Positions 1 to 40,505 of a stretch of 40,505 bases of DNA are shown here, in pieces. Location: the NCBI GenBank assembly GCA_028824015.1, contig JAPPFC010000055.1, positions 1-40,505 of the forward strand, written 5' to 3'. This stretch comes from a bacterium (GTDB taxonomy: Bacteria > Actinomycetota > Acidimicrobiia > Spongiisociales > ZC4RG35). The notes beneath the pieces are model-generated. The model did no database searches and was not told where the DNA came from. It saw nothing but the letters and a program-made list of their open reading frames with translations. The translations under genes were made by a program, and so were the position numbers. Each line of letters begins with the position of its first letter. The first letter of the stretch is position 1.

Positions 1-41
1 TCTTAACCCGCAGGTTCGGGGTTCGAGTCCCCGGCGACCCA
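1..41 (+). tRNA. tRNA-Lys (anticodon CTT), 3' part only
   Basis: The window opens inside the anticodon loop. U33 is position 1, the anticodon CTT is 2-4, and two A residues (37-38) follow at 5-6. The 3' anticodon stem is 7-11 and the variable loop 12-16. The T-arm pairs 17-21 with 29-33 perfectly around the loop TTCGAGT (22-28). The 3' acceptor strand is 34-40 and the discriminator base is A41. CCA is not encoded. The 5' half lies outside the window, so the acceptor and D-arm pairings cannot be checked. Confidence 0.88.
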
Positions 42-126
42 CTCCTGTAGCTCTCAGCCGCGAACCTCGCCGTGCCAAGGGTTCGAACCCTGTCGAACAG
101 CTCTTCCCGAGATCGCCCTGCTGTTG

Positions 127-155
127 TTTAGCAATATCTATATTGTTTTAGCAAT
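127..155 (+). repeat. Paired TTTAGCAAT repeats with nested inverted repeat, possible operator
   Basis: TTTAGCAAT occurs at 127-135 and again at 147-155, a 20-bp period (about two helical turns). Between and partly within them is the inverted repeat CAATAT-CT-ATATTG (132-145). The block is AT-rich in an otherwise GC-rich window and ends 7 bp before the proposed -35 box of the HNH gene. This spacing suits a regulator or activator site, but no regulator is identified. Confidence 0.35.
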
Positions 156-162
156 TATAACC

Positions 163-191
163 TTGGTTTGTCACACCCCCCGCGGTATAAT
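163..191 (+). promoter_or_regulatory. Promoter of the DUF222-HNH gene, leaderless layout
   Basis: A perfect TATAAT -10 box (186-191) lies 17 bp after TTGGTT (163-168), which matches the first three bases of the -35 consensus. The expected start of transcription (about 198-200) coincides with the ATG at 200, so the mRNA would have essentially no 5' leader. No Shine-Dalgarno sequence precedes that ATG, which agrees with leaderless translation. Confidence 0.6.
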
Positions 192-199
192 GTTTGGGT

Positions 200-1441
200 A
201 TGAAAAGCGGAGTTCAGTCCTCGAATGGTCGGGGTGCCGGCGGTGTGGCTGGCAACCACGTACGGATAGTGCTGCCGTCCGTGCCGGTGAAGAAGGCTTC
301 ATTGGCTGGTCTGAAGGAACAGATGCGATCGGCCAGCCGGGCGAAGGCCCAGGCCGAAGCCGTACGAGCCCGGGCGGCCGCCGAGTACAGCCGACGGATG
401 GGGCAGAAAGCCGCTGAAAGGACACTGCGAGAGGAATCGGGCCAATCCTCCAACGGGTCTCGCGTCGAAGTGGAGGTAGCCAAGAAACTGAAAGACCTGC
501 CCCGCACCAGGAAGGCCTTCGAGGACGGGGAGATCACCTTCGGGCACACCAAGATCATCACCGACACCGCCGGAAGAGCAGGAATCGACGAACAGGAGTT
601 GGTGGATCGGGCGAAGAGGGAACCGGTGGACGTGTTCGCCCGCACTGCCCGCCAGCATGAACAGCAGAAGTCGGAAGACGACGGCCTCTCCAAACTGGAG
701 GCACAACGCCGGGCTCGCAAAGCCGGCATCAAAACCGATCCCACCGATGGGATGACAGTGCTATGGGGGCGGTTCGATCCGGTCACCGGGACCCGCATCA
801 AGAATATGCTTACCGCCAAGACCAACCAGTTGTGGCGAGAGGAAAACCCCAAGGAGCGGCCCACCACCGAGCAGCGAATGGCAGACGCCCTGGCGGAACT
901 GGTGTGCCGACCCGGTGGCGACAAGAAGAGCAAGAAGTCCAAGACGCCGAGGACCGACCTGCTGTTGATCGCCCACTACGACACCGGGAACCAGAGGATC
1001 CGTGATGCCACCTTGGCGGATGGGACTCCTGTACCGGTCGCCCTGTTCAAGGAACTGGCCTGCCAAGGGAAGGTGGTTCCGGCCATCTTCGACACGAAGG
1101 GTCGGCCGTTGTGGGTTGGTCTGGGGAAGCGTCTGGCCACTCCTGCTCAGCGTTTGGCCTTGATCGCTCGCGACCGGCGGTGTGTGGGCTGTGGGGCAGA
1201 TCCCGCCTGGTGCCAGGCACATCACGTTATACCGTGGGAAGCCGATGGCCCCACCGACATCGACAACCTGGTCCTGCTGTGCAGTCGTTGTCACCATCAG
1301 GTACACGACGACAGATGGCAAATCCGGCAGACCCCCACCGGTAAGTATGTGCTACGACCGCCCTCCTCCCGACACCGACCACCTTTGCCTATGAAGACCC
1401 CGAAGCGGCACGGGCGGCAACGCAAAAGGTCGCCGGACTGA
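200..1441 (+). CDS. DUF222 domain-containing HNH endonuclease
   Basis: A 413-residue protein of the actinobacterial DUF222/13E12-repeat type with a C-terminal HNH nuclease domain. The N-terminal two thirds is charged and Lys/Arg-rich, as usual for DUF222. The HNH zinc-finger region shows CVGC, then the AHHVIPW core, an N in DIDNLVLLC, and CxxCHHQVH near the end; these supply the zinc Cys pairs and the catalytic His residues. The reading frame is open from a TTG at 194, but the ATG at 200 is preferred because it sits at the expected transcription start. Such genes are multicopy and very common in actinobacteria; their role is not settled, though DNA cleavage is expected from the HNH fold. The gene stands alone beside tRNA-Lys, followed by a spacer with no gene. 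Confidence 0.85.
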   Translation: MKSGVQSSNGRGAGGVAGNHVRIVLPSVPVKKASLAGLKEQMRSASRAKAQAEAVRARAAAEYSRRMGQKAAERTLREESGQSSNGSRVEVEVAKKLKDLPRTRKAFEDGEITFGHTKIITDTAGRAGIDEQELVDRAKREPVDVFARTARQHEQQKSEDDGLSKLEAQRRARKAGIKTDPTDGMTVLWGRFDPVTGTRIKNMLTAKTNQLWREENPKERPTTEQRMADALAELVCRPGGDKKSKKSKTPRTDLLLIAHYDTGNQRIRDATLADGTPVPVALFKELACQGKVVPAIFDTKGRPLWVGLGKRLATPAQRLALIARDRRCVGCGADPAWCQAHHVIPWEADGPTDIDNLVLLCSRCHHQVHDDRWQIRQTPTGKYVLRPPSSRHRPPLPMKTPKRHGRQRKRSPD

Positions 1442-1729
1442 AGGTTTGGGAAATCAGGTGCAAGGCTGGCAAACAAACCCTGTCCGGGGGGTTGATTCCT
1501 ACCCGGATGTTCTCACAGGCTGGAGAAGCTGGACACCATTCCAACCCGCCCGGGACCGAGATCTCAACCGGGAGCGGAACAACTCACCATGCGAACCGTC
1601 AGGCCTCATCCGGCCGCGGAAACTCGCGAAAAACCACGGAAAGGCGGAGGCGGGGGAGGGTACCCAAAGGGGAAACAAACCACCCGACGATTTTCGCGAA
1701 TTCAGCCCGTCATCACGGCAAGTCGGCAA
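1442..1729. other. Intergenic spacer without a recognisable gene
   Basis: This 288-bp stretch lies between the convergent ends of the HNH gene and the malic enzyme gene. Short open frames exist on both strands but show no recognisable domain, no ribosome binding site and no family resemblance. I see no convincing hairpin followed by a T-tract, so termination here is presumably Rho-dependent or uses a weak structure. Confidence 0.5.
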
Positions 1730-3994
1730 TCAATGCCTACCGCTCCCGAGTCGGTGGGCGTCGGCTACCGCGTAGGCGGTGAGGTTGACGATCTCGGGCA
1801 CTGAGGCGTCTCTCTGCAGCACCTGCACCGATCGGGCCAGCCCGGTCAGAATGGGTCCGATCACCTCCGCATCGCCAAGGCGCTCCAGAAGTTTGTAAGC
1901 GATATTGGCTGCGGCTAGGTTCGGGAAGACCAGGATGTTGGCGGGATAGTCCAGGGGACCGCCCGGACGACGATTGGCCAGCAGACTGTCCACCACGGCA
2001 GTGTCGGCTTGCATCTCCCCGTCCACCGGGACGTCCGGCCAGCGATCGCGGAACAATGCGACGGCCTGGCGCACCCGTTCCGGTTCGTCCCCGCCCGCCG
2101 AACCGAAGTCGGAGTAGCTGACGAAGGCCACCCGGGGGGATCTCCCGAAATGGGTTTGGGCCACCTCCACCGCTGAAGCGGCTATCTCGGCCAACTCCCA
2201 TGCGGATGGCAGGATGTTCACCGCGCAATCCGCAAAGAAGTAGGCCGCGCGTCCGGCTACCACCACATACAGGGCGCTGGCGATGGAACGTCCGTCCCTC
2301 ACCTTGATTATCTGCAGCGCCGGCCTGACCGTCTCGGGGAAGAAGGTGGTGAGGCCCCCCACCAATACGTCCGCGTCACCCGACTCCACCATCAGGGCCC
2401 CGAAGACATTGGGATCGAAGACCATCCGAGCCGCGTGGACCCGGGAAACTCCCCGGTGGCCGCGAAGCTCTAGAAGCCTCTCGGCGTACCGGTCCCGTTC
2501 GGCAGCCTCGCTGATGGGATCGACCACCTTGATCCCCTCCAGGGAGATGCCCAACTCCTGTGAGAGTTCGGTGACGACTCCCCGGTCCGCCAGCAAGACC
2601 GGATGCCCGATCCCCTCGTCCAGCACGCGGCGAGCGGCCCGGACCAGCCGGAGATCGTCCCCGTACGGGAATACGACTTTCGCCGGGAACTGGCGGGCGC
2701 GGATAGTAACCGCTTGGATCAAACCCTGCGACGGTCTGAGCCGGGCGCCCAATTGCTGCCGATACTCCTCGAATACGCAGGGAAGCCGAGCCAGCCCTTC
2801 TTCGGTGGCCGCCATGGCCACCGCCGGAGCAACAGTGGTGAGGACCCGGGGATCGAAAGGCTTGGGTATCAGGTAATCGGGCCCGAAGGACAGTCCCTTC
2901 AACTGATAGGCCTCCAGCACCGACTCGGCCACCGGCTCGCGGGCCAGACGGGCCAGCGCCTCGGCGGCGGCTACTTTCATTCCCTCGCTGACCCCCTTGG
3001 CGCGGGCATCCAGGGCGCCCCGGAATATGAAAGGGAAGCCCAGGACATTGTTCACCTGATTCGGAAAGTCACTCCTTCCGGTGCCCACGAACGCGTCCGG
3101 CCGGACCCGCTTCGCCACGTGATAGGGGATCTCGGGATCGGGGTTGGCCAGGGCGAAGATGACGGGTTGTGGTTTCATTCTCCCCAGCATGTCCGGATGG
3201 ACCAGGCCCGCTTGGGCGACACCGATCAATACGTCGGCGTCCACCAAAGCCTCCGCCAGGGTTCTCGCCTCGGTAGCGCGGGCAAACGCCTTCTTGTAGG
3301 GGTTCAGGTCGGTGCGAGACGAATGCAGCACTCCCCGGGAATCCACCATCAGCAACCGTTCGGGATCGAAACCCAGACGGACCAGGAAATGGCCGGTCGC
3401 CACTCCGGCGGCGCCGGCGCCCAGAACCACCACCTTCATGTCCTCGAGGCGGCGTCCACTGAGCTCGGCCGCGTTGATGAGTCCCGCTCCCGCGATTATG
3501 GCGGTGCCGTGCTGATCGTCGTGGAACACCGGGACGTCCAGCCGTTCCCGCAACGCCTCCTCTATGTAGAAGCAGTCGGGAGCGCGGATGTCCTCCAGGT
3601 TGATCCCCCCCACCGTGGGCGCCAACAGTTCGCAGAAGCGGATGAGGTCCTCAGGGTCCTCCGAGTCGACCTCCAGGTCGTAGACGTCGATGTCGGCGAA
3701 CCTCTTGAAGAGGACCGCCTTCCCCTCCATGACCGGCTTGGCGGCCAGTCCCCCGATGTTCCCCAGTCCCAACACCGCGGTGCCGTTGGTCACCACCGCC
3801 ACCAGGTTGCCCCGGTTCGTGTACTGGAAGGCCTCGCCGGGGGTCTCGTGGATCACCAGGCAGGGCTCAGCCACTCCCGGGGTGTAGGCGAGACTCAAAT
3901 CGGCCTGGGTGAGGGTGGACTTCGTAGCCCTTATCTCCACCTTGCCGGGTCGAGGATGGGAGTGATAGTGGAGGGCTTCGCTGAACTGGGCCAT
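1730..3994 (-). CDS. maeB: NADP-dependent malic enzyme with C-terminal phosphotransacetylase domain (MaeB type)
   Basis: A 754-residue protein that decarboxylates malate to pyruvate with NAD(P)+ reduction. The N-terminal half (about 1-420) is the malic enzyme: YTPGVAEPC near residue 40, FHDDQHGTA around 155, the nucleotide-binding stretch [11 protein letters not shown], and [11 protein letters not shown]. The C-terminal half (about 430-754) is a phosphate acetyl/butyryltransferase-like domain, which in MaeB-type enzymes usually senses acetyl-CoA rather than catalysing. The length matches the two-domain family. The gene starts 22 bp after malate synthase on the same strand, so the pair is probably one operon. 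Together they make malate from glyoxylate plus acetyl-CoA and then drain it to pyruvate. Isocitrate lyase is not in the window. Confidence 0.93.
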
Positions 3995-4016
3995 GAGGAG
4001 ACTCCCGGGAAGAGGT

Positions 4017-5597
4017 CTACAGGTCCTGGTAGGCAGGCAAGGTCAAAAATTCCACGAATTCGTCCTCCAGAGCGACCCGGGAGAAGATCTCCCAGGCGCG
4101 CTCGAAGCGGCCCGCCCGGTAGTCATCGTCCCCGGCCTGGGCCCTGATCCGGGCCAACTCCTCGGTGGCGACTTCCCGCACCATAGATGCGGTCACGGGC
4201 GCCCCCGTGTCAAGCCGGGCGCCATGCCGCACCCACTGCCAGATCTGGGAGCGGGAGATCTCGGCGGTGGCGGCGTCCTCCATGAGATTGTCGATGGCCG
4301 CCGCCCCGGTGCCCGTCAGCCAGGACGCCATGTAGCGAATGCCCACCGACACATTGGTCCTCACCCCGCCCTCGGTTATGGCGCCACCCTCAACTTCAGG
4401 TTTTAACAGATCCTGCGCGGTCACCACAACATCATCCCGCTGTCGATCGATCTGGTTGGGACGGTCCCCCAGGACACGGTCGAATTCGGCCATGGCCACC
4501 GGGATCAGGTCGGGATGGGCCACCCAGGTGCCGTCGCAGCCCGCCTCGGCTTCCCGCCGCTTGTCGGCCGCCACCGCCGCCAGGGCCCTTTCGGTCACCT
4601 CGGGGTCGCGACGATTGGGGATGAAGGCCGCCATTCCTCCCATGGCGTGTGCCCCCCGACGGTGGCAGGTGGCCACCCCCAACTCCGTGTACGCATGCAT
4701 GAAGGGAGCGGTCATGGTCACCCGGGAACGGTCGGGCAGCACGTAACCGGAGTGGTTGCGGAACTTCTTGATAAAGCTGAATATGTAGTCCCACCGACCC
4801 GCGTTCAGACCTGACGAGTGTTTCCGGAGTTCATAGAGGATCTCATCCATCTCGAAAGCGGCCGTGATGGTCTCGATCAGAACCGTTGCCTTGACCGTCC
4901 CGATGGGAATGCCCAGACGCTCCGAGACGTAACAGATGACGTCGTTCCACAGCCGGGCCTCGAGATGGGACTCCAGTTTGGGCAGGTAGAAGAATGGACC
5001 GGATCCGGCCTCCAGGGCCGCCCGTCCGCCGTGAAACATGTAGAGGGCGAAGTCGAAGAGCGCGCCGGAGATTGGTACGCCGTCCACCAGGAAATGCTTC
5101 TCGGGAAGATGCCACCCTCGAGGTCGCACCAGAAGCGTGGCCGTCTCGTCTCGGAGTCGGTAGGACTTGCGGGGGGTGTCCAGTTCGAGGGTGCGAAGTT
5201 GCGCTGCCAGCAAATTATGTTGTCCCTCCACGAGATTCTCCCACGTGGGGGACGTGGCGTCCTCGAAGTCGGCCATGAACATCTTTGCGCCCGAGTTGAG
5301 GGCGTTGATCACCATCCGGGCATCCACGGGACCGGTGATCTCCACTCTGCGATCCGCCAGCGCCGGAGGCACGGGATCCACTTTCCAGTCTCCTTCCCGG
5401 ATGGAACGGGTCTCCGCCAGGAAGTCGGGGAGCACCCCCCGGTCGAACTCTCTCTGCCGACCCACCCGCATTTCCAGGAGGTCCCGGCGACGGGAGTCGA
5501 ACTCGCAGTGGAGGTCCGCAAGGAGGGAAGCGGCTTCGGCGGTAAGGACTTCGGCGGAGTGGGGAGTGGCGTTCCCGGCTATCTCGTAATTCGTCAT
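4017..5597 (-). CDS. aceB: Malate synthase A
   Basis: A 526-residue protein condensing glyoxylate and acetyl-CoA to malate. The length and motifs fit the A isoform (about 530 residues) and not the 720-residue G isoform. Visible motifs are MADFEDATSPTW (about 110-121), the family signature GRWDYIFSFIKK (about 266-277), RVTMTAPFMHAY, AHAMGGMAAFIP, GCDGTWVAHPDL, and the C-terminal catalytic region NLMEDAATAEISRSQIWQW. The ATG at 5597 is 9 bp after the E2 gene and has only a weak ribosome binding site, suggesting coupling with upstream translation. Malic enzyme follows 22 bp downstream. The order E2-aceB-maeB puts two acetyl-CoA-related enzymes and a malate-consuming enzyme under one probable transcript. 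Confidence 0.95.
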   Translation of the reverse strand: MTNYEIAGNATPHSAEVLTAEAASLLADLHCEFDSRRRDLLEMRVGRQREFDRGVLPDFLAETRSIREGDWKVDPVPPALADRRVEITGPVDARMVINALNSGAKMFMADFEDATSPTWENLVEGQHNLLAAQLRTLELDTPRKSYRLRDETATLLVRPRGWHLPEKHFLVDGVPISGALFDFALYMFHGGRAALEAGSGPFFYLPKLESHLEARLWNDVICYVSERLGIPIGTVKATVLIETITAAFEMDEILYELRKHSSGLNAGRWDYIFSFIKKFRNHSGYVLPDRSRVTMTAPFMHAYTELGVATCHRRGAHAMGGMAAFIPNRRDPEVTERALAAVAADKRREAEAGCDGTWVAHPDLIPVAMAEFDRVLGDRPNQIDRQRDDVVVTAQDLLKPEVEGGAITEGGVRTNVSVGIRYMASWLTGTGAAAIDNLMEDAATAEISRSQIWQWVRHGARLDTGAPVTASMVREVATEELARIRAQAGDDDYRAGRFERAWEIFSRVALEDEFVEFLTLPAYQDL

Positions 5598-5606
5598 GAT
5601 TCGGAC

Positions 5607-6797
5607 TTAGGGTAGGAAAAGAGTCGGATCACAAAGATTCGCGATTACGACATCCATGAAGCGACGGCTCAGAGCCCCGTCTATCACCCGGTGATCGAAG
5701 GAGAGCGAGAGTGGCATCACCGGCCTAACCACCACCCTCCCGTCCTCGGCCACCGGGGCGTCGGCGACCCTGCCCACAGCCAGGACGGCGGTGTTCCCGG
5801 GAGGGATTATGGGCGTGCCGAAACCTCCTCCCAAGGCGCCGATGTTGGTGACGGTGAAGGTCTGGCCGGTCAGTTCCTCCAAACCGAGGGTGCGGGACTT
5901 CCCTCCCTCCGCCAGGCGCCTGGTTGCCTCGGCGATCTGTCCGACCGACATCTCCCCGGCGCCGCGCAGCACCCCAACCAGCAGACCGTCGGGGGCGTTG
6001 ATGGCCACCCCGATGTGGTAGCCCGAGTGAACCAGGAGGTAATCGCCCTCCAGGGTGGCGTTGAACTCGGGAAAACAACGCAGGGCGGGGATCGTTGCCC
6101 CAATGACCAGGGCATCGAAAGGAACGTCGGCCCCGTGGCTCTCCGACAGCGACCTTCGCGCCGCCATCAGCCCGGTGGCCTCCACCTGATCGAAGGTGGT
6201 CACATGGGGGATCTCCGACCAGGCTCTCGACATGTTGGCGGCGATGGTCTTCTGGAGTCTGCTGAGCGGCCGGCGCCGGACTCCCTGGGTGGTCGAGGCC
6301 GTTTCCGGCGGTGGATCGGCAACCGGACCCGCCGCTCCCGCGGCTGCCAATACATCCTGTCGGGTTATCCGGCCTCCGGGACCGGACCCCCGAACGTTCC
6401 TGAGGTCCACTCGGTGTTGGCGGGCCAGGCGGCGCACCACCGGCAACGCCTGCACTGCCGTTGTTGCCCGGGAGCGAGGCTCCTTGGTGGCAGCTGTCTC
6501 CTGTTGGGCCGAACCGTCCCGGGAGGCCGACGATCCGGAGGCTGGGGTTGGGGTCTCTTCGGGCGAGCCGATCACGGCCAGCACGGCTCCCACCGCCATC
6601 GTCTCCCCCTGCGGGGCGCCGTGCCGGAGCACGGTCCCCTCCACCGGAGAGGGGATGACCACCACTGCCTTGTCGGTCTCCACCTCAACCAGTGGATCGT
6701 CCCTGCCAACCTGCGCGCCCTCGTCCACCAGCCAACGCACCACCTCGGCCTCGGTCAGTCCGTCACCAATGTCGGGAAGGAGAAACTCGGTCGCCAC
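5607..6797 (-). CDS. Dihydrolipoamide acyltransferase (E2) of a 2-oxoacid dehydrogenase complex
   Basis: A 396-residue E2 with one lipoyl domain at the N-terminus (ETDKA, lysine near residue 43), an Ala/Ser/Thr/Pro-rich linker, a peripheral subunit-binding domain (ALPVVRRLARQH to GRITRQDV, about 117-152), and a C-terminal catalytic domain with SFDHRVIDG near the end (catalytic His and Asp). The open frame extends to 7547, but that upstream part only shadows the carbamoyltransferase gene. The GTG at 6797 begins the lipoyl domain directly and has AGAGG just upstream. The branched-chain 2-oxoacid or pyruvate dehydrogenase E2 class is possible; the substrate cannot be assigned. Unusually, no E1 or E3 gene is adjacent. 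Upstream is aspartate carbamoyltransferase (59-bp gap), downstream malate synthase (9-bp gap). Confidence 0.9.
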   Translation of the reverse strand: MATEFLLPDIGDGLTEAEVVRWLVDEGAQVGRDDPLVEVETDKAVVVIPSPVEGTVLRHGAPQGETMAVGAVLAVIGSPEETPTPASGSSASRDGSAQQETAATKEPRSRATTAVQALPVVRRLARQHRVDLRNVRGSGPGGRITRQDVLAAAGAAGPVADPPPETASTTQGVRRRPLSRLQKTIAANMSRAWSEIPHVTTFDQVEATGLMAARRSLSESHGADVPFDALVIGATIPALRCFPEFNATLEGDYLLVHSGYHIGVAINAPDGLLVGVLRGAGEMSVGQIAEATRRLAEGGKSRTLGLEELTGQTFTVTNIGALGGGFGTPIIPPGNTAVLAVGRVADAPVAEDGRVVVRPVMPLSLSFDHRVIDGALSRRFMDVVIANLCDPTLFLP

Positions 6798-6856
6798 GGC
6801 CTCTGATTCTATCCGGCGACCCACCCTCGCCGACCGGCGGTTCCGGTCAGGCAGGC

Positions 6857-8074
6857 CTAGACGTGAACCCCCCTCAGGAGCTTGGCCAGAAGCGCCATAC
6901 GGACCAGCATCCCGTTCTCCATCTGCTGGAAATACACAGAGCGAGGGTCGGCGTCCAACAACTCGTGGTCGGCGGGCCCTCCCATCTCGTGCTTGCGGGG
7001 AAGGGGATGCATCAAGATGGCGTCCCGGCGGGCCCGGCCCATGACGGCGGGGGTCATGATGAAGCCTGCTTTGACCTCCTCGTAATCGCCTTGATCGGCG
7101 AACCGCTCCTCCTGAACCCGGGTCCAGTAGATCACGTCCGAGCGGCCCAGGACCTCCTCCAGGTCCGAAGTCTCCGAGACGGTTATGTCCGCTTCCTGGA
7201 GGCGCCGGACGATGGAGTCCGGCATGGTCAGGGAGGGGGGCGAGACGAAGTTGACCTTGGTCTGGAGAGCCCCGTGGGTGGCCAGCAGCTTCGCCAGGGA
7301 GTGAACGGTGCGGCCGTGTTTCAGGTCCCCCACCATGGTGATGGCCAGCCCGTCCACCGTTCCCTTGGACTCCAGAATGGTGAACAGGTCCAGGAGAGCC
7401 TGGGTGGGGTGCTCGCCCACACCATCCCCCGCGCTGATCACCACCGGCCGCCGTCCGATCTTCTCGGCCAGCAGGTCCAGATAGTGGGCCGCCATGTAGG
7501 AGGCGCCCACCTGGGGATGCCGAAGGGAGATCACGTCCGCGTAGCATCCCGCCGCCCTGACGGTGTCGGGAAGGTCCTCCCCCTTGTAGACCGAGGAGAA
7601 CTGGATGCCGTTGGATGCGCCGATCACCTTTCCGCCCAGCCGGAGCATGGCCGCCTGGAAGGACATGTCGGTCCGGGTGCTGGCTTCGAAGAAAAGCAGG
7701 GCGAGGACCTGACCGGTGGCGATCTCCACCACTCCCCGGTCGCCCGAGCGAATCCGCTTCTTCAAGGTCGCCGCCGCCTCGAAGAGGATCTTGAGGTCCT
7801 CCCTCCCGAATTGCTCGACCGTCACGATATGTTTTCCGCGGAAATCCTGATCGATGGCCGGGGGATGGTATGACTCCACGAAACCTGCCGGGTCGATCTC
7901 CACATACCCGTTCTCGTTGTAGCTCGCCTCATCCGGCTCGTCGCGGGCCGTCTCGGTGGGAGGAAGGTCAGCAGGCTCCGGGGCAGCCGGGTCCGCAGGT
8001 TGAAGATGAAGATCGTTGGCGGGTTCGTCCGCCACGACGCCGGTGAACAACTGCCTTTGGGAACTGGCGAGCAT
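6857..8074 (-). CDS. pyrB: Aspartate carbamoyltransferase, CAD-like, with N-terminal extension
   Basis: A 405-residue enzyme (from ATG 8074; GTG 8083 is also possible) joining carbamoyl phosphate and aspartate in pyrimidine synthesis. Motifs: FFEASTRTDMSF (carbamoyl-phosphate loop, Ala where E. coli has Pro), SLRHPQ, GDGVGEHPTQALLD, MVGDLKHGRTVHSL, MHPLPR, and a C-terminal QMENGMLVRMALLA. The wording of GVGEHPTQALLD and GDLKHGRTVHSL is closer to the animal CAD aspartate transcarbamoylase domain than to the Bacillus-type enzyme usual in actinobacterial pyr operons. About 75-80 residues rich in Asp, Glu, Pro and Ala precede the fold and match nothing I recognise; GTG codons at 7903 and 7879 are alternative starts that would remove most of it. 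No pyrI, pyrC or carAB neighbours are present. Confidence 0.88.
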   Translation of the reverse strand: MLASSQRQLFTGVVADEPANDLHLQPADPAAPEPADLPPTETARDEPDEASYNENGYVEIDPAGFVESYHPPAIDQDFRGKHIVTVEQFGREDLKILFEAAATLKKRIRSGDRGVVEIATGQVLALLFFEASTRTDMSFQAAMLRLGGKVIGASNGIQFSSVYKGEDLPDTVRAAGCYADVISLRHPQVGASYMAAHYLDLLAEKIGRRPVVISAGDGVGEHPTQALLDLFTILESKGTVDGLAITMVGDLKHGRTVHSLAKLLATHGALQTKVNFVSPPSLTMPDSIVRRLQEADITVSETSDLEEVLGRSDVIYWTRVQEERFADQGDYEEVKAGFIMTPAVMGRARRDAILMHPLPRKHEMGGPADHELLDADPRSVYFQQMENGMLVRMALLAKLLRGVHV

Positions 8075-8083
8075 AACAGTCAC

Positions 8084-8352
8084 AGTGGTAGGCGCCCCGC
8101 TTCCCCCGTCATGTGAAGGACCTTAAGGAAAAACCCGGGAACCCTGGCTCGGTGGACAAGTCTGGATGGTGGGCGGTTCCTCAAGTTGTCCCCCTAGGTT
8201 ATCACCTCCGAGGCGCGGGTGAAGCATCCTCCTACGGCCTGCCGACGTCGTCGAAATCAGGGATTCGCCATAAGCACGGAATCCCCATAGGCTCCCGCAG
8301 GTAGGAGACCACAAGACTCCGGCATCGATGGTCGGAAGGAGTCGAGACCCGA
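8084..8352. promoter_or_regulatory. Divergent intergenic region between pyrB and the RND exporter
   Basis: About 270 bp separate the divergent starts of pyrB (minus) and the exporter (plus), so both promoters must lie here. A good ribosome binding site, GGAAGGAG, precedes the exporter ATG at 8353 by about 10 nt. No Shine-Dalgarno is evident before the pyrB start. I found no clear PyrR-binding or attenuator structure and no consensus -35/-10 pair that I would defend. Confidence 0.4.
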
Positions 8353-10953
8353 ATGAAGACCGTCCTCAGAGGGTTCCAGTTCATCGTGTCCAAGGCGCCG
8401 TGGGCGGTGGTGCTGGTCACCCTGGTCCTGTTCGGGATCTTCTTCCACCTGTCCGGGCAGATCGTGATGGGGCAGGGCAACGAAGGCCTTTCGCCTGACA
8501 ACCCGGAGTTGCTGGCTTCCGACAGGATCAGCGACTTGTTCGGTGACGACGAAACCCAGGAAAGCGTCCTCCAGGTGATCGTCAGAAGAGAGGGCGGCGA
8601 TGTCTTCACCAGGGAAGCCTTCGAGGTGGTGAGCGAAATCAACTCCGTCCTGGCAAGCGACGCTCTCTCCGACAACCTCTCCTTCGCTCCGGGAAGGGGC
8701 GCCTCGTTCGGCTACCTCGACCCCGCGATAGCCATGGCGGCCAGGACGGGCGCCTCGATAGCCACCGACCGGGACGTGAAGGACCTTTACCTGGCGGCAA
8801 TGGCGGGGTCGGAAGCGAACCCCCAGTTGGCCTCGCTGATCAGCCAGAATGGCGACCCGTCGGCGGCCACGGCTGAAGCCGGCCTGGTCCTGGTGTTCAC
8901 AAAAGTGCCGGTTGGGGTGGAGGAAGAGGATCTCGATGAAGCGATAGACAACGACTCGGAGGTGGCGAGGGCGTTGCGCGCCATACCCACCCCCGACGGG
9001 CTGGAAGTCATTCCCTTCAGCTTCAACCTGCTGTTCGAGGACTCCGGAGACGCCGAAAGCGAGATCGGACGGCTGTTCGGGATGGCCGCGCTGATCATTC
9101 TGGTCATTCTCTGCTTCGTCTACTGGCTCAAACCGGCCGGGAGGGGCGCGCTTTTGCAATCGGGTCGCCGGACCCTGGCCGACACCCTGCTGACTCTCTT
9201 CACCATTTCGGCCGCCATCATCTTCATGCAGGGCATCGGGGTGCTGCTGGAAAGGGCGGGAGTAATCGCCTCCTTCAACAACATAACCCAGATCATCCCC
9301 ATCCTCCTGATCGGACTGGGCGTGGACTACGGGATCCACCTCACCTCCCGATACCGCGAGGAGGTGGGCCGCGGCCAGGACGTGAACGGCGCAGTCCGCA
9401 CCGCCATCGGCACCGTCGGAGTAGCCCTGGCGCTGGCCACCGTGACCACCGCCATAGGCTTCCTGACCAACGTCCTGAGCCCGGTGCCGGCATTGGCCGA
9501 CTTCGGGGTGCTGGCCGCGATCGGAATCGCGGTCTCCTTCATCCTGACCCTCACCTTCTTCCCCGCCGCCCGGACGCTCCTGGATCGGAGGACCGAGAGA
9601 GCAGGGAGGTTCTCCTGGGGGCTCCTGCGGGTGCTGATCCTGGCCAGGAGGGTGGACCGACAACTCGAAACCAGGAGTTCTCTGCCGGTGGTGGGCATGA
9701 AGGCTTCCTCAAACCGCTTGCTTCCCCGCCTGATAGCCGGCACCTCGGTGCTGGCGGAGAAGGTCCCGGTCCTGGTGGTGCTGGTGGCCATGTTCCTGGG
9801 TGGTATGGGAATATGGGGCTTGAGCCAGTTGGAGGTGAGGTTCTCATTCACCGACTTTCTGCCCAGCGACGCTCCCGGCGTCCGGGCGCTGGAGATCCTC
9901 CAGGAGGGATTCGGAGGGGGTCTGGGCGAGACGACCCAGGTTCTGATCGAGGGTGAGGACCTCTCCTCTCCGGAGGTGCACAATGCACTGGTCTCAGCCG
10001 GGATGGGACTGGCGGAGGTGGAGAAAGTGGTGGTGTTCGAGACGCCTATGGGAGAGGTTCCGTCGGCCAACTCTCCGATATCGGTGCTCAACGCCCTGAG
10101 CAACGGCGGTCCCCGGGGTCCGCCCAACGAGTCTGTGGCTTCCGCCGCCCGGGCCGCCAACCTGGGCATGGACATGCGGGTACCCCCCGGCGCCGACGTG
10201 ACTGCACTGTGGGACACCATGCTGGACTCGGCCCCCGGGCAGGCCGGAAGGGTTCTCCACCGAGGAGAGTCCGGCTACGACGCCTTGCTGTTCGAGATCG
10301 GCACCCAAGCCGCGGAGACCGGAGCGCTGCAACTCCGCGAAGACCTCTTGGAGAACTTCGCGGAACTGTCCGATGCGGGGATAAGCGTGATCGCCACCTC
10401 CACCGAGATCATCACCAACCTGATCATCGTGGAGTTGGCCGACTCGCAGACCAGGTCGCTCCTCTTCACCCTGGTGGTTGCCACGCTGGTGATGATGATC
10501 AGCTTCTGGGTGGAGAACCGGCGACCGTTCTTCGGAGTGATCACAATGATCCCGGTGGCCCTGGTGATGTTCTGGACCTATGGACTGATGTTCGCCACCG
10601 GCATTCCCATCGGACCGGTGACCGCCACCCTGTCGGCTCTCTCGATAGGGATAGGGGTTCCCTACACGATCCACATCGCCCGGCGATTCGGGGAGGACCG
10701 CGAACGCTTCGAGCACCTCGATGACGCTTTGCGGTCGACGTCTCGCCACACCGGCGGGGCGTTGGCGGGGTCCGCCTTCACAACCATGGCCGGGTTCGGG
10801 GTTCTGATCACCTCCAGGCTCACGCCCTTCCAGCAAATGGGCCAGGTCACGGTCTACGCGGTCGGTCTCTCGCTGGTGGCGGCGATACTGGTGTTGCCCT
10901 CCATGCTGGCCCTGTGGGAGAGATGGCACCGACGCCGGGCGGCGCCGAGCTAG
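8353..10953 (+). CDS. RND-superfamily exporter (MMPL/HAE3-like)
   Basis: An 866-residue inner-membrane transporter with the duplicated RND layout. An N-terminal membrane helix (about 13-35) is followed by a large extracytoplasmic loop and a block of helices containing the sterol-sensing-like stretch IPILLIGLGVDYGIHLTSRY (about 315-335). A second copy follows, starting with a helix near 470, another large loop, and GPVTATLSALSIGIGVPYTIH in the second helix block. The GxxxD-like acidic residue in the first copy (GLGVDYG) is replaced by IGVPYT in the second, so only one half keeps the acidic residue typical of proton-coupled RND pumps. The N-terminal domain resembles the largely archaeal HAE3 group and is less like mycobacterial MmpL. 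The hopanoid transporter HpnN is of similar length, but this gene is 20 kb from the squalene genes and such a link is speculative. Confidence 0.85.
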   Translation: MKTVLRGFQFIVSKAPWAVVLVTLVLFGIFFHLSGQIVMGQGNEGLSPDNPELLASDRISDLFGDDETQESVLQVIVRREGGDVFTREAFEVVSEINSVLASDALSDNLSFAPGRGASFGYLDPAIAMAARTGASIATDRDVKDLYLAAMAGSEANPQLASLISQNGDPSAATAEAGLVLVFTKVPVGVEEEDLDEAIDNDSEVARALRAIPTPDGLEVIPFSFNLLFEDSGDAESEIGRLFGMAALIILVILCFVYWLKPAGRGALLQSGRRTLADTLLTLFTISAAIIFMQGIGVLLERAGVIASFNNITQIIPILLIGLGVDYGIHLTSRYREEVGRGQDVNGAVRTAIGTVGVALALATVTTAIGFLTNVLSPVPALADFGVLAAIGIAVSFILTLTFFPAARTLLDRRTERAGRFSWGLLRVLILARRVDRQLETRSSLPVVGMKASSNRLLPRLIAGTSVLAEKVPVLVVLVAMFLGGMGIWGLSQLEVRFSFTDFLPSDAPGVRALEILQEGFGGGLGETTQVLIEGEDLSSPEVHNALVSAGMGLAEVEKVVVFETPMGEVPSANSPISVLNALSNGGPRGPPNESVASAARAANLGMDMRVPPGADVTALWDTMLDSAPGQAGRVLHRGESGYDALLFEIGTQAAETGALQLREDLLENFAELSDAGISVIATSTEIITNLIIVELADSQTRSLLFTLVVATLVMMISFWVENRRPFFGVITMIPVALVMFWTYGLMFATGIPIGPVTATLSALSIGIGVPYTIHIARRFGEDRERFEHLDDALRSTSRHTGGALAGSAFTTMAGFGVLITSRLTPFQQMGQVTVYAVGLSLVAAILVLPSMLALWERWHRRRAAPS

Positions 10954-11019
10954 GACAAGCTAGAACACCGGCGGAATCTTCTGCCCGGGATGAGAAGCCG
11001 GCGAAGACCTCCCTTTGGA

Positions 11020-12384
11020 TCAAGTGACCAAAAGGCGGGCAAGCTGTCGGTGACGTTCGAGGTTCGGACCCAACTCCATGCCCACCATCTGGCCGTCCAC
11101 CACTACGCTGCGACCCCCGACGATCAGCCGATCAACCTGATGGGGACCGGACAACACCAGGCCTGCAACCGGGTCGTGGGCGCCGGCCATGGATACCCCA
11201 TCGGTGCGGAAGCAGGCGACGTCGGCGGCCTTGCCGGGCTCCAGAGAGCCGATGTCGGTCCGTCCCAGCACCTCGGCGCCCCCTCTGGTGGCCACCCGCA
11301 AAGCCAACCTGGCGGTAAGCATGGGCTCATCCGAACGTTCCATGGCGCGGGCCATGCGGGCGGCCAGGAGAGCCTGCCGAGCCTCCGCCAACAGGTGAGA
11401 GGAGTCGTTGGAGGCCGACCCGTCCACTCCCAGGCCCACGGGCACGCCGGCTTGCAGATACCGGGTGAGGGGGGCGACACCGGAAGCGAGACGCATGTTG
11501 GAGGTCGGACAGTGACCGACCCCCGTTCTGGTGGACGCCATGGCGGCGGTATCCCGCTCGGAGACGTGTACCGCGTGGGCGAACCAGACATCGGGACCAA
11601 GCCAGTCCACGCTTTCGGCGTACTCCACCGGCCTGGACCCGAACAGTTCCAGGCAGTAGTCCTCCTCGTCGAGGGTTTCTGCCAGATGGGTGTGGAGCTT
11701 CACTCCCACCGACCGGGCCAACGCGGCGGACTGGCGCATGAGATCCGGGCTCACTGTGAAAGGCGAACAGGGGGCGATCACCACTCGGGTCATCGCCCCC
11801 GGGGAAGGGTCGTGATACTCCGATACCGCCCTCTGGCAGTCCGCCAGAATGGCGTCTTCATCCTCAACCCACTCATCGGGGGGTAGGCCCCCAGCCGACT
11901 GTCCCACGCTCATGGAGCCCCGCGAGGCATGGAAACGGATGCCCACCTTCCGAGCCGCTCGAATCTGGTCGTCTATCGAAGCGCCGTTGATCCAGAAGTA
12001 GTGGTGGTCGAAGGCGGTGGTGCATCCGGAAAGGGCCAACTCCGCCAGGGCGGTGGCAGTCGAGACTCGGACATGCTCAGGAGTCAGTCTCGACCACACC
12101 GGGTACAACTGCACCAGCCAGCCGAACAACTCCGAGTCTTGGGCCAGAGTGCGGGTGAGGGTCTGGAAGAAGTGGTGGTGGGTGTTGACCAGCCCGGGAA
12201 TCACCACGCTTCCCCGGCAGTCGATCACCTCATCGGCGGTATCGGGAAGATCGGACGTAGGACCCACCTGCTCGATCCAACCATCCCGGGCAAACAGCCC
12301 CCCATCGGGGATCTCGGCGCCTCCGTCATCCATCGTCACCAGCACGTCGGCGTTGCGGAGCAATAGTGACTCTGACGAGGACAT
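11020..12384 (-). CDS. 8-oxoguanine deaminase (amidohydrolase superfamily)
   Basis: A 454-residue amidohydrolase of the subtype that deaminates guanine-like or triazine rings. Metal ligands are visible: HHH at 69-71 (HxH of strand 1), HTHLAE in the middle (third His), HAVHVS (fourth His), and GVDGSASND (catalytic Asp). The sequence around NTHHHFFQTLTR and GCTTAFDHHYFW fits the 8-oxoguanine deaminase group, which clears 8-oxoguanine to uric acid; hydroxyatrazine ethylaminohydrolase (AtzB) is the closest alternative label. The ATG at 12384 follows the stop of the PIN toxin gene by only 3 nt, so it probably belongs to the toxin-antitoxin transcript. It converges with the RND exporter across a 66-bp gap. 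Confidence 0.78.
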   Translation of the reverse strand: MSSSESLLLRNADVLVTMDDGGAEIPDGGLFARDGWIEQVGPTSDLPDTADEVIDCRGSVVIPGLVNTHHHFFQTLTRTLAQDSELFGWLVQLYPVWSRLTPEHVRVSTATALAELALSGCTTAFDHHYFWINGASIDDQIRAARKVGIRFHASRGSMSVGQSAGGLPPDEWVEDEDAILADCQRAVSEYHDPSPGAMTRVVIAPCSPFTVSPDLMRQSAALARSVGVKLHTHLAETLDEEDYCLELFGSRPVEYAESVDWLGPDVWFAHAVHVSERDTAAMASTRTGVGHCPTSNMRLASGVAPLTRYLQAGVPVGLGVDGSASNDSSHLLAEARQALLAARMARAMERSDEPMLTARLALRVATRGGAEVLGRTDIGSLEPGKAADVACFRTDGVSMAGAHDPVAGLVLSGPHQVDRLIVGGRSVVVDGQMVGMELGPNLERHRQLARLLVT

Positions 12385-12387
12385 CGA

Positions 12388-12756
12388 TCAACGAACCTGC
12401 TTTACCCGACCGGAGGAACCCCATGCCCGGTCCGCAGTGAGGACATCCAAGTCTGTGCGCTCAGCAAGGGCAAGGCAAAGGCGGTCCGCCAGGGACAAGC
12501 CCTCGCCTCGCCGCCAACGCCTGGCGGCCCACTCGGCGTCCTCAGCCAGTACGGGTTCGACGCGGACACCGTAACTGAGCAGGAGGGCGCGGGCCAGAGA
12601 CCACTCCCGTCCACCGGCCATTATTTTCTGCGCCACCTCGGACCAGTTCGCCGCACCGCAGACCGAGTTGTCGACCAGAGCCTGCTCTACCGCCTCGGCC
12701 CCCCTCTCCCCCTGCAGAAACACCAGGATCGCCGACGCATCGAGGACCACGCTCAC
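12388..12756 (-). CDS. vapC: PIN-domain toxin (VapC family)
   Basis: A 122-residue PIN-domain ribonuclease. The acidic metal-binding set is complete: D6 in VVLDASAIL, E40 in NWSEVAQK, D91 in SLADRLCLALA, and D109 in LTADRAW. VapC toxins cut RNA, often initiator tRNA, and are held in check by a cognate antitoxin. Translation starts at GTG 12756, whose last bases overlap the antitoxin stop (GTGA), the standard coupling for such pairs. The 8-oxoguanine deaminase gene begins 3 nt downstream. The paired antitoxin is AbrB-like, as in many VapBC modules. Confidence 0.88.
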   Translation of the reverse strand: MSVVLDASAILVFLQGERGAEAVEQALVDNSVCGAANWSEVAQKIMAGGREWSLARALLLSYGVRVEPVLAEDAEWAARRWRRGEGLSLADRLCLALAERTDLDVLTADRAWGSSGRVKQVR

Positions 12757-12998
12757 CGGGCATCCTCCCGTTCGGCGGCACGGCGTCGATCCGCCAGAAG
12801 TTCTGCCACCAGGTCGACGCCGGCCAGTTCTTCCCGAACCCGCGAGCGAAGTTGCTGTCGAGTCATCAGCACCAATCCCCCGGCGGTTTCCAACAGGACC
12901 AGCGGAGTTCCCGGAGAAAGCCCGGCGCGTTCGCGCGCCGCGGCAGGAATTACCAGGCGACCTCTATCTCCCATTGCAACTGTGTATGTCCCACTCAT
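12753..12998 (-). CDS. vapB: AbrB/MazE-type antitoxin (VapB)
   Basis: An 81-residue protein with an N-terminal SpoVT/AbrB swapped-hairpin DNA-binding domain (YTVAMGDRGRLVIPAAARERAGL, about residues 5-27, followed by GTPLVL) and a charged C-terminal tail (about 45-81) that would wrap the toxin. It overlaps the downstream PIN toxin by 4 bp. Antitoxins of this type usually repress their own promoter. The ATG at 12998 lies only 6 nt from a TACAGT -10-like box and has no convincing ribosome binding site, which suggests a nearly leaderless message. It is 88 bp downstream of the PNPOx-like gene, so partial read-through from the long upstream array is also possible. Confidence 0.85.
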   Translation of the reverse strand: MSGTYTVAMGDRGRLVIPAAARERAGLSPGTPLVLLETAGGLVLMTRQQLRSRVREELAGVDLVAELLADRRRAAEREDAR

Positions 12999-13004
12999 AC
13001 TCTT

Positions 13005-13010
13005 ACTGTA
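13005..13010 (-). promoter_or_regulatory. Candidate -10 box for vapBC
   Basis: TACAGT on the minus strand (4 of 6 matches to TATAAT) ends 6 nt before the vapB ATG. The -35 region is poor, as expected if the promoter is weak or depends on an activator. The position would give a leaderless transcript. Confidence 0.3.
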
Positions 13011-13086
13011 CCACTCCCGGAATCGCTATGGGACTCTGGTAAACGAAAGATTGCTCTTGCGGGTCCAACCGAGGCCGGTGTGACGC

Positions 13087-13641
13087 TTAGCCGTCGGAGA
13101 ACTCCATGGCGGGCAGGCCGTCCAGGCTGAGAGCGTTGTTTTCCCTCTGGTACTCCCACATCGCATCCGGCCCCTTCTTCTCCGCCCATGCGGGGAGGAA
13201 GTCCCGATCAGAGATCATCTCCATCAAGGGCACGCCGCCCCCACAGGAGGTGCCGACCTTCCGCACGTCGACCCTGATAATGGAGCGGGAACCGGGAATC
13301 TCGGGGAAGTTATCGGCCAGGATGGAATGCTCTTCGGTTTCCGGGAAGAGTGCTCTGCCCTTGCCCCAGATCCGCAGGATCCGCCGGGGTTGGTCGAACC
13401 CGCAGAACATGACCACGATTCTCCCGTTCTGACGCAGGTGGGCAATGGTCTCGGCGCCGCTCCCCACCAGGTCCAGGTAGGCAACGGTGTGAGGGTCGAC
13501 GATCCGGAAGGTGTCCAGGCCCTTTGGGGAGAGGTTTATGTGTCCTGAGTCGCCTGACGGAGCAGTCGCGACGAAGAACATCGGCTGAGCCTCTATCCAG
13601 GAAGCCAGGCGCCGGGGGATGCTGTCGTAGTAGGAGGCCAT
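13087..13641 (-). CDS. Pyridoxamine 5'-phosphate oxidase-like flavin/F420-binding protein
   Basis: A 184-residue protein with the split-barrel PNPOx-like fold. Visible pieces are FFVATAPSGDSGHINLSPKG near residues 22-41, then VAYLDLVGSGAETIAHLRQNGRIVVMFCGF and RILRIWGKGRAL. These fit the putative PNPOx family found in many actinobacteria, whose members bind FMN, F420 or haem and act as small reductases. The gene lies 15 bp downstream of cofH, so an F420-linked role is plausible from context, but the cofactor cannot be read from the sequence. The ATG at 13641 follows TAGGAGG-like purine sequence only on the opposite strand; translational coupling with cofH is likely. Confidence 0.75.
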   Translation of the reverse strand: MASYYDSIPRRLASWIEAQPMFFVATAPSGDSGHINLSPKGLDTFRIVDPHTVAYLDLVGSGAETIAHLRQNGRIVVMFCGFDQPRRILRIWGKGRALFPETEEHSILADNFPEIPGSRSIIRVDVRKVGTSCGGGVPLMEMISDRDFLPAWAEKKGPDAMWEYQRENNALSLDGLPAMEFSDG

Positions 13642-13656
13642 GGCGTTGGGCGGCCC

Positions 13657-15531
13657 TCAGGCGGTCAGAAGGAGACCGTACTCGGTGTCCCGCAGGCCTA
13701 CCTGCCGGTTCATGGCGATTATGGCCCTGCGAAAGTCCTCGGGAGTCAACTCCTGGCCATGGGCGGCCCCGGCGGAACGGGTGATTATCTCTCCCATGAG
13801 GGTGCCCCCCAGGTCGTTGCAACCCGCGTCCAGCAACCGTCCGGCACCGTCCAGTCCCAGCTTCACCCAGGACGCCTGGATATTGGGGACCAAGCCGTCA
13901 AGGGCAATCCGTCCGATCGCATGGATTAACACCACCTCATCCCAAGTGGGTCCGGGACGAGCCTTGCCGTTCAGCCAGATGGGCGCGCCCATGTGAACGA
14001 AGGGAAGGGGGACCAACTCGGTGAACCCTCCGGTGCGCGCCTGGATCTGGCGGATCACATCCAGGTGCCTGGCCCAGGATCGGTGATGATCGATGTGCCC
14101 GAACATGATGGTGGCGGTGGCTTTGAGGCCCAGTTCATGGGCGGTCAGCATCACCTGTGCCCACTGGGAGGTCCGGATCTTGTCCGGACACAGATAACGC
14201 CGGACATCGTCGTCCAGAATCTCGGCAGCGGTGCCGGGAAGGGTTCCAAGGCCGGCTTCCTTGAGACGAACCAAGAAGTCCCTCACCGGGACTCCCAGGG
14301 TCTCGGCCCCCTGCCACACCTCAAGGGGGGTGAACCCGTGTATGTGCATCTCCGGCAACTCGGCCTTGATGGCCTCGGTCACCCGCACGTAGAAGTCCCC
14401 CGTGAATTCGGGGTGAATCCCCCCTTGCAGGGTCACCTCGGTGGCTCCCTTCTCCCAGGCCTCCCGAGCCCTTCGCACGATGTCGGCGATGGACATGAGG
14501 TAGGGGTCCCCCCGAAGATTGAGACTACGCGGTCCCTTGGAAAAGGCGCAGAAGCCGCACCTGAAATAGCAGAGATTGGTGTAGTTGATGTTGCGGTTGA
14601 CTACATAGGTGACCAGGTCTCCCACCGTCCTGCGCCGGAGTTGATCGGCGGTCCATGCCACTGCCTCCACCTGGTCCCCCCTCGCTCCGAACAGAGCCTC
14701 CGTCTCGGCCACTTCCGGAGGGCTTCCGGAGAGAGACCGCTCCAGGATGGGACGGAGGCTCCCCGCTCCCTCCAGTTCCTCAGGGCCTGCTTCGCCAACC
14801 CACATCGAGTCGGGCCATGCAGCCGAGAACCTCCGGGGAGGAACCGGCGCGGCCTCGGCGCGGCCGGGCGCCCAGGTGTAACGAGGGCGGGCGGCGCCCG
14901 AGGCGTCCACCTGCTGGAGCCAGGACCTGAAGGCGCTTCGGGAGAGGACCTGGCGGACCTCATCGATCTCCAGGCCCGGAGGCAGGGCGGTCCGCTCCAC
15001 CAACCGGTGGGGAGCCAGTCTTTGACGCAAATCCCCGATCCGATCCGCGTCCCAGTCCCGGAACAGCAGGTCCCCGGCCCCGTCTAGCACGGCAGTCTCG
15101 GCCTGATCCACATCATCTGCGAAGACCGAAACCACGGCCTCGATGGCGGGCAGGGAGCAGAGGGCGGCGGCGGCCTCGACCGTGCTTCGGGTAGCGCGAA
15201 GATAGGTCGCTTCACTGCGGGCCAGGGCATCCAGCACCGCCTCGGACGGGCCCGCGTTCCTGACCGTGATCAGCCAACCGGGAGTATTCGCCTTGGCGAG
15301 CTTCAGCGCCTGGTCGGGGTCAACGATCAACGCAGCCTCCGACGGATCCGCCTGCAGGGCCGAGATGAAAAGGCCTGCCTGGTGAGCGGCCCGAAAGTCG
15401 GTTGCTCCCGGAGAATCCATCTCCAGAGTGGTGGTTCCCTCCCGAAGGCGCGCCTCCGCCACCGCTGCGGTGGCTGCTTCAGCGGGCCTGGTGCGCAGGA
15501 ACGTGATGGTCCGGGAAGTGGCGTTCATCAT
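13657..15531 (-). CDS. cofH: CofH: 5-amino-6-(D-ribitylamino)uracil-tyrosine transferase (F420 synthesis), with long N-terminal extension
   Basis: A 624-residue protein. The C-terminal part (about 255-624) is CofH, the radical SAM enzyme that joins tyrosine to the ribityl-uracil precursor on the way to the deazaflavin FO. The cluster-binding CxxxCxxC is CYFRCGFC at 321-328, preceded by VTYVVNRNINYTN; later motifs are LQGGIHP, HGFTPLEVW, LPGTAAEILDD and TIMFGHIDHH. The first 255 residues are not part of normal CofH (about 370 residues) and resemble no family I can name. They read as alternating hydrophobic strands and helices, perhaps a barrel or Rossmann-like domain. The gene follows cofG by 29 bp and precedes the PNPOx-like gene by 15 bp. 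Start: two consecutive ATGs at 15531 and 15528. Confidence 0.9.
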   Translation of the reverse strand: MMNATSRTITFLRTRPAEAATAAVAEARLREGTTTLEMDSPGATDFRAAHQAGLFISALQADPSEAALIVDPDQALKLAKANTPGWLITVRNAGPSEAVLDALARSEATYLRATRSTVEAAAALCSLPAIEAVVSVFADDVDQAETAVLDGAGDLLFRDWDADRIGDLRQRLAPHRLVERTALPPGLEIDEVRQVLSRSAFRSWLQQVDASGAARPRYTWAPGRAEAAPVPPRRFSAAWPDSMWVGEAGPEELEGAGSLRPILERSLSGSPPEVAETEALFGARGDQVEAVAWTADQLRRRTVGDLVTYVVNRNINYTNLCYFRCGFCAFSKGPRSLNLRGDPYLMSIADIVRRAREAWEKGATEVTLQGGIHPEFTGDFYVRVTEAIKAELPEMHIHGFTPLEVWQGAETLGVPVRDFLVRLKEAGLGTLPGTAAEILDDDVRRYLCPDKIRTSQWAQVMLTAHELGLKATATIMFGHIDHHRSWARHLDVIRQIQARTGGFTELVPLPFVHMGAPIWLNGKARPGPTWDEVVLIHAIGRIALDGLVPNIQASWVKLGLDGAGRLLDAGCNDLGGTLMGEIITRSAGAAHGQELTPEDFRRAIIAMNRQVGLRDTEYGLLLTA

Positions 15532-15560
15532 CCTGTCAGGCTACTTCTCTCCCATCCAGC

Positions 15561-16727
15561 TCACGAAACCACCGAGATGGCCGGACGATCGGCCGGCCCG
15601 GCCTGAGGAGCCCGTGCATAGCCCCTCGAGTCCACAGCCCCCATCACTTTGGGGAACAGGGCCGGATCGACCCATCGTTCGGAGAGGTGGGAAGGGTAGA
15701 TCGGCAGGCGGGGAAGCAACTGGAATCCGGCCGCCTCCGTGCGGCGCCGCAGGGCTTCCAGGTGAGGCCATGGCGCTTCCGGATTCACCCAGTCGATGGT
15801 GAGCGGAGAGACCCCTCCCCAATCGTTGATGCCGGCCTCCAGATACATCTCGTAACGCTCTGTCAGGTTCGGAGGAACCTGGACGTTCATCTCCGGGCCC
15901 ATTATCCAGCGGGCAAGGGCGACCACCCGCATGAACCAGGAAGGAATCGGCTCGGCATTGAGCCGCATGGGAGTGTTGTACTTGGCTCGAAAGTTCTGGA
16001 TGATCACTTCCTGGATGTGACCTCCCGCCTCTGCCAGGTCCCGAAGCGCCAGCAGGGAATCAACGATCTCGGTGGAGTTCTCTCCGATCCCGACCAGAAT
16101 GCCGGTGGTGAAGGGCACCGACAGCCGTGCGGCATCCTCTATAACCCGCACCCGGACCGAGGGAACCTTGTCCGGGCAGTTGTAATGGGGCATTCCCGGT
16201 TCGGTGAGCCGGTCCGAGATGTTCTCCAGCATCAAGCCCATCGAGGGATTGGACGGGCGGAGAGCCTCCATCTGGGTGAACGTCATCACCCCGGGGTTGG
16301 CATGAGGGAAGAGGGAGGTCTCCCGGTTGACCATCTCGGTCATTCGCCGGGTGTACTCCAGGGTGTTCTCGCAGCCCTGGGAATCCAGGAAACGCCGGGC
16401 GGCGGGCCAGCGGTCCTCGGGCCGGTCGCCCAAGGTGAACAGCGCCTCCGTGCATTGGTGCGCCGCTCCGGCCTCCGCCACCGCCAACACCTGCTCGGGG
16501 GGCATGAACATCCCCCCTCCTCCCGGGGGCTGGGCAAAGGTGCAGTAAGTGCAGCTATCGCGGCACAGGGTGGTCAACGGGATGAAGACCTTGCGACTGT
16601 AGGTGACAGTCCGCCCTTTCCCCTCGTCGCGGAGCCGGGCGGCTTCGGTGAGCAGGGGCTGTGGGGATCGCCGACCCTCCAGGTAGGAGAGAGCCAGATC
16701 GCGGTCGAAGGAGGGGTGGGGCGTCAT
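15561..16727 (-). CDS. cofG: CofG: 7,8-didemethyl-8-hydroxy-5-deazariboflavin synthase
   Basis: A 388-residue radical SAM enzyme catalysing the second step of FO (deazaflavin) formation. The cluster motif is CRDSCTYC (C55, C59, C62), and the C-terminal region contains NVQVPPNL and GINDWGGVSPLT, typical of the CofG half of FbiC. The open frame runs up to 17099, but the upstream part only shadows the dehydrogenase gene. The ATG at 16727 overlaps the dehydrogenase stop (ATGA) and begins the conserved protein. In mycobacteria CofG and CofH are fused as FbiC; here they are two adjacent genes. The FbiA, FbiB and FbiD steps must be encoded elsewhere. Confidence 0.93.
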   Translation of the reverse strand: MTPHPSFDRDLALSYLEGRRSPQPLLTEAARLRDEGKGRTVTYSRKVFIPLTTLCRDSCTYCTFAQPPGGGGMFMPPEQVLAVAEAGAAHQCTEALFTLGDRPEDRWPAARRFLDSQGCENTLEYTRRMTEMVNRETSLFPHANPGVMTFTQMEALRPSNPSMGLMLENISDRLTEPGMPHYNCPDKVPSVRVRVIEDAARLSVPFTTGILVGIGENSTEIVDSLLALRDLAEAGGHIQEVIIQNFRAKYNTPMRLNAEPIPSWFMRVVALARWIMGPEMNVQVPPNLTERYEMYLEAGINDWGGVSPLTIDWVNPEAPWPHLEALRRRTEAAGFQLLPRLPIYPSHLSERWVDPALFPKVMGAVDSRGYARAPQAGPADRPAISVVS

Positions 16728-17500
16728 CCCATCCCCGGGGTTGCGCCCAGCACGCCCCCATCCACCGGAAGCGTCACTCCCGTTATCCAGGAGGCATTCT
16801 CCGAACACAGAAACGCGACAGCTCGGGCCACGTCCCGGGGATCTCCGAGCCTTTGCATGGGGTGGAGCCGGGCCGTGCCCATCGGGTCCGACTCCCACAG
16901 CATGGCCGACAACCGGGTCTTGATCACGGCCGGCGCCACCGCGTTGACCCGCACCAGGGGCGCCAGTTCCATGGCAAGCTGGCCGGTCATGTGGATCAGG
17001 GCCGCCTTGGAGATGTTGTAGGCGCCCAGGAAGGGGGCAGGACGAATTCCTCCCACCGAGGCCACATTCACCACGCAACCGCCGTGGGACCCCATCCATT
17101 GCGCCCAGGCCTCCTGGGTCCAGACCAGCGGGGCCCGCTGGTTCACGGCCCAGGTCTTGTCGACTGCGTCCCGAGAAACCTCCATGAGGTTGCCGGCGCC
17201 AGGATTGGTGCCGGCGTTGTTCACCAATATGTCACAGCTCCCGAACCGCTCGATCGTCTCCCGGACCGCTCGGGCGGCGTGGCCGTCATCGTCAGCCCTG
17301 GCCACGGTCGGCAGAACCCTCTCGGAATCTCTCCCTTCCGCCTTCAACCGGGCAACCGCCTCCTCCAGGTTCCCGGGCCGCCGGGAGGTGATCGCCACCC
17401 CGGCCGCCCCCAGATCCAACAACTCGGCGGCGACCGCCAGGCCGATGCCCCTGCTGCCACCGGTGATGACCGCCACCTTGTCCTCGATGCCCCAGCTCAA
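16724..17500 (-). CDS. Short-chain dehydrogenase/reductase (SDR), classical type
   Basis: A 258-residue oxidoreductase with the standard SDR motifs: the cofactor loop TGGSRGIG (about 14-21), NNAG (about 94-97), catalytic Ser in NVASVGG, and the YNISK pair of Tyr and Lys (about 159-163). The C-terminal WITGVTLPVDGG is typical. An Arg after the first strand (SRRPG) suggests NADP preference. The substrate is unknown; many family members act on acyl carriers or alcohols. The start is TTG at 17500, with GGAGG about 10 nt upstream; no better start is near. It overlaps cofG by 4 bp and follows ispG by 38 bp, so it sits between isoprenoid and F420 genes, but a specific role in either pathway is not shown. 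Confidence 0.9.
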   Translation of the reverse strand: MSWGIEDKVAVITGGSRGIGLAVAAELLDLGAAGVAITSRRPGNLEEAVARLKAEGRDSERVLPTVARADDDGHAARAVRETIERFGSCDILVNNAGTNPGAGNLMEVSRDAVDKTWAVNQRAPLVWTQEAWAQWMGSHGGCVVNVASVGGIRPAPFLGAYNISKAALIHMTGQLAMELAPLVRVNAVAPAVIKTRLSAMLWESDPMGTARLHPMQRLGDPRDVARAVAFLCSENASWITGVTLPVDGGVLGATPGMG

Positions 17501-17538
17501 ACTCTCAGTCCTCCGACGGTTGACGCCACCAAGGAAGG

Positions 17539-18774
17539 CTACGTCTTCTTCCCTCGTGCGATTATCTCCACCCGCTGACGGCGCTCCGTCGCGGAATTCG
17601 CATCGGGATTGATCTGCAGCGACCGGAGGCGGTCGGCCTCCGCCTCCCTGGCCGCGGACCGGTCCGCCGCCGCCAAACGCGCCTCCACCCCTTCCTCAAC
17701 CAGACGCCGGCCCTCGGACACCAGGGCCTCCACCATCTCGGACTCGGGCACCACGGCCACCACTTCGCCCCTGATGAACAGATGCCCCCGGCCCCGACCC
17801 GCGGCGATGCCCAGATCGGCCGACCGGGCCTCCCCCGGGCCGTTCACCACGCACCCCATCACCGCCACCTGGATGGGCAGGTCCTCTTTCTCCAGCGCTT
17901 CCTGGGCAACCTGAGCCACCTCGATCACATCAACCTCCGCCCGCCCGCAGGAAGGGCAGGCAATCAAATCGAGGCTGCGGCGTTCCCGCAAACCCAGGTA
18001 CTCCAACAGGCGGCGCCCCGACTCCGCTTCCTCCACCGGGTCGGCGGTCAAGGAGAACCGGATGGTGTCCCCGATGCCCTCCATCAGGAGGGTGGCAATT
18101 CCCGCCACCGACTTGATCAGACCCCCCGGAAGGGGACCCGCCTCCGTCACCCCCAGGTGAAGCGGGTAGTCCACCGTGTCCGACAAGAGACGGTAGGACT
18201 CGATCATGGTCGGGACGTGGGAATGTTTGACAGAGATCTTGATGTCGGAGAAATCGACCTCCTCCAGGTACCGGATCTCCAGCAGAGCCGACTCCACCAA
18301 CGCTTCCGGCGTGGCGTCTCCGTGGCGGCTGAGTATGTCCTTGTCAAGTGAACCGGCGTTGACCCCGACGCGGATCGGGACCTGCCGTTCGGCGGCCGCA
18401 AGGGCCACTTCCTTGATGTGGCTGGGACGGCGGATGTTGCCCGGGTTGAGCCGCAGGCCGGAAACCCCGCTCTCCAGGGCGGCCAGGGCCAAACGGTATT
18501 GGAAGTGGATGTCCGCGATTATCGGAACCGGGCTACGGGGAACGATCTCCGCCAGGCCTTGGGCGGCATCCACGGTGTTGCAGGTGATCCTCACCAGGTC
18601 GGCGCCCGCTCCCGCCAAGGCATACACCTGGGCCAGGGTGCCGTCCACGTCATGGGTCTTGGTGGTGGTCATCGACTGCACGGTGATCGGGGCGTCGCCT
18701 CCGACCTGCACCGATCCAACCTTGATAGCGCGGGTGCGCCGCCTGGGGCGAACGAAAGAGCGGGCGTCTCTCAC
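17539..18774 (-). CDS. ispG: 4-hydroxy-3-methylbut-2-enyl diphosphate synthase (flavodoxin/ferredoxin)
   Basis: A 411-residue iron-sulfur enzyme of the MEP isoprenoid pathway that converts methylerythritol cyclodiphosphate to HMBPP. Visible motifs are VQSMTTTKTHDVDGT near the N-terminus, VRITCNT, ADIHF, RLNPGNI and RVGVNAGSL in the barrel domain, and the C-terminal cluster ligands CPSCGR and GCVVNGPGEA. The tail after about residue 360 is Ala/Arg/Glu-rich and longer than in many homologues. It starts at GTG 18774, overlapping the rseP stop by 4 bp (GTGA). The product feeds the squalene and polyprenyl genes found at 31-35 kb. Confidence 0.95.
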   Translation of the reverse strand: MRDARSFVRPRRRTRAIKVGSVQVGGDAPITVQSMTTTKTHDVDGTLAQVYALAGAGADLVRITCNTVDAAQGLAEIVPRSPVPIIADIHFQYRLALAALESGVSGLRLNPGNIRRPSHIKEVALAAAERQVPIRVGVNAGSLDKDILSRHGDATPEALVESALLEIRYLEEVDFSDIKISVKHSHVPTMIESYRLLSDTVDYPLHLGVTEAGPLPGGLIKSVAGIATLLMEGIGDTIRFSLTADPVEEAESGRRLLEYLGLRERRSLDLIACPSCGRAEVDVIEVAQVAQEALEKEDLPIQVAVMGCVVNGPGEARSADLGIAAGRGRGHLFIRGEVVAVVPESEMVEALVSEGRRLVEEGVEARLAAADRSAAREAEADRLRSLQINPDANSATERRQRVEIIARGKKT

Positions 18775-19874
18775 AGGCGGATGGGGTCGATCACATCCAG
18801 CACCAGGGCCGCCACTCCCAGGAAGATCACCAGCACGGTCACCACTGCCGCGATGGAAATGAGCACTCTCGGCCGAGCGCGGCGTTTCAGGACCTTCTCA
18901 TAGAGCGCCACCGCCACATGCCCACCGTCCAGCGGGTACGCGGGAATGACATTGAACACACCCAGCACGACGTTCAAATATGCTAACAACCTCACCACAT
19001 TGGCCACGCCCCGTTCGCCGATCTGCGCTCCGATGTTGGCCAACCCGATCGGACTAACCGGACGGTTGTCCTCCGAGACCTCGCCTCCCAGAATCCCCCC
19101 GGCCAACTCCGCCAGGGAGGAGGGGCTCACCAACTGCCCGATCGCCGTGAAGGTGAGGCCCACCGCCTCCGCGATATCACTCGAGGCGGTCGCGATCGCC
19201 CCTCCCAAACCCACCGAGCGCGTCTCGAGGGCCGGTCCTACACCCAGAAAACCCCGCTCCACGCCTTCTGAGTCAAGGCGAGTGGCCAATGTCGTCTCCA
19301 CCGTTCTGATCACGCCATCCCTGCTCAGCATGATGCGCACGGTCTGACCCGGACGCTCCGCCAGTACCCTTGCCGTCTCCTCCCAGCTCTCCGTGGGCAG
19401 GCCGTCAAGCATCAGAATCTGGTCCCCGGCTTGGATCCCCGCATCGGCTGCCGGGGTGGCGGACCCGTCGGCCAGTTGGTCCACCACCTGCATGACCTGA
19501 TTGGTGTAGCCGGTGACGCCCACCACCAGGAACAGACCGACCAGGATCAGAAAGGCCATCAGAAAGTTCATGGCCACACCGCTGAGAGCCACCGTCATCT
19601 TCTGCCAGAATTTCTTGTGGTAATAGGAGCGCTCCGGGTCGGTTTCGTCTTCCTGAAAGGGCCCCATGCCTGCGATTTTCACGAATCCCCCGAAGGGCAG
19701 GAGACGGAAGCCGTACTCGGTCTCCCCCTTCTTCACCGACCACAACCTCGGGCCGAAGCCGAAGAACATCTCGGTTGCCTTCATTCCGGTGGCGCGGGCC
19801 GCCAGGAAATGACCCAGTTCATGTACGGTGACAAAGAACACGATCCCCAGCAGGACCACCAAGGCTCCCACCAT
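18771..19874 (-). CDS. rseP: RIP metalloprotease RseP (site-2 protease)
   Basis: A 367-residue membrane zinc protease that cuts anti-sigma factors or other membrane proteins within the bilayer. HELGH lies at 18-22 in the first membrane helix (two His ligands and catalytic Glu); the third ligand is the Asp of NVIPAYPLDGGH in the C-terminal helices. One PDZ domain is visible (AGIQAGDQILMLDG, about 145-160), as in actinobacterial homologues, versus two in E. coli. A TTG at 19877 opens the frame, but the ATG at 19874 is 7 nt from GGGAGG and is preferred. It overlaps ispG. The usual dxr gene is missing between cdsA and this gene. Confidence 0.94.
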   Translation of the reverse strand: MVGALVVLLGIVFFVTVHELGHFLAARATGMKATEMFFGFGPRLWSVKKGETEYGFRLLPFGGFVKIAGMGPFQEDETDPERSYYHKKFWQKMTVALSGVAMNFLMAFLILVGLFLVVGVTGYTNQVMQVVDQLADGSATPAADAGIQAGDQILMLDGLPTESWEETARVLAERPGQTVRIMLSRDGVIRTVETTLATRLDSEGVERGFLGVGPALETRSVGLGGAIATASSDIAEAVGLTFTAIGQLVSPSSLAELAGGILGGEVSEDNRPVSPIGLANIGAQIGERGVANVVRLLAYLNVVLGVFNVIPAYPLDGGHVAVALYEKVLKRRARPRVLISIAAVVTVLVIFLGVAALVLDVIDPIRL

Positions 19875-19931
19875 CAAAACACCTCCCTTCCGGTCGGGCC
19901 GAGGATACCAAACCGGGGAAGAAGCAGGCCC

Positions 19932-21044
19932 CTAGAGGTAGTCAAACACCGAAAATAGGTAATAGGCGCCCGGGAACACCAACAACAACCCGTCGATCCT
20001 GTCCAGTATGCCGCCATGCCCGGGCAGCAGGGAACTCATGTCCTTGAGGCCGATCGACCGCTTCACGGCCGACTCCATGCCGTCTCCGAGAGGGGCGAGC
20101 ACCGAGACGACCGCCGCCAGGAACAGCGCCTGATAGAGGGTGAGAACCGAAAAGGTGGGCAGGGTGGAGAAGATGGCGGCTATGGCGAAGGTGGCGAACA
20201 CTCCTCCCAGCAATCCCTCCAGGGTCTTCTTGGACGAAAGGGAGGGAGAGAGAGGCCGGTTCCCCAACCCCCGGCCCACCACGAACGCCGCGGTGTCGAA
20301 AACCGAGTTCAAAAGCAACACCCAAACCAGAAGCGCCACTCCGTCCTCGGCGCCGCCAATCACCACCGCGTAGGAGAGAAGGGAGATCCAGATCATCCCG
20401 AGCAATGTCAGGGTGGCGTTCTCCAACGCCATTCTGCGGGAGGCCGCGGCATAGAAAAGCAGAACCAATGCCAATGCGCCAACCAGCACTCCTCCCATCG
20501 ATCCCAGCCCCGACACGTGGGCTGCGACTCCCGCCCCCAAGGTCCCCGCCAGTCCCAACAGGGCCATGGGCCGGTAGCCCACAGAGCGGACGGCCATGTA
20601 GAACTCGACCAATCCCAGGCCCATGGTCACCAATATCAAACCGGTCAGCCATGCCCCGCCCAGGTAGAGAACGATTATCAGCACTCCGACCATCACCATT
20701 GCGCTGACTATCCGTGTGACAAGGTCCGAAGATTGGGCCTGCTCCGCCGCCTCGACTTCTTCGGTCGCCATCCCGGTTCGTCCGGTCACGTCTTCGAATC
20801 CCAACATTCCCGACTCGACGCCAGGTATGGCCGCCGACACAGCTTGCTGGCGGTGCTCCCTGGCTTCGGCCTCCATCACTTCCTCGGCCAAGGCTTGATG
20901 CTGGGTCGTGCGGCTGTCAAAGACACTCTCCCCCGTCAAGACCGGATCGGGCTCCTCGGACTCCGTCTGCCGTACCGGCCTGATGGGGGTCGGTTCCTCG
21001 TCAGGTTCCCAGTCGGGAACCCAGGTGGTGTCAGGCGGTTTCAT
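19932..21044 (-). CDS. cdsA: Phosphatidate cytidylyltransferase
   Basis: A 370-residue membrane enzyme making CDP-diacylglycerol from CTP and phosphatidic acid. Residues about 1-105 form an acidic, hydrophilic cytoplasmic extension with no recognised domain; several membrane helices follow. The C-terminal signature is clear: SSKKTLEG, then GDGMESAVKRSIGLKDMSSLLPGHGGILDRIDG (seen in pieces from about 275 to 350). Bacterial CdsA without the extension is about 270 residues; acidic tails of this kind are common in actinobacteria. The ATG at 21044 is 6 bp beyond the frr stop, and its GGAGGT lies within the end of frr. A 57-bp gap separates it from rseP. Confidence 0.94.
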   Translation of the reverse strand: MKPPDTTWVPDWEPDEEPTPIRPVRQTESEEPDPVLTGESVFDSRTTQHQALAEEVMEAEAREHRQQAVSAAIPGVESGMLGFEDVTGRTGMATEEVEAAEQAQSSDLVTRIVSAMVMVGVLIIVLYLGGAWLTGLILVTMGLGLVEFYMAVRSVGYRPMALLGLAGTLGAGVAAHVSGLGSMGGVLVGALALVLLFYAAASRRMALENATLTLLGMIWISLLSYAVVIGGAEDGVALLVWVLLLNSVFDTAAFVVGRGLGNRPLSPSLSSKKTLEGLLGGVFATFAIAAIFSTLPTFSVLTLYQALFLAAVVSVLAPLGDGMESAVKRSIGLKDMSSLLPGHGGILDRIDGLLLVFPGAYYLFSVFDYL

Positions 21045-21050
21045 TTACCG

Positions 21051-21602
21051 CTATACCTCCAGCAACTCGGCTTCCTTGCGCTTCAGCAACTCATCCACCT
21101 GTTTTACCGTCTGATCGGTCAGATCCTGGAGCTTGCGTTCGGCGCGGTGAAGGTCGTCATCCGAGCATAACCCCTTGAGGGCTTCCAAGTCTGACTTTGC
21201 TCCGCGGCGCACGTTCCGGATCGATACCCTGCCATCCTCCGCCTGCCTTCGGACTATGCGAATCAACTCCATCCGGCGTTCCTCGGTCAGGGGGGGAAAG
21301 GCCAGCCTGATCAACACCCCGTCGTTGGCCGGGTTGATCCCGAGAGTGGAACTGTGGAGAGCCTTCTCTATCTCGGGAATGGCGCTCTTGTCGTATGGAT
21401 GGATCACCAACAGCCGCGGGTCAGGAACCGTGAAGTTGGCAAGTTGCTGTAGGGGAAGGGAGGCGCCGTAGTAGTTGACCCGCAGGTTCTGGACGATCTG
21501 AGGATTGGCCCGACCGGTTCGCACCACCGCGAATTGCCCGGTCACGAATTCCACGGAGCTCTCCATCAGGAGATTGGCTTCCTCCAGAACCTCGTCGATC
21601 AT
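21051..21602 (-). CDS. frr: Ribosome recycling factor
   Basis: A 183-residue factor that, with EF-G, splits post-termination ribosomes. The sequence matches the family end to end: VRTGRANP (about 28-35), YYGASLPLQQLANFTVPDPR, IHPYDKSAIPEIEKAL, GINPANDGVLIRLAFPPLTEERR, and the C-terminal long helix ending in LLKRKEAELLEV. Normal length is about 185 residues. It lies 9 bp downstream of pyrH and 6 bp upstream of cdsA, in the standard order tsf-pyrH-frr-cdsA. Confidence 0.97.
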   Translation of the reverse strand: MIDEVLEEANLLMESSVEFVTGQFAVVRTGRANPQIVQNLRVNYYGASLPLQQLANFTVPDPRLLVIHPYDKSAIPEIEKALHSSTLGINPANDGVLIRLAFPPLTEERRMELIRIVRRQAEDGRVSIRNVRRGAKSDLEALKGLCSDDDLHRAERKLQDLTDQTVKQVDELLKRKEAELLEV

Positions 21603-21611
21603 GAGAACTTC

Positions 21612-22322
21612 CTAGCCCACCCTGGTGCCGAGCGGCTCGCCGATCAGGGCCCGGTGCACATTGCCCGGCCCGGACATGTCAAATACAACGATAGGGAGTC
21701 CGTGCTCTCGACACAGCGTAATGGCGGTCATATCCATCACCTTGAGGTTCTGTGAGATGACGTCCATATAGGAAGCAGCCTCCAGGAGCCGGGCGGAGGA
21801 GTCGAGATGAGGATCGGCACTGTACACACCGTCCACCTTGGAAGCCTTCAGCACCACTTCCGCCCCGATCTCTATGGCCCGCAGCGCCGCGGTGGTGTCG
21901 GTCGTGAAAAACGGGTTGCCGGTTCCGGCCACGAAGATCACGATCCGCCCCTTCTCAAGGTGGCGAATCGCACGGTTGCGGATGTACGGTTCGCTGACCT
22001 GCCGCATGGTGATGGCGCTCATAACCCGGGTGGTCATCCCGTGTTTCTCCAAGGCGTCACGCAGGGCCAAGCCGTTCATCACCGTGGCGAGCATCCCCAT
22101 GTAGTCGGCCGTGGCCGGATCGAGGCCTCGTGCGGCCAGAGCGGTGCCCCGAAAGAAGTTCCCCCCTCCCACGACCACCGAGATCTCGGTTCCGACCGCC
22201 CGCGCCTTGCTTATCTCCCCGGCAAGGGACGCCACTGTGGCCGGATCGATCCCGAAACCCCCTTCCTGTTCACAGAATGCCTCCCCTGACAGCTTGAGGA
22301 GAACTCGACGGGAGGAGGTCAT
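21612..22322 (-). CDS. pyrH: UMP kinase
   Basis: A 236-residue hexameric kinase phosphorylating UMP to UDP. Motifs: LLKLSGEAF (about 8-16), [11 protein letters not shown] (about 49-59), [33 protein letters not shown] (about 130-149), and [14 protein letters not shown]. The length is typical (about 240). The ATG at 22322 shares its first base with the tsf stop codon. Bacterial PyrH is controlled by UTP and GTP; nothing in the sequence suggests a departure from that. Confidence 0.97.
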
Positions 22323-22942
22323 CAGGACTCCTGCTCGCCCACCGCCAGTCGCGCCACCCGGCGGATCTTGACATTTTCACCCACCCGCGCAGCCAGGGTC
22401 TTCACCATGTCTCCCACCGTTCCCTCGTATTTCTGGGAGTTGACGAACTCCTGGTCATTGAGAACGTTTTCAACAAAGAATTTCTCCATGCGGCCGTCCA
22501 CTATCCGGGGAATGATCGCGTCAGGTTTGCCTTCCGACCGCGCGCTGCGCGCGATGAGGTCGCGCTCATGGGAGATGACATCGCCCGGAACCTCATCCCG
22601 CTCGATCCAGCGGGGCGCAGACCACGACACATGCATGGCGATATCGTCGGCAACCTCGTTGAATTCCGGGCTCTTGGCGACAAAGTCCGTCTCACAGGCC
22701 AACTCGACCAGGACACCCATCACCGGATGGCCGGACTGATGGTGAAGGTAACTTCCAACCGTCCCCTCATTGGCGTCGCGATCGGCCCGTTTGGCGGCTT
22801 GGGCGAGGCCCCGTTCCCGGAGGAGATCATGGGCTTTGTCCATGTCCCCGCCGGCCTCAACGAGCGCCTTCTTGGCGTCCATCATTCCCACTCCGGCCTG
22901 TCGGCGTAGACGCTGGACGTCCTTGGCTGTGAACTCGGCCAC
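22322..22942 (-). CDS. tsf: Elongation factor Ts
   Basis: A 206-residue nucleotide exchange factor for EF-Tu. The N-terminal UBA-like domain is [26 protein letters not shown] (read in pieces across about 12-37), with the core motif [13 protein letters not shown] (about 81-93) following. The protein is about 200 residues, the short form seen in Thermus, cyanobacteria and many actinobacterial relatives, rather than the 280-residue E. coli form. It starts at GTG 22942, overlapping the rpsB stop codon, so it depends on rpsB translation. Confidence 0.96.
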
Positions 22943-23691
22943 TATCTGCGGCTCCTTGATCGGGATCCGGGAGTCGAACCCTCCGAGGAGGATCCTTTCT
23001 TCTTACTCGCCATCTCTTTTCCCTCCTGGCAGGCGCTTGCCACCAGAGAGCAGAGCAACTCGGCGGAACGGATGGCATCGTCGTTGCCGGGTACAACGTA
23101 GGTTATTGGCTCAGGGTTGCAATTCGAGTCAACCAGGGCCACGATGGGAATCCCCAGGCGGACCGCCTCCCGCACCGCGGTCTCCTCGGCGTTGACGTCT
23201 ATCACGAACACCCCGGCCGGAAGCTCCTGGAGGTCTCTCACTCCTCCCAGGCTTCGGCGGAGCTTCTCGAGGTCTCTCCTGAGACGAAGTCTCTCCTTTT
23301 TGGGGCGAGACTGCATCTCTCCGCTGTTCTCCTCGGTTTCCAGTTCCTTCATGTAGGAAATACGCTGTCGAATGGTCTGGAAGTTGGTGAGCATGCCTCC
23401 CAGCCATCGGAAATTGACATAGGGCATGCCCGCCGACTCGGCGTGCTGGGCGATGCTGTTTCGGGCCTGCTTCTTCGTTCCGATGAAGAGAATCTTCCCC
23501 CCATTGGCCACCGCCTGGCGTACGAAGCCGATCGCATCGTCCAGCAGACGCACCGTCTGCCGGAGGTCGATAATGTGGATGCCGTTGGACTGACCCCACA
23601 GATAGGGGGCCATCTTGGGATTCCACCGGCGGGTTTCATGGCCGAAATGGAGACCCGCATCGATCAGGTCTTTCATTGTGGTAGACGTCAT
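22942..23691 (-). CDS. rpsB: 30S ribosomal protein S2
   Basis: A 249-residue small-subunit protein. The S2 sequence is complete: LIDAGLHFGHETRRWNPKM (about 9-27), IHIIDLRQT, FIGTKKQA, NFRWLGGMLTNF, GVFVIDVNAEETAVREA, and VDSNCNPEPITYVVPGNDDA. The C-terminal tail is Lys/Ser/Arg-rich. An AGGAAGGAGT ribosome binding site stands 7 nt before the ATG at 23691. It is the first gene of the minus-strand array that continues to 11020. Confidence 0.97.
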   Translation of the reverse strand: MTSTTMKDLIDAGLHFGHETRRWNPKMAPYLWGQSNGIHIIDLRQTVRLLDDAIGFVRQAVANGGKILFIGTKKQARNSIAQHAESAGMPYVNFRWLGGMLTNFQTIRQRISYMKELETEENSGEMQSRPKKERLRLRRDLEKLRRSLGGVRDLQELPAGVFVIDVNAEETAVREAVRLGIPIVALVDSNCNPEPITYVVPGNDDAIRSAELLCSLVASACQEGKEMASKKKGSSSEGSTPGSRSRSRR

Positions 23692-23742
23692 ATACCACTC
23701 CTTCCTGGTTTTTCCTCAGCCCGCTGTCCGGTTTCTCCGGTC

Positions 23743-23761
23743 GGCGCCCGCTAAGGGCGCC
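23743..23761 (-). promoter_or_regulatory. Hairpin in the rpsB leader
   Basis: On the minus strand GGCGCCC-TTAGC-GGGCGCC forms a perfect 7-bp GC stem with a 5-nt loop, 51 nt before the rpsB ATG. A smaller ACCGG/CCGG hairpin follows it closely. There is no T-tract after the stem, so a classical terminator is unlikely. S2 is known in other bacteria to repress its own operon through leader RNA; such a role here is inference. Confidence 0.4.
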
Positions 23762-23833
23762 CGCCCCACAGGAAAGACCGTGAAGACCTCTCCCGACCAG
23801 TGGACGAAACGAGCCTGTGACGTTGCCCAAGGC

Positions 23834-23862
23834 ATTTTACAACTCCGGTGAAGGAGTAGGAA
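23834..23862 (-). promoter_or_regulatory. Candidate rpsB promoter
   Basis: On the minus strand TAAAAT (forward 23834-23839; 5 of 6 matches to TATAAT) follows TTCCTA (forward 23857-23862; 3 of 6 to TTGACA) with a 17-bp spacer. Transcription would begin near 23827, giving a leader of about 135 nt that includes the hairpin at 23743-23761. Confidence 0.4.
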
Positions 23863-23916
23863 ACCGGCCGCCGACTCCCCGACGGTTCGCTGCTCAGGTA
23901 TCTCGATGTCCCCGTG

Positions 23917-24810
23917 TCAGGCGCGGGGATGCGTTCGGTGGTGGGTGGAGCGGAGGTGCCGGTTGCTGACGCTGGTGTAGATCTGGGTGGTGCCCAGACT
24001 GGCATGCCCCAGCAGTTCCTGGACACTGCGCAGGTCGGCCCCTCCCTCTATGAGGTGGGTGGCGAAGGAATGGCGGAGGGCGTGGGGGAAACTCCCCAGC
24101 CGGGAACGTACCACACGCCTGATCTGACGAGGGTCCATCCGTCCCCCTCTCACGCCCACGAACAGGGCCTCTCCGGCGCGCGCGCCGGCCAGTGCCGGGC
24201 GTCCGGTCTCCAGCCAGCGGCGAATGGCCCGTTGAGCGGGAATCCCCACGGGTGTGGCGCGGTCTTTCCCTCCCTTCCCCGATACCACTATCAGGTCTCT
24301 TCGGTCAACCTGCGGGACGGTCAGTGCGGCCAGTTCGGAGACCCTGAGTCCCGAGGCATAAGCCAGCTCCAGGATGGCTCGGTCCCTCAAATCGACCGGT
24401 GCCGAGCCATCCACAGCCTCGATGGCATCCGACAACTGCCTCTCCGAGAGCGCCACCGGAAGGCGGGATTCCGCCTTCGGAACGGGAAGAGCGCCGGCGG
24501 GGTTGGAGGGAATGCCACCCCGACTGTGCAGGTCCCCGAAGAAGGACCGAAGGGACGATCCCTTTCGGACCACCGATGAGCGGGCAAACCCGCGGGTGTT
24601 CAGGTAAGCGAAAAACCGCCGGAAGTCATTCCGGTCGATCTCTCCCATAGAACGGCGTCCAACCTTGGCGCACAAGGCAAGGAACTGGGTGATGTCTCCC
24701 CGGTATGCGTTCACCGTGTGCCGGGAGAGTCGGCGCTGGCCCGCGAGGCGACGCAGATAGGCATCCACCTCCTCTTTGGCCCAGTCGGGAAGGACAGATA
24801 CACCAGCCAC
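23917..24810 (-). CDS. xerC: Tyrosine recombinase XerC
   Basis: A 297-residue site-specific recombinase that resolves chromosome dimers. An N-terminal SAM-like core-binding domain (about 8-95) is followed by a catalytic domain holding all active residues: R156 (ASGLRVSEL), K182 (GKGGKDR), H243 and R246 ([10 protein letters not shown]), H269 (LGHAS) and the nucleophile Y278 (TQIYTSV). The length is typical of XerC/XerD, not of phage integrases, and its place after dprA next to rpsB is the classical chromosomal xerC position. The start is GTG 24810; a stop codon lies just upstream in frame, so no longer form is possible. Confidence 0.92.
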
Positions 24811-24894
24811 TCACCCAATGCTACGAAGCCCTCCGGGTCGATGCCAGGGTTTTGAATCACGCAGGATTTCAGCCCATCGCGCCCCCTGTGCAAG

Positions 24895-24923
24895 GGCAGT
24901 CACCGGATCCGGTGGCGTCTGCC
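24895..24923 (-). terminator. Hairpin between dprA and xerC
   Basis: An outer GGCAG/CTGCC pair encloses the 14-bp palindrome CACCGGATCCGGTG (24901-24914), starting at the dprA stop codon. As RNA this gives a CACCG/CGGTG stem with a GATC loop plus the outer stem. No T-tract follows, so it may pause or stabilise RNA instead of ending transcription. Confidence 0.3.
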
Positions 24924-26014
24924 TACCCGTTTCTCCCATGTTCCATCCTCAGCCGGATGACTCCGCCATCCCGCGTGACGCGTCCTTCCGACTCCAGTTC
25001 GCCGACGCTGACCAGCAGTCGGGTGAGGGGCCATCCCATCCGCTCGGCCAGGACCTCCAGGGTGGCGCCGGCCTCACCGATCGCTTCTTCCAAGCCTCCC
25101 TTCGCGTCGGCCGGCCCGGATTCCCGCCGACCAACCCCGGACGGATTGATGATGCCCTCCTGCTCCAGCAGGTCCAGCACGTCAGCGGTTCCCAACACCG
25201 GCATGGCCCCGTCCCGGATCAGTTCGTTGCAACCTCTGGAGGTGACCCGGTCGATGTCTCCGGGGACGGCCAGGACCTCCCTTCCCTGTTCAAGGCCCAG
25301 CCGGGCGCTGATCAGGGCTCCCCCGTCCGCGGCTGCCTCCACTACCAGCACCACACGGGACAGACCGGTGATAATCCTGTTTCGTACCGGGAATCGCCAC
25401 GGCTCGGGAACCGTTCCCGGCGGGTATTCGGTCACCACGCCCCCACCGTTCTCCAAGAGCGCCTCTCCCAGCCTCCGATGGGAAACCGGATACCACCGGT
25501 CGAGACCGCACCCCAGGACCGCCACTCCCCGTCCTCCCGCCTCCACCACCCCCCAGTGTGCCGCCCCATCGATCCCCCGCGCCAAACCACTGACCACCAC
25601 CGCGTCGCGGCGTCCCGCGGCTGCGCCTATGGCCTTGGCGAGGTTGATGCCATAGCGGGTGGCTCTTCTCGATCCCACCACCGCTACACCCGGCGCCGTC
25701 GGGAGCACGCCCCTGACGAAAAGCAGATCGGGCGGGTCGGGGATGGCGGCCAGCCAGGGAGGATAGGAATCGGCGCCCAGCAGCGTTACCGAGACGCCCG
25801 AGGAAGCGAGTTCCTGCATGCGCTGCTCGGCCGCAACACCGACCGCTTCCCGGGCGGCCGCGGAGACCCTGACCCTGCCCGTCTCGATCTTCCGCACCGC
25901 CTCCACCGGGTCGGAGGCCTTCACCAGGGTGTGGATCCGTTCGGGATGAAGTCCCGAATACGCCAACCGCAGCCGGTGGAAGAAGTACGGGACCGGGGGC
26001 GGCGTCGGGCTCAA
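24923..26014 (-). CDS. dprA: DNA-processing protein DprA
   Basis: A 363-residue protein that loads RecA on incoming single-stranded DNA during transformation. The Rossmann-like core carries VAVVGSRRATRYG (about 109-121), SGLARGIDGAAH (about 143-154), VLGCGLDRWYP, NRIITGLS and GSLISA-like GALISARLG. A winged-helix-like C-terminal domain (about 300-360) follows, as in the longer DprA forms. It starts at TTG 26014, overlapping the comM stop (TTGA), so it is coupled to comM. This is the housekeeping DprA; a second, divergent family member lies at 37018-38004. Confidence 0.93.
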   Translation of the reverse strand: MSPTPPPVPYFFHRLRLAYSGLHPERIHTLVKASDPVEAVRKIETGRVRVSAAAREAVGVAAEQRMQELASSGVSVTLLGADSYPPWLAAIPDPPDLLFVRGVLPTAPGVAVVGSRRATRYGINLAKAIGAAAGRRDAVVVSGLARGIDGAAHWGVVEAGGRGVAVLGCGLDRWYPVSHRRLGEALLENGGGVVTEYPPGTVPEPWRFPVRNRIITGLSRVVLVVEAAADGGALISARLGLEQGREVLAVPGDIDRVTSRGCNELIRDGAMPVLGTADVLDLLEQEGIINPSGVGRRESGPADAKGGLEEAIGEAGATLEVLAERMGWPLTRLLVSVGELESEGRVTRDGGVIRLRMEHGRNG

Positions 26015-27477
26015 ACCCCGGTCCGGTAGGAGAGGGCTTCCAGCACGTGGACGTTCTCCACCCGCTCGGATTCGGCAAGATCGGCGAGGGTCCTGGCCAC
26101 CCGCCGTACCCGGTCATAGCCCCGGCCGGTGAGATTGCCCCGGTCGATGTTGCCCGCCAGTACCCGCTTGGCGTTGGCGCTCCATTCGAGAGCGTCCAGA
26201 GCCGCCGGGGACAAATCTCCGTTCAACCCGCCGCGGCGGGCCTGGATTTCCCGCGCCCTCTCGACTCTCTTGCGCACAGCGTCGCTCGGCTCCCCGGGAC
26301 TCCCGGTCATTTCCCCGGTCTCCACTCGCCCCAGGAACACACGTACGTCAAAGCGGTCCAGCAAGGGTCCCGAGAGGCGACGCCGGTACCGTTCCACCGA
26401 CGAAGGTGAGCATCGGCACTGGCGCACGGTGTCGTTCGACCACCCGCACGGGCAGGGGTTGGTGGCCGCCACTACCAGCGCCCGGCAGGGGAAGGTCACC
26501 GATACGCCCCTGCGGGTGATGGTCACCGATCCCTCCTCCAGGGGCTGGCGAAGCGCGTCGATCAGATGGGCCGGGAACTCCCCCAACTCGTCCAGGAACA
26601 ACACTCCGTGATGAGCCAGAGAAAGATCTCCCGGCGTCGGGATTCCGCTCCCGCCACCCAGGAGCCCGGCCATCGAGGCCGTGTGATGAGGGGCGCGGAA
26701 CGGCCTGACCATAATCGGACGCCTGCGGTTTGCCGAGGCCCATACACAAGCCACCTCCATCTCCTCGGTCCCGGTGAAACGGGGAAGAATCCCGGGGAGC
26801 CGCTTGGCCAGCATCGTCTTTCCCATTCCGGGAGGACCTGACATGAGGAGGTGATGACGACCGGCTGCGGCCACCTCGAGACCTCTCCGGGCGAACTCCT
26901 GACCACGCACGTCCGCCATGTCCGGGGAGGAGAGCGCGGGCGCCTTCGGTGTGCGGGAGGGGGAGGGAGCGGCCCTGCCCTCCAGGGCGCTGACCGCCTC
27001 GGCCAACCCGTCCACCGCATAGAGGTCCACGGCCGGAACCAGCGCCGCCTCGGACGCCATCTCCCGGGGCACTATGCAGGGAAGGCCTTGGCGATCCGCC
27101 ACCAGGGTGGCCGCCAGGACCCCGCGGCAGGACCTGACCCGCCCGTCCAGCGCCAATTCCCCCACCGCCACCACTCCCGGATGCTTGATCGAGACCTTCC
27201 CGTCAGCGATCAGCACCCCCAGGGCGATGGGAAGATCGAATGCGGAGCCGGCCTTGGGAAGATCCGCCGGCGCCAGATTCACGGTCACCTCGCTCCGGGG
27301 CATCTCATAGCCGGATGAGGCCATGGCCGCCCTGACGCGATAACGGGCCTCCCTCACCGCAGTGTCGGGCAGTCCCACCAGACCGAACTTGGAATTGGTC
27401 TTACCCAGATGGACTTCAACGCTGACCGGCCGAGGCGTCACCCCTGTCATCGCCGCCGAATACACCCTCGTGCTCAT
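26011..27477 (-). CDS. comM: YifB/ComM family magnesium chelatase-like ATPase
   Basis: A 488-residue AAA+ protein; ComM is a hexameric helicase promoting branch migration during natural transformation. An N-terminal Lon-like/ChlI domain (about 1-165) precedes the AAA+ module with Walker A GPPGMGKT (214-221), Walker B VLFLDELGEF (about 295-304), ATNPCPCG, and LLDRFDVRV. A C-terminal Mg-chelatase domain (RVARTLADLAES to HVLEALSYR) ends the protein. The ATG at 27477 sits after a G-rich sequence. It overlaps dprA by 4 bp, a common arrangement for these two competence-linked genes. Confidence 0.93.
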   Translation of the reverse strand: MSTRVYSAAMTGVTPRPVSVEVHLGKTNSKFGLVGLPDTAVREARYRVRAAMASSGYEMPRSEVTVNLAPADLPKAGSAFDLPIALGVLIADGKVSIKHPGVVAVGELALDGRVRSCRGVLAATLVADRQGLPCIVPREMASEAALVPAVDLYAVDGLAEAVSALEGRAAPSPSRTPKAPALSSPDMADVRGQEFARRGLEVAAAGRHHLLMSGPPGMGKTMLAKRLPGILPRFTGTEEMEVACVWASANRRRPIMVRPFRAPHHTASMAGLLGGGSGIPTPGDLSLAHHGVLFLDELGEFPAHLIDALRQPLEEGSVTITRRGVSVTFPCRALVVAATNPCPCGWSNDTVRQCRCSPSSVERYRRRLSGPLLDRFDVRVFLGRVETGEMTGSPGEPSDAVRKRVERAREIQARRGGLNGDLSPAALDALEWSANAKRVLAGNIDRGNLTGRGYDRVRRVARTLADLAESERVENVHVLEALSYRTGV

Positions 27478-27527
27478 CCCCCCAGCATGTGCCGGATTCC
27501 AGCGCTCCCTTGTCCCTTCTCCTCCGG

Positions 27528-27555
27528 GATTTACCGCGATACAGCGGTTTAAATC
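27528..27555 (-). terminator. Long hairpin between echA-like gene and comM
   Basis: On the minus strand GATTT-AA-ACCGC-TGTATC-GCGGT-AAATC folds into a 10-bp stem with a 2-nt bulge and 6-nt loop. It lies 30 bp after the enoyl-CoA hydratase stop and about 50 bp before comM. Its flank is A-rich rather than T-rich, so either a terminator or a leader element for comM is possible. Confidence 0.35.
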
Positions 27556-27585
27556 ACAAGACGGCGTCGACCGGACTCAAACGGA

Positions 27586-28362
27586 TCAGCGACCGACAAA
27601 CCGGGGAGGCCGCTTTTGCAAAAAGGAGGCCACTCCCTCGCGATGGTCGTCGGTGCCCAGACATATCGACTGGGACTGTCCCTCCCAGGCCGTCGCCTCC
27701 TCTAGAGACAACTCCCAGGAACGGTCAAGGCCCTGCTTGATGAACATCTGCGCCAGGGGCGCCCCCGCCAGAAACCCTTCGGCCACTTCGGCTGCCCTGG
27801 CCTCCAGCCGATCAGGATCCACCACTGCCCACACCAGCCCCCTCTCCAGCGCCTCTGCGGCCGAGACCATCCGGCCCGAAAGAGCGATCTCCTTGGCGAA
27901 CTGGGCGCCGGCCAGCCGGGGGAGCAGCCAACTCAGGCCCATATCCAAGCTCAAGCCCCGGCGAGCGAAGATGGCCGAGAACCGGGTCCGGTGGGTGGCA
28001 ACCACCACATCACATCCCAGGGCAAGACTCATTCCCGCTCCCACTGCGACTCCGTCCACCGCCGCCACCGTGGGCTTGGTCAGCCTGTGAAGCGCCAGGG
28101 CCGTCTCACCGACCACCTTCATGCGTCGCTGCGCATCCACCACTCCAGCCGATGCTGGGCCGGCGGAGGGATCCAGGTCGGCGCCGGCGCAGAAGTCCCC
28201 CCCTCGTCCCGATATGACCAGCACCCGTTGGGAGGAGCGTTCACAGGCGGAGAAAGCCTCCTGCAGTTCTCTCCATCCCTCGGGAGGGATGGCGTTCTTG
28301 CGGAAGGGGCGGTTCAGCCACAGCCACCGCACCGGCCCGCGGTCCTCGGTCTCCAGCCACAT
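27586..28362 (-). CDS. Enoyl-CoA hydratase/isomerase family protein
   Basis: A 258-residue crotonase-fold protein acting on acyl-CoA substrates. Recognisable parts are LNRPFRKNAI near residue 17, the oxyanion-hole segment SGRGGDFCAGADL (about 51-63), and KPTVAAVDGVAVGAGMSLALGCDVVVA (in pieces, about 94-121). The second active-site region reads ARRGLSLDMGLSWLLPRLAG, so the two glutamates of mitochondrial enoyl-CoA hydratase are not conserved and an Asp is present. This resembles PaaB/EchA-type isomerases or hydratases more than the classical hydratase; the reaction is not assigned. It is inserted between yraN and comM, genes that are usually neighbours. Confidence 0.87.
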   Translation of the reverse strand: MWLETEDRGPVRWLWLNRPFRKNAIPPEGWRELQEAFSACERSSQRVLVISGRGGDFCAGADLDPSAGPASAGVVDAQRRMKVVGETALALHRLTKPTVAAVDGVAVGAGMSLALGCDVVVATHRTRFSAIFARRGLSLDMGLSWLLPRLAGAQFAKEIALSGRMVSAAEALERGLVWAVVDPDRLEARAAEVAEGFLAGAPLAQMFIKQGLDRSWELSLEEATAWEGQSQSICLGTDDHREGVASFLQKRPPRFVGR

Positions 28363-28363
28363 G

Positions 28364-28393
28364 TTCCCATAGGGTAAGGCGTCGCGCTATTTT
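28364..28393 (+). promoter_or_regulatory. Candidate promoter for the 37-residue ORF
   Basis: TTCCCA (28364-28369, 4 of 6 to TTGACA) and TATTTT (28388-28393) are separated by 18 bp. The expected transcription start is within a few nt of the ATG at 28404, the same leaderless-like geometry seen before the HNH gene. Confidence 0.4.
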
Positions 28394-28403
28394 GGGTCCC
28401 AAG

Positions 28404-28517
28404 ATGGGATTCAATCCATTCCGCCCTCACCGAAAGACCACCGCCGACCTGGTTATGGTGGCCGCCGCCCTGGCGGTCACCCTGGCGGTGGTGCTGTGGG
28501 CGATCCTGGCGGGGTGA
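28404..28517 (+). CDS. Small single-pass membrane protein (37 residues)
   Basis: Translating from ATG 28404 to TGA 28515-28517 gives 37 residues: a basic N-terminus (MGFNPFRPHRKTTADL) followed by a hydrophobic helix (VMVAAALAVTLAVVLWAILAG) that reaches the C-terminus. The positive-then-hydrophobic pattern predicts a single membrane helix with the N-terminus inside. It lies 41 bp from the divergent enoyl-CoA hydratase start and converges on yraN, whose stop is 4 bp away. Small proteins starting similarly, with a basic stretch and one helix, occur in other actinobacteria as unnamed proteins (from memory, unverified). There is no Shine-Dalgarno, but a -10-like TATTTT lies 10 nt upstream. Confidence 0.55.
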   Translation: MGFNPFRPHRKTTADLVMVAAALAVTLAVVLWAILAG

Positions 28518-28521
28518 CCCT

Positions 28522-28884
28522 TCAGCCGGCGCGGGGCAACCAGAGCAGGTCCACCCCGTGCCGATGGAACCGGACCGCGATCAGGTCGACGCGACGCGCC
28601 CGGGCGGGCAGGGATGCAGCCAGCTTTCTCACCTGGCGCGCCTTTGCGGCATCAAAGGCATCCAGCGGGTCCGGCGATCCGGCGTCGGAGGCCGCCCACC
28701 GGCTCCTGACCTCAACGACCGCCCTCTCCCCATCGATCTCAGCCAGGATGTCGATCTCTCCTCGACCCACTCTCAAATTGCGAGCCAGTACCACGTGACC
28801 CTTGCGTTCCAGGAAGCGGGCAGCCAGATCCTCGGCGGCCCGGCCGGTGTCCCGGCGGGAGGGATGGTCGCTTCGGGGATCCAC
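28522..28884 (-). CDS. YraN family protein (UPF0102), endonuclease-fold
   Basis: A 120-residue protein with the restriction-endonuclease-like fold of the YraN family. Seen are GRAAEDLAARFLERKG (about 14-29), NLRVGRGEIDILAEIDG (about 36-52), the D/ExK-like VVEVRSRW (about 56-63) and KARQVRKLAASL. The lysine of ExK is replaced by Arg (EVRSR), which also occurs in many family members. The role is uncertain, with links to recombination or Holliday junction processing suggested from family context. GTG 28884 is the start. It usually sits between rnhB and comM; here rnhB is absent and the enoyl-CoA hydratase separates it from comM. Confidence 0.88.
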   Translation of the reverse strand: MDPRSDHPSRRDTGRAAEDLAARFLERKGHVVLARNLRVGRGEIDILAEIDGERAVVEVRSRWAASDAGSPDPLDAFDAAKARQVRKLAASLPARARRVDLIAVRFHRHGVDLLWLPRAG

Positions 28885-28902
28885 TCTTCATTTGTGGGGG
28901 CA

Positions 28903-28917
28903 GGGGTGTGACACCCC
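28903..28917. promoter_or_regulatory. 15-bp palindrome upstream of yraN
   Basis: GGGGTGT-G-ACACCCC is a perfect inverted repeat with a single central base, 18 bp before the yraN start. A one-base centre cannot form an RNA loop without opening pairs, so a protein-binding site is more likely than a terminator. No regulator is identified. Confidence 0.3.
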
Positions 28918-28968
28918 GACCTGATCCTGCTCTTCCGACCCCGCCGCCACGAGTAATCCGCGTTTGAG

Positions 28969-29532
28969 CTAGATCCCGCCCATGCGGCCCAGTGGCCAGA
29001 TGCGAAAGACGGCTTTGCCCACCACCGTGTCCTCGTGGACCGTCCCGAACACCCGGCTGTCCGAAGACCTGGAGCGGTGGTCACCCATCAGGAAGATGTG
29101 GTCCTCCTCCACCTCCACCGTGAGAGTCTCCTCCTGGGTGGAAGACCCCAGGTACGGTTCATCCAAGAGTTCACCGTTCACCCAGACCTGGTTTCGCCGA
29201 ATCTCGACTCGATCTCCTCCGGTGGCGATCACCCGCTTGATCAGGTCGGCCTCGGAAATGTCATACCAGCCGAAGGCCTCCCGGACCTCGTGCCACACCA
29301 CTTCCAGCACATTGCGGTCCGGGTCCGGGCGGCCCGGAGCCGAGAACACCACCACATCTCCCTTGGCCGGATCGCCGAACAGATAGCTCACTTTGGAGAC
29401 CATGACCCGGTCTCCCACCTGCAGGGTGGGATGCATGGACTGTGAGGGAATCTCGAAAGGCTGGATGAGCAGGGACTTGATTAGCACCGCCAAAATGACC
29501 GCTCCCAGCAACAGCACGGCCATCTCCACCAC
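28969..29532 (-). CDS. lepB: Signal peptidase I
   Basis: A 187-residue membrane protease that removes signal peptides from exported proteins. One N-terminal membrane helix (about 4-24) is followed by the catalytic Ser in PSQSMHPTL (S32), the general base Lys in LIKRVIATGGD (K99), and GDHRSRSSDSRVFG, where His replaces the more common Asn. The frame stays open upstream towards rplS without ATG, GTG or TTG, so GTG 29532 is the earliest normal start. GTG 29529 and ATG 29523 are alternatives. The membrane-proximal basic segment before the helix lies upstream of these starts, so a non-standard start is conceivable. It is placed between rplS and yraN as in many actinobacteria. Confidence 0.92.
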   Translation of the reverse strand: MVEMAVLLLGAVILAVLIKSLLIQPFEIPSQSMHPTLQVGDRVMVSKVSYLFGDPAKGDVVVFSAPGRPDPDRNVLEVVWHEVREAFGWYDISEADLIKRVIATGGDRVEIRRNQVWVNGELLDEPYLGSSTQEETLTVEVEEDHIFLMGDHRSRSSDSRVFGTVHEDTVVGKAVFRIWPLGRMGGI

Positions 29533-29654
29533 TGCCGACCTGATGCGCCGACCGGGGCGGGGCGGGGTCGCCTGTACGCCGTTGCAGTCGGACGCTTCTT
29601 GCTCCTCGGGGTCCGTGACGGGAACCGGGAGGATGCCGTCGGGCTGTCCTTCGG

Positions 29655-29999
29655 TCAGTCGCGTCTCTCTTTGATGCGGGCCGAACGACCCGACCGGCCC
29701 CGCAGGTAGTGCAGTTTCGCCCGACGCACCAGCCCTTTGCGAAGCACTTCGATACGGCTCACAATCGGGGCGTGAAGCGGAAAGATGCGTTCCACCCCCA
29801 CTCCGAAACTGATCTTGCGAACGGTGAAAGTCTCCTGCAGGCCTCCCCCGCTCCGGCCTATCACCACCCCCTCGAAGGCCTGAGTGCGCTCTCGGCCGGC
29901 CTCCATCACCCGAACATGCACGCGAACGGTGTCTCCGGGTCTGAAGTCGGGCAGGTCATCTCGGAGAAAGCCTTGTTCAAGCAACCGAATGTCGTTCAT
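29655..29999 (-). CDS. rplS: 50S ribosomal protein L19
   Basis: A 114-residue large-subunit protein at the subunit interface. Conserved parts are [13 protein letters not shown] (about 20-32), [35 protein letters not shown] and [18 protein letters not shown]. The frame opens with TTG 30005, but the ATG at 29999 gives the normal N-terminus. It follows trmD by 54 bp, the standard gene order. Confidence 0.96.
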
Positions 30000-30053
30000 A
30001 ATCAAACCTGTGGTGTTGATAGAGGGATGGCGGACATACGCCTGCTCACTAGC

Positions 30054-30740
30054 TTACCACTCCTCAGCATCGCAAAATCCCTCCAAGAGATCAGGACGGC
30101 GATCCCGCGTCCGCTCCCTCCGCTGGGCGGTTCTCCAGGCGGCGATGCGTCCATGGTCGCCCGAGAGCAGCACCTCGGGAACCGGCCAGCCCCTGAAGAC
30201 CGAGGGCCGCGTGTAGACCGGTTCCTCCAACAGGCCCTCGCGGAAGGACTCGAAGACCACGGAACAGGGATTCCCGACCGCCTCGGGCAGCAATCGGACG
30301 ATCCCCTCGGTCACCAGGAGGGCCGCCACCTCCCCTCCCGCCAGCACGTAGTCGCCCACCGAGACTTCCTCGTCGATGAAATGCTCGGCGATCCGTTCGT
30401 CCACGCCTTCATAGCGACCGCACACCAGGGTCAGATGATCGAGGTCCGACCACCGGTCCAGCATGGCCTGGTCGAGACGTCTGCCGACCGGAGTGAACAG
30501 CACCCTTTGGGTGCCCTCGAGGGGATCCAGCGCCCTGGCCAGGGGTTCGGGCATCATCACCATGCCCGGACCGCCTCCGAAAGGAGCGTCGTCCACCGCC
30601 CGGTGCACACCCTCGGCATAGTCTCGGAGATCGATCAGGTCCACCTCCAGCAATCCGGTCTCGAGGGCCCGGCCCAGGATCCCCACAGACAGAGCTTGGG
30701 GGAAGTAGTCGGGGAAGATGGTAATTATCGAGATCTTCAT
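30054..30740 (-). CDS. trmD: tRNA (guanine-N1)-methyltransferase TrmD
   Basis: A 228-residue SPOUT-class enzyme methylating G37 of tRNAs with S-adenosylmethionine. The trefoil-knot motifs are DDAPFGGGPGMVM (about 50-62), LVCGRYEGVDERI (about 105-117), SVGDYVLAGGE (about 126-136), and SFREGLLEEPVYTRP. The C-terminus is the usual linker and helical domain (VLLSGDHGRIAAWR). The ATG at 30740 has GAGG a few nt upstream. Upstream partners usual elsewhere (rimM, rpsP, ffh) are absent; a 220-bp spacer and the divergent hpnC gene are found instead. Confidence 0.96.
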   Translation of the reverse strand: MKISIITIFPDYFPQALSVGILGRALETGLLEVDLIDLRDYAEGVHRAVDDAPFGGGPGMVMMPEPLARALDPLEGTQRVLFTPVGRRLDQAMLDRWSDLDHLTLVCGRYEGVDERIAEHFIDEEVSVGDYVLAGGEVAALLVTEGIVRLLPEAVGNPCSVVFESFREGLLEEPVYTRPSVFRGWPVPEVLLSGDHGRIAAWRTAQRRERTRDRRPDLLEGFCDAEEW

Positions 30741-30874
30741 TGCCTCAAAACATTAATCCAACCATTTGATCTCACTAGTGTTGGTTTGCGCTCTTCCTGG
30801 TGAGAGCGCGTCCGAAACGCTATCCGCGGTGCCCGTTGGGCGGGGGTGTGGTTCCATCAAGAGAGCAGCTAATC

Positions 30875-30895
30875 GGGGACCAACGGGGGGTCCCC
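30875..30895 (+). promoter_or_regulatory. Strong hairpin upstream of hpnC
   Basis: GGGGACC (30875-30881) and GGTCCCC (30889-30895) form a perfect 7-bp stem around a 7-nt loop, 65 nt before the hpnC ATG. It sits within the 220-bp divergent spacer between trmD and hpnC. A short A-run follows, not a T-tract, so it is a candidate leader element rather than a terminator. Confidence 0.35.
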
Positions 30896-30960
30896 AAAAG
30901 CCGGAGTCCTCGCTTGCGTCATCTGACACCCTCCGGGAGCACGCCGACCTAGAGGCCGTC

Positions 30961-31788
30961 ATGGCCCGGGCCGCCTACGAGAACTTCCCGGTGGCGCTGA
31001 GAGCGTTGCCCGACCGTCTGCGCCAACACCTGCAGGCCATTTACGGATTTGCGCGACTCACAGACAACCTGGGCGACGAGTACCCCGGAGACCGCCTGGC
31101 AGCCTTGGACTGGCTGGAGGAACAACTGGAGAAGCTGTTCGCGGGAAACGCCTCCCACCCCGTTTTCCGCCAACTACTTCCCACGGTCACGGCCTTCGGG
31201 CTCCCTCGTACCCCGTTCGACCAGTTGGTGGCCGCCAACCGGATGGACCAGCACAAGAAGAGCTACGCAGACTGGGACGAATTGATGGGATACTGCCGAC
31301 TCTCGGCGAACCCCGTGGGACATCTGGTTCTGGCCGTCTTCGAATCGGCCACCGACGACCGCCTGGCCGCCTCGGACGCGGTGTGCAGCGGCCTTCAAGT
31401 CTTGGAGCACCTCCAGGACCTGGGCGAGGACGCCAGGGCAGGCCGGATCTACATGCCCGCCGACGACATGGCACGTTTCGGCTGCACGCCCCAGGACCTG
31501 CTGGCGCCGGCGACCGGAGAGCGGCTGAGAGGGCTGGTGGCCCACCAGGTCGGGCGCACCCGCGCAATGGTCGAGAAAGGGGGATCGCTGGTGGCTTCCC
31601 TGAGGGGATACCCTCGCCTCGCCGTGGCCGGGTTCGTGGCTGGGGGCCTGGCCGGCCTGGACGCCGTCTCGGCGGCGCGCTTCGATGTGCTGGGCGGCAA
31701 CCGCCAGGCCGGGAACCTGAGGCTCCTCCGCCGCTTCGTCCCGCTGTACCTGGGATCCCTGGCCCGCCGGCGACGGCCTGCCCGATGA
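30961..31788 (+). CDS. hpnC: Squalene synthase HpnC (presqualene diphosphate-to-hydroxysqualene step)
   Basis: A 275-residue trans-isoprenyl diphosphate synthase. YENFPVAL near the N-terminus is the HpnC hallmark; the first aspartate motif is DNLGDE (35-40) and the second HLQDLGEDARAGRIYMP, equivalent to the metal-binding region of squalene synthases. HpnC converts presqualene diphosphate to hydroxysqualene. The frame is open back to ATG 30766 (GTG 30829 is also in frame), and a few residues before M1 (about LREHADLEAV) resemble the family, so the protein may start upstream. ATG 30961 has AGAGG 7 nt before it and is kept. The hpnD start overlaps its stop by 4 bp. Confidence 0.9.
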   Translation: MARAAYENFPVALRALPDRLRQHLQAIYGFARLTDNLGDEYPGDRLAALDWLEEQLEKLFAGNASHPVFRQLLPTVTAFGLPRTPFDQLVAANRMDQHKKSYADWDELMGYCRLSANPVGHLVLAVFESATDDRLAASDAVCSGLQVLEHLQDLGEDARAGRIYMPADDMARFGCTPQDLLAPATGERLRGLVAHQVGRTRAMVEKGGSLVASLRGYPRLAVAGFVAGGLAGLDAVSAARFDVLGGNRQAGNLRLLRRFVPLYLGSLARRRRPAR

Positions 31789-32657
31789 TCACCCCGGAGT
31801 CGGCCTACCGGCGGTGCGAGGAGATCACCTGGGCTGAGGCTCGCAACTTCGCCTACGGTATACGACTGCTTCCAACTCCCAAACGCCATGCCATGGCAGC
31901 GCTTTACGCCATGTCCCGGCGCATCGACGACGTCGGTGACGGTGACTGGCCTGAGGACCGCAAGCTGGCCGCCCTGGAGCATCTTCACTCGGTGATCGGA
32001 ACGTTGGAGGAAGGCGGAGTTTCGGATCCTTCCGATCCTGTCCTGGTTGCCCTGGCCCACGCCGCCCATAGGTATCCCATCCCTGTTGGGGCCCTGCACG
32101 AAATCGTGGAGGGTTGCGAGCAGGACGTCAGGGGCGAGACGTACCAGACCATGAACGACACGGTCCGCTACTGCCGCCTTGTGGCCGGTTCGGTCGGCCG
32201 CCTGTCCCTGGGTGTCTTCGGAACCAAGGAAAACCAGCAACTTCAGACGGGAGAGGAGGCGCCGCGCCTGGCGGACGACCTGGGGGTGGCCCTGCAGTTG
32301 ACCAACATTCTGCGCGATCTCCGGGAGGACCACCAGATGGGACGCATCTACCTCCCTGAACGGGAACGGGACCACTTTGGTGTGGTCCCGGGCCAGTGGG
32401 CCCCGCCCGAAAGTGTGGGGGCATTGATCCAGCATGTGGCCATCCAGGCGGTCTCCTGGTTCGAGCGCGGCCTGGTGTTGCTGGGCTACCTGGACCACCG
32501 AAGCAGGGCCTGCACGGCCGCCATGGCCGGCATCTACCGGCGGCTGCTGGATCGAATTCTCGCCCAGCCCACCCGTCCGCTCACCGAACGCGTCAGTCTC
32601 CCTGGTTGGGAGAAGGCGCTGGTGGCGTTGCGCAGTGTGTCCGGTCTTCGCCCGTGA
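31785..32657 (+). CDS. hpnD: Presqualene diphosphate synthase HpnD
   Basis: A 290-residue enzyme condensing two farnesyl diphosphates to presqualene diphosphate. The N-terminus ARNFAYGIRLLPTPKRHAM and first aspartate motif RRIDDVGD (D48, D49, D52) are followed by YCRLVAGSVGRLSLGVFG, the second motif ILRDLREDHQMGRIYLP, and a helical C-terminus; all fit HpnD. The long frame open from 31383 mostly overlaps hpnC; the ATG at 31785, overlapping the hpnC stop (ATGA), begins the conserved protein. It overlaps hpnE by 4 bp. Confidence 0.93.
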   Translation: MITPESAYRRCEEITWAEARNFAYGIRLLPTPKRHAMAALYAMSRRIDDVGDGDWPEDRKLAALEHLHSVIGTLEEGGVSDPSDPVLVALAHAAHRYPIPVGALHEIVEGCEQDVRGETYQTMNDTVRYCRLVAGSVGRLSLGVFGTKENQQLQTGEEAPRLADDLGVALQLTNILRDLREDHQMGRIYLPERERDHFGVVPGQWAPPESVGALIQHVAIQAVSWFERGLVLLGYLDHRSRACTAAMAGIYRRLLDRILAQPTRPLTERVSLPGWEKALVALRSVSGLRP

Positions 32658-34042
32658 GCGTCAACCGGAACCGGGTCGTGGTGGTGGGGGGCGGATTGGC
32701 GGGATTGGCTGCGGCGCTGGAAGCCGTTGACGGGGGAGCCACAGTTACCCTGCTGGAGCGGCGTCCCCGCCTGGGCGGCGCCACCTGGTCGTTCCAGCGC
32801 CGGGGGATCTGGTTCGACAACGGCCAACATGTCTTCCTGCGTTGCTGCACCGCCTACCGGGCATTCCTCGAGCGCATCGGAGTAGCGGACCGCGTTTTCC
32901 TGCAGCGCCGACTGGACATTCCCGTGCTTCGGCCCGGGGGAGCGACCGGGTCTATCCGGCGCACCGCCGGCCCCGCTCCCCTGCATCTGGCTCCGGCGTT
33001 GCTGACCTATCCCCACCTGAAGCCCCGCCAGCGGCTCAGAGTGCTGCGAGCAGGGTGGGCTCTACGCCGCCTCGATCCTGACGATCCGGCGCTTGACGAC
33101 ATCGCCTTCGGCGACTGGCTCTCCGACCACGGCCAGGACGCGGCGGCCGTCGAGACGTTCTGGAACCTGGTGGTGCTGCCCACGGTCAATGTCACGGCCG
33201 CCGAGGCTTCCCTCAAGCTGGCCGCCAAGGTATTCGTGACCGGATTGCTGACCGATGCCCCGGCGGCCGACATCGGTTGGTCCAGGATACCCCTGGCGGC
33301 CCTGCATGGCGACGCCGCCCGACGGGCCCTGGAGTCCGCCGGCGGCCTGGTCAGGACGCGCGCCGGGGTCACCGGCGTGGGGACCGACTCCTCCGGCGGT
33401 CTCACTGTGCAGGTCGACGGGGAGCCTGTGGCAGCAGACTCGGTGGTGGTGGCGGTGCCGCATGATGCGGTGGACTCTCTTCTCCCACCCGGCAGCATTC
33501 CTGCCCAGGACCGGCTGGGAGATCTCGGCGTCTCGCCGATCATTAACGTGCACCTCGTGTACGAACGTCCGGTTACCGATCTGGGAATGTTCGCCGCCGT
33601 CGACAGCGACGTCGAGTATGTGTTCGACCGGACCGAGGCGGCCGGCCTGGACGACGGCCGCCAGTGTCTGGCCCTGTCTCTGTCGGCCGCCAACTCCTAT
33701 CTCAGATGGAGCGCAGCGGACCTGATTGCCCACTTCAGCGGCGAGTTGGCCCGCTTGGTTCCCGCCGCTGCCCGCGCAACCCTTACCGAGTCGATCGTCA
33801 CCCGGGAGCCAACCGCCACATTCAACGGCGTGCCGGGAACCCACCGCCTCCGCACCGGCGCCGAGTGCGCCATACCGGGTGTGTACCTGGCGGGCGCCTG
33901 GTGCGATACGGGATGGCCGGCCACGATGGAGGGGGCGGTTCGCAGCGGGACCCGGGCGGGACGCCTCGCCGCCCGGTTCGCAACCACTGCCCCACCCCGG
34001 TCCCCCACAACCGGTCGGTCCGCGGCGCCGATCCAAGCATGA
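32654..34042 (+). CDS. hpnE: Hydroxysqualene dehydroxylase HpnE
   Basis: A 462-residue FAD-dependent enzyme reducing hydroxysqualene to squalene. The dinucleotide-binding loop is GGGLAG (12-17), followed by LLERRPRLGGATWSF (about 33-47) and DNGQHVFLRCC; the C-terminal FAD-binding stretch is PGVYLAGAWCDTGWPATMEGAVRSG (in pieces, about 415-440). These are typical of HpnE and related phytoene-desaturase-like proteins. It starts at GTG 32654 over the hpnD stop (GTGA) and overlaps the polyprenyl synthase start by 4 bp. Residues after about 445 form a variable Pro/Ser/Thr tail. Confidence 0.93.
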   Translation: MSVNRNRVVVVGGGLAGLAAALEAVDGGATVTLLERRPRLGGATWSFQRRGIWFDNGQHVFLRCCTAYRAFLERIGVADRVFLQRRLDIPVLRPGGATGSIRRTAGPAPLHLAPALLTYPHLKPRQRLRVLRAGWALRRLDPDDPALDDIAFGDWLSDHGQDAAAVETFWNLVVLPTVNVTAAEASLKLAAKVFVTGLLTDAPAADIGWSRIPLAALHGDAARRALESAGGLVRTRAGVTGVGTDSSGGLTVQVDGEPVAADSVVVAVPHDAVDSLLPPGSIPAQDRLGDLGVSPIINVHLVYERPVTDLGMFAAVDSDVEYVFDRTEAAGLDDGRQCLALSLSAANSYLRWSAADLIAHFSGELARLVPAAARATLTESIVTREPTATFNGVPGTHRLRTGAECAIPGVYLAGAWCDTGWPATMEGAVRSGTRAGRLAARFATTAPPRSPTTGRSAAPIQA

Positions 34043-35055
34043 AGCGTCGCACGCCCGAAGTGCTGGAGTGGGCCCGCACTCTGGTCGAGCCGGCTTTGGA
34101 GGCCGCCACCGACCGTCTCTCAACTGATCTGGGGCTCCCGGCCCGCTATCACTTCGGCTGGGTCGACGCCCGCGGATTGCCGCTCCCCGAAAGTCTCCAC
34201 GGCAAGGGCGTTCGTCCCACCCTGGCCCTCTTGTCAGCCCAAGCGGCCGGCGGGCCGGCCGACATAGCCCTTCCGGGCGCAGTGGCCGTCGAATTGGTCC
34301 ACAACTTCTCGCTGGTCCACGACGACATCATCGACGACGACGCCGAACGGCGCCACCGGGCGACCGTCTGGAAGGTCTTCGGCGTGGGGGACGCCATCAT
34401 CGTGGGGGACGCCATGATGGGGCTGGCTTTCGAATTGCTGCTCGAGGAAGCCACACCTGCCCGCACCGCCGCGGCGACCGATCTGATCCGGGCCACGATG
34501 GCCATGATCTCCGGCCAGTACATGGACATGTCGTTCAACCGTCGGGAGACCGTCGGGGTGACCGAATGCTGGGAGATGGTGTCCCGAAAGACCGGCGCCC
34601 TGCTGGCGCACGCCAGCGCGGTGGGGGCGATCCTGGCGAATGCACCGTCCCAAACCGTGGAGGCGCTGCGTCGTTTCGGCCAGGAGCTGGGGCTTTGCTT
34701 CCAGGCTATCGACGACCTGCTGGGTATCTGGGGTGAACCCTCGGTGACCGGGAAGCCCGCCGGGAACGATCTGAGAGAGCGCAAGAAGTCCATTCCCGTC
34801 GCCGTCGCCCTCAGTTCGGGAACCAGGGCCGGCGAGATGCTGGCCGACCTCTACGCCCAGGAGCACTTGGACGAGGACGACATCGCCAGGGCGGCAGCCC
34901 TCGTGGAGGAAGCGGGTGGGCGAGCCGCAACCGCCGAGGCCGCCCGGGATTGCATGCACCGCGCCGCCGAAGCCCTGGCCACCGCCGATCTCGAGGAGCA
35001 GGCAGCCCAGGAATTGCTGGACCTGGCAAGCTTCGTCGTCAACCGGGAGTTCTGA
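34039..35055 (+). CDS. Polyprenyl diphosphate synthase
   Basis: A 338-residue trans-prenyltransferase that extends isoprenoid chains. Key features are GKGVRPTLALLSA (about 55-67), the first aspartate-rich motif HDDIIDDD (about 94-101), and the second region FQAIDDLLGIWGE, which holds DDLLG in place of full DDxxD, as in several actinobacterial geranylgeranyl or farnesyl synthases. The product length cannot be read with confidence; farnesyl diphosphate is the substrate that HpnD needs, so a farnesyl or geranylgeranyl synthase is likely from context. ATG 34039 overlaps the hpnE stop by 4 bp. No squalene-hopene cyclase follows; the next gene is on the other strand, 28 bp away. Confidence 0.9.
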   Translation: MKRRTPEVLEWARTLVEPALEAATDRLSTDLGLPARYHFGWVDARGLPLPESLHGKGVRPTLALLSAQAAGGPADIALPGAVAVELVHNFSLVHDDIIDDDAERRHRATVWKVFGVGDAIIVGDAMMGLAFELLLEEATPARTAAATDLIRATMAMISGQYMDMSFNRRETVGVTECWEMVSRKTGALLAHASAVGAILANAPSQTVEALRRFGQELGLCFQAIDDLLGIWGEPSVTGKPAGNDLRERKKSIPVAVALSSGTRAGEMLADLYAQEHLDEDDIARAAALVEEAGGRAATAEAARDCMHRAAEALATADLEEQAAQELLDLASFVVNREF

Positions 35056-35083
35056 CGGGAACCCGTTCCCTACCGGACGGGCA

Positions 35084-35464
35084 TCAGATGACAACCAATT
35101 CCACCCGGTAGTCCCCCAGGCCGGCATCGGCGGTCAGCAACTCGAGGCCTTCAACTTGAGCCTGGGCAACCAGCATCCGATCAAAGGGGTCCCTGTGATG
35201 CAACGGCAACTCCCCGACCCTGGCCGCATGCTCGATGGTCACTGCCAGAGGAGCAAACCCGCTCGCCAGGATTGCTTCTCCCACATCGTCAGGCACCGTG
35301 AGTTTCCCGATCGAACTCTTAATGGCCATCTCCCACACGCTCACCGCGCTGACGGCTACGTAATGTCCGGGATTGGCGATTAAACGGCGAGCCTCCTGAC
35401 CGAGCCTCTGATCATCAGACAACCACCACAACACCACATGGGTGTCCAGCAGTAACCGCCTCAC
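35084..35464 (-). CDS. vapC: PIN-domain toxin (VapC family)
   Basis: A 126-residue PIN-domain ribonuclease of the group starting LLLDTHVVLWWL and containing HHRDPFDRMLVAQA. The acidic residues D7, E45, D95 and D113 are in place. This subgroup is usually paired with a Phd-type antitoxin, as here. GTG 35464 overlaps the antitoxin stop by 4 bp. The pair lies at the end of the squalene operon, convergent with the polyprenyl synthase. It is unrelated in detail to the VapC at 12388-12756: both partner type and signature motifs differ. Confidence 0.9.
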   Translation of the reverse strand: MRRLLLDTHVVLWWLSDDQRLGQEARRLIANPGHYVAVSAVSVWEMAIKSSIGKLTVPDDVGEAILASGFAPLAVTIEHAARVGELPLHHRDPFDRMLVAQAQVEGLELLTADAGLGDYRVELVVI

Positions 35465-35703
35465 GTCCCCGACGCATCGTCTGCGCCTTCAAATGCATCG
35501 AACACTTCAGCAGGAGTCTCATCGAAGTCAGGCGCCATCCACACTTTGCCCTTCCACAGACCCGGAACCCGGGAAGCCGGTTGGTAGGGCGTGAGCCGCA
35601 GGTAGGGCTTTCCGTGCCGACAGATCACAACCTCCTCTCCCTCCCATACCAACCGACCCAACTTGGACAATTGCGACTTGGCTTCATGCATGTTGACCTG
35701 CAC
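35461..35703 (-). CDS. Phd/YefM family antitoxin
   Basis: An 80-residue antitoxin with the typical start MQVNMHEAKSQLSKL (N-terminal DNA-binding fold), then EEVVICRHGKPYLRLTPY. The C-terminal toxin-binding part is acidic (DFDETPAEVFDAFEGADD). GTG 35703 is chosen because the family normally starts MQVNxHEAK and an AAGGAG ribosome binding site lies 7 nt before it; the ATG at 35691 would delete the conserved start. It overlaps the PIN toxin gene by 4 bp. An AT-rich promoter with an inverted repeat precedes it. Confidence 0.9.
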   Translation of the reverse strand: MQVNMHEAKSQLSKLGRLVWEGEEVVICRHGKPYLRLTPYQPASRVPGLWKGKVWMAPDFDETPAEVFDAFEGADDASGT

Positions 35704-35723
35704 AATCCGCTCCTTAGTTTGTT

Positions 35724-35755
35724 TTATTAGCTAAATCTAAATATAAGCCTAATAA
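35724..35755 (-). promoter_or_regulatory. AT-rich promoter/operator of the Phd-VapC pair
   Basis: TTATTAG (35724-35730) and CTAATAA (35749-35755) form a perfect 7-bp inverted repeat with centres 25 bp apart; an 8-bp palindrome TTAGCTAA (35727-35734) lies within. TATATT on the minus strand (forward 35740-35745) can serve as the -10 box between the arms. Phd antitoxins usually bind palindromes at their own promoter, so autoregulation fits. The chromate transporter starts divergently from the far side. Confidence 0.5.
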
Positions 35756-35803
35756 CCTCGGCCTTCCAATGAGGCCACTTGTCGGCATGCTATTTTGAGC
35801 CAG

Positions 35804-37021
35804 GTGAAAAACGCGGCCGACGTACCCGGGGCCCGTAAGGGACGGTTCTGGGAGGTCTTCTGGGTTGCGCTCCGCTTGGGCCTTACCTCATTCGGGGGCC
35901 CGGTGGCGCATTTCGGATACTTCCATGAGGAGTACGTCGAAAGACGGAGATGGGTGGATGAGGGAACTTTCGCAGATCTCCTCGGCCTCTCCCAGGCGTT
36001 CCCCGGGGCGGCGAGTTCCCAACTGGGCTTTGCGATCGGAATGGTGAGGGGAGGGTTGCGGGGAGGATTGGCGGCATGGTTGGGCTTCACCCTTCCCTCG
36101 GCCGTGATCCTCACCACCCTGGGTCTGGGCGCTGCTCGAATCGGGGACCAGGCACAGGGGTGGGTACACGGACTGGTGGTGGTTGCCGTGCCGGTTGTGG
36201 CCCTGGCAGTGTGGAAGTTGTGGTCCAGCCTGGCCCCGGACCCGTTCCGAAGTTCGATGGCCGTGGCGGCTGCGGTGGTCATGGTGGCATTCCAGTCTTC
36301 CGCCAGAGCTACCACGGTGCTGGTGATCGTCCTGGGAGGTCTGCTGGGATGGAGGTTCTGCCGGGATCGCCCAGCCGACTCCGGTCACCGGCGCTTGCCG
36401 TCGCTGAGCCGGAAGTCGGGGGTGATCGCCGCCGCCGTCTTCTTCGGCCTTCTGATAGCCCTCCCCATCGCCAGCCGGGTCACCGAAGTCGAGTTCGTGG
36501 AGGTGACCGACGCCTTCTACGGATCCGGGGCGCTGGTATTCGGCGGCGGACCGGTGGTGCTGCCCCTGTTGGAACCGGAGGTGGTCGGCACCGGTTGGGT
36601 GGACCCCGAACTCTTCATCGCCGGCTACGGCGCCGCTCAGGCCATCCCCGGGCCGGTCTTCACATTCTCCTCGTACCTGGGAGCGGTCATGACTCCCGAG
36701 CCAAACGGGATACCCGGGGCGGCGCTGGCCCTGGTGGCCCTGTTCCTGCCGTCCCTCCTGATGGTGATGGCCACCCTGCCTTTCTTCGCGGCGCTGCGCA
36801 CCCACACCGGGGTCCAGGCAGCGCTGCGGGGAGTGAACGCGGCGGTAATCGGGATCCTCCTGGTGGTCCTATACGACCCCCTGTGGACCAACGCCATCCG
36901 TCAGCCTTCGGATCTTGCGCTGGCCCTGGTCGGGTTCGGGCTCCTGGCATTCTGGAAGGTGCCACCCTGGGTGGTGGTACTCCTCACCGCCGCCGCCGGA
37001 GGCGTGCTGACTGCTCTCTAA
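35804..37021 (+). CDS. chrA: Chromate transporter, two-domain CHR family
   Basis: A 405-residue membrane transporter expected to export chromate. Two CHR repeats are visible: the first (about 15-180) with LTSFGGPVAHFGYFHEEYV, SQAFPGAASSQLGFAIG and RGGLRGG; the second (about 210-400) with YGSGALVFGGGPVVLPLLE, GYGAAQAIPGPVFTFSSYLG and PGAALALVALFLPSLL. The frame opens at TTG 35795, but the TTG overlaps a -10-like TATTTT (35791-35796), and GTG 35804 is 7 nt after that box, suggesting a leaderless start at GTG. The gene ends 4 nt inside the convergent DprA-like gene. No chromate reductase or regulator is nearby; CHR proteins may also carry other oxyanions. Confidence 0.92.
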   Translation: MKNAADVPGARKGRFWEVFWVALRLGLTSFGGPVAHFGYFHEEYVERRRWVDEGTFADLLGLSQAFPGAASSQLGFAIGMVRGGLRGGLAAWLGFTLPSAVILTTLGLGAARIGDQAQGWVHGLVVVAVPVVALAVWKLWSSLAPDPFRSSMAVAAAVVMVAFQSSARATTVLVIVLGGLLGWRFCRDRPADSGHRRLPSLSRKSGVIAAAVFFGLLIALPIASRVTEVEFVEVTDAFYGSGALVFGGGPVVLPLLEPEVVGTGWVDPELFIAGYGAAQAIPGPVFTFSSYLGAVMTPEPNGIPGAALALVALFLPSLLMVMATLPFFAALRTHTGVQAALRGVNAAVIGILLVVLYDPLWTNAIRQPSDLALALVGFGLLAFWKVPPWVVVLLTAAAGGVLTAL

Positions 37022-38004
37022 GACTTTCCGGACAGGGCCGACTCCTCGAAGAGGGAAGCCTGTTCCGGGCGAGAAGAACTACCGGAGTTTTCCTCGATAT
37101 CCTGTCCTCCCACTTCCCATACTGCTTCGAGTTCATCGATGGATCGAATGGGCTGGGCTCCCCTCTCCTCAAGTAAGTTGTTTCCCAGACCTTCCCCTGG
37201 TCCTCTCCATACTCCGACTCGCCCAAACCCCTTTTCCAGCGCCTCGGTTGCGCCCGACCAGGTACCTCCCCTGTGGGTCCCACTGGCCACTACCACGGTG
37301 ATCTCGGACAGAGCGTAGATGAGCTTGTTGCGACCCATGGCGGTCCAGACTTTGAAGGGTGTTTCAGGGCTATAGGGAGTGCACATAACCGTTCGATCCT
37401 CATAGATCGCCCTGCGCACATCAGGATTCCTGAGGTTTCGGACGAGAGAATCAGCCAGAACGCCGATCACATTTCCGCCAGCCTGGAACGCCGCGTTCAT
37501 AGCTAACTGATCAACTCCGCGCGCACCGCCGGAAACGAGGGAGAAACCCAGCTCGACCGCCTTGGCAGCAATGTCCTTTGCCACTTCTGCTCCCTCGGGA
37601 GAGACATCGCGGCTACCTACTACTCCAATTCCAGGCTTTTCGAACAATTCGATGGCTCCGGCAGCGTGAACCGTAGCTGGCGCCTTGGATCGAAGCCGGT
37701 CTTGTAAGTGCCTCGAATAGTACTCATCAAAGGGTGTCAAGGTCCATATGCCCGAATGTTCAAGTTTCTCCAGTTCGAAAGCTATGGCTCTAACCCGATT
37801 GAGCAAGACAACGATCCTGGACGCTAGTTTCCTGCCCAAACCGTGATCACTCACCAGTTGTTCCTCGGTTCGGCCTAACAGGACGCCAGGTCGCGGACAA
37901 ACTTCCCGAAGTTTCCAGTATTCGGGGGCCGACAGAGGCTGCATTCCCTTGCTGTGCATCCTGCTGACTAGCAAGATCGTGGCTAGAGAATCCTCGTTCC
38001 TCAC
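37018..38004 (-). CDS. DprA-like Rossmann protein partnered with RecQ-PRTase
   Basis: A 328-residue protein with a DprA/LOG-type Rossmann domain. GIGVVGSRDVSPEGAE has GSR at 130-132; SGGARGVDQLA (158-168) and GNVIGVLADSL follow; THRGGTWSGA resembles the ligand loop of the DprA superfamily. The N-terminal 110 residues show a helical region with GLGRKLASRIV, perhaps helix-hairpin-helix DNA binding. It lacks the winged-helix end of ordinary DprA; the C-terminus is acidic and Ser-rich. It differs clearly from the chromosomal DprA at 24923-26014. GTG 38004 overlaps the helicase stop (GTGA). In PsyrTA and ShosTA modules a DprA-like protein is described as the partner of a RecQ-like or PRTase protein (recalled, not searched); a similar antitoxin or sensor role is inferred. 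Confidence 0.88.
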   Translation of the reverse strand: MRNEDSLATILLVSRMHSKGMQPLSAPEYWKLREVCPRPGVLLGRTEEQLVSDHGLGRKLASRIVVLLNRVRAIAFELEKLEHSGIWTLTPFDEYYSRHLQDRLRSKAPATVHAAGAIELFEKPGIGVVGSRDVSPEGAEVAKDIAAKAVELGFSLVSGGARGVDQLAMNAAFQAGGNVIGVLADSLVRNLRNPDVRRAIYEDRTVMCTPYSPETPFKVWTAMGRNKLIYALSEITVVVASGTHRGGTWSGATEALEKGFGRVGVWRGPGEGLGNNLLEERGAQPIRSIDELEAVWEVGGQDIEENSGSSSRPEQASLFEESALSGKS

Positions 38005-40064
38005 GAGAGCGTCCTCCCAGCCGCATCGGCTAAAGCGAACGGATAGACCAGGCCTGCCCCGGCATCACGAAGCTTGCCACCGACAACCGTAAGGGTCCAT
38101 TTGGAATCGACTATGTCGTCAACCAGCAAGACTGGTCCGAGAGGAACGGGCGGCTGGATCTCGAAAGCATCTCTCACGTTGCGGTATTGCTGGTGGCTGT
38201 TTTGCATAAACTTTTGTTGCTCTGTGTCACGCACCTTCTCAACCACATTCTTGTAGGGAAGGCGGATCGATTCTGCCAGCCGAGCAGCAAAGTCCTGCAC
38301 AAGATTCGGAATTCTCAGCGAAGGGACGGAGGTGACCCAGGTCGGAGGCGGCTCAGGAGTCCAACGAGCACAGATCAGTTCAGCGGCGGCCGCTACCAAC
38401 TGTTCGCTGAAGCGTCCCTCCTCCAGCTTGCCTGACCGGACGAGAGTTCCCCAGCCGCTGTCCCCCCAAACCGCAAGAACTCGTCCTTGTTCGAGGCCTA
38501 GGTCTTCGGGAATTCTCTTGCGGTCCGGCCATTGTTTGCGAGGTCCAATAGTCAACTCGACTCTACGAAGATGTTCGACAGCCCTTTGGACAATTGCAGG
38601 ATCGAAACGAGTCACGAGGCTTTGACCTGTGCAGTTGTCACACATGCCACATGGCTCCGGATCCGCATCGTCGAGATATGAACCCAATAGCCGCATGCGG
38701 CATCCATTGGCGCGGATGTACTCGAGCATCTGTGTTTGCTCGGTTCTACGCTGGGCAGTTACCGACTCGACGCGGTTACGGTCAAAGGTCCATGGTTGCA
38801 GAGTTCTGCGCCACCCGTTTCCTTCACGTTCGATGGCCCCTTCCACCTCCAGGTTCTTGAGAAGGTTCTCGAGTTGTCCGGCTCGGACGTTCACCCATTG
38901 GAATAAAACGTCCCGAGGCACCGGTTCCGCCCGCCGCTCAAGCAACGACACCACCCGTTCCGCCAACCGAGCGGGAGGAAAAGCGCTGTGGATGAAATAG
39001 TCCTGTATGTCGGCGTCTTCTCTGCCGCTCAATAAGACCCCCCAAGACCGGTCCAACTCCCGCCCCGCTCTGCCTACCTGCTGGTAATACGCAATCGGCG
39101 AGCCTGGCGCCTGGTAATGGATCACGAAGGAGAGGTCAGGTTTGTCGAATCCCATACCGAGAGCCGAGGTCGCGACCACCACCTTTATCCCGTTGGACAG
39201 CAGAGCCTGCTCCGTCTCTATCCGGTCGTCAGAGTCCAAACCACCCCAGTAGGGAACCGCTTGGGTGCCAACTGATGTCAGCCATTCCGCTACTCGCTGC
39301 GCATCTCTGACGGTAAGACAGTAGATCACGCCTGTTCCCTCCACCTTCGAAAGCAAGTCGGCAAGCCACGTGAGACGCTCTGCCTGAGATGGGATCTCCA
39401 AGACATGCAGTCGCAGTCCGGCGCGTGCCAGGGGGCCCCTGATAATTCTGAGTCCTGAACCCAGTTGATTGGTTATGTCTTCTATCACACGGTCATTGGC
39501 TGTGGCAGTGCAGCACAGGAGCGGCACACCGGGGAGGAAGTCCAGGACGCGGGAGATCCTCCGGTAGTCAGGCCGGAAGTCGTGTCCCCAGTCAGAGATA
39601 CAATGCGCCTCGTCGATCACCAACAAACCGCTACGGCCAATGATTGTCGGTAATAACTCGTTTCGGAACCTTTGGTTGGCCAGCCGTTCAGGCGAGATCA
39701 ACAGGATGTCAACCATATCCTCTTCAAGCTTCTTCTCGACCTCCTCCCATTCGGCGCGGTTTGCGCTGTTGATAGTGACGGCGCGCACTTCCATCCGCTC
39801 CGCGGCCTCAATTTGATTGCGCATAAGGGCAAGTAGCGGTGAGACCAGCAGAGTTGGACCGGCGTCCCGATCGCGCAACATCCGGGTGGCGATGAAGTAC
39901 ACAGCGCTCTTCCCCCACCCGGTTCGCTGAACAAGAAGCACTCGCTCGCGCAGGGCAACAAGCCTGTGGATGGCGTCAAGCTGGTCAGGCCGGAAATCTG
40001 CGGCCGCATCCCCAGTTAGTGCTCGGAGTAGCCCAAGTGCTTCCAACTCAAACTTGTCTTTCAT
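38001..40064 (-). CDS. RecQ-type DNA helicase fused to a phosphoribosyltransferase-like domain
   Basis: A 687-residue protein. The RecQ helicase core (about 1-345) has Walker A TGWGKS (48-53), DEAH (151-154) in IDEAHCISDWGHDFRPDY, CCTATAND (184-191), ATSALGMGFDKPD (298-310) and QQVGRAGRE (328-336). A RecQ zinc site follows with C455, C472, C475 and C478. From about 500 the RQC/HRDC order is replaced by a ComF-like phosphoribosyltransferase region: VTSVPSLRIPNLVQDFA (577-593), YRNVRDAF (627-634) and VLLVDDIVDSKWT (645-657), where the usual TTGAT of the PRPP loop reads DSKWT. ATG 40064 has AAGGAAG upstream and is preferred to TTG 40067. It is coupled to the DprA-like gene. The sequence looks less GC-rich than its neighbours, suggesting acquisition. 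Anti-phage or toxin function is inferred from PsyrTA/ShosTA-like composition. Confidence 0.9.
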   Translation of the reverse strand: MKDKFELEALGLLRALTGDAAADFRPDQLDAIHRLVALRERVLLVQRTGWGKSAVYFIATRMLRDRDAGPTLLVSPLLALMRNQIEAAERMEVRAVTINSANRAEWEEVEKKLEEDMVDILLISPERLANQRFRNELLPTIIGRSGLLVIDEAHCISDWGHDFRPDYRRISRVLDFLPGVPLLCCTATANDRVIEDITNQLGSGLRIIRGPLARAGLRLHVLEIPSQAERLTWLADLLSKVEGTGVIYCLTVRDAQRVAEWLTSVGTQAVPYWGGLDSDDRIETEQALLSNGIKVVVATSALGMGFDKPDLSFVIHYQAPGSPIAYYQQVGRAGRELDRSWGVLLSGREDADIQDYFIHSAFPPARLAERVVSLLERRAEPVPRDVLFQWVNVRAGQLENLLKNLEVEGAIEREGNGWRRTLQPWTFDRNRVESVTAQRRTEQTQMLEYIRANGCRMRLLGSYLDDADPEPCGMCDNCTGQSLVTRFDPAIVQRAVEHLRRVELTIGPRKQWPDRKRIPEDLGLEQGRVLAVWGDSGWGTLVRSGKLEEGRFSEQLVAAAAELICARWTPEPPPTWVTSVPSLRIPNLVQDFAARLAESIRLPYKNVVEKVRDTEQQKFMQNSHQQYRNVRDAFEIQPPVPLGPVLLVDDIVDSKWTLTVVGGKLRDAGAGLVYPFALADAAGRTLS

Positions 40065-40103
40065 CAATCTTCCTTATCCGCTTGTCTGTCCCGCAAACGT
40101 GAC

Positions 40104-40133
40104 ATATCAAAGCGTATTTGATGGGTGTGACAA
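40104..40133 (-). promoter_or_regulatory. Promoter and inverted-repeat operator of the RecQ-PRTase module
   Basis: On the minus strand TTGTCA (forward 40128-40133; 5 of 6 to TTGACA) is 18 bp from TGATAT (forward 40104-40109). Within this span lies the inverted repeat ATCAAA-gcgta-TTTGAT (40106-40122), placed where a bound protein would block polymerase. Direct GTCAC copies flank it on the minus strand. Transcription would start near 40097, about 33 nt before the ATG. Confidence 0.45.
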
Positions 40134-40211
40134 CTCATCCTTGGCGAAGACCGGGAGGGCGGCCTCTGGTCGCACTGAACCATCGGATCAATCGGCGGAA
40201 GGGCAGGCCTG

Positions 40212-40505
40212 CTACCAGAGAATCTGGTCGGAGGCTCTTTCCACCGCCTGGTCTACGGGCCCGCTGTAGATGCCGGTGGAGAGGTATTTCCACCCTGCGT
40301 CGGGGAAGATGGTCACCACCGTCCCCGAGCGCATCTCCCTGGCCACCCGCAACGCAACCGCCAGCGCCGCTCCGCAGGAAGGTCCGGCGAACAACCCCTC
40401 CGCGGTGAGGAGCAGGCGGGTGTGCTCGATGGTGGGTCGGAGGCGTACCAGGACTCGCCGGTCAATGCGATCGGCATCGAAGATGGGCGGGATGTAGCCG
40501 GCCTC
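40212..40505 (-). CDS. cysM: Cysteine synthase, C-terminal part (CysM-like), 5' end outside window
   Basis: Only the last 97 codons are present; the frame is open to the window edge. It reads EAGYIPPIF near the start, then FAGPSCGAALAVALRVAREM and VVTIFPDAGWKYLSTGIYSG, the end of a fold-type II PLP enzyme that makes cysteine. The DAGWKYLSTG ending resembles the mycobacterial CysO-dependent CysM more than CysK, but with the PLP lysine and substrate loop missing the isozyme is not certain. It runs in the same direction as the helicase module, with 147 bp between its stop and the helicase ATG, and its transcript may read into that module. Confidence 0.8.
   Translation of the reverse strand, partial: EAGYIPPIFDADRIDRRVLVRLRPTIEHTRLLLTAEGLFAGPSCGAALAVALRVAREMRSGTVVTIFPDAGWKYLSTGIYSGPVDQAVERASDQILW

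Follow-up and report, generated by a model that had tools for sequence, protein, structure and literature searches.

What precedes CofH in a 624-residue protein encoded in this window (the whole 40,505-nucleotide stretch of DNA that was analysed), directly beside a separate cofG, and where does it come from? FO synthesis takes a pair of radical-SAM units, which the relevant passages of a review (PMC8498797) describe either as separate CofG and CofH proteins or as the fused FbiC. A sequence-only reading of the locus had proposed one unassigned domain of about 255 residues in front of CofH and had offered several roles for it.

The gene and its N-terminal extension

In an NCBIfam profile search, the CofH family TIGR03551 covers residues 276-619 with 466.4 bits against a cut-off of 374.1, while the FbiC family NF006687 stays below its cut-off on the 624-aa protein (513.1 versus 1018), with the match confined to 275-619. 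The cysteines C321, C325 and C328 of the CxxxCxxC motif (CYFRCGFC) are invariant in 53 aligned rows, and the top structural match of the CofH part is MqnE (6xi9, Z 42.6). The sequence-only reading had CofH begin near residue 255: the existence of an extension before CofH holds, but the exact border lies nearer 262-276, as judged by PRK07360, the match of which starts at residue 262, and by TIGR03551. Similarly, what had been taken for one domain of about 255 residues is indeed an unassigned folded domain, but not a single unit: it divides into a barrel and an FbiC-type linker (Table 1). As had been claimed, the extension is not recognisable as CofG: TIGR03550 has no match in residues 1-255, and cofG is a gene of its own upstream (425.2 bits versus a cut-off of 213.35, searched with the longer frame 15561-17099). 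Nor does it match any other named domain, since residues 1-255 hit no NCBIfam family up to an E-value of 10 and gave only sub-threshold noise in Pfam.

Table 1. Features of the N-domain-CofH locus; positions are those of the window and residues those of the 624-residue protein
Feature	Positions	Strand	Basis and remarks
Whole N-domain-CofH gene	13657..15531	minus	624 aa + stop; ATG start; ORF reads 15531 -> 13657
Predicted N-terminal barrel domain, residues 7-205	14917..15513	minus	AlphaFold2 model, conservation, fold matches; without radical-SAM Cys motif
FbiC-type linker, residues 206-262, motif D..G.AR...W.PG...P	14746..14916	minus	Profile match to FbiC CofG-CofH linker
CofH radical-SAM domain, residues 263-624, CYFRCGFC at 321-328	13660..14745	minus	TIGR03551 above cut-off
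Separate cofG, 388 aa	15561..16727	minus	TIGR03550; 29 bases upstream of N-domain-CofH start

Further upstream, an SDR-like frame (16724-17500; family named by eye) overlaps the start of cofG at 16727 by 4 bases, and the two genes may be translationally coupled. On its downstream side the N-domain-CofH gene is directly followed by a gene for a PPOX-type flavin-binding protein (13087-13641; PF01243, 35.6 bits), and a short ORF near the operon (12388-12756) resembles, by eye, a PIN-domain (VapC-like) toxin.

The extension is under purifying selection. In 15 pairs formed by six same-genus sequences, dN/dS is 0.10-0.21 for residues 1-205, 0.06-0.31 for residues 206-272 and 0.02-0.08 for the CofH part. 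Relatives outside the genus are 42-54% identical to the window protein in the N-domain versus 71-80% in CofH (19 of the 25 rows; the locus comparison caught 25 of 30 loci). The full protein is present in 48 of 60 relatives. Reading frame and start position are kept in relatives at 40-90% identity, and the N-domain is kept in a further family of the class, f12, at 18-24% identity. A true translation start near residue 250, with the frame upstream of it open by chance, has practically no probability left: a wrong start is excluded because dN/dS is low over residues 1-205, the start site is shared and homologues in the order retain the extension.

Conservation within the N-domain differs between lineages. 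Seven columns (R105, S135, D154, W160, L168, E179 and R180, in window-protein numbering) are invariant across 24 rows from three lineages, that is, the window's order, f12 and family f69 of another class. The order and f12 have in common a near-invariant core of LRDW, ER and EGT, and both show little or no variation at R15, P16, R158 and D159, which does not hold for f69; the N-domain of the f69 loci (L207-L210, L298 and L299) lacks several residues that are invariant in the window's order.

A predicted barrel and its fold matches

The AlphaFold2 model of the N-domain, built on 62 aligned rows, is a compact alpha/beta barrel with a mean pLDDT of 87.2, in line with the earlier expectation of a folded domain. 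Per ten-residue block, pLDDT is 92-98 over residues 11-210. Nine strands are predicted (8-16, 35-38, 55-58, 67-70, 88-91, 110-113, 133-138, 154-157 and 176-179), most of them separated by helices, and residues 7-205 are with high confidence predicted to form a small beta/alpha barrel. The tail after residue 210 has block values of 46-76 in the isolated model; in the model of the whole protein, which was built on 53 rows and has a pTM of 0.92, they rise to 85-97. Since it is poorly defined alone and well defined in the presence of CofH, the linker behaves in the models as if it packs on CofH.

Compared with solved barrels, the isolated barrel reaches Z 9.5-11.0 among the matches listed, rows within 1 Z being counted as tied. 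DAHP synthase and HisF score Z 10-11; MqnE (6XI9), a relative of CofG and CofH, scores Z 9.8-9.9 over 184-185 aligned residues, the longest alignment among the matches listed. A C..C..C cluster of the radical-SAM type is absent from the N-domain in all 84 sequences, and searches of N-domain profiles against PDB chains gave no usable sequence match.

Several candidate identities were set aside. The designed TIM barrel sTIM11 reached E 0.0033 among PDB sequences but was rejected, as no single stretch passes. A viral fold library returned generic barrels only, the best being a luciferase-like phage protein at E 1.4e-3, and Foldseek against the PDB likewise gave generic barrels, with TM-scores mostly 0.3-0.45 by query length. 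Duplication of nothing but a CofG tail is an insufficient account of the extension given the barrel model.

Linker, gene neighbourhood, distribution and trees

By profile comparison, the linker is FbiC-derived: residues 203-272 match the FbiC linker (44-row alignment) with a score of 30.9 and prob 88.8, and 0 of 150 column shuffles do as well, the shuffle maximum being 15.3. The barrel alone (residues 7-205) gives prob 0.2 against all CofGs, with 90/150 shuffles as good; against FbiC CofGs only, 5/150 shuffles are as good, and C-terminal pieces of the barrel against CofG give 14/150 and 17/150. HisF, HisA and DAHP synthase profiles score like CofG against the barrel. With the linker left intact and the CofG part shuffled by column, real CofG exceeds 99/100 and 69/70 controls; with the CofG part rotated instead, it exceeds 89/92 and 80/80. 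In the linker-anchored register, read by eye from the alignment, conserved CofG residues stand opposite G151, D154, L168-R169 and R180, and the motifs GAxD, LR and ER(T) pair with GIxD, LR and xR(L) of CofG. On account of the linker match and the linker-anchored controls we see, in addition to the FbiC linker, moderate support at the sequence level for descent of the C-terminal part of the barrel from CofG.

By motif, a same-strand CofG precedes N-domain-CofH in 66 of 88 N-domain loci; its distance to the start of N-CofH, which is known approximately, is about -65 to +96 bases. Sixteen of the other 22 were tested by tblastn, and CofG lies directly upstream in 16/16 at 62-68% identity; the remaining six of the 88 are cut off upstream and stand outside the count. 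An adjacent upstream cofG is therefore present in 82/82 checkable loci.

Among 296 genomes of the class, the N-domain profile matches 119. The window's order accounts for 80 and f12, a family with genomes of about 1 Mb and N-domain-CofH frames mostly of 612-633 residues, for 39. Within the order, 80 of the 81 genomes with a CofH match carry the N-domain, and in the lone exception (G294) the CofH frame runs to the contig end. No further family of the class produced a match with this profile; their fetched loci held 17 frames of FbiC length (754-1239 residues) and, in two genomes, a shorter CofH frame. These two loci (L294 and L295, from G064 and G069 of families f13 and f15) have CofH frames of 439-447 aa with the motif at residue 126-134, an N-terminal extension different from and shorter than the barrel type, and a separate CofG nearby; they seem to represent a further split arrangement that lacks the barrel.

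The sequence-only reading had also proposed a search for the same fusion across Actinomycetota, and it turned up in the window's order, f12 and f69: with a wider profile, 12 of 396 genomes in the phylum sample match, six from the window's order and six from f69. A pattern scan of 84,980 species returned 68 loci. Most have Acidimicrobiia, Actinomycetota or simply 'bacterium' in their titles; in a few the title names Acidobacteria or Armatimonadetes. The CofH motif is in the same frame in 63 of the 68 and in a variant form in L087, and four loci (L079, L084, L085 and L096) run to the end of the available DNA. Across the class sample, the phylum sample and the pattern scan, no N-domain was found free-standing or fused to another partner. 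One of the 68 loci, L088, comes from MAG UBA5794; a passage of PMC12008989 describes UBA5794 as the sister order of Ca. Actinomarinales, and according to a passage of PMC7771536 Actinomarinales carry the F420 pathway. Its genome size and kinship lead us to infer that f12 is Actinomarinales (Actinomarina-like).

The CofH tree was computed from 60 thinned rows of an enlarged set in which six members of the wider family served as outgroup; it supersedes an earlier tree of 60/127 rows rooted on one branch of 6.58. Its 21 N-domain rows form one clade (100/100) within a larger, starred group (100/98), the other 19 rows of which are all FbiC; further FbiC rows branch outside this group, with the caveat that the outgroup joins a long FbiC branch. 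The f69 CofHs cluster together (98/92) and sit among the CofHs from the order and from f12; this placement suggests that f69 obtained its N-domain-CofH by lateral transfer. In the CofG tree (57/111 rows), the free CofGs of the order and f12 fall outside the FbiC of the class and are not sister to it; AU tests reject neither their grouping with the class's FbiC (p 0.29) nor the union of the CofGs of all three N-domain lineages (p 0.45). The trees exclude L105, L106, any sequence no longer than 300 residues, the CofG of L103 (a run of X) and incompletely caught loci, among them L185, L186, L194, L195, L284 and L292.

Possible origins and comparison with known FO synthases

The explanation we put first, and to which we give an even chance, is that the protein is a former FbiC, the CofG half of which lost its FeS cysteines and shrank to about 200 residues, so that a free CofG does the chemistry and the barrel serves as scaffold or dock. 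The ancestor would have been the Actinomycetota CofG-CofH fusion FbiC. Redundant beside a second CofG, its CofG half would have lost the iron-sulphur cysteines and the catalytic loops and ended as the barrel of about 200 residues, still on the FbiC linker. The C-terminal half would still work as CofH (tyrosine-derived radical plus uracil precursor of FO), and the separate CofG encoded immediately upstream would complete FO. The models suggest that the barrel packs on CofH via the linker and may stabilise it, possibly also providing a surface for CofG. The barrel persists under selection, even in the f12 genomes of about 1 Mb, which points to a structural role; going by the models, it may be a scaffold that holds the linker and CofH, and perhaps also a dock for CofG.

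This explanation is supported by the linker match, the linker-anchored CofG controls and register, the CofH clade, the adjacent cofG, the fold match to MqnE, the retention of the domain in the small f12 genomes and the pTM of the full-length model. It is opposed by the CofG tree, which does not make the free CofGs sister to the class's FbiC, although the AU tests do not reject that grouping, and descent of the barrel from CofG is opposed by the lack of CofG similarity in the barrel alone and by DAHP synthase and HisF, which tie with MqnE or slightly exceed it. The degenerate barrel that the sequence-only reading listed as one option thus gains support from the AlphaFold2 barrel, with linker and trees pointing to the CofG half of FbiC; a putative docking domain for CofG, another of its options, is compatible with the results.

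The main rival, which we regard as rather unlikely, is domain replacement. In this view a small barrel without kinship to CofG moved into its position before the linker and has a ligand to bind or a reaction of FO supply to catalyse, such as handling the uracil precursor or the CofH product. The N-domain may also be a putative substrate-binding module, as had been proposed. Direct profile comparison does find the barrel sequence unrelated to CofG, and R15, S135, R158, D159, W160, E179 and R180 are invariant or nearly so in 62 rows of the order and 18 of f12, several of them at strand ends. However, f69 has the domain without preserving R15, R158 and D159 as a set, just the seven columns named above show no variation over the 24 rows, copies that stand free or have another fusion partner did not turn up, and joining the CofG part to the linker lifts the profile score above nearly all controls.

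A more specific version of descent from FbiC, which we consider improbable, casts the barrel as a pseudoenzyme derived from CofG, bound to the active CofG in a three-barrel complex that would hand the CofH product over directly. Quite improbable, finally, is a passive relic: the CofG half would have decayed, would do nothing by itself and would persist only since its removal would destabilise CofH. The barrel does evolve faster than CofH, both in dN/dS and in identity to the window protein outside the genus, but its dN/dS is far below 1 and the core common to the order and f12 is nearly invariant.

Searches of the open-licence literature listed no description of a barrel-CofH domain, and N-domain-CofH would give a well-known enzyme pair a new arrangement: barrel-CofH plus free CofG, a third beside the separate CofG/CofH and the FbiC described in passages of PMC8498797. 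This third layout probably includes the marine Actinomarinales, in which genomes of about 1 Mb still pay for the extra domain.

Like FbiC (NF006687), the protein has a C-terminal CofH half, a homologous linker and a predicted barrel in the CofG position; unlike FbiC, it lacks the CofG catalytic motif, its barrel measures about 200 residues versus about 340, and CofG comes from a separate gene. With stand-alone CofH (TIGR03551) it shares the catalytic domain, the Cys motif and a score above the cut-off but differs in the N-terminal barrel, the FbiC linker and the tree position inside FbiC. The N-domain resembles CofG (TIGR03550) in preceding the linker and in its matching C-terminal register when linker-anchored, whereas residues 1-255 have neither a TIGR03550 match nor a Cys cluster and the barrel alone has no detectable similarity. 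MqnE (6XI9) and other radical-SAM barrels are matched by the isolated N-domain at Z 9.9 and by the CofH part at Z 42.6, but generic barrels match the N-domain equally well. According to passages of the F420 review (PMC8498797), no structure was known at its date, and the two FbiC domains appear to act independently, with the intermediate diffusing freely between them, in contrast to the direct hand-over proposed for a three-barrel complex. If the barrel is a dead CofG, these lineages offer a natural experiment on whether contact of the radical-SAM units matters for FO synthesis.
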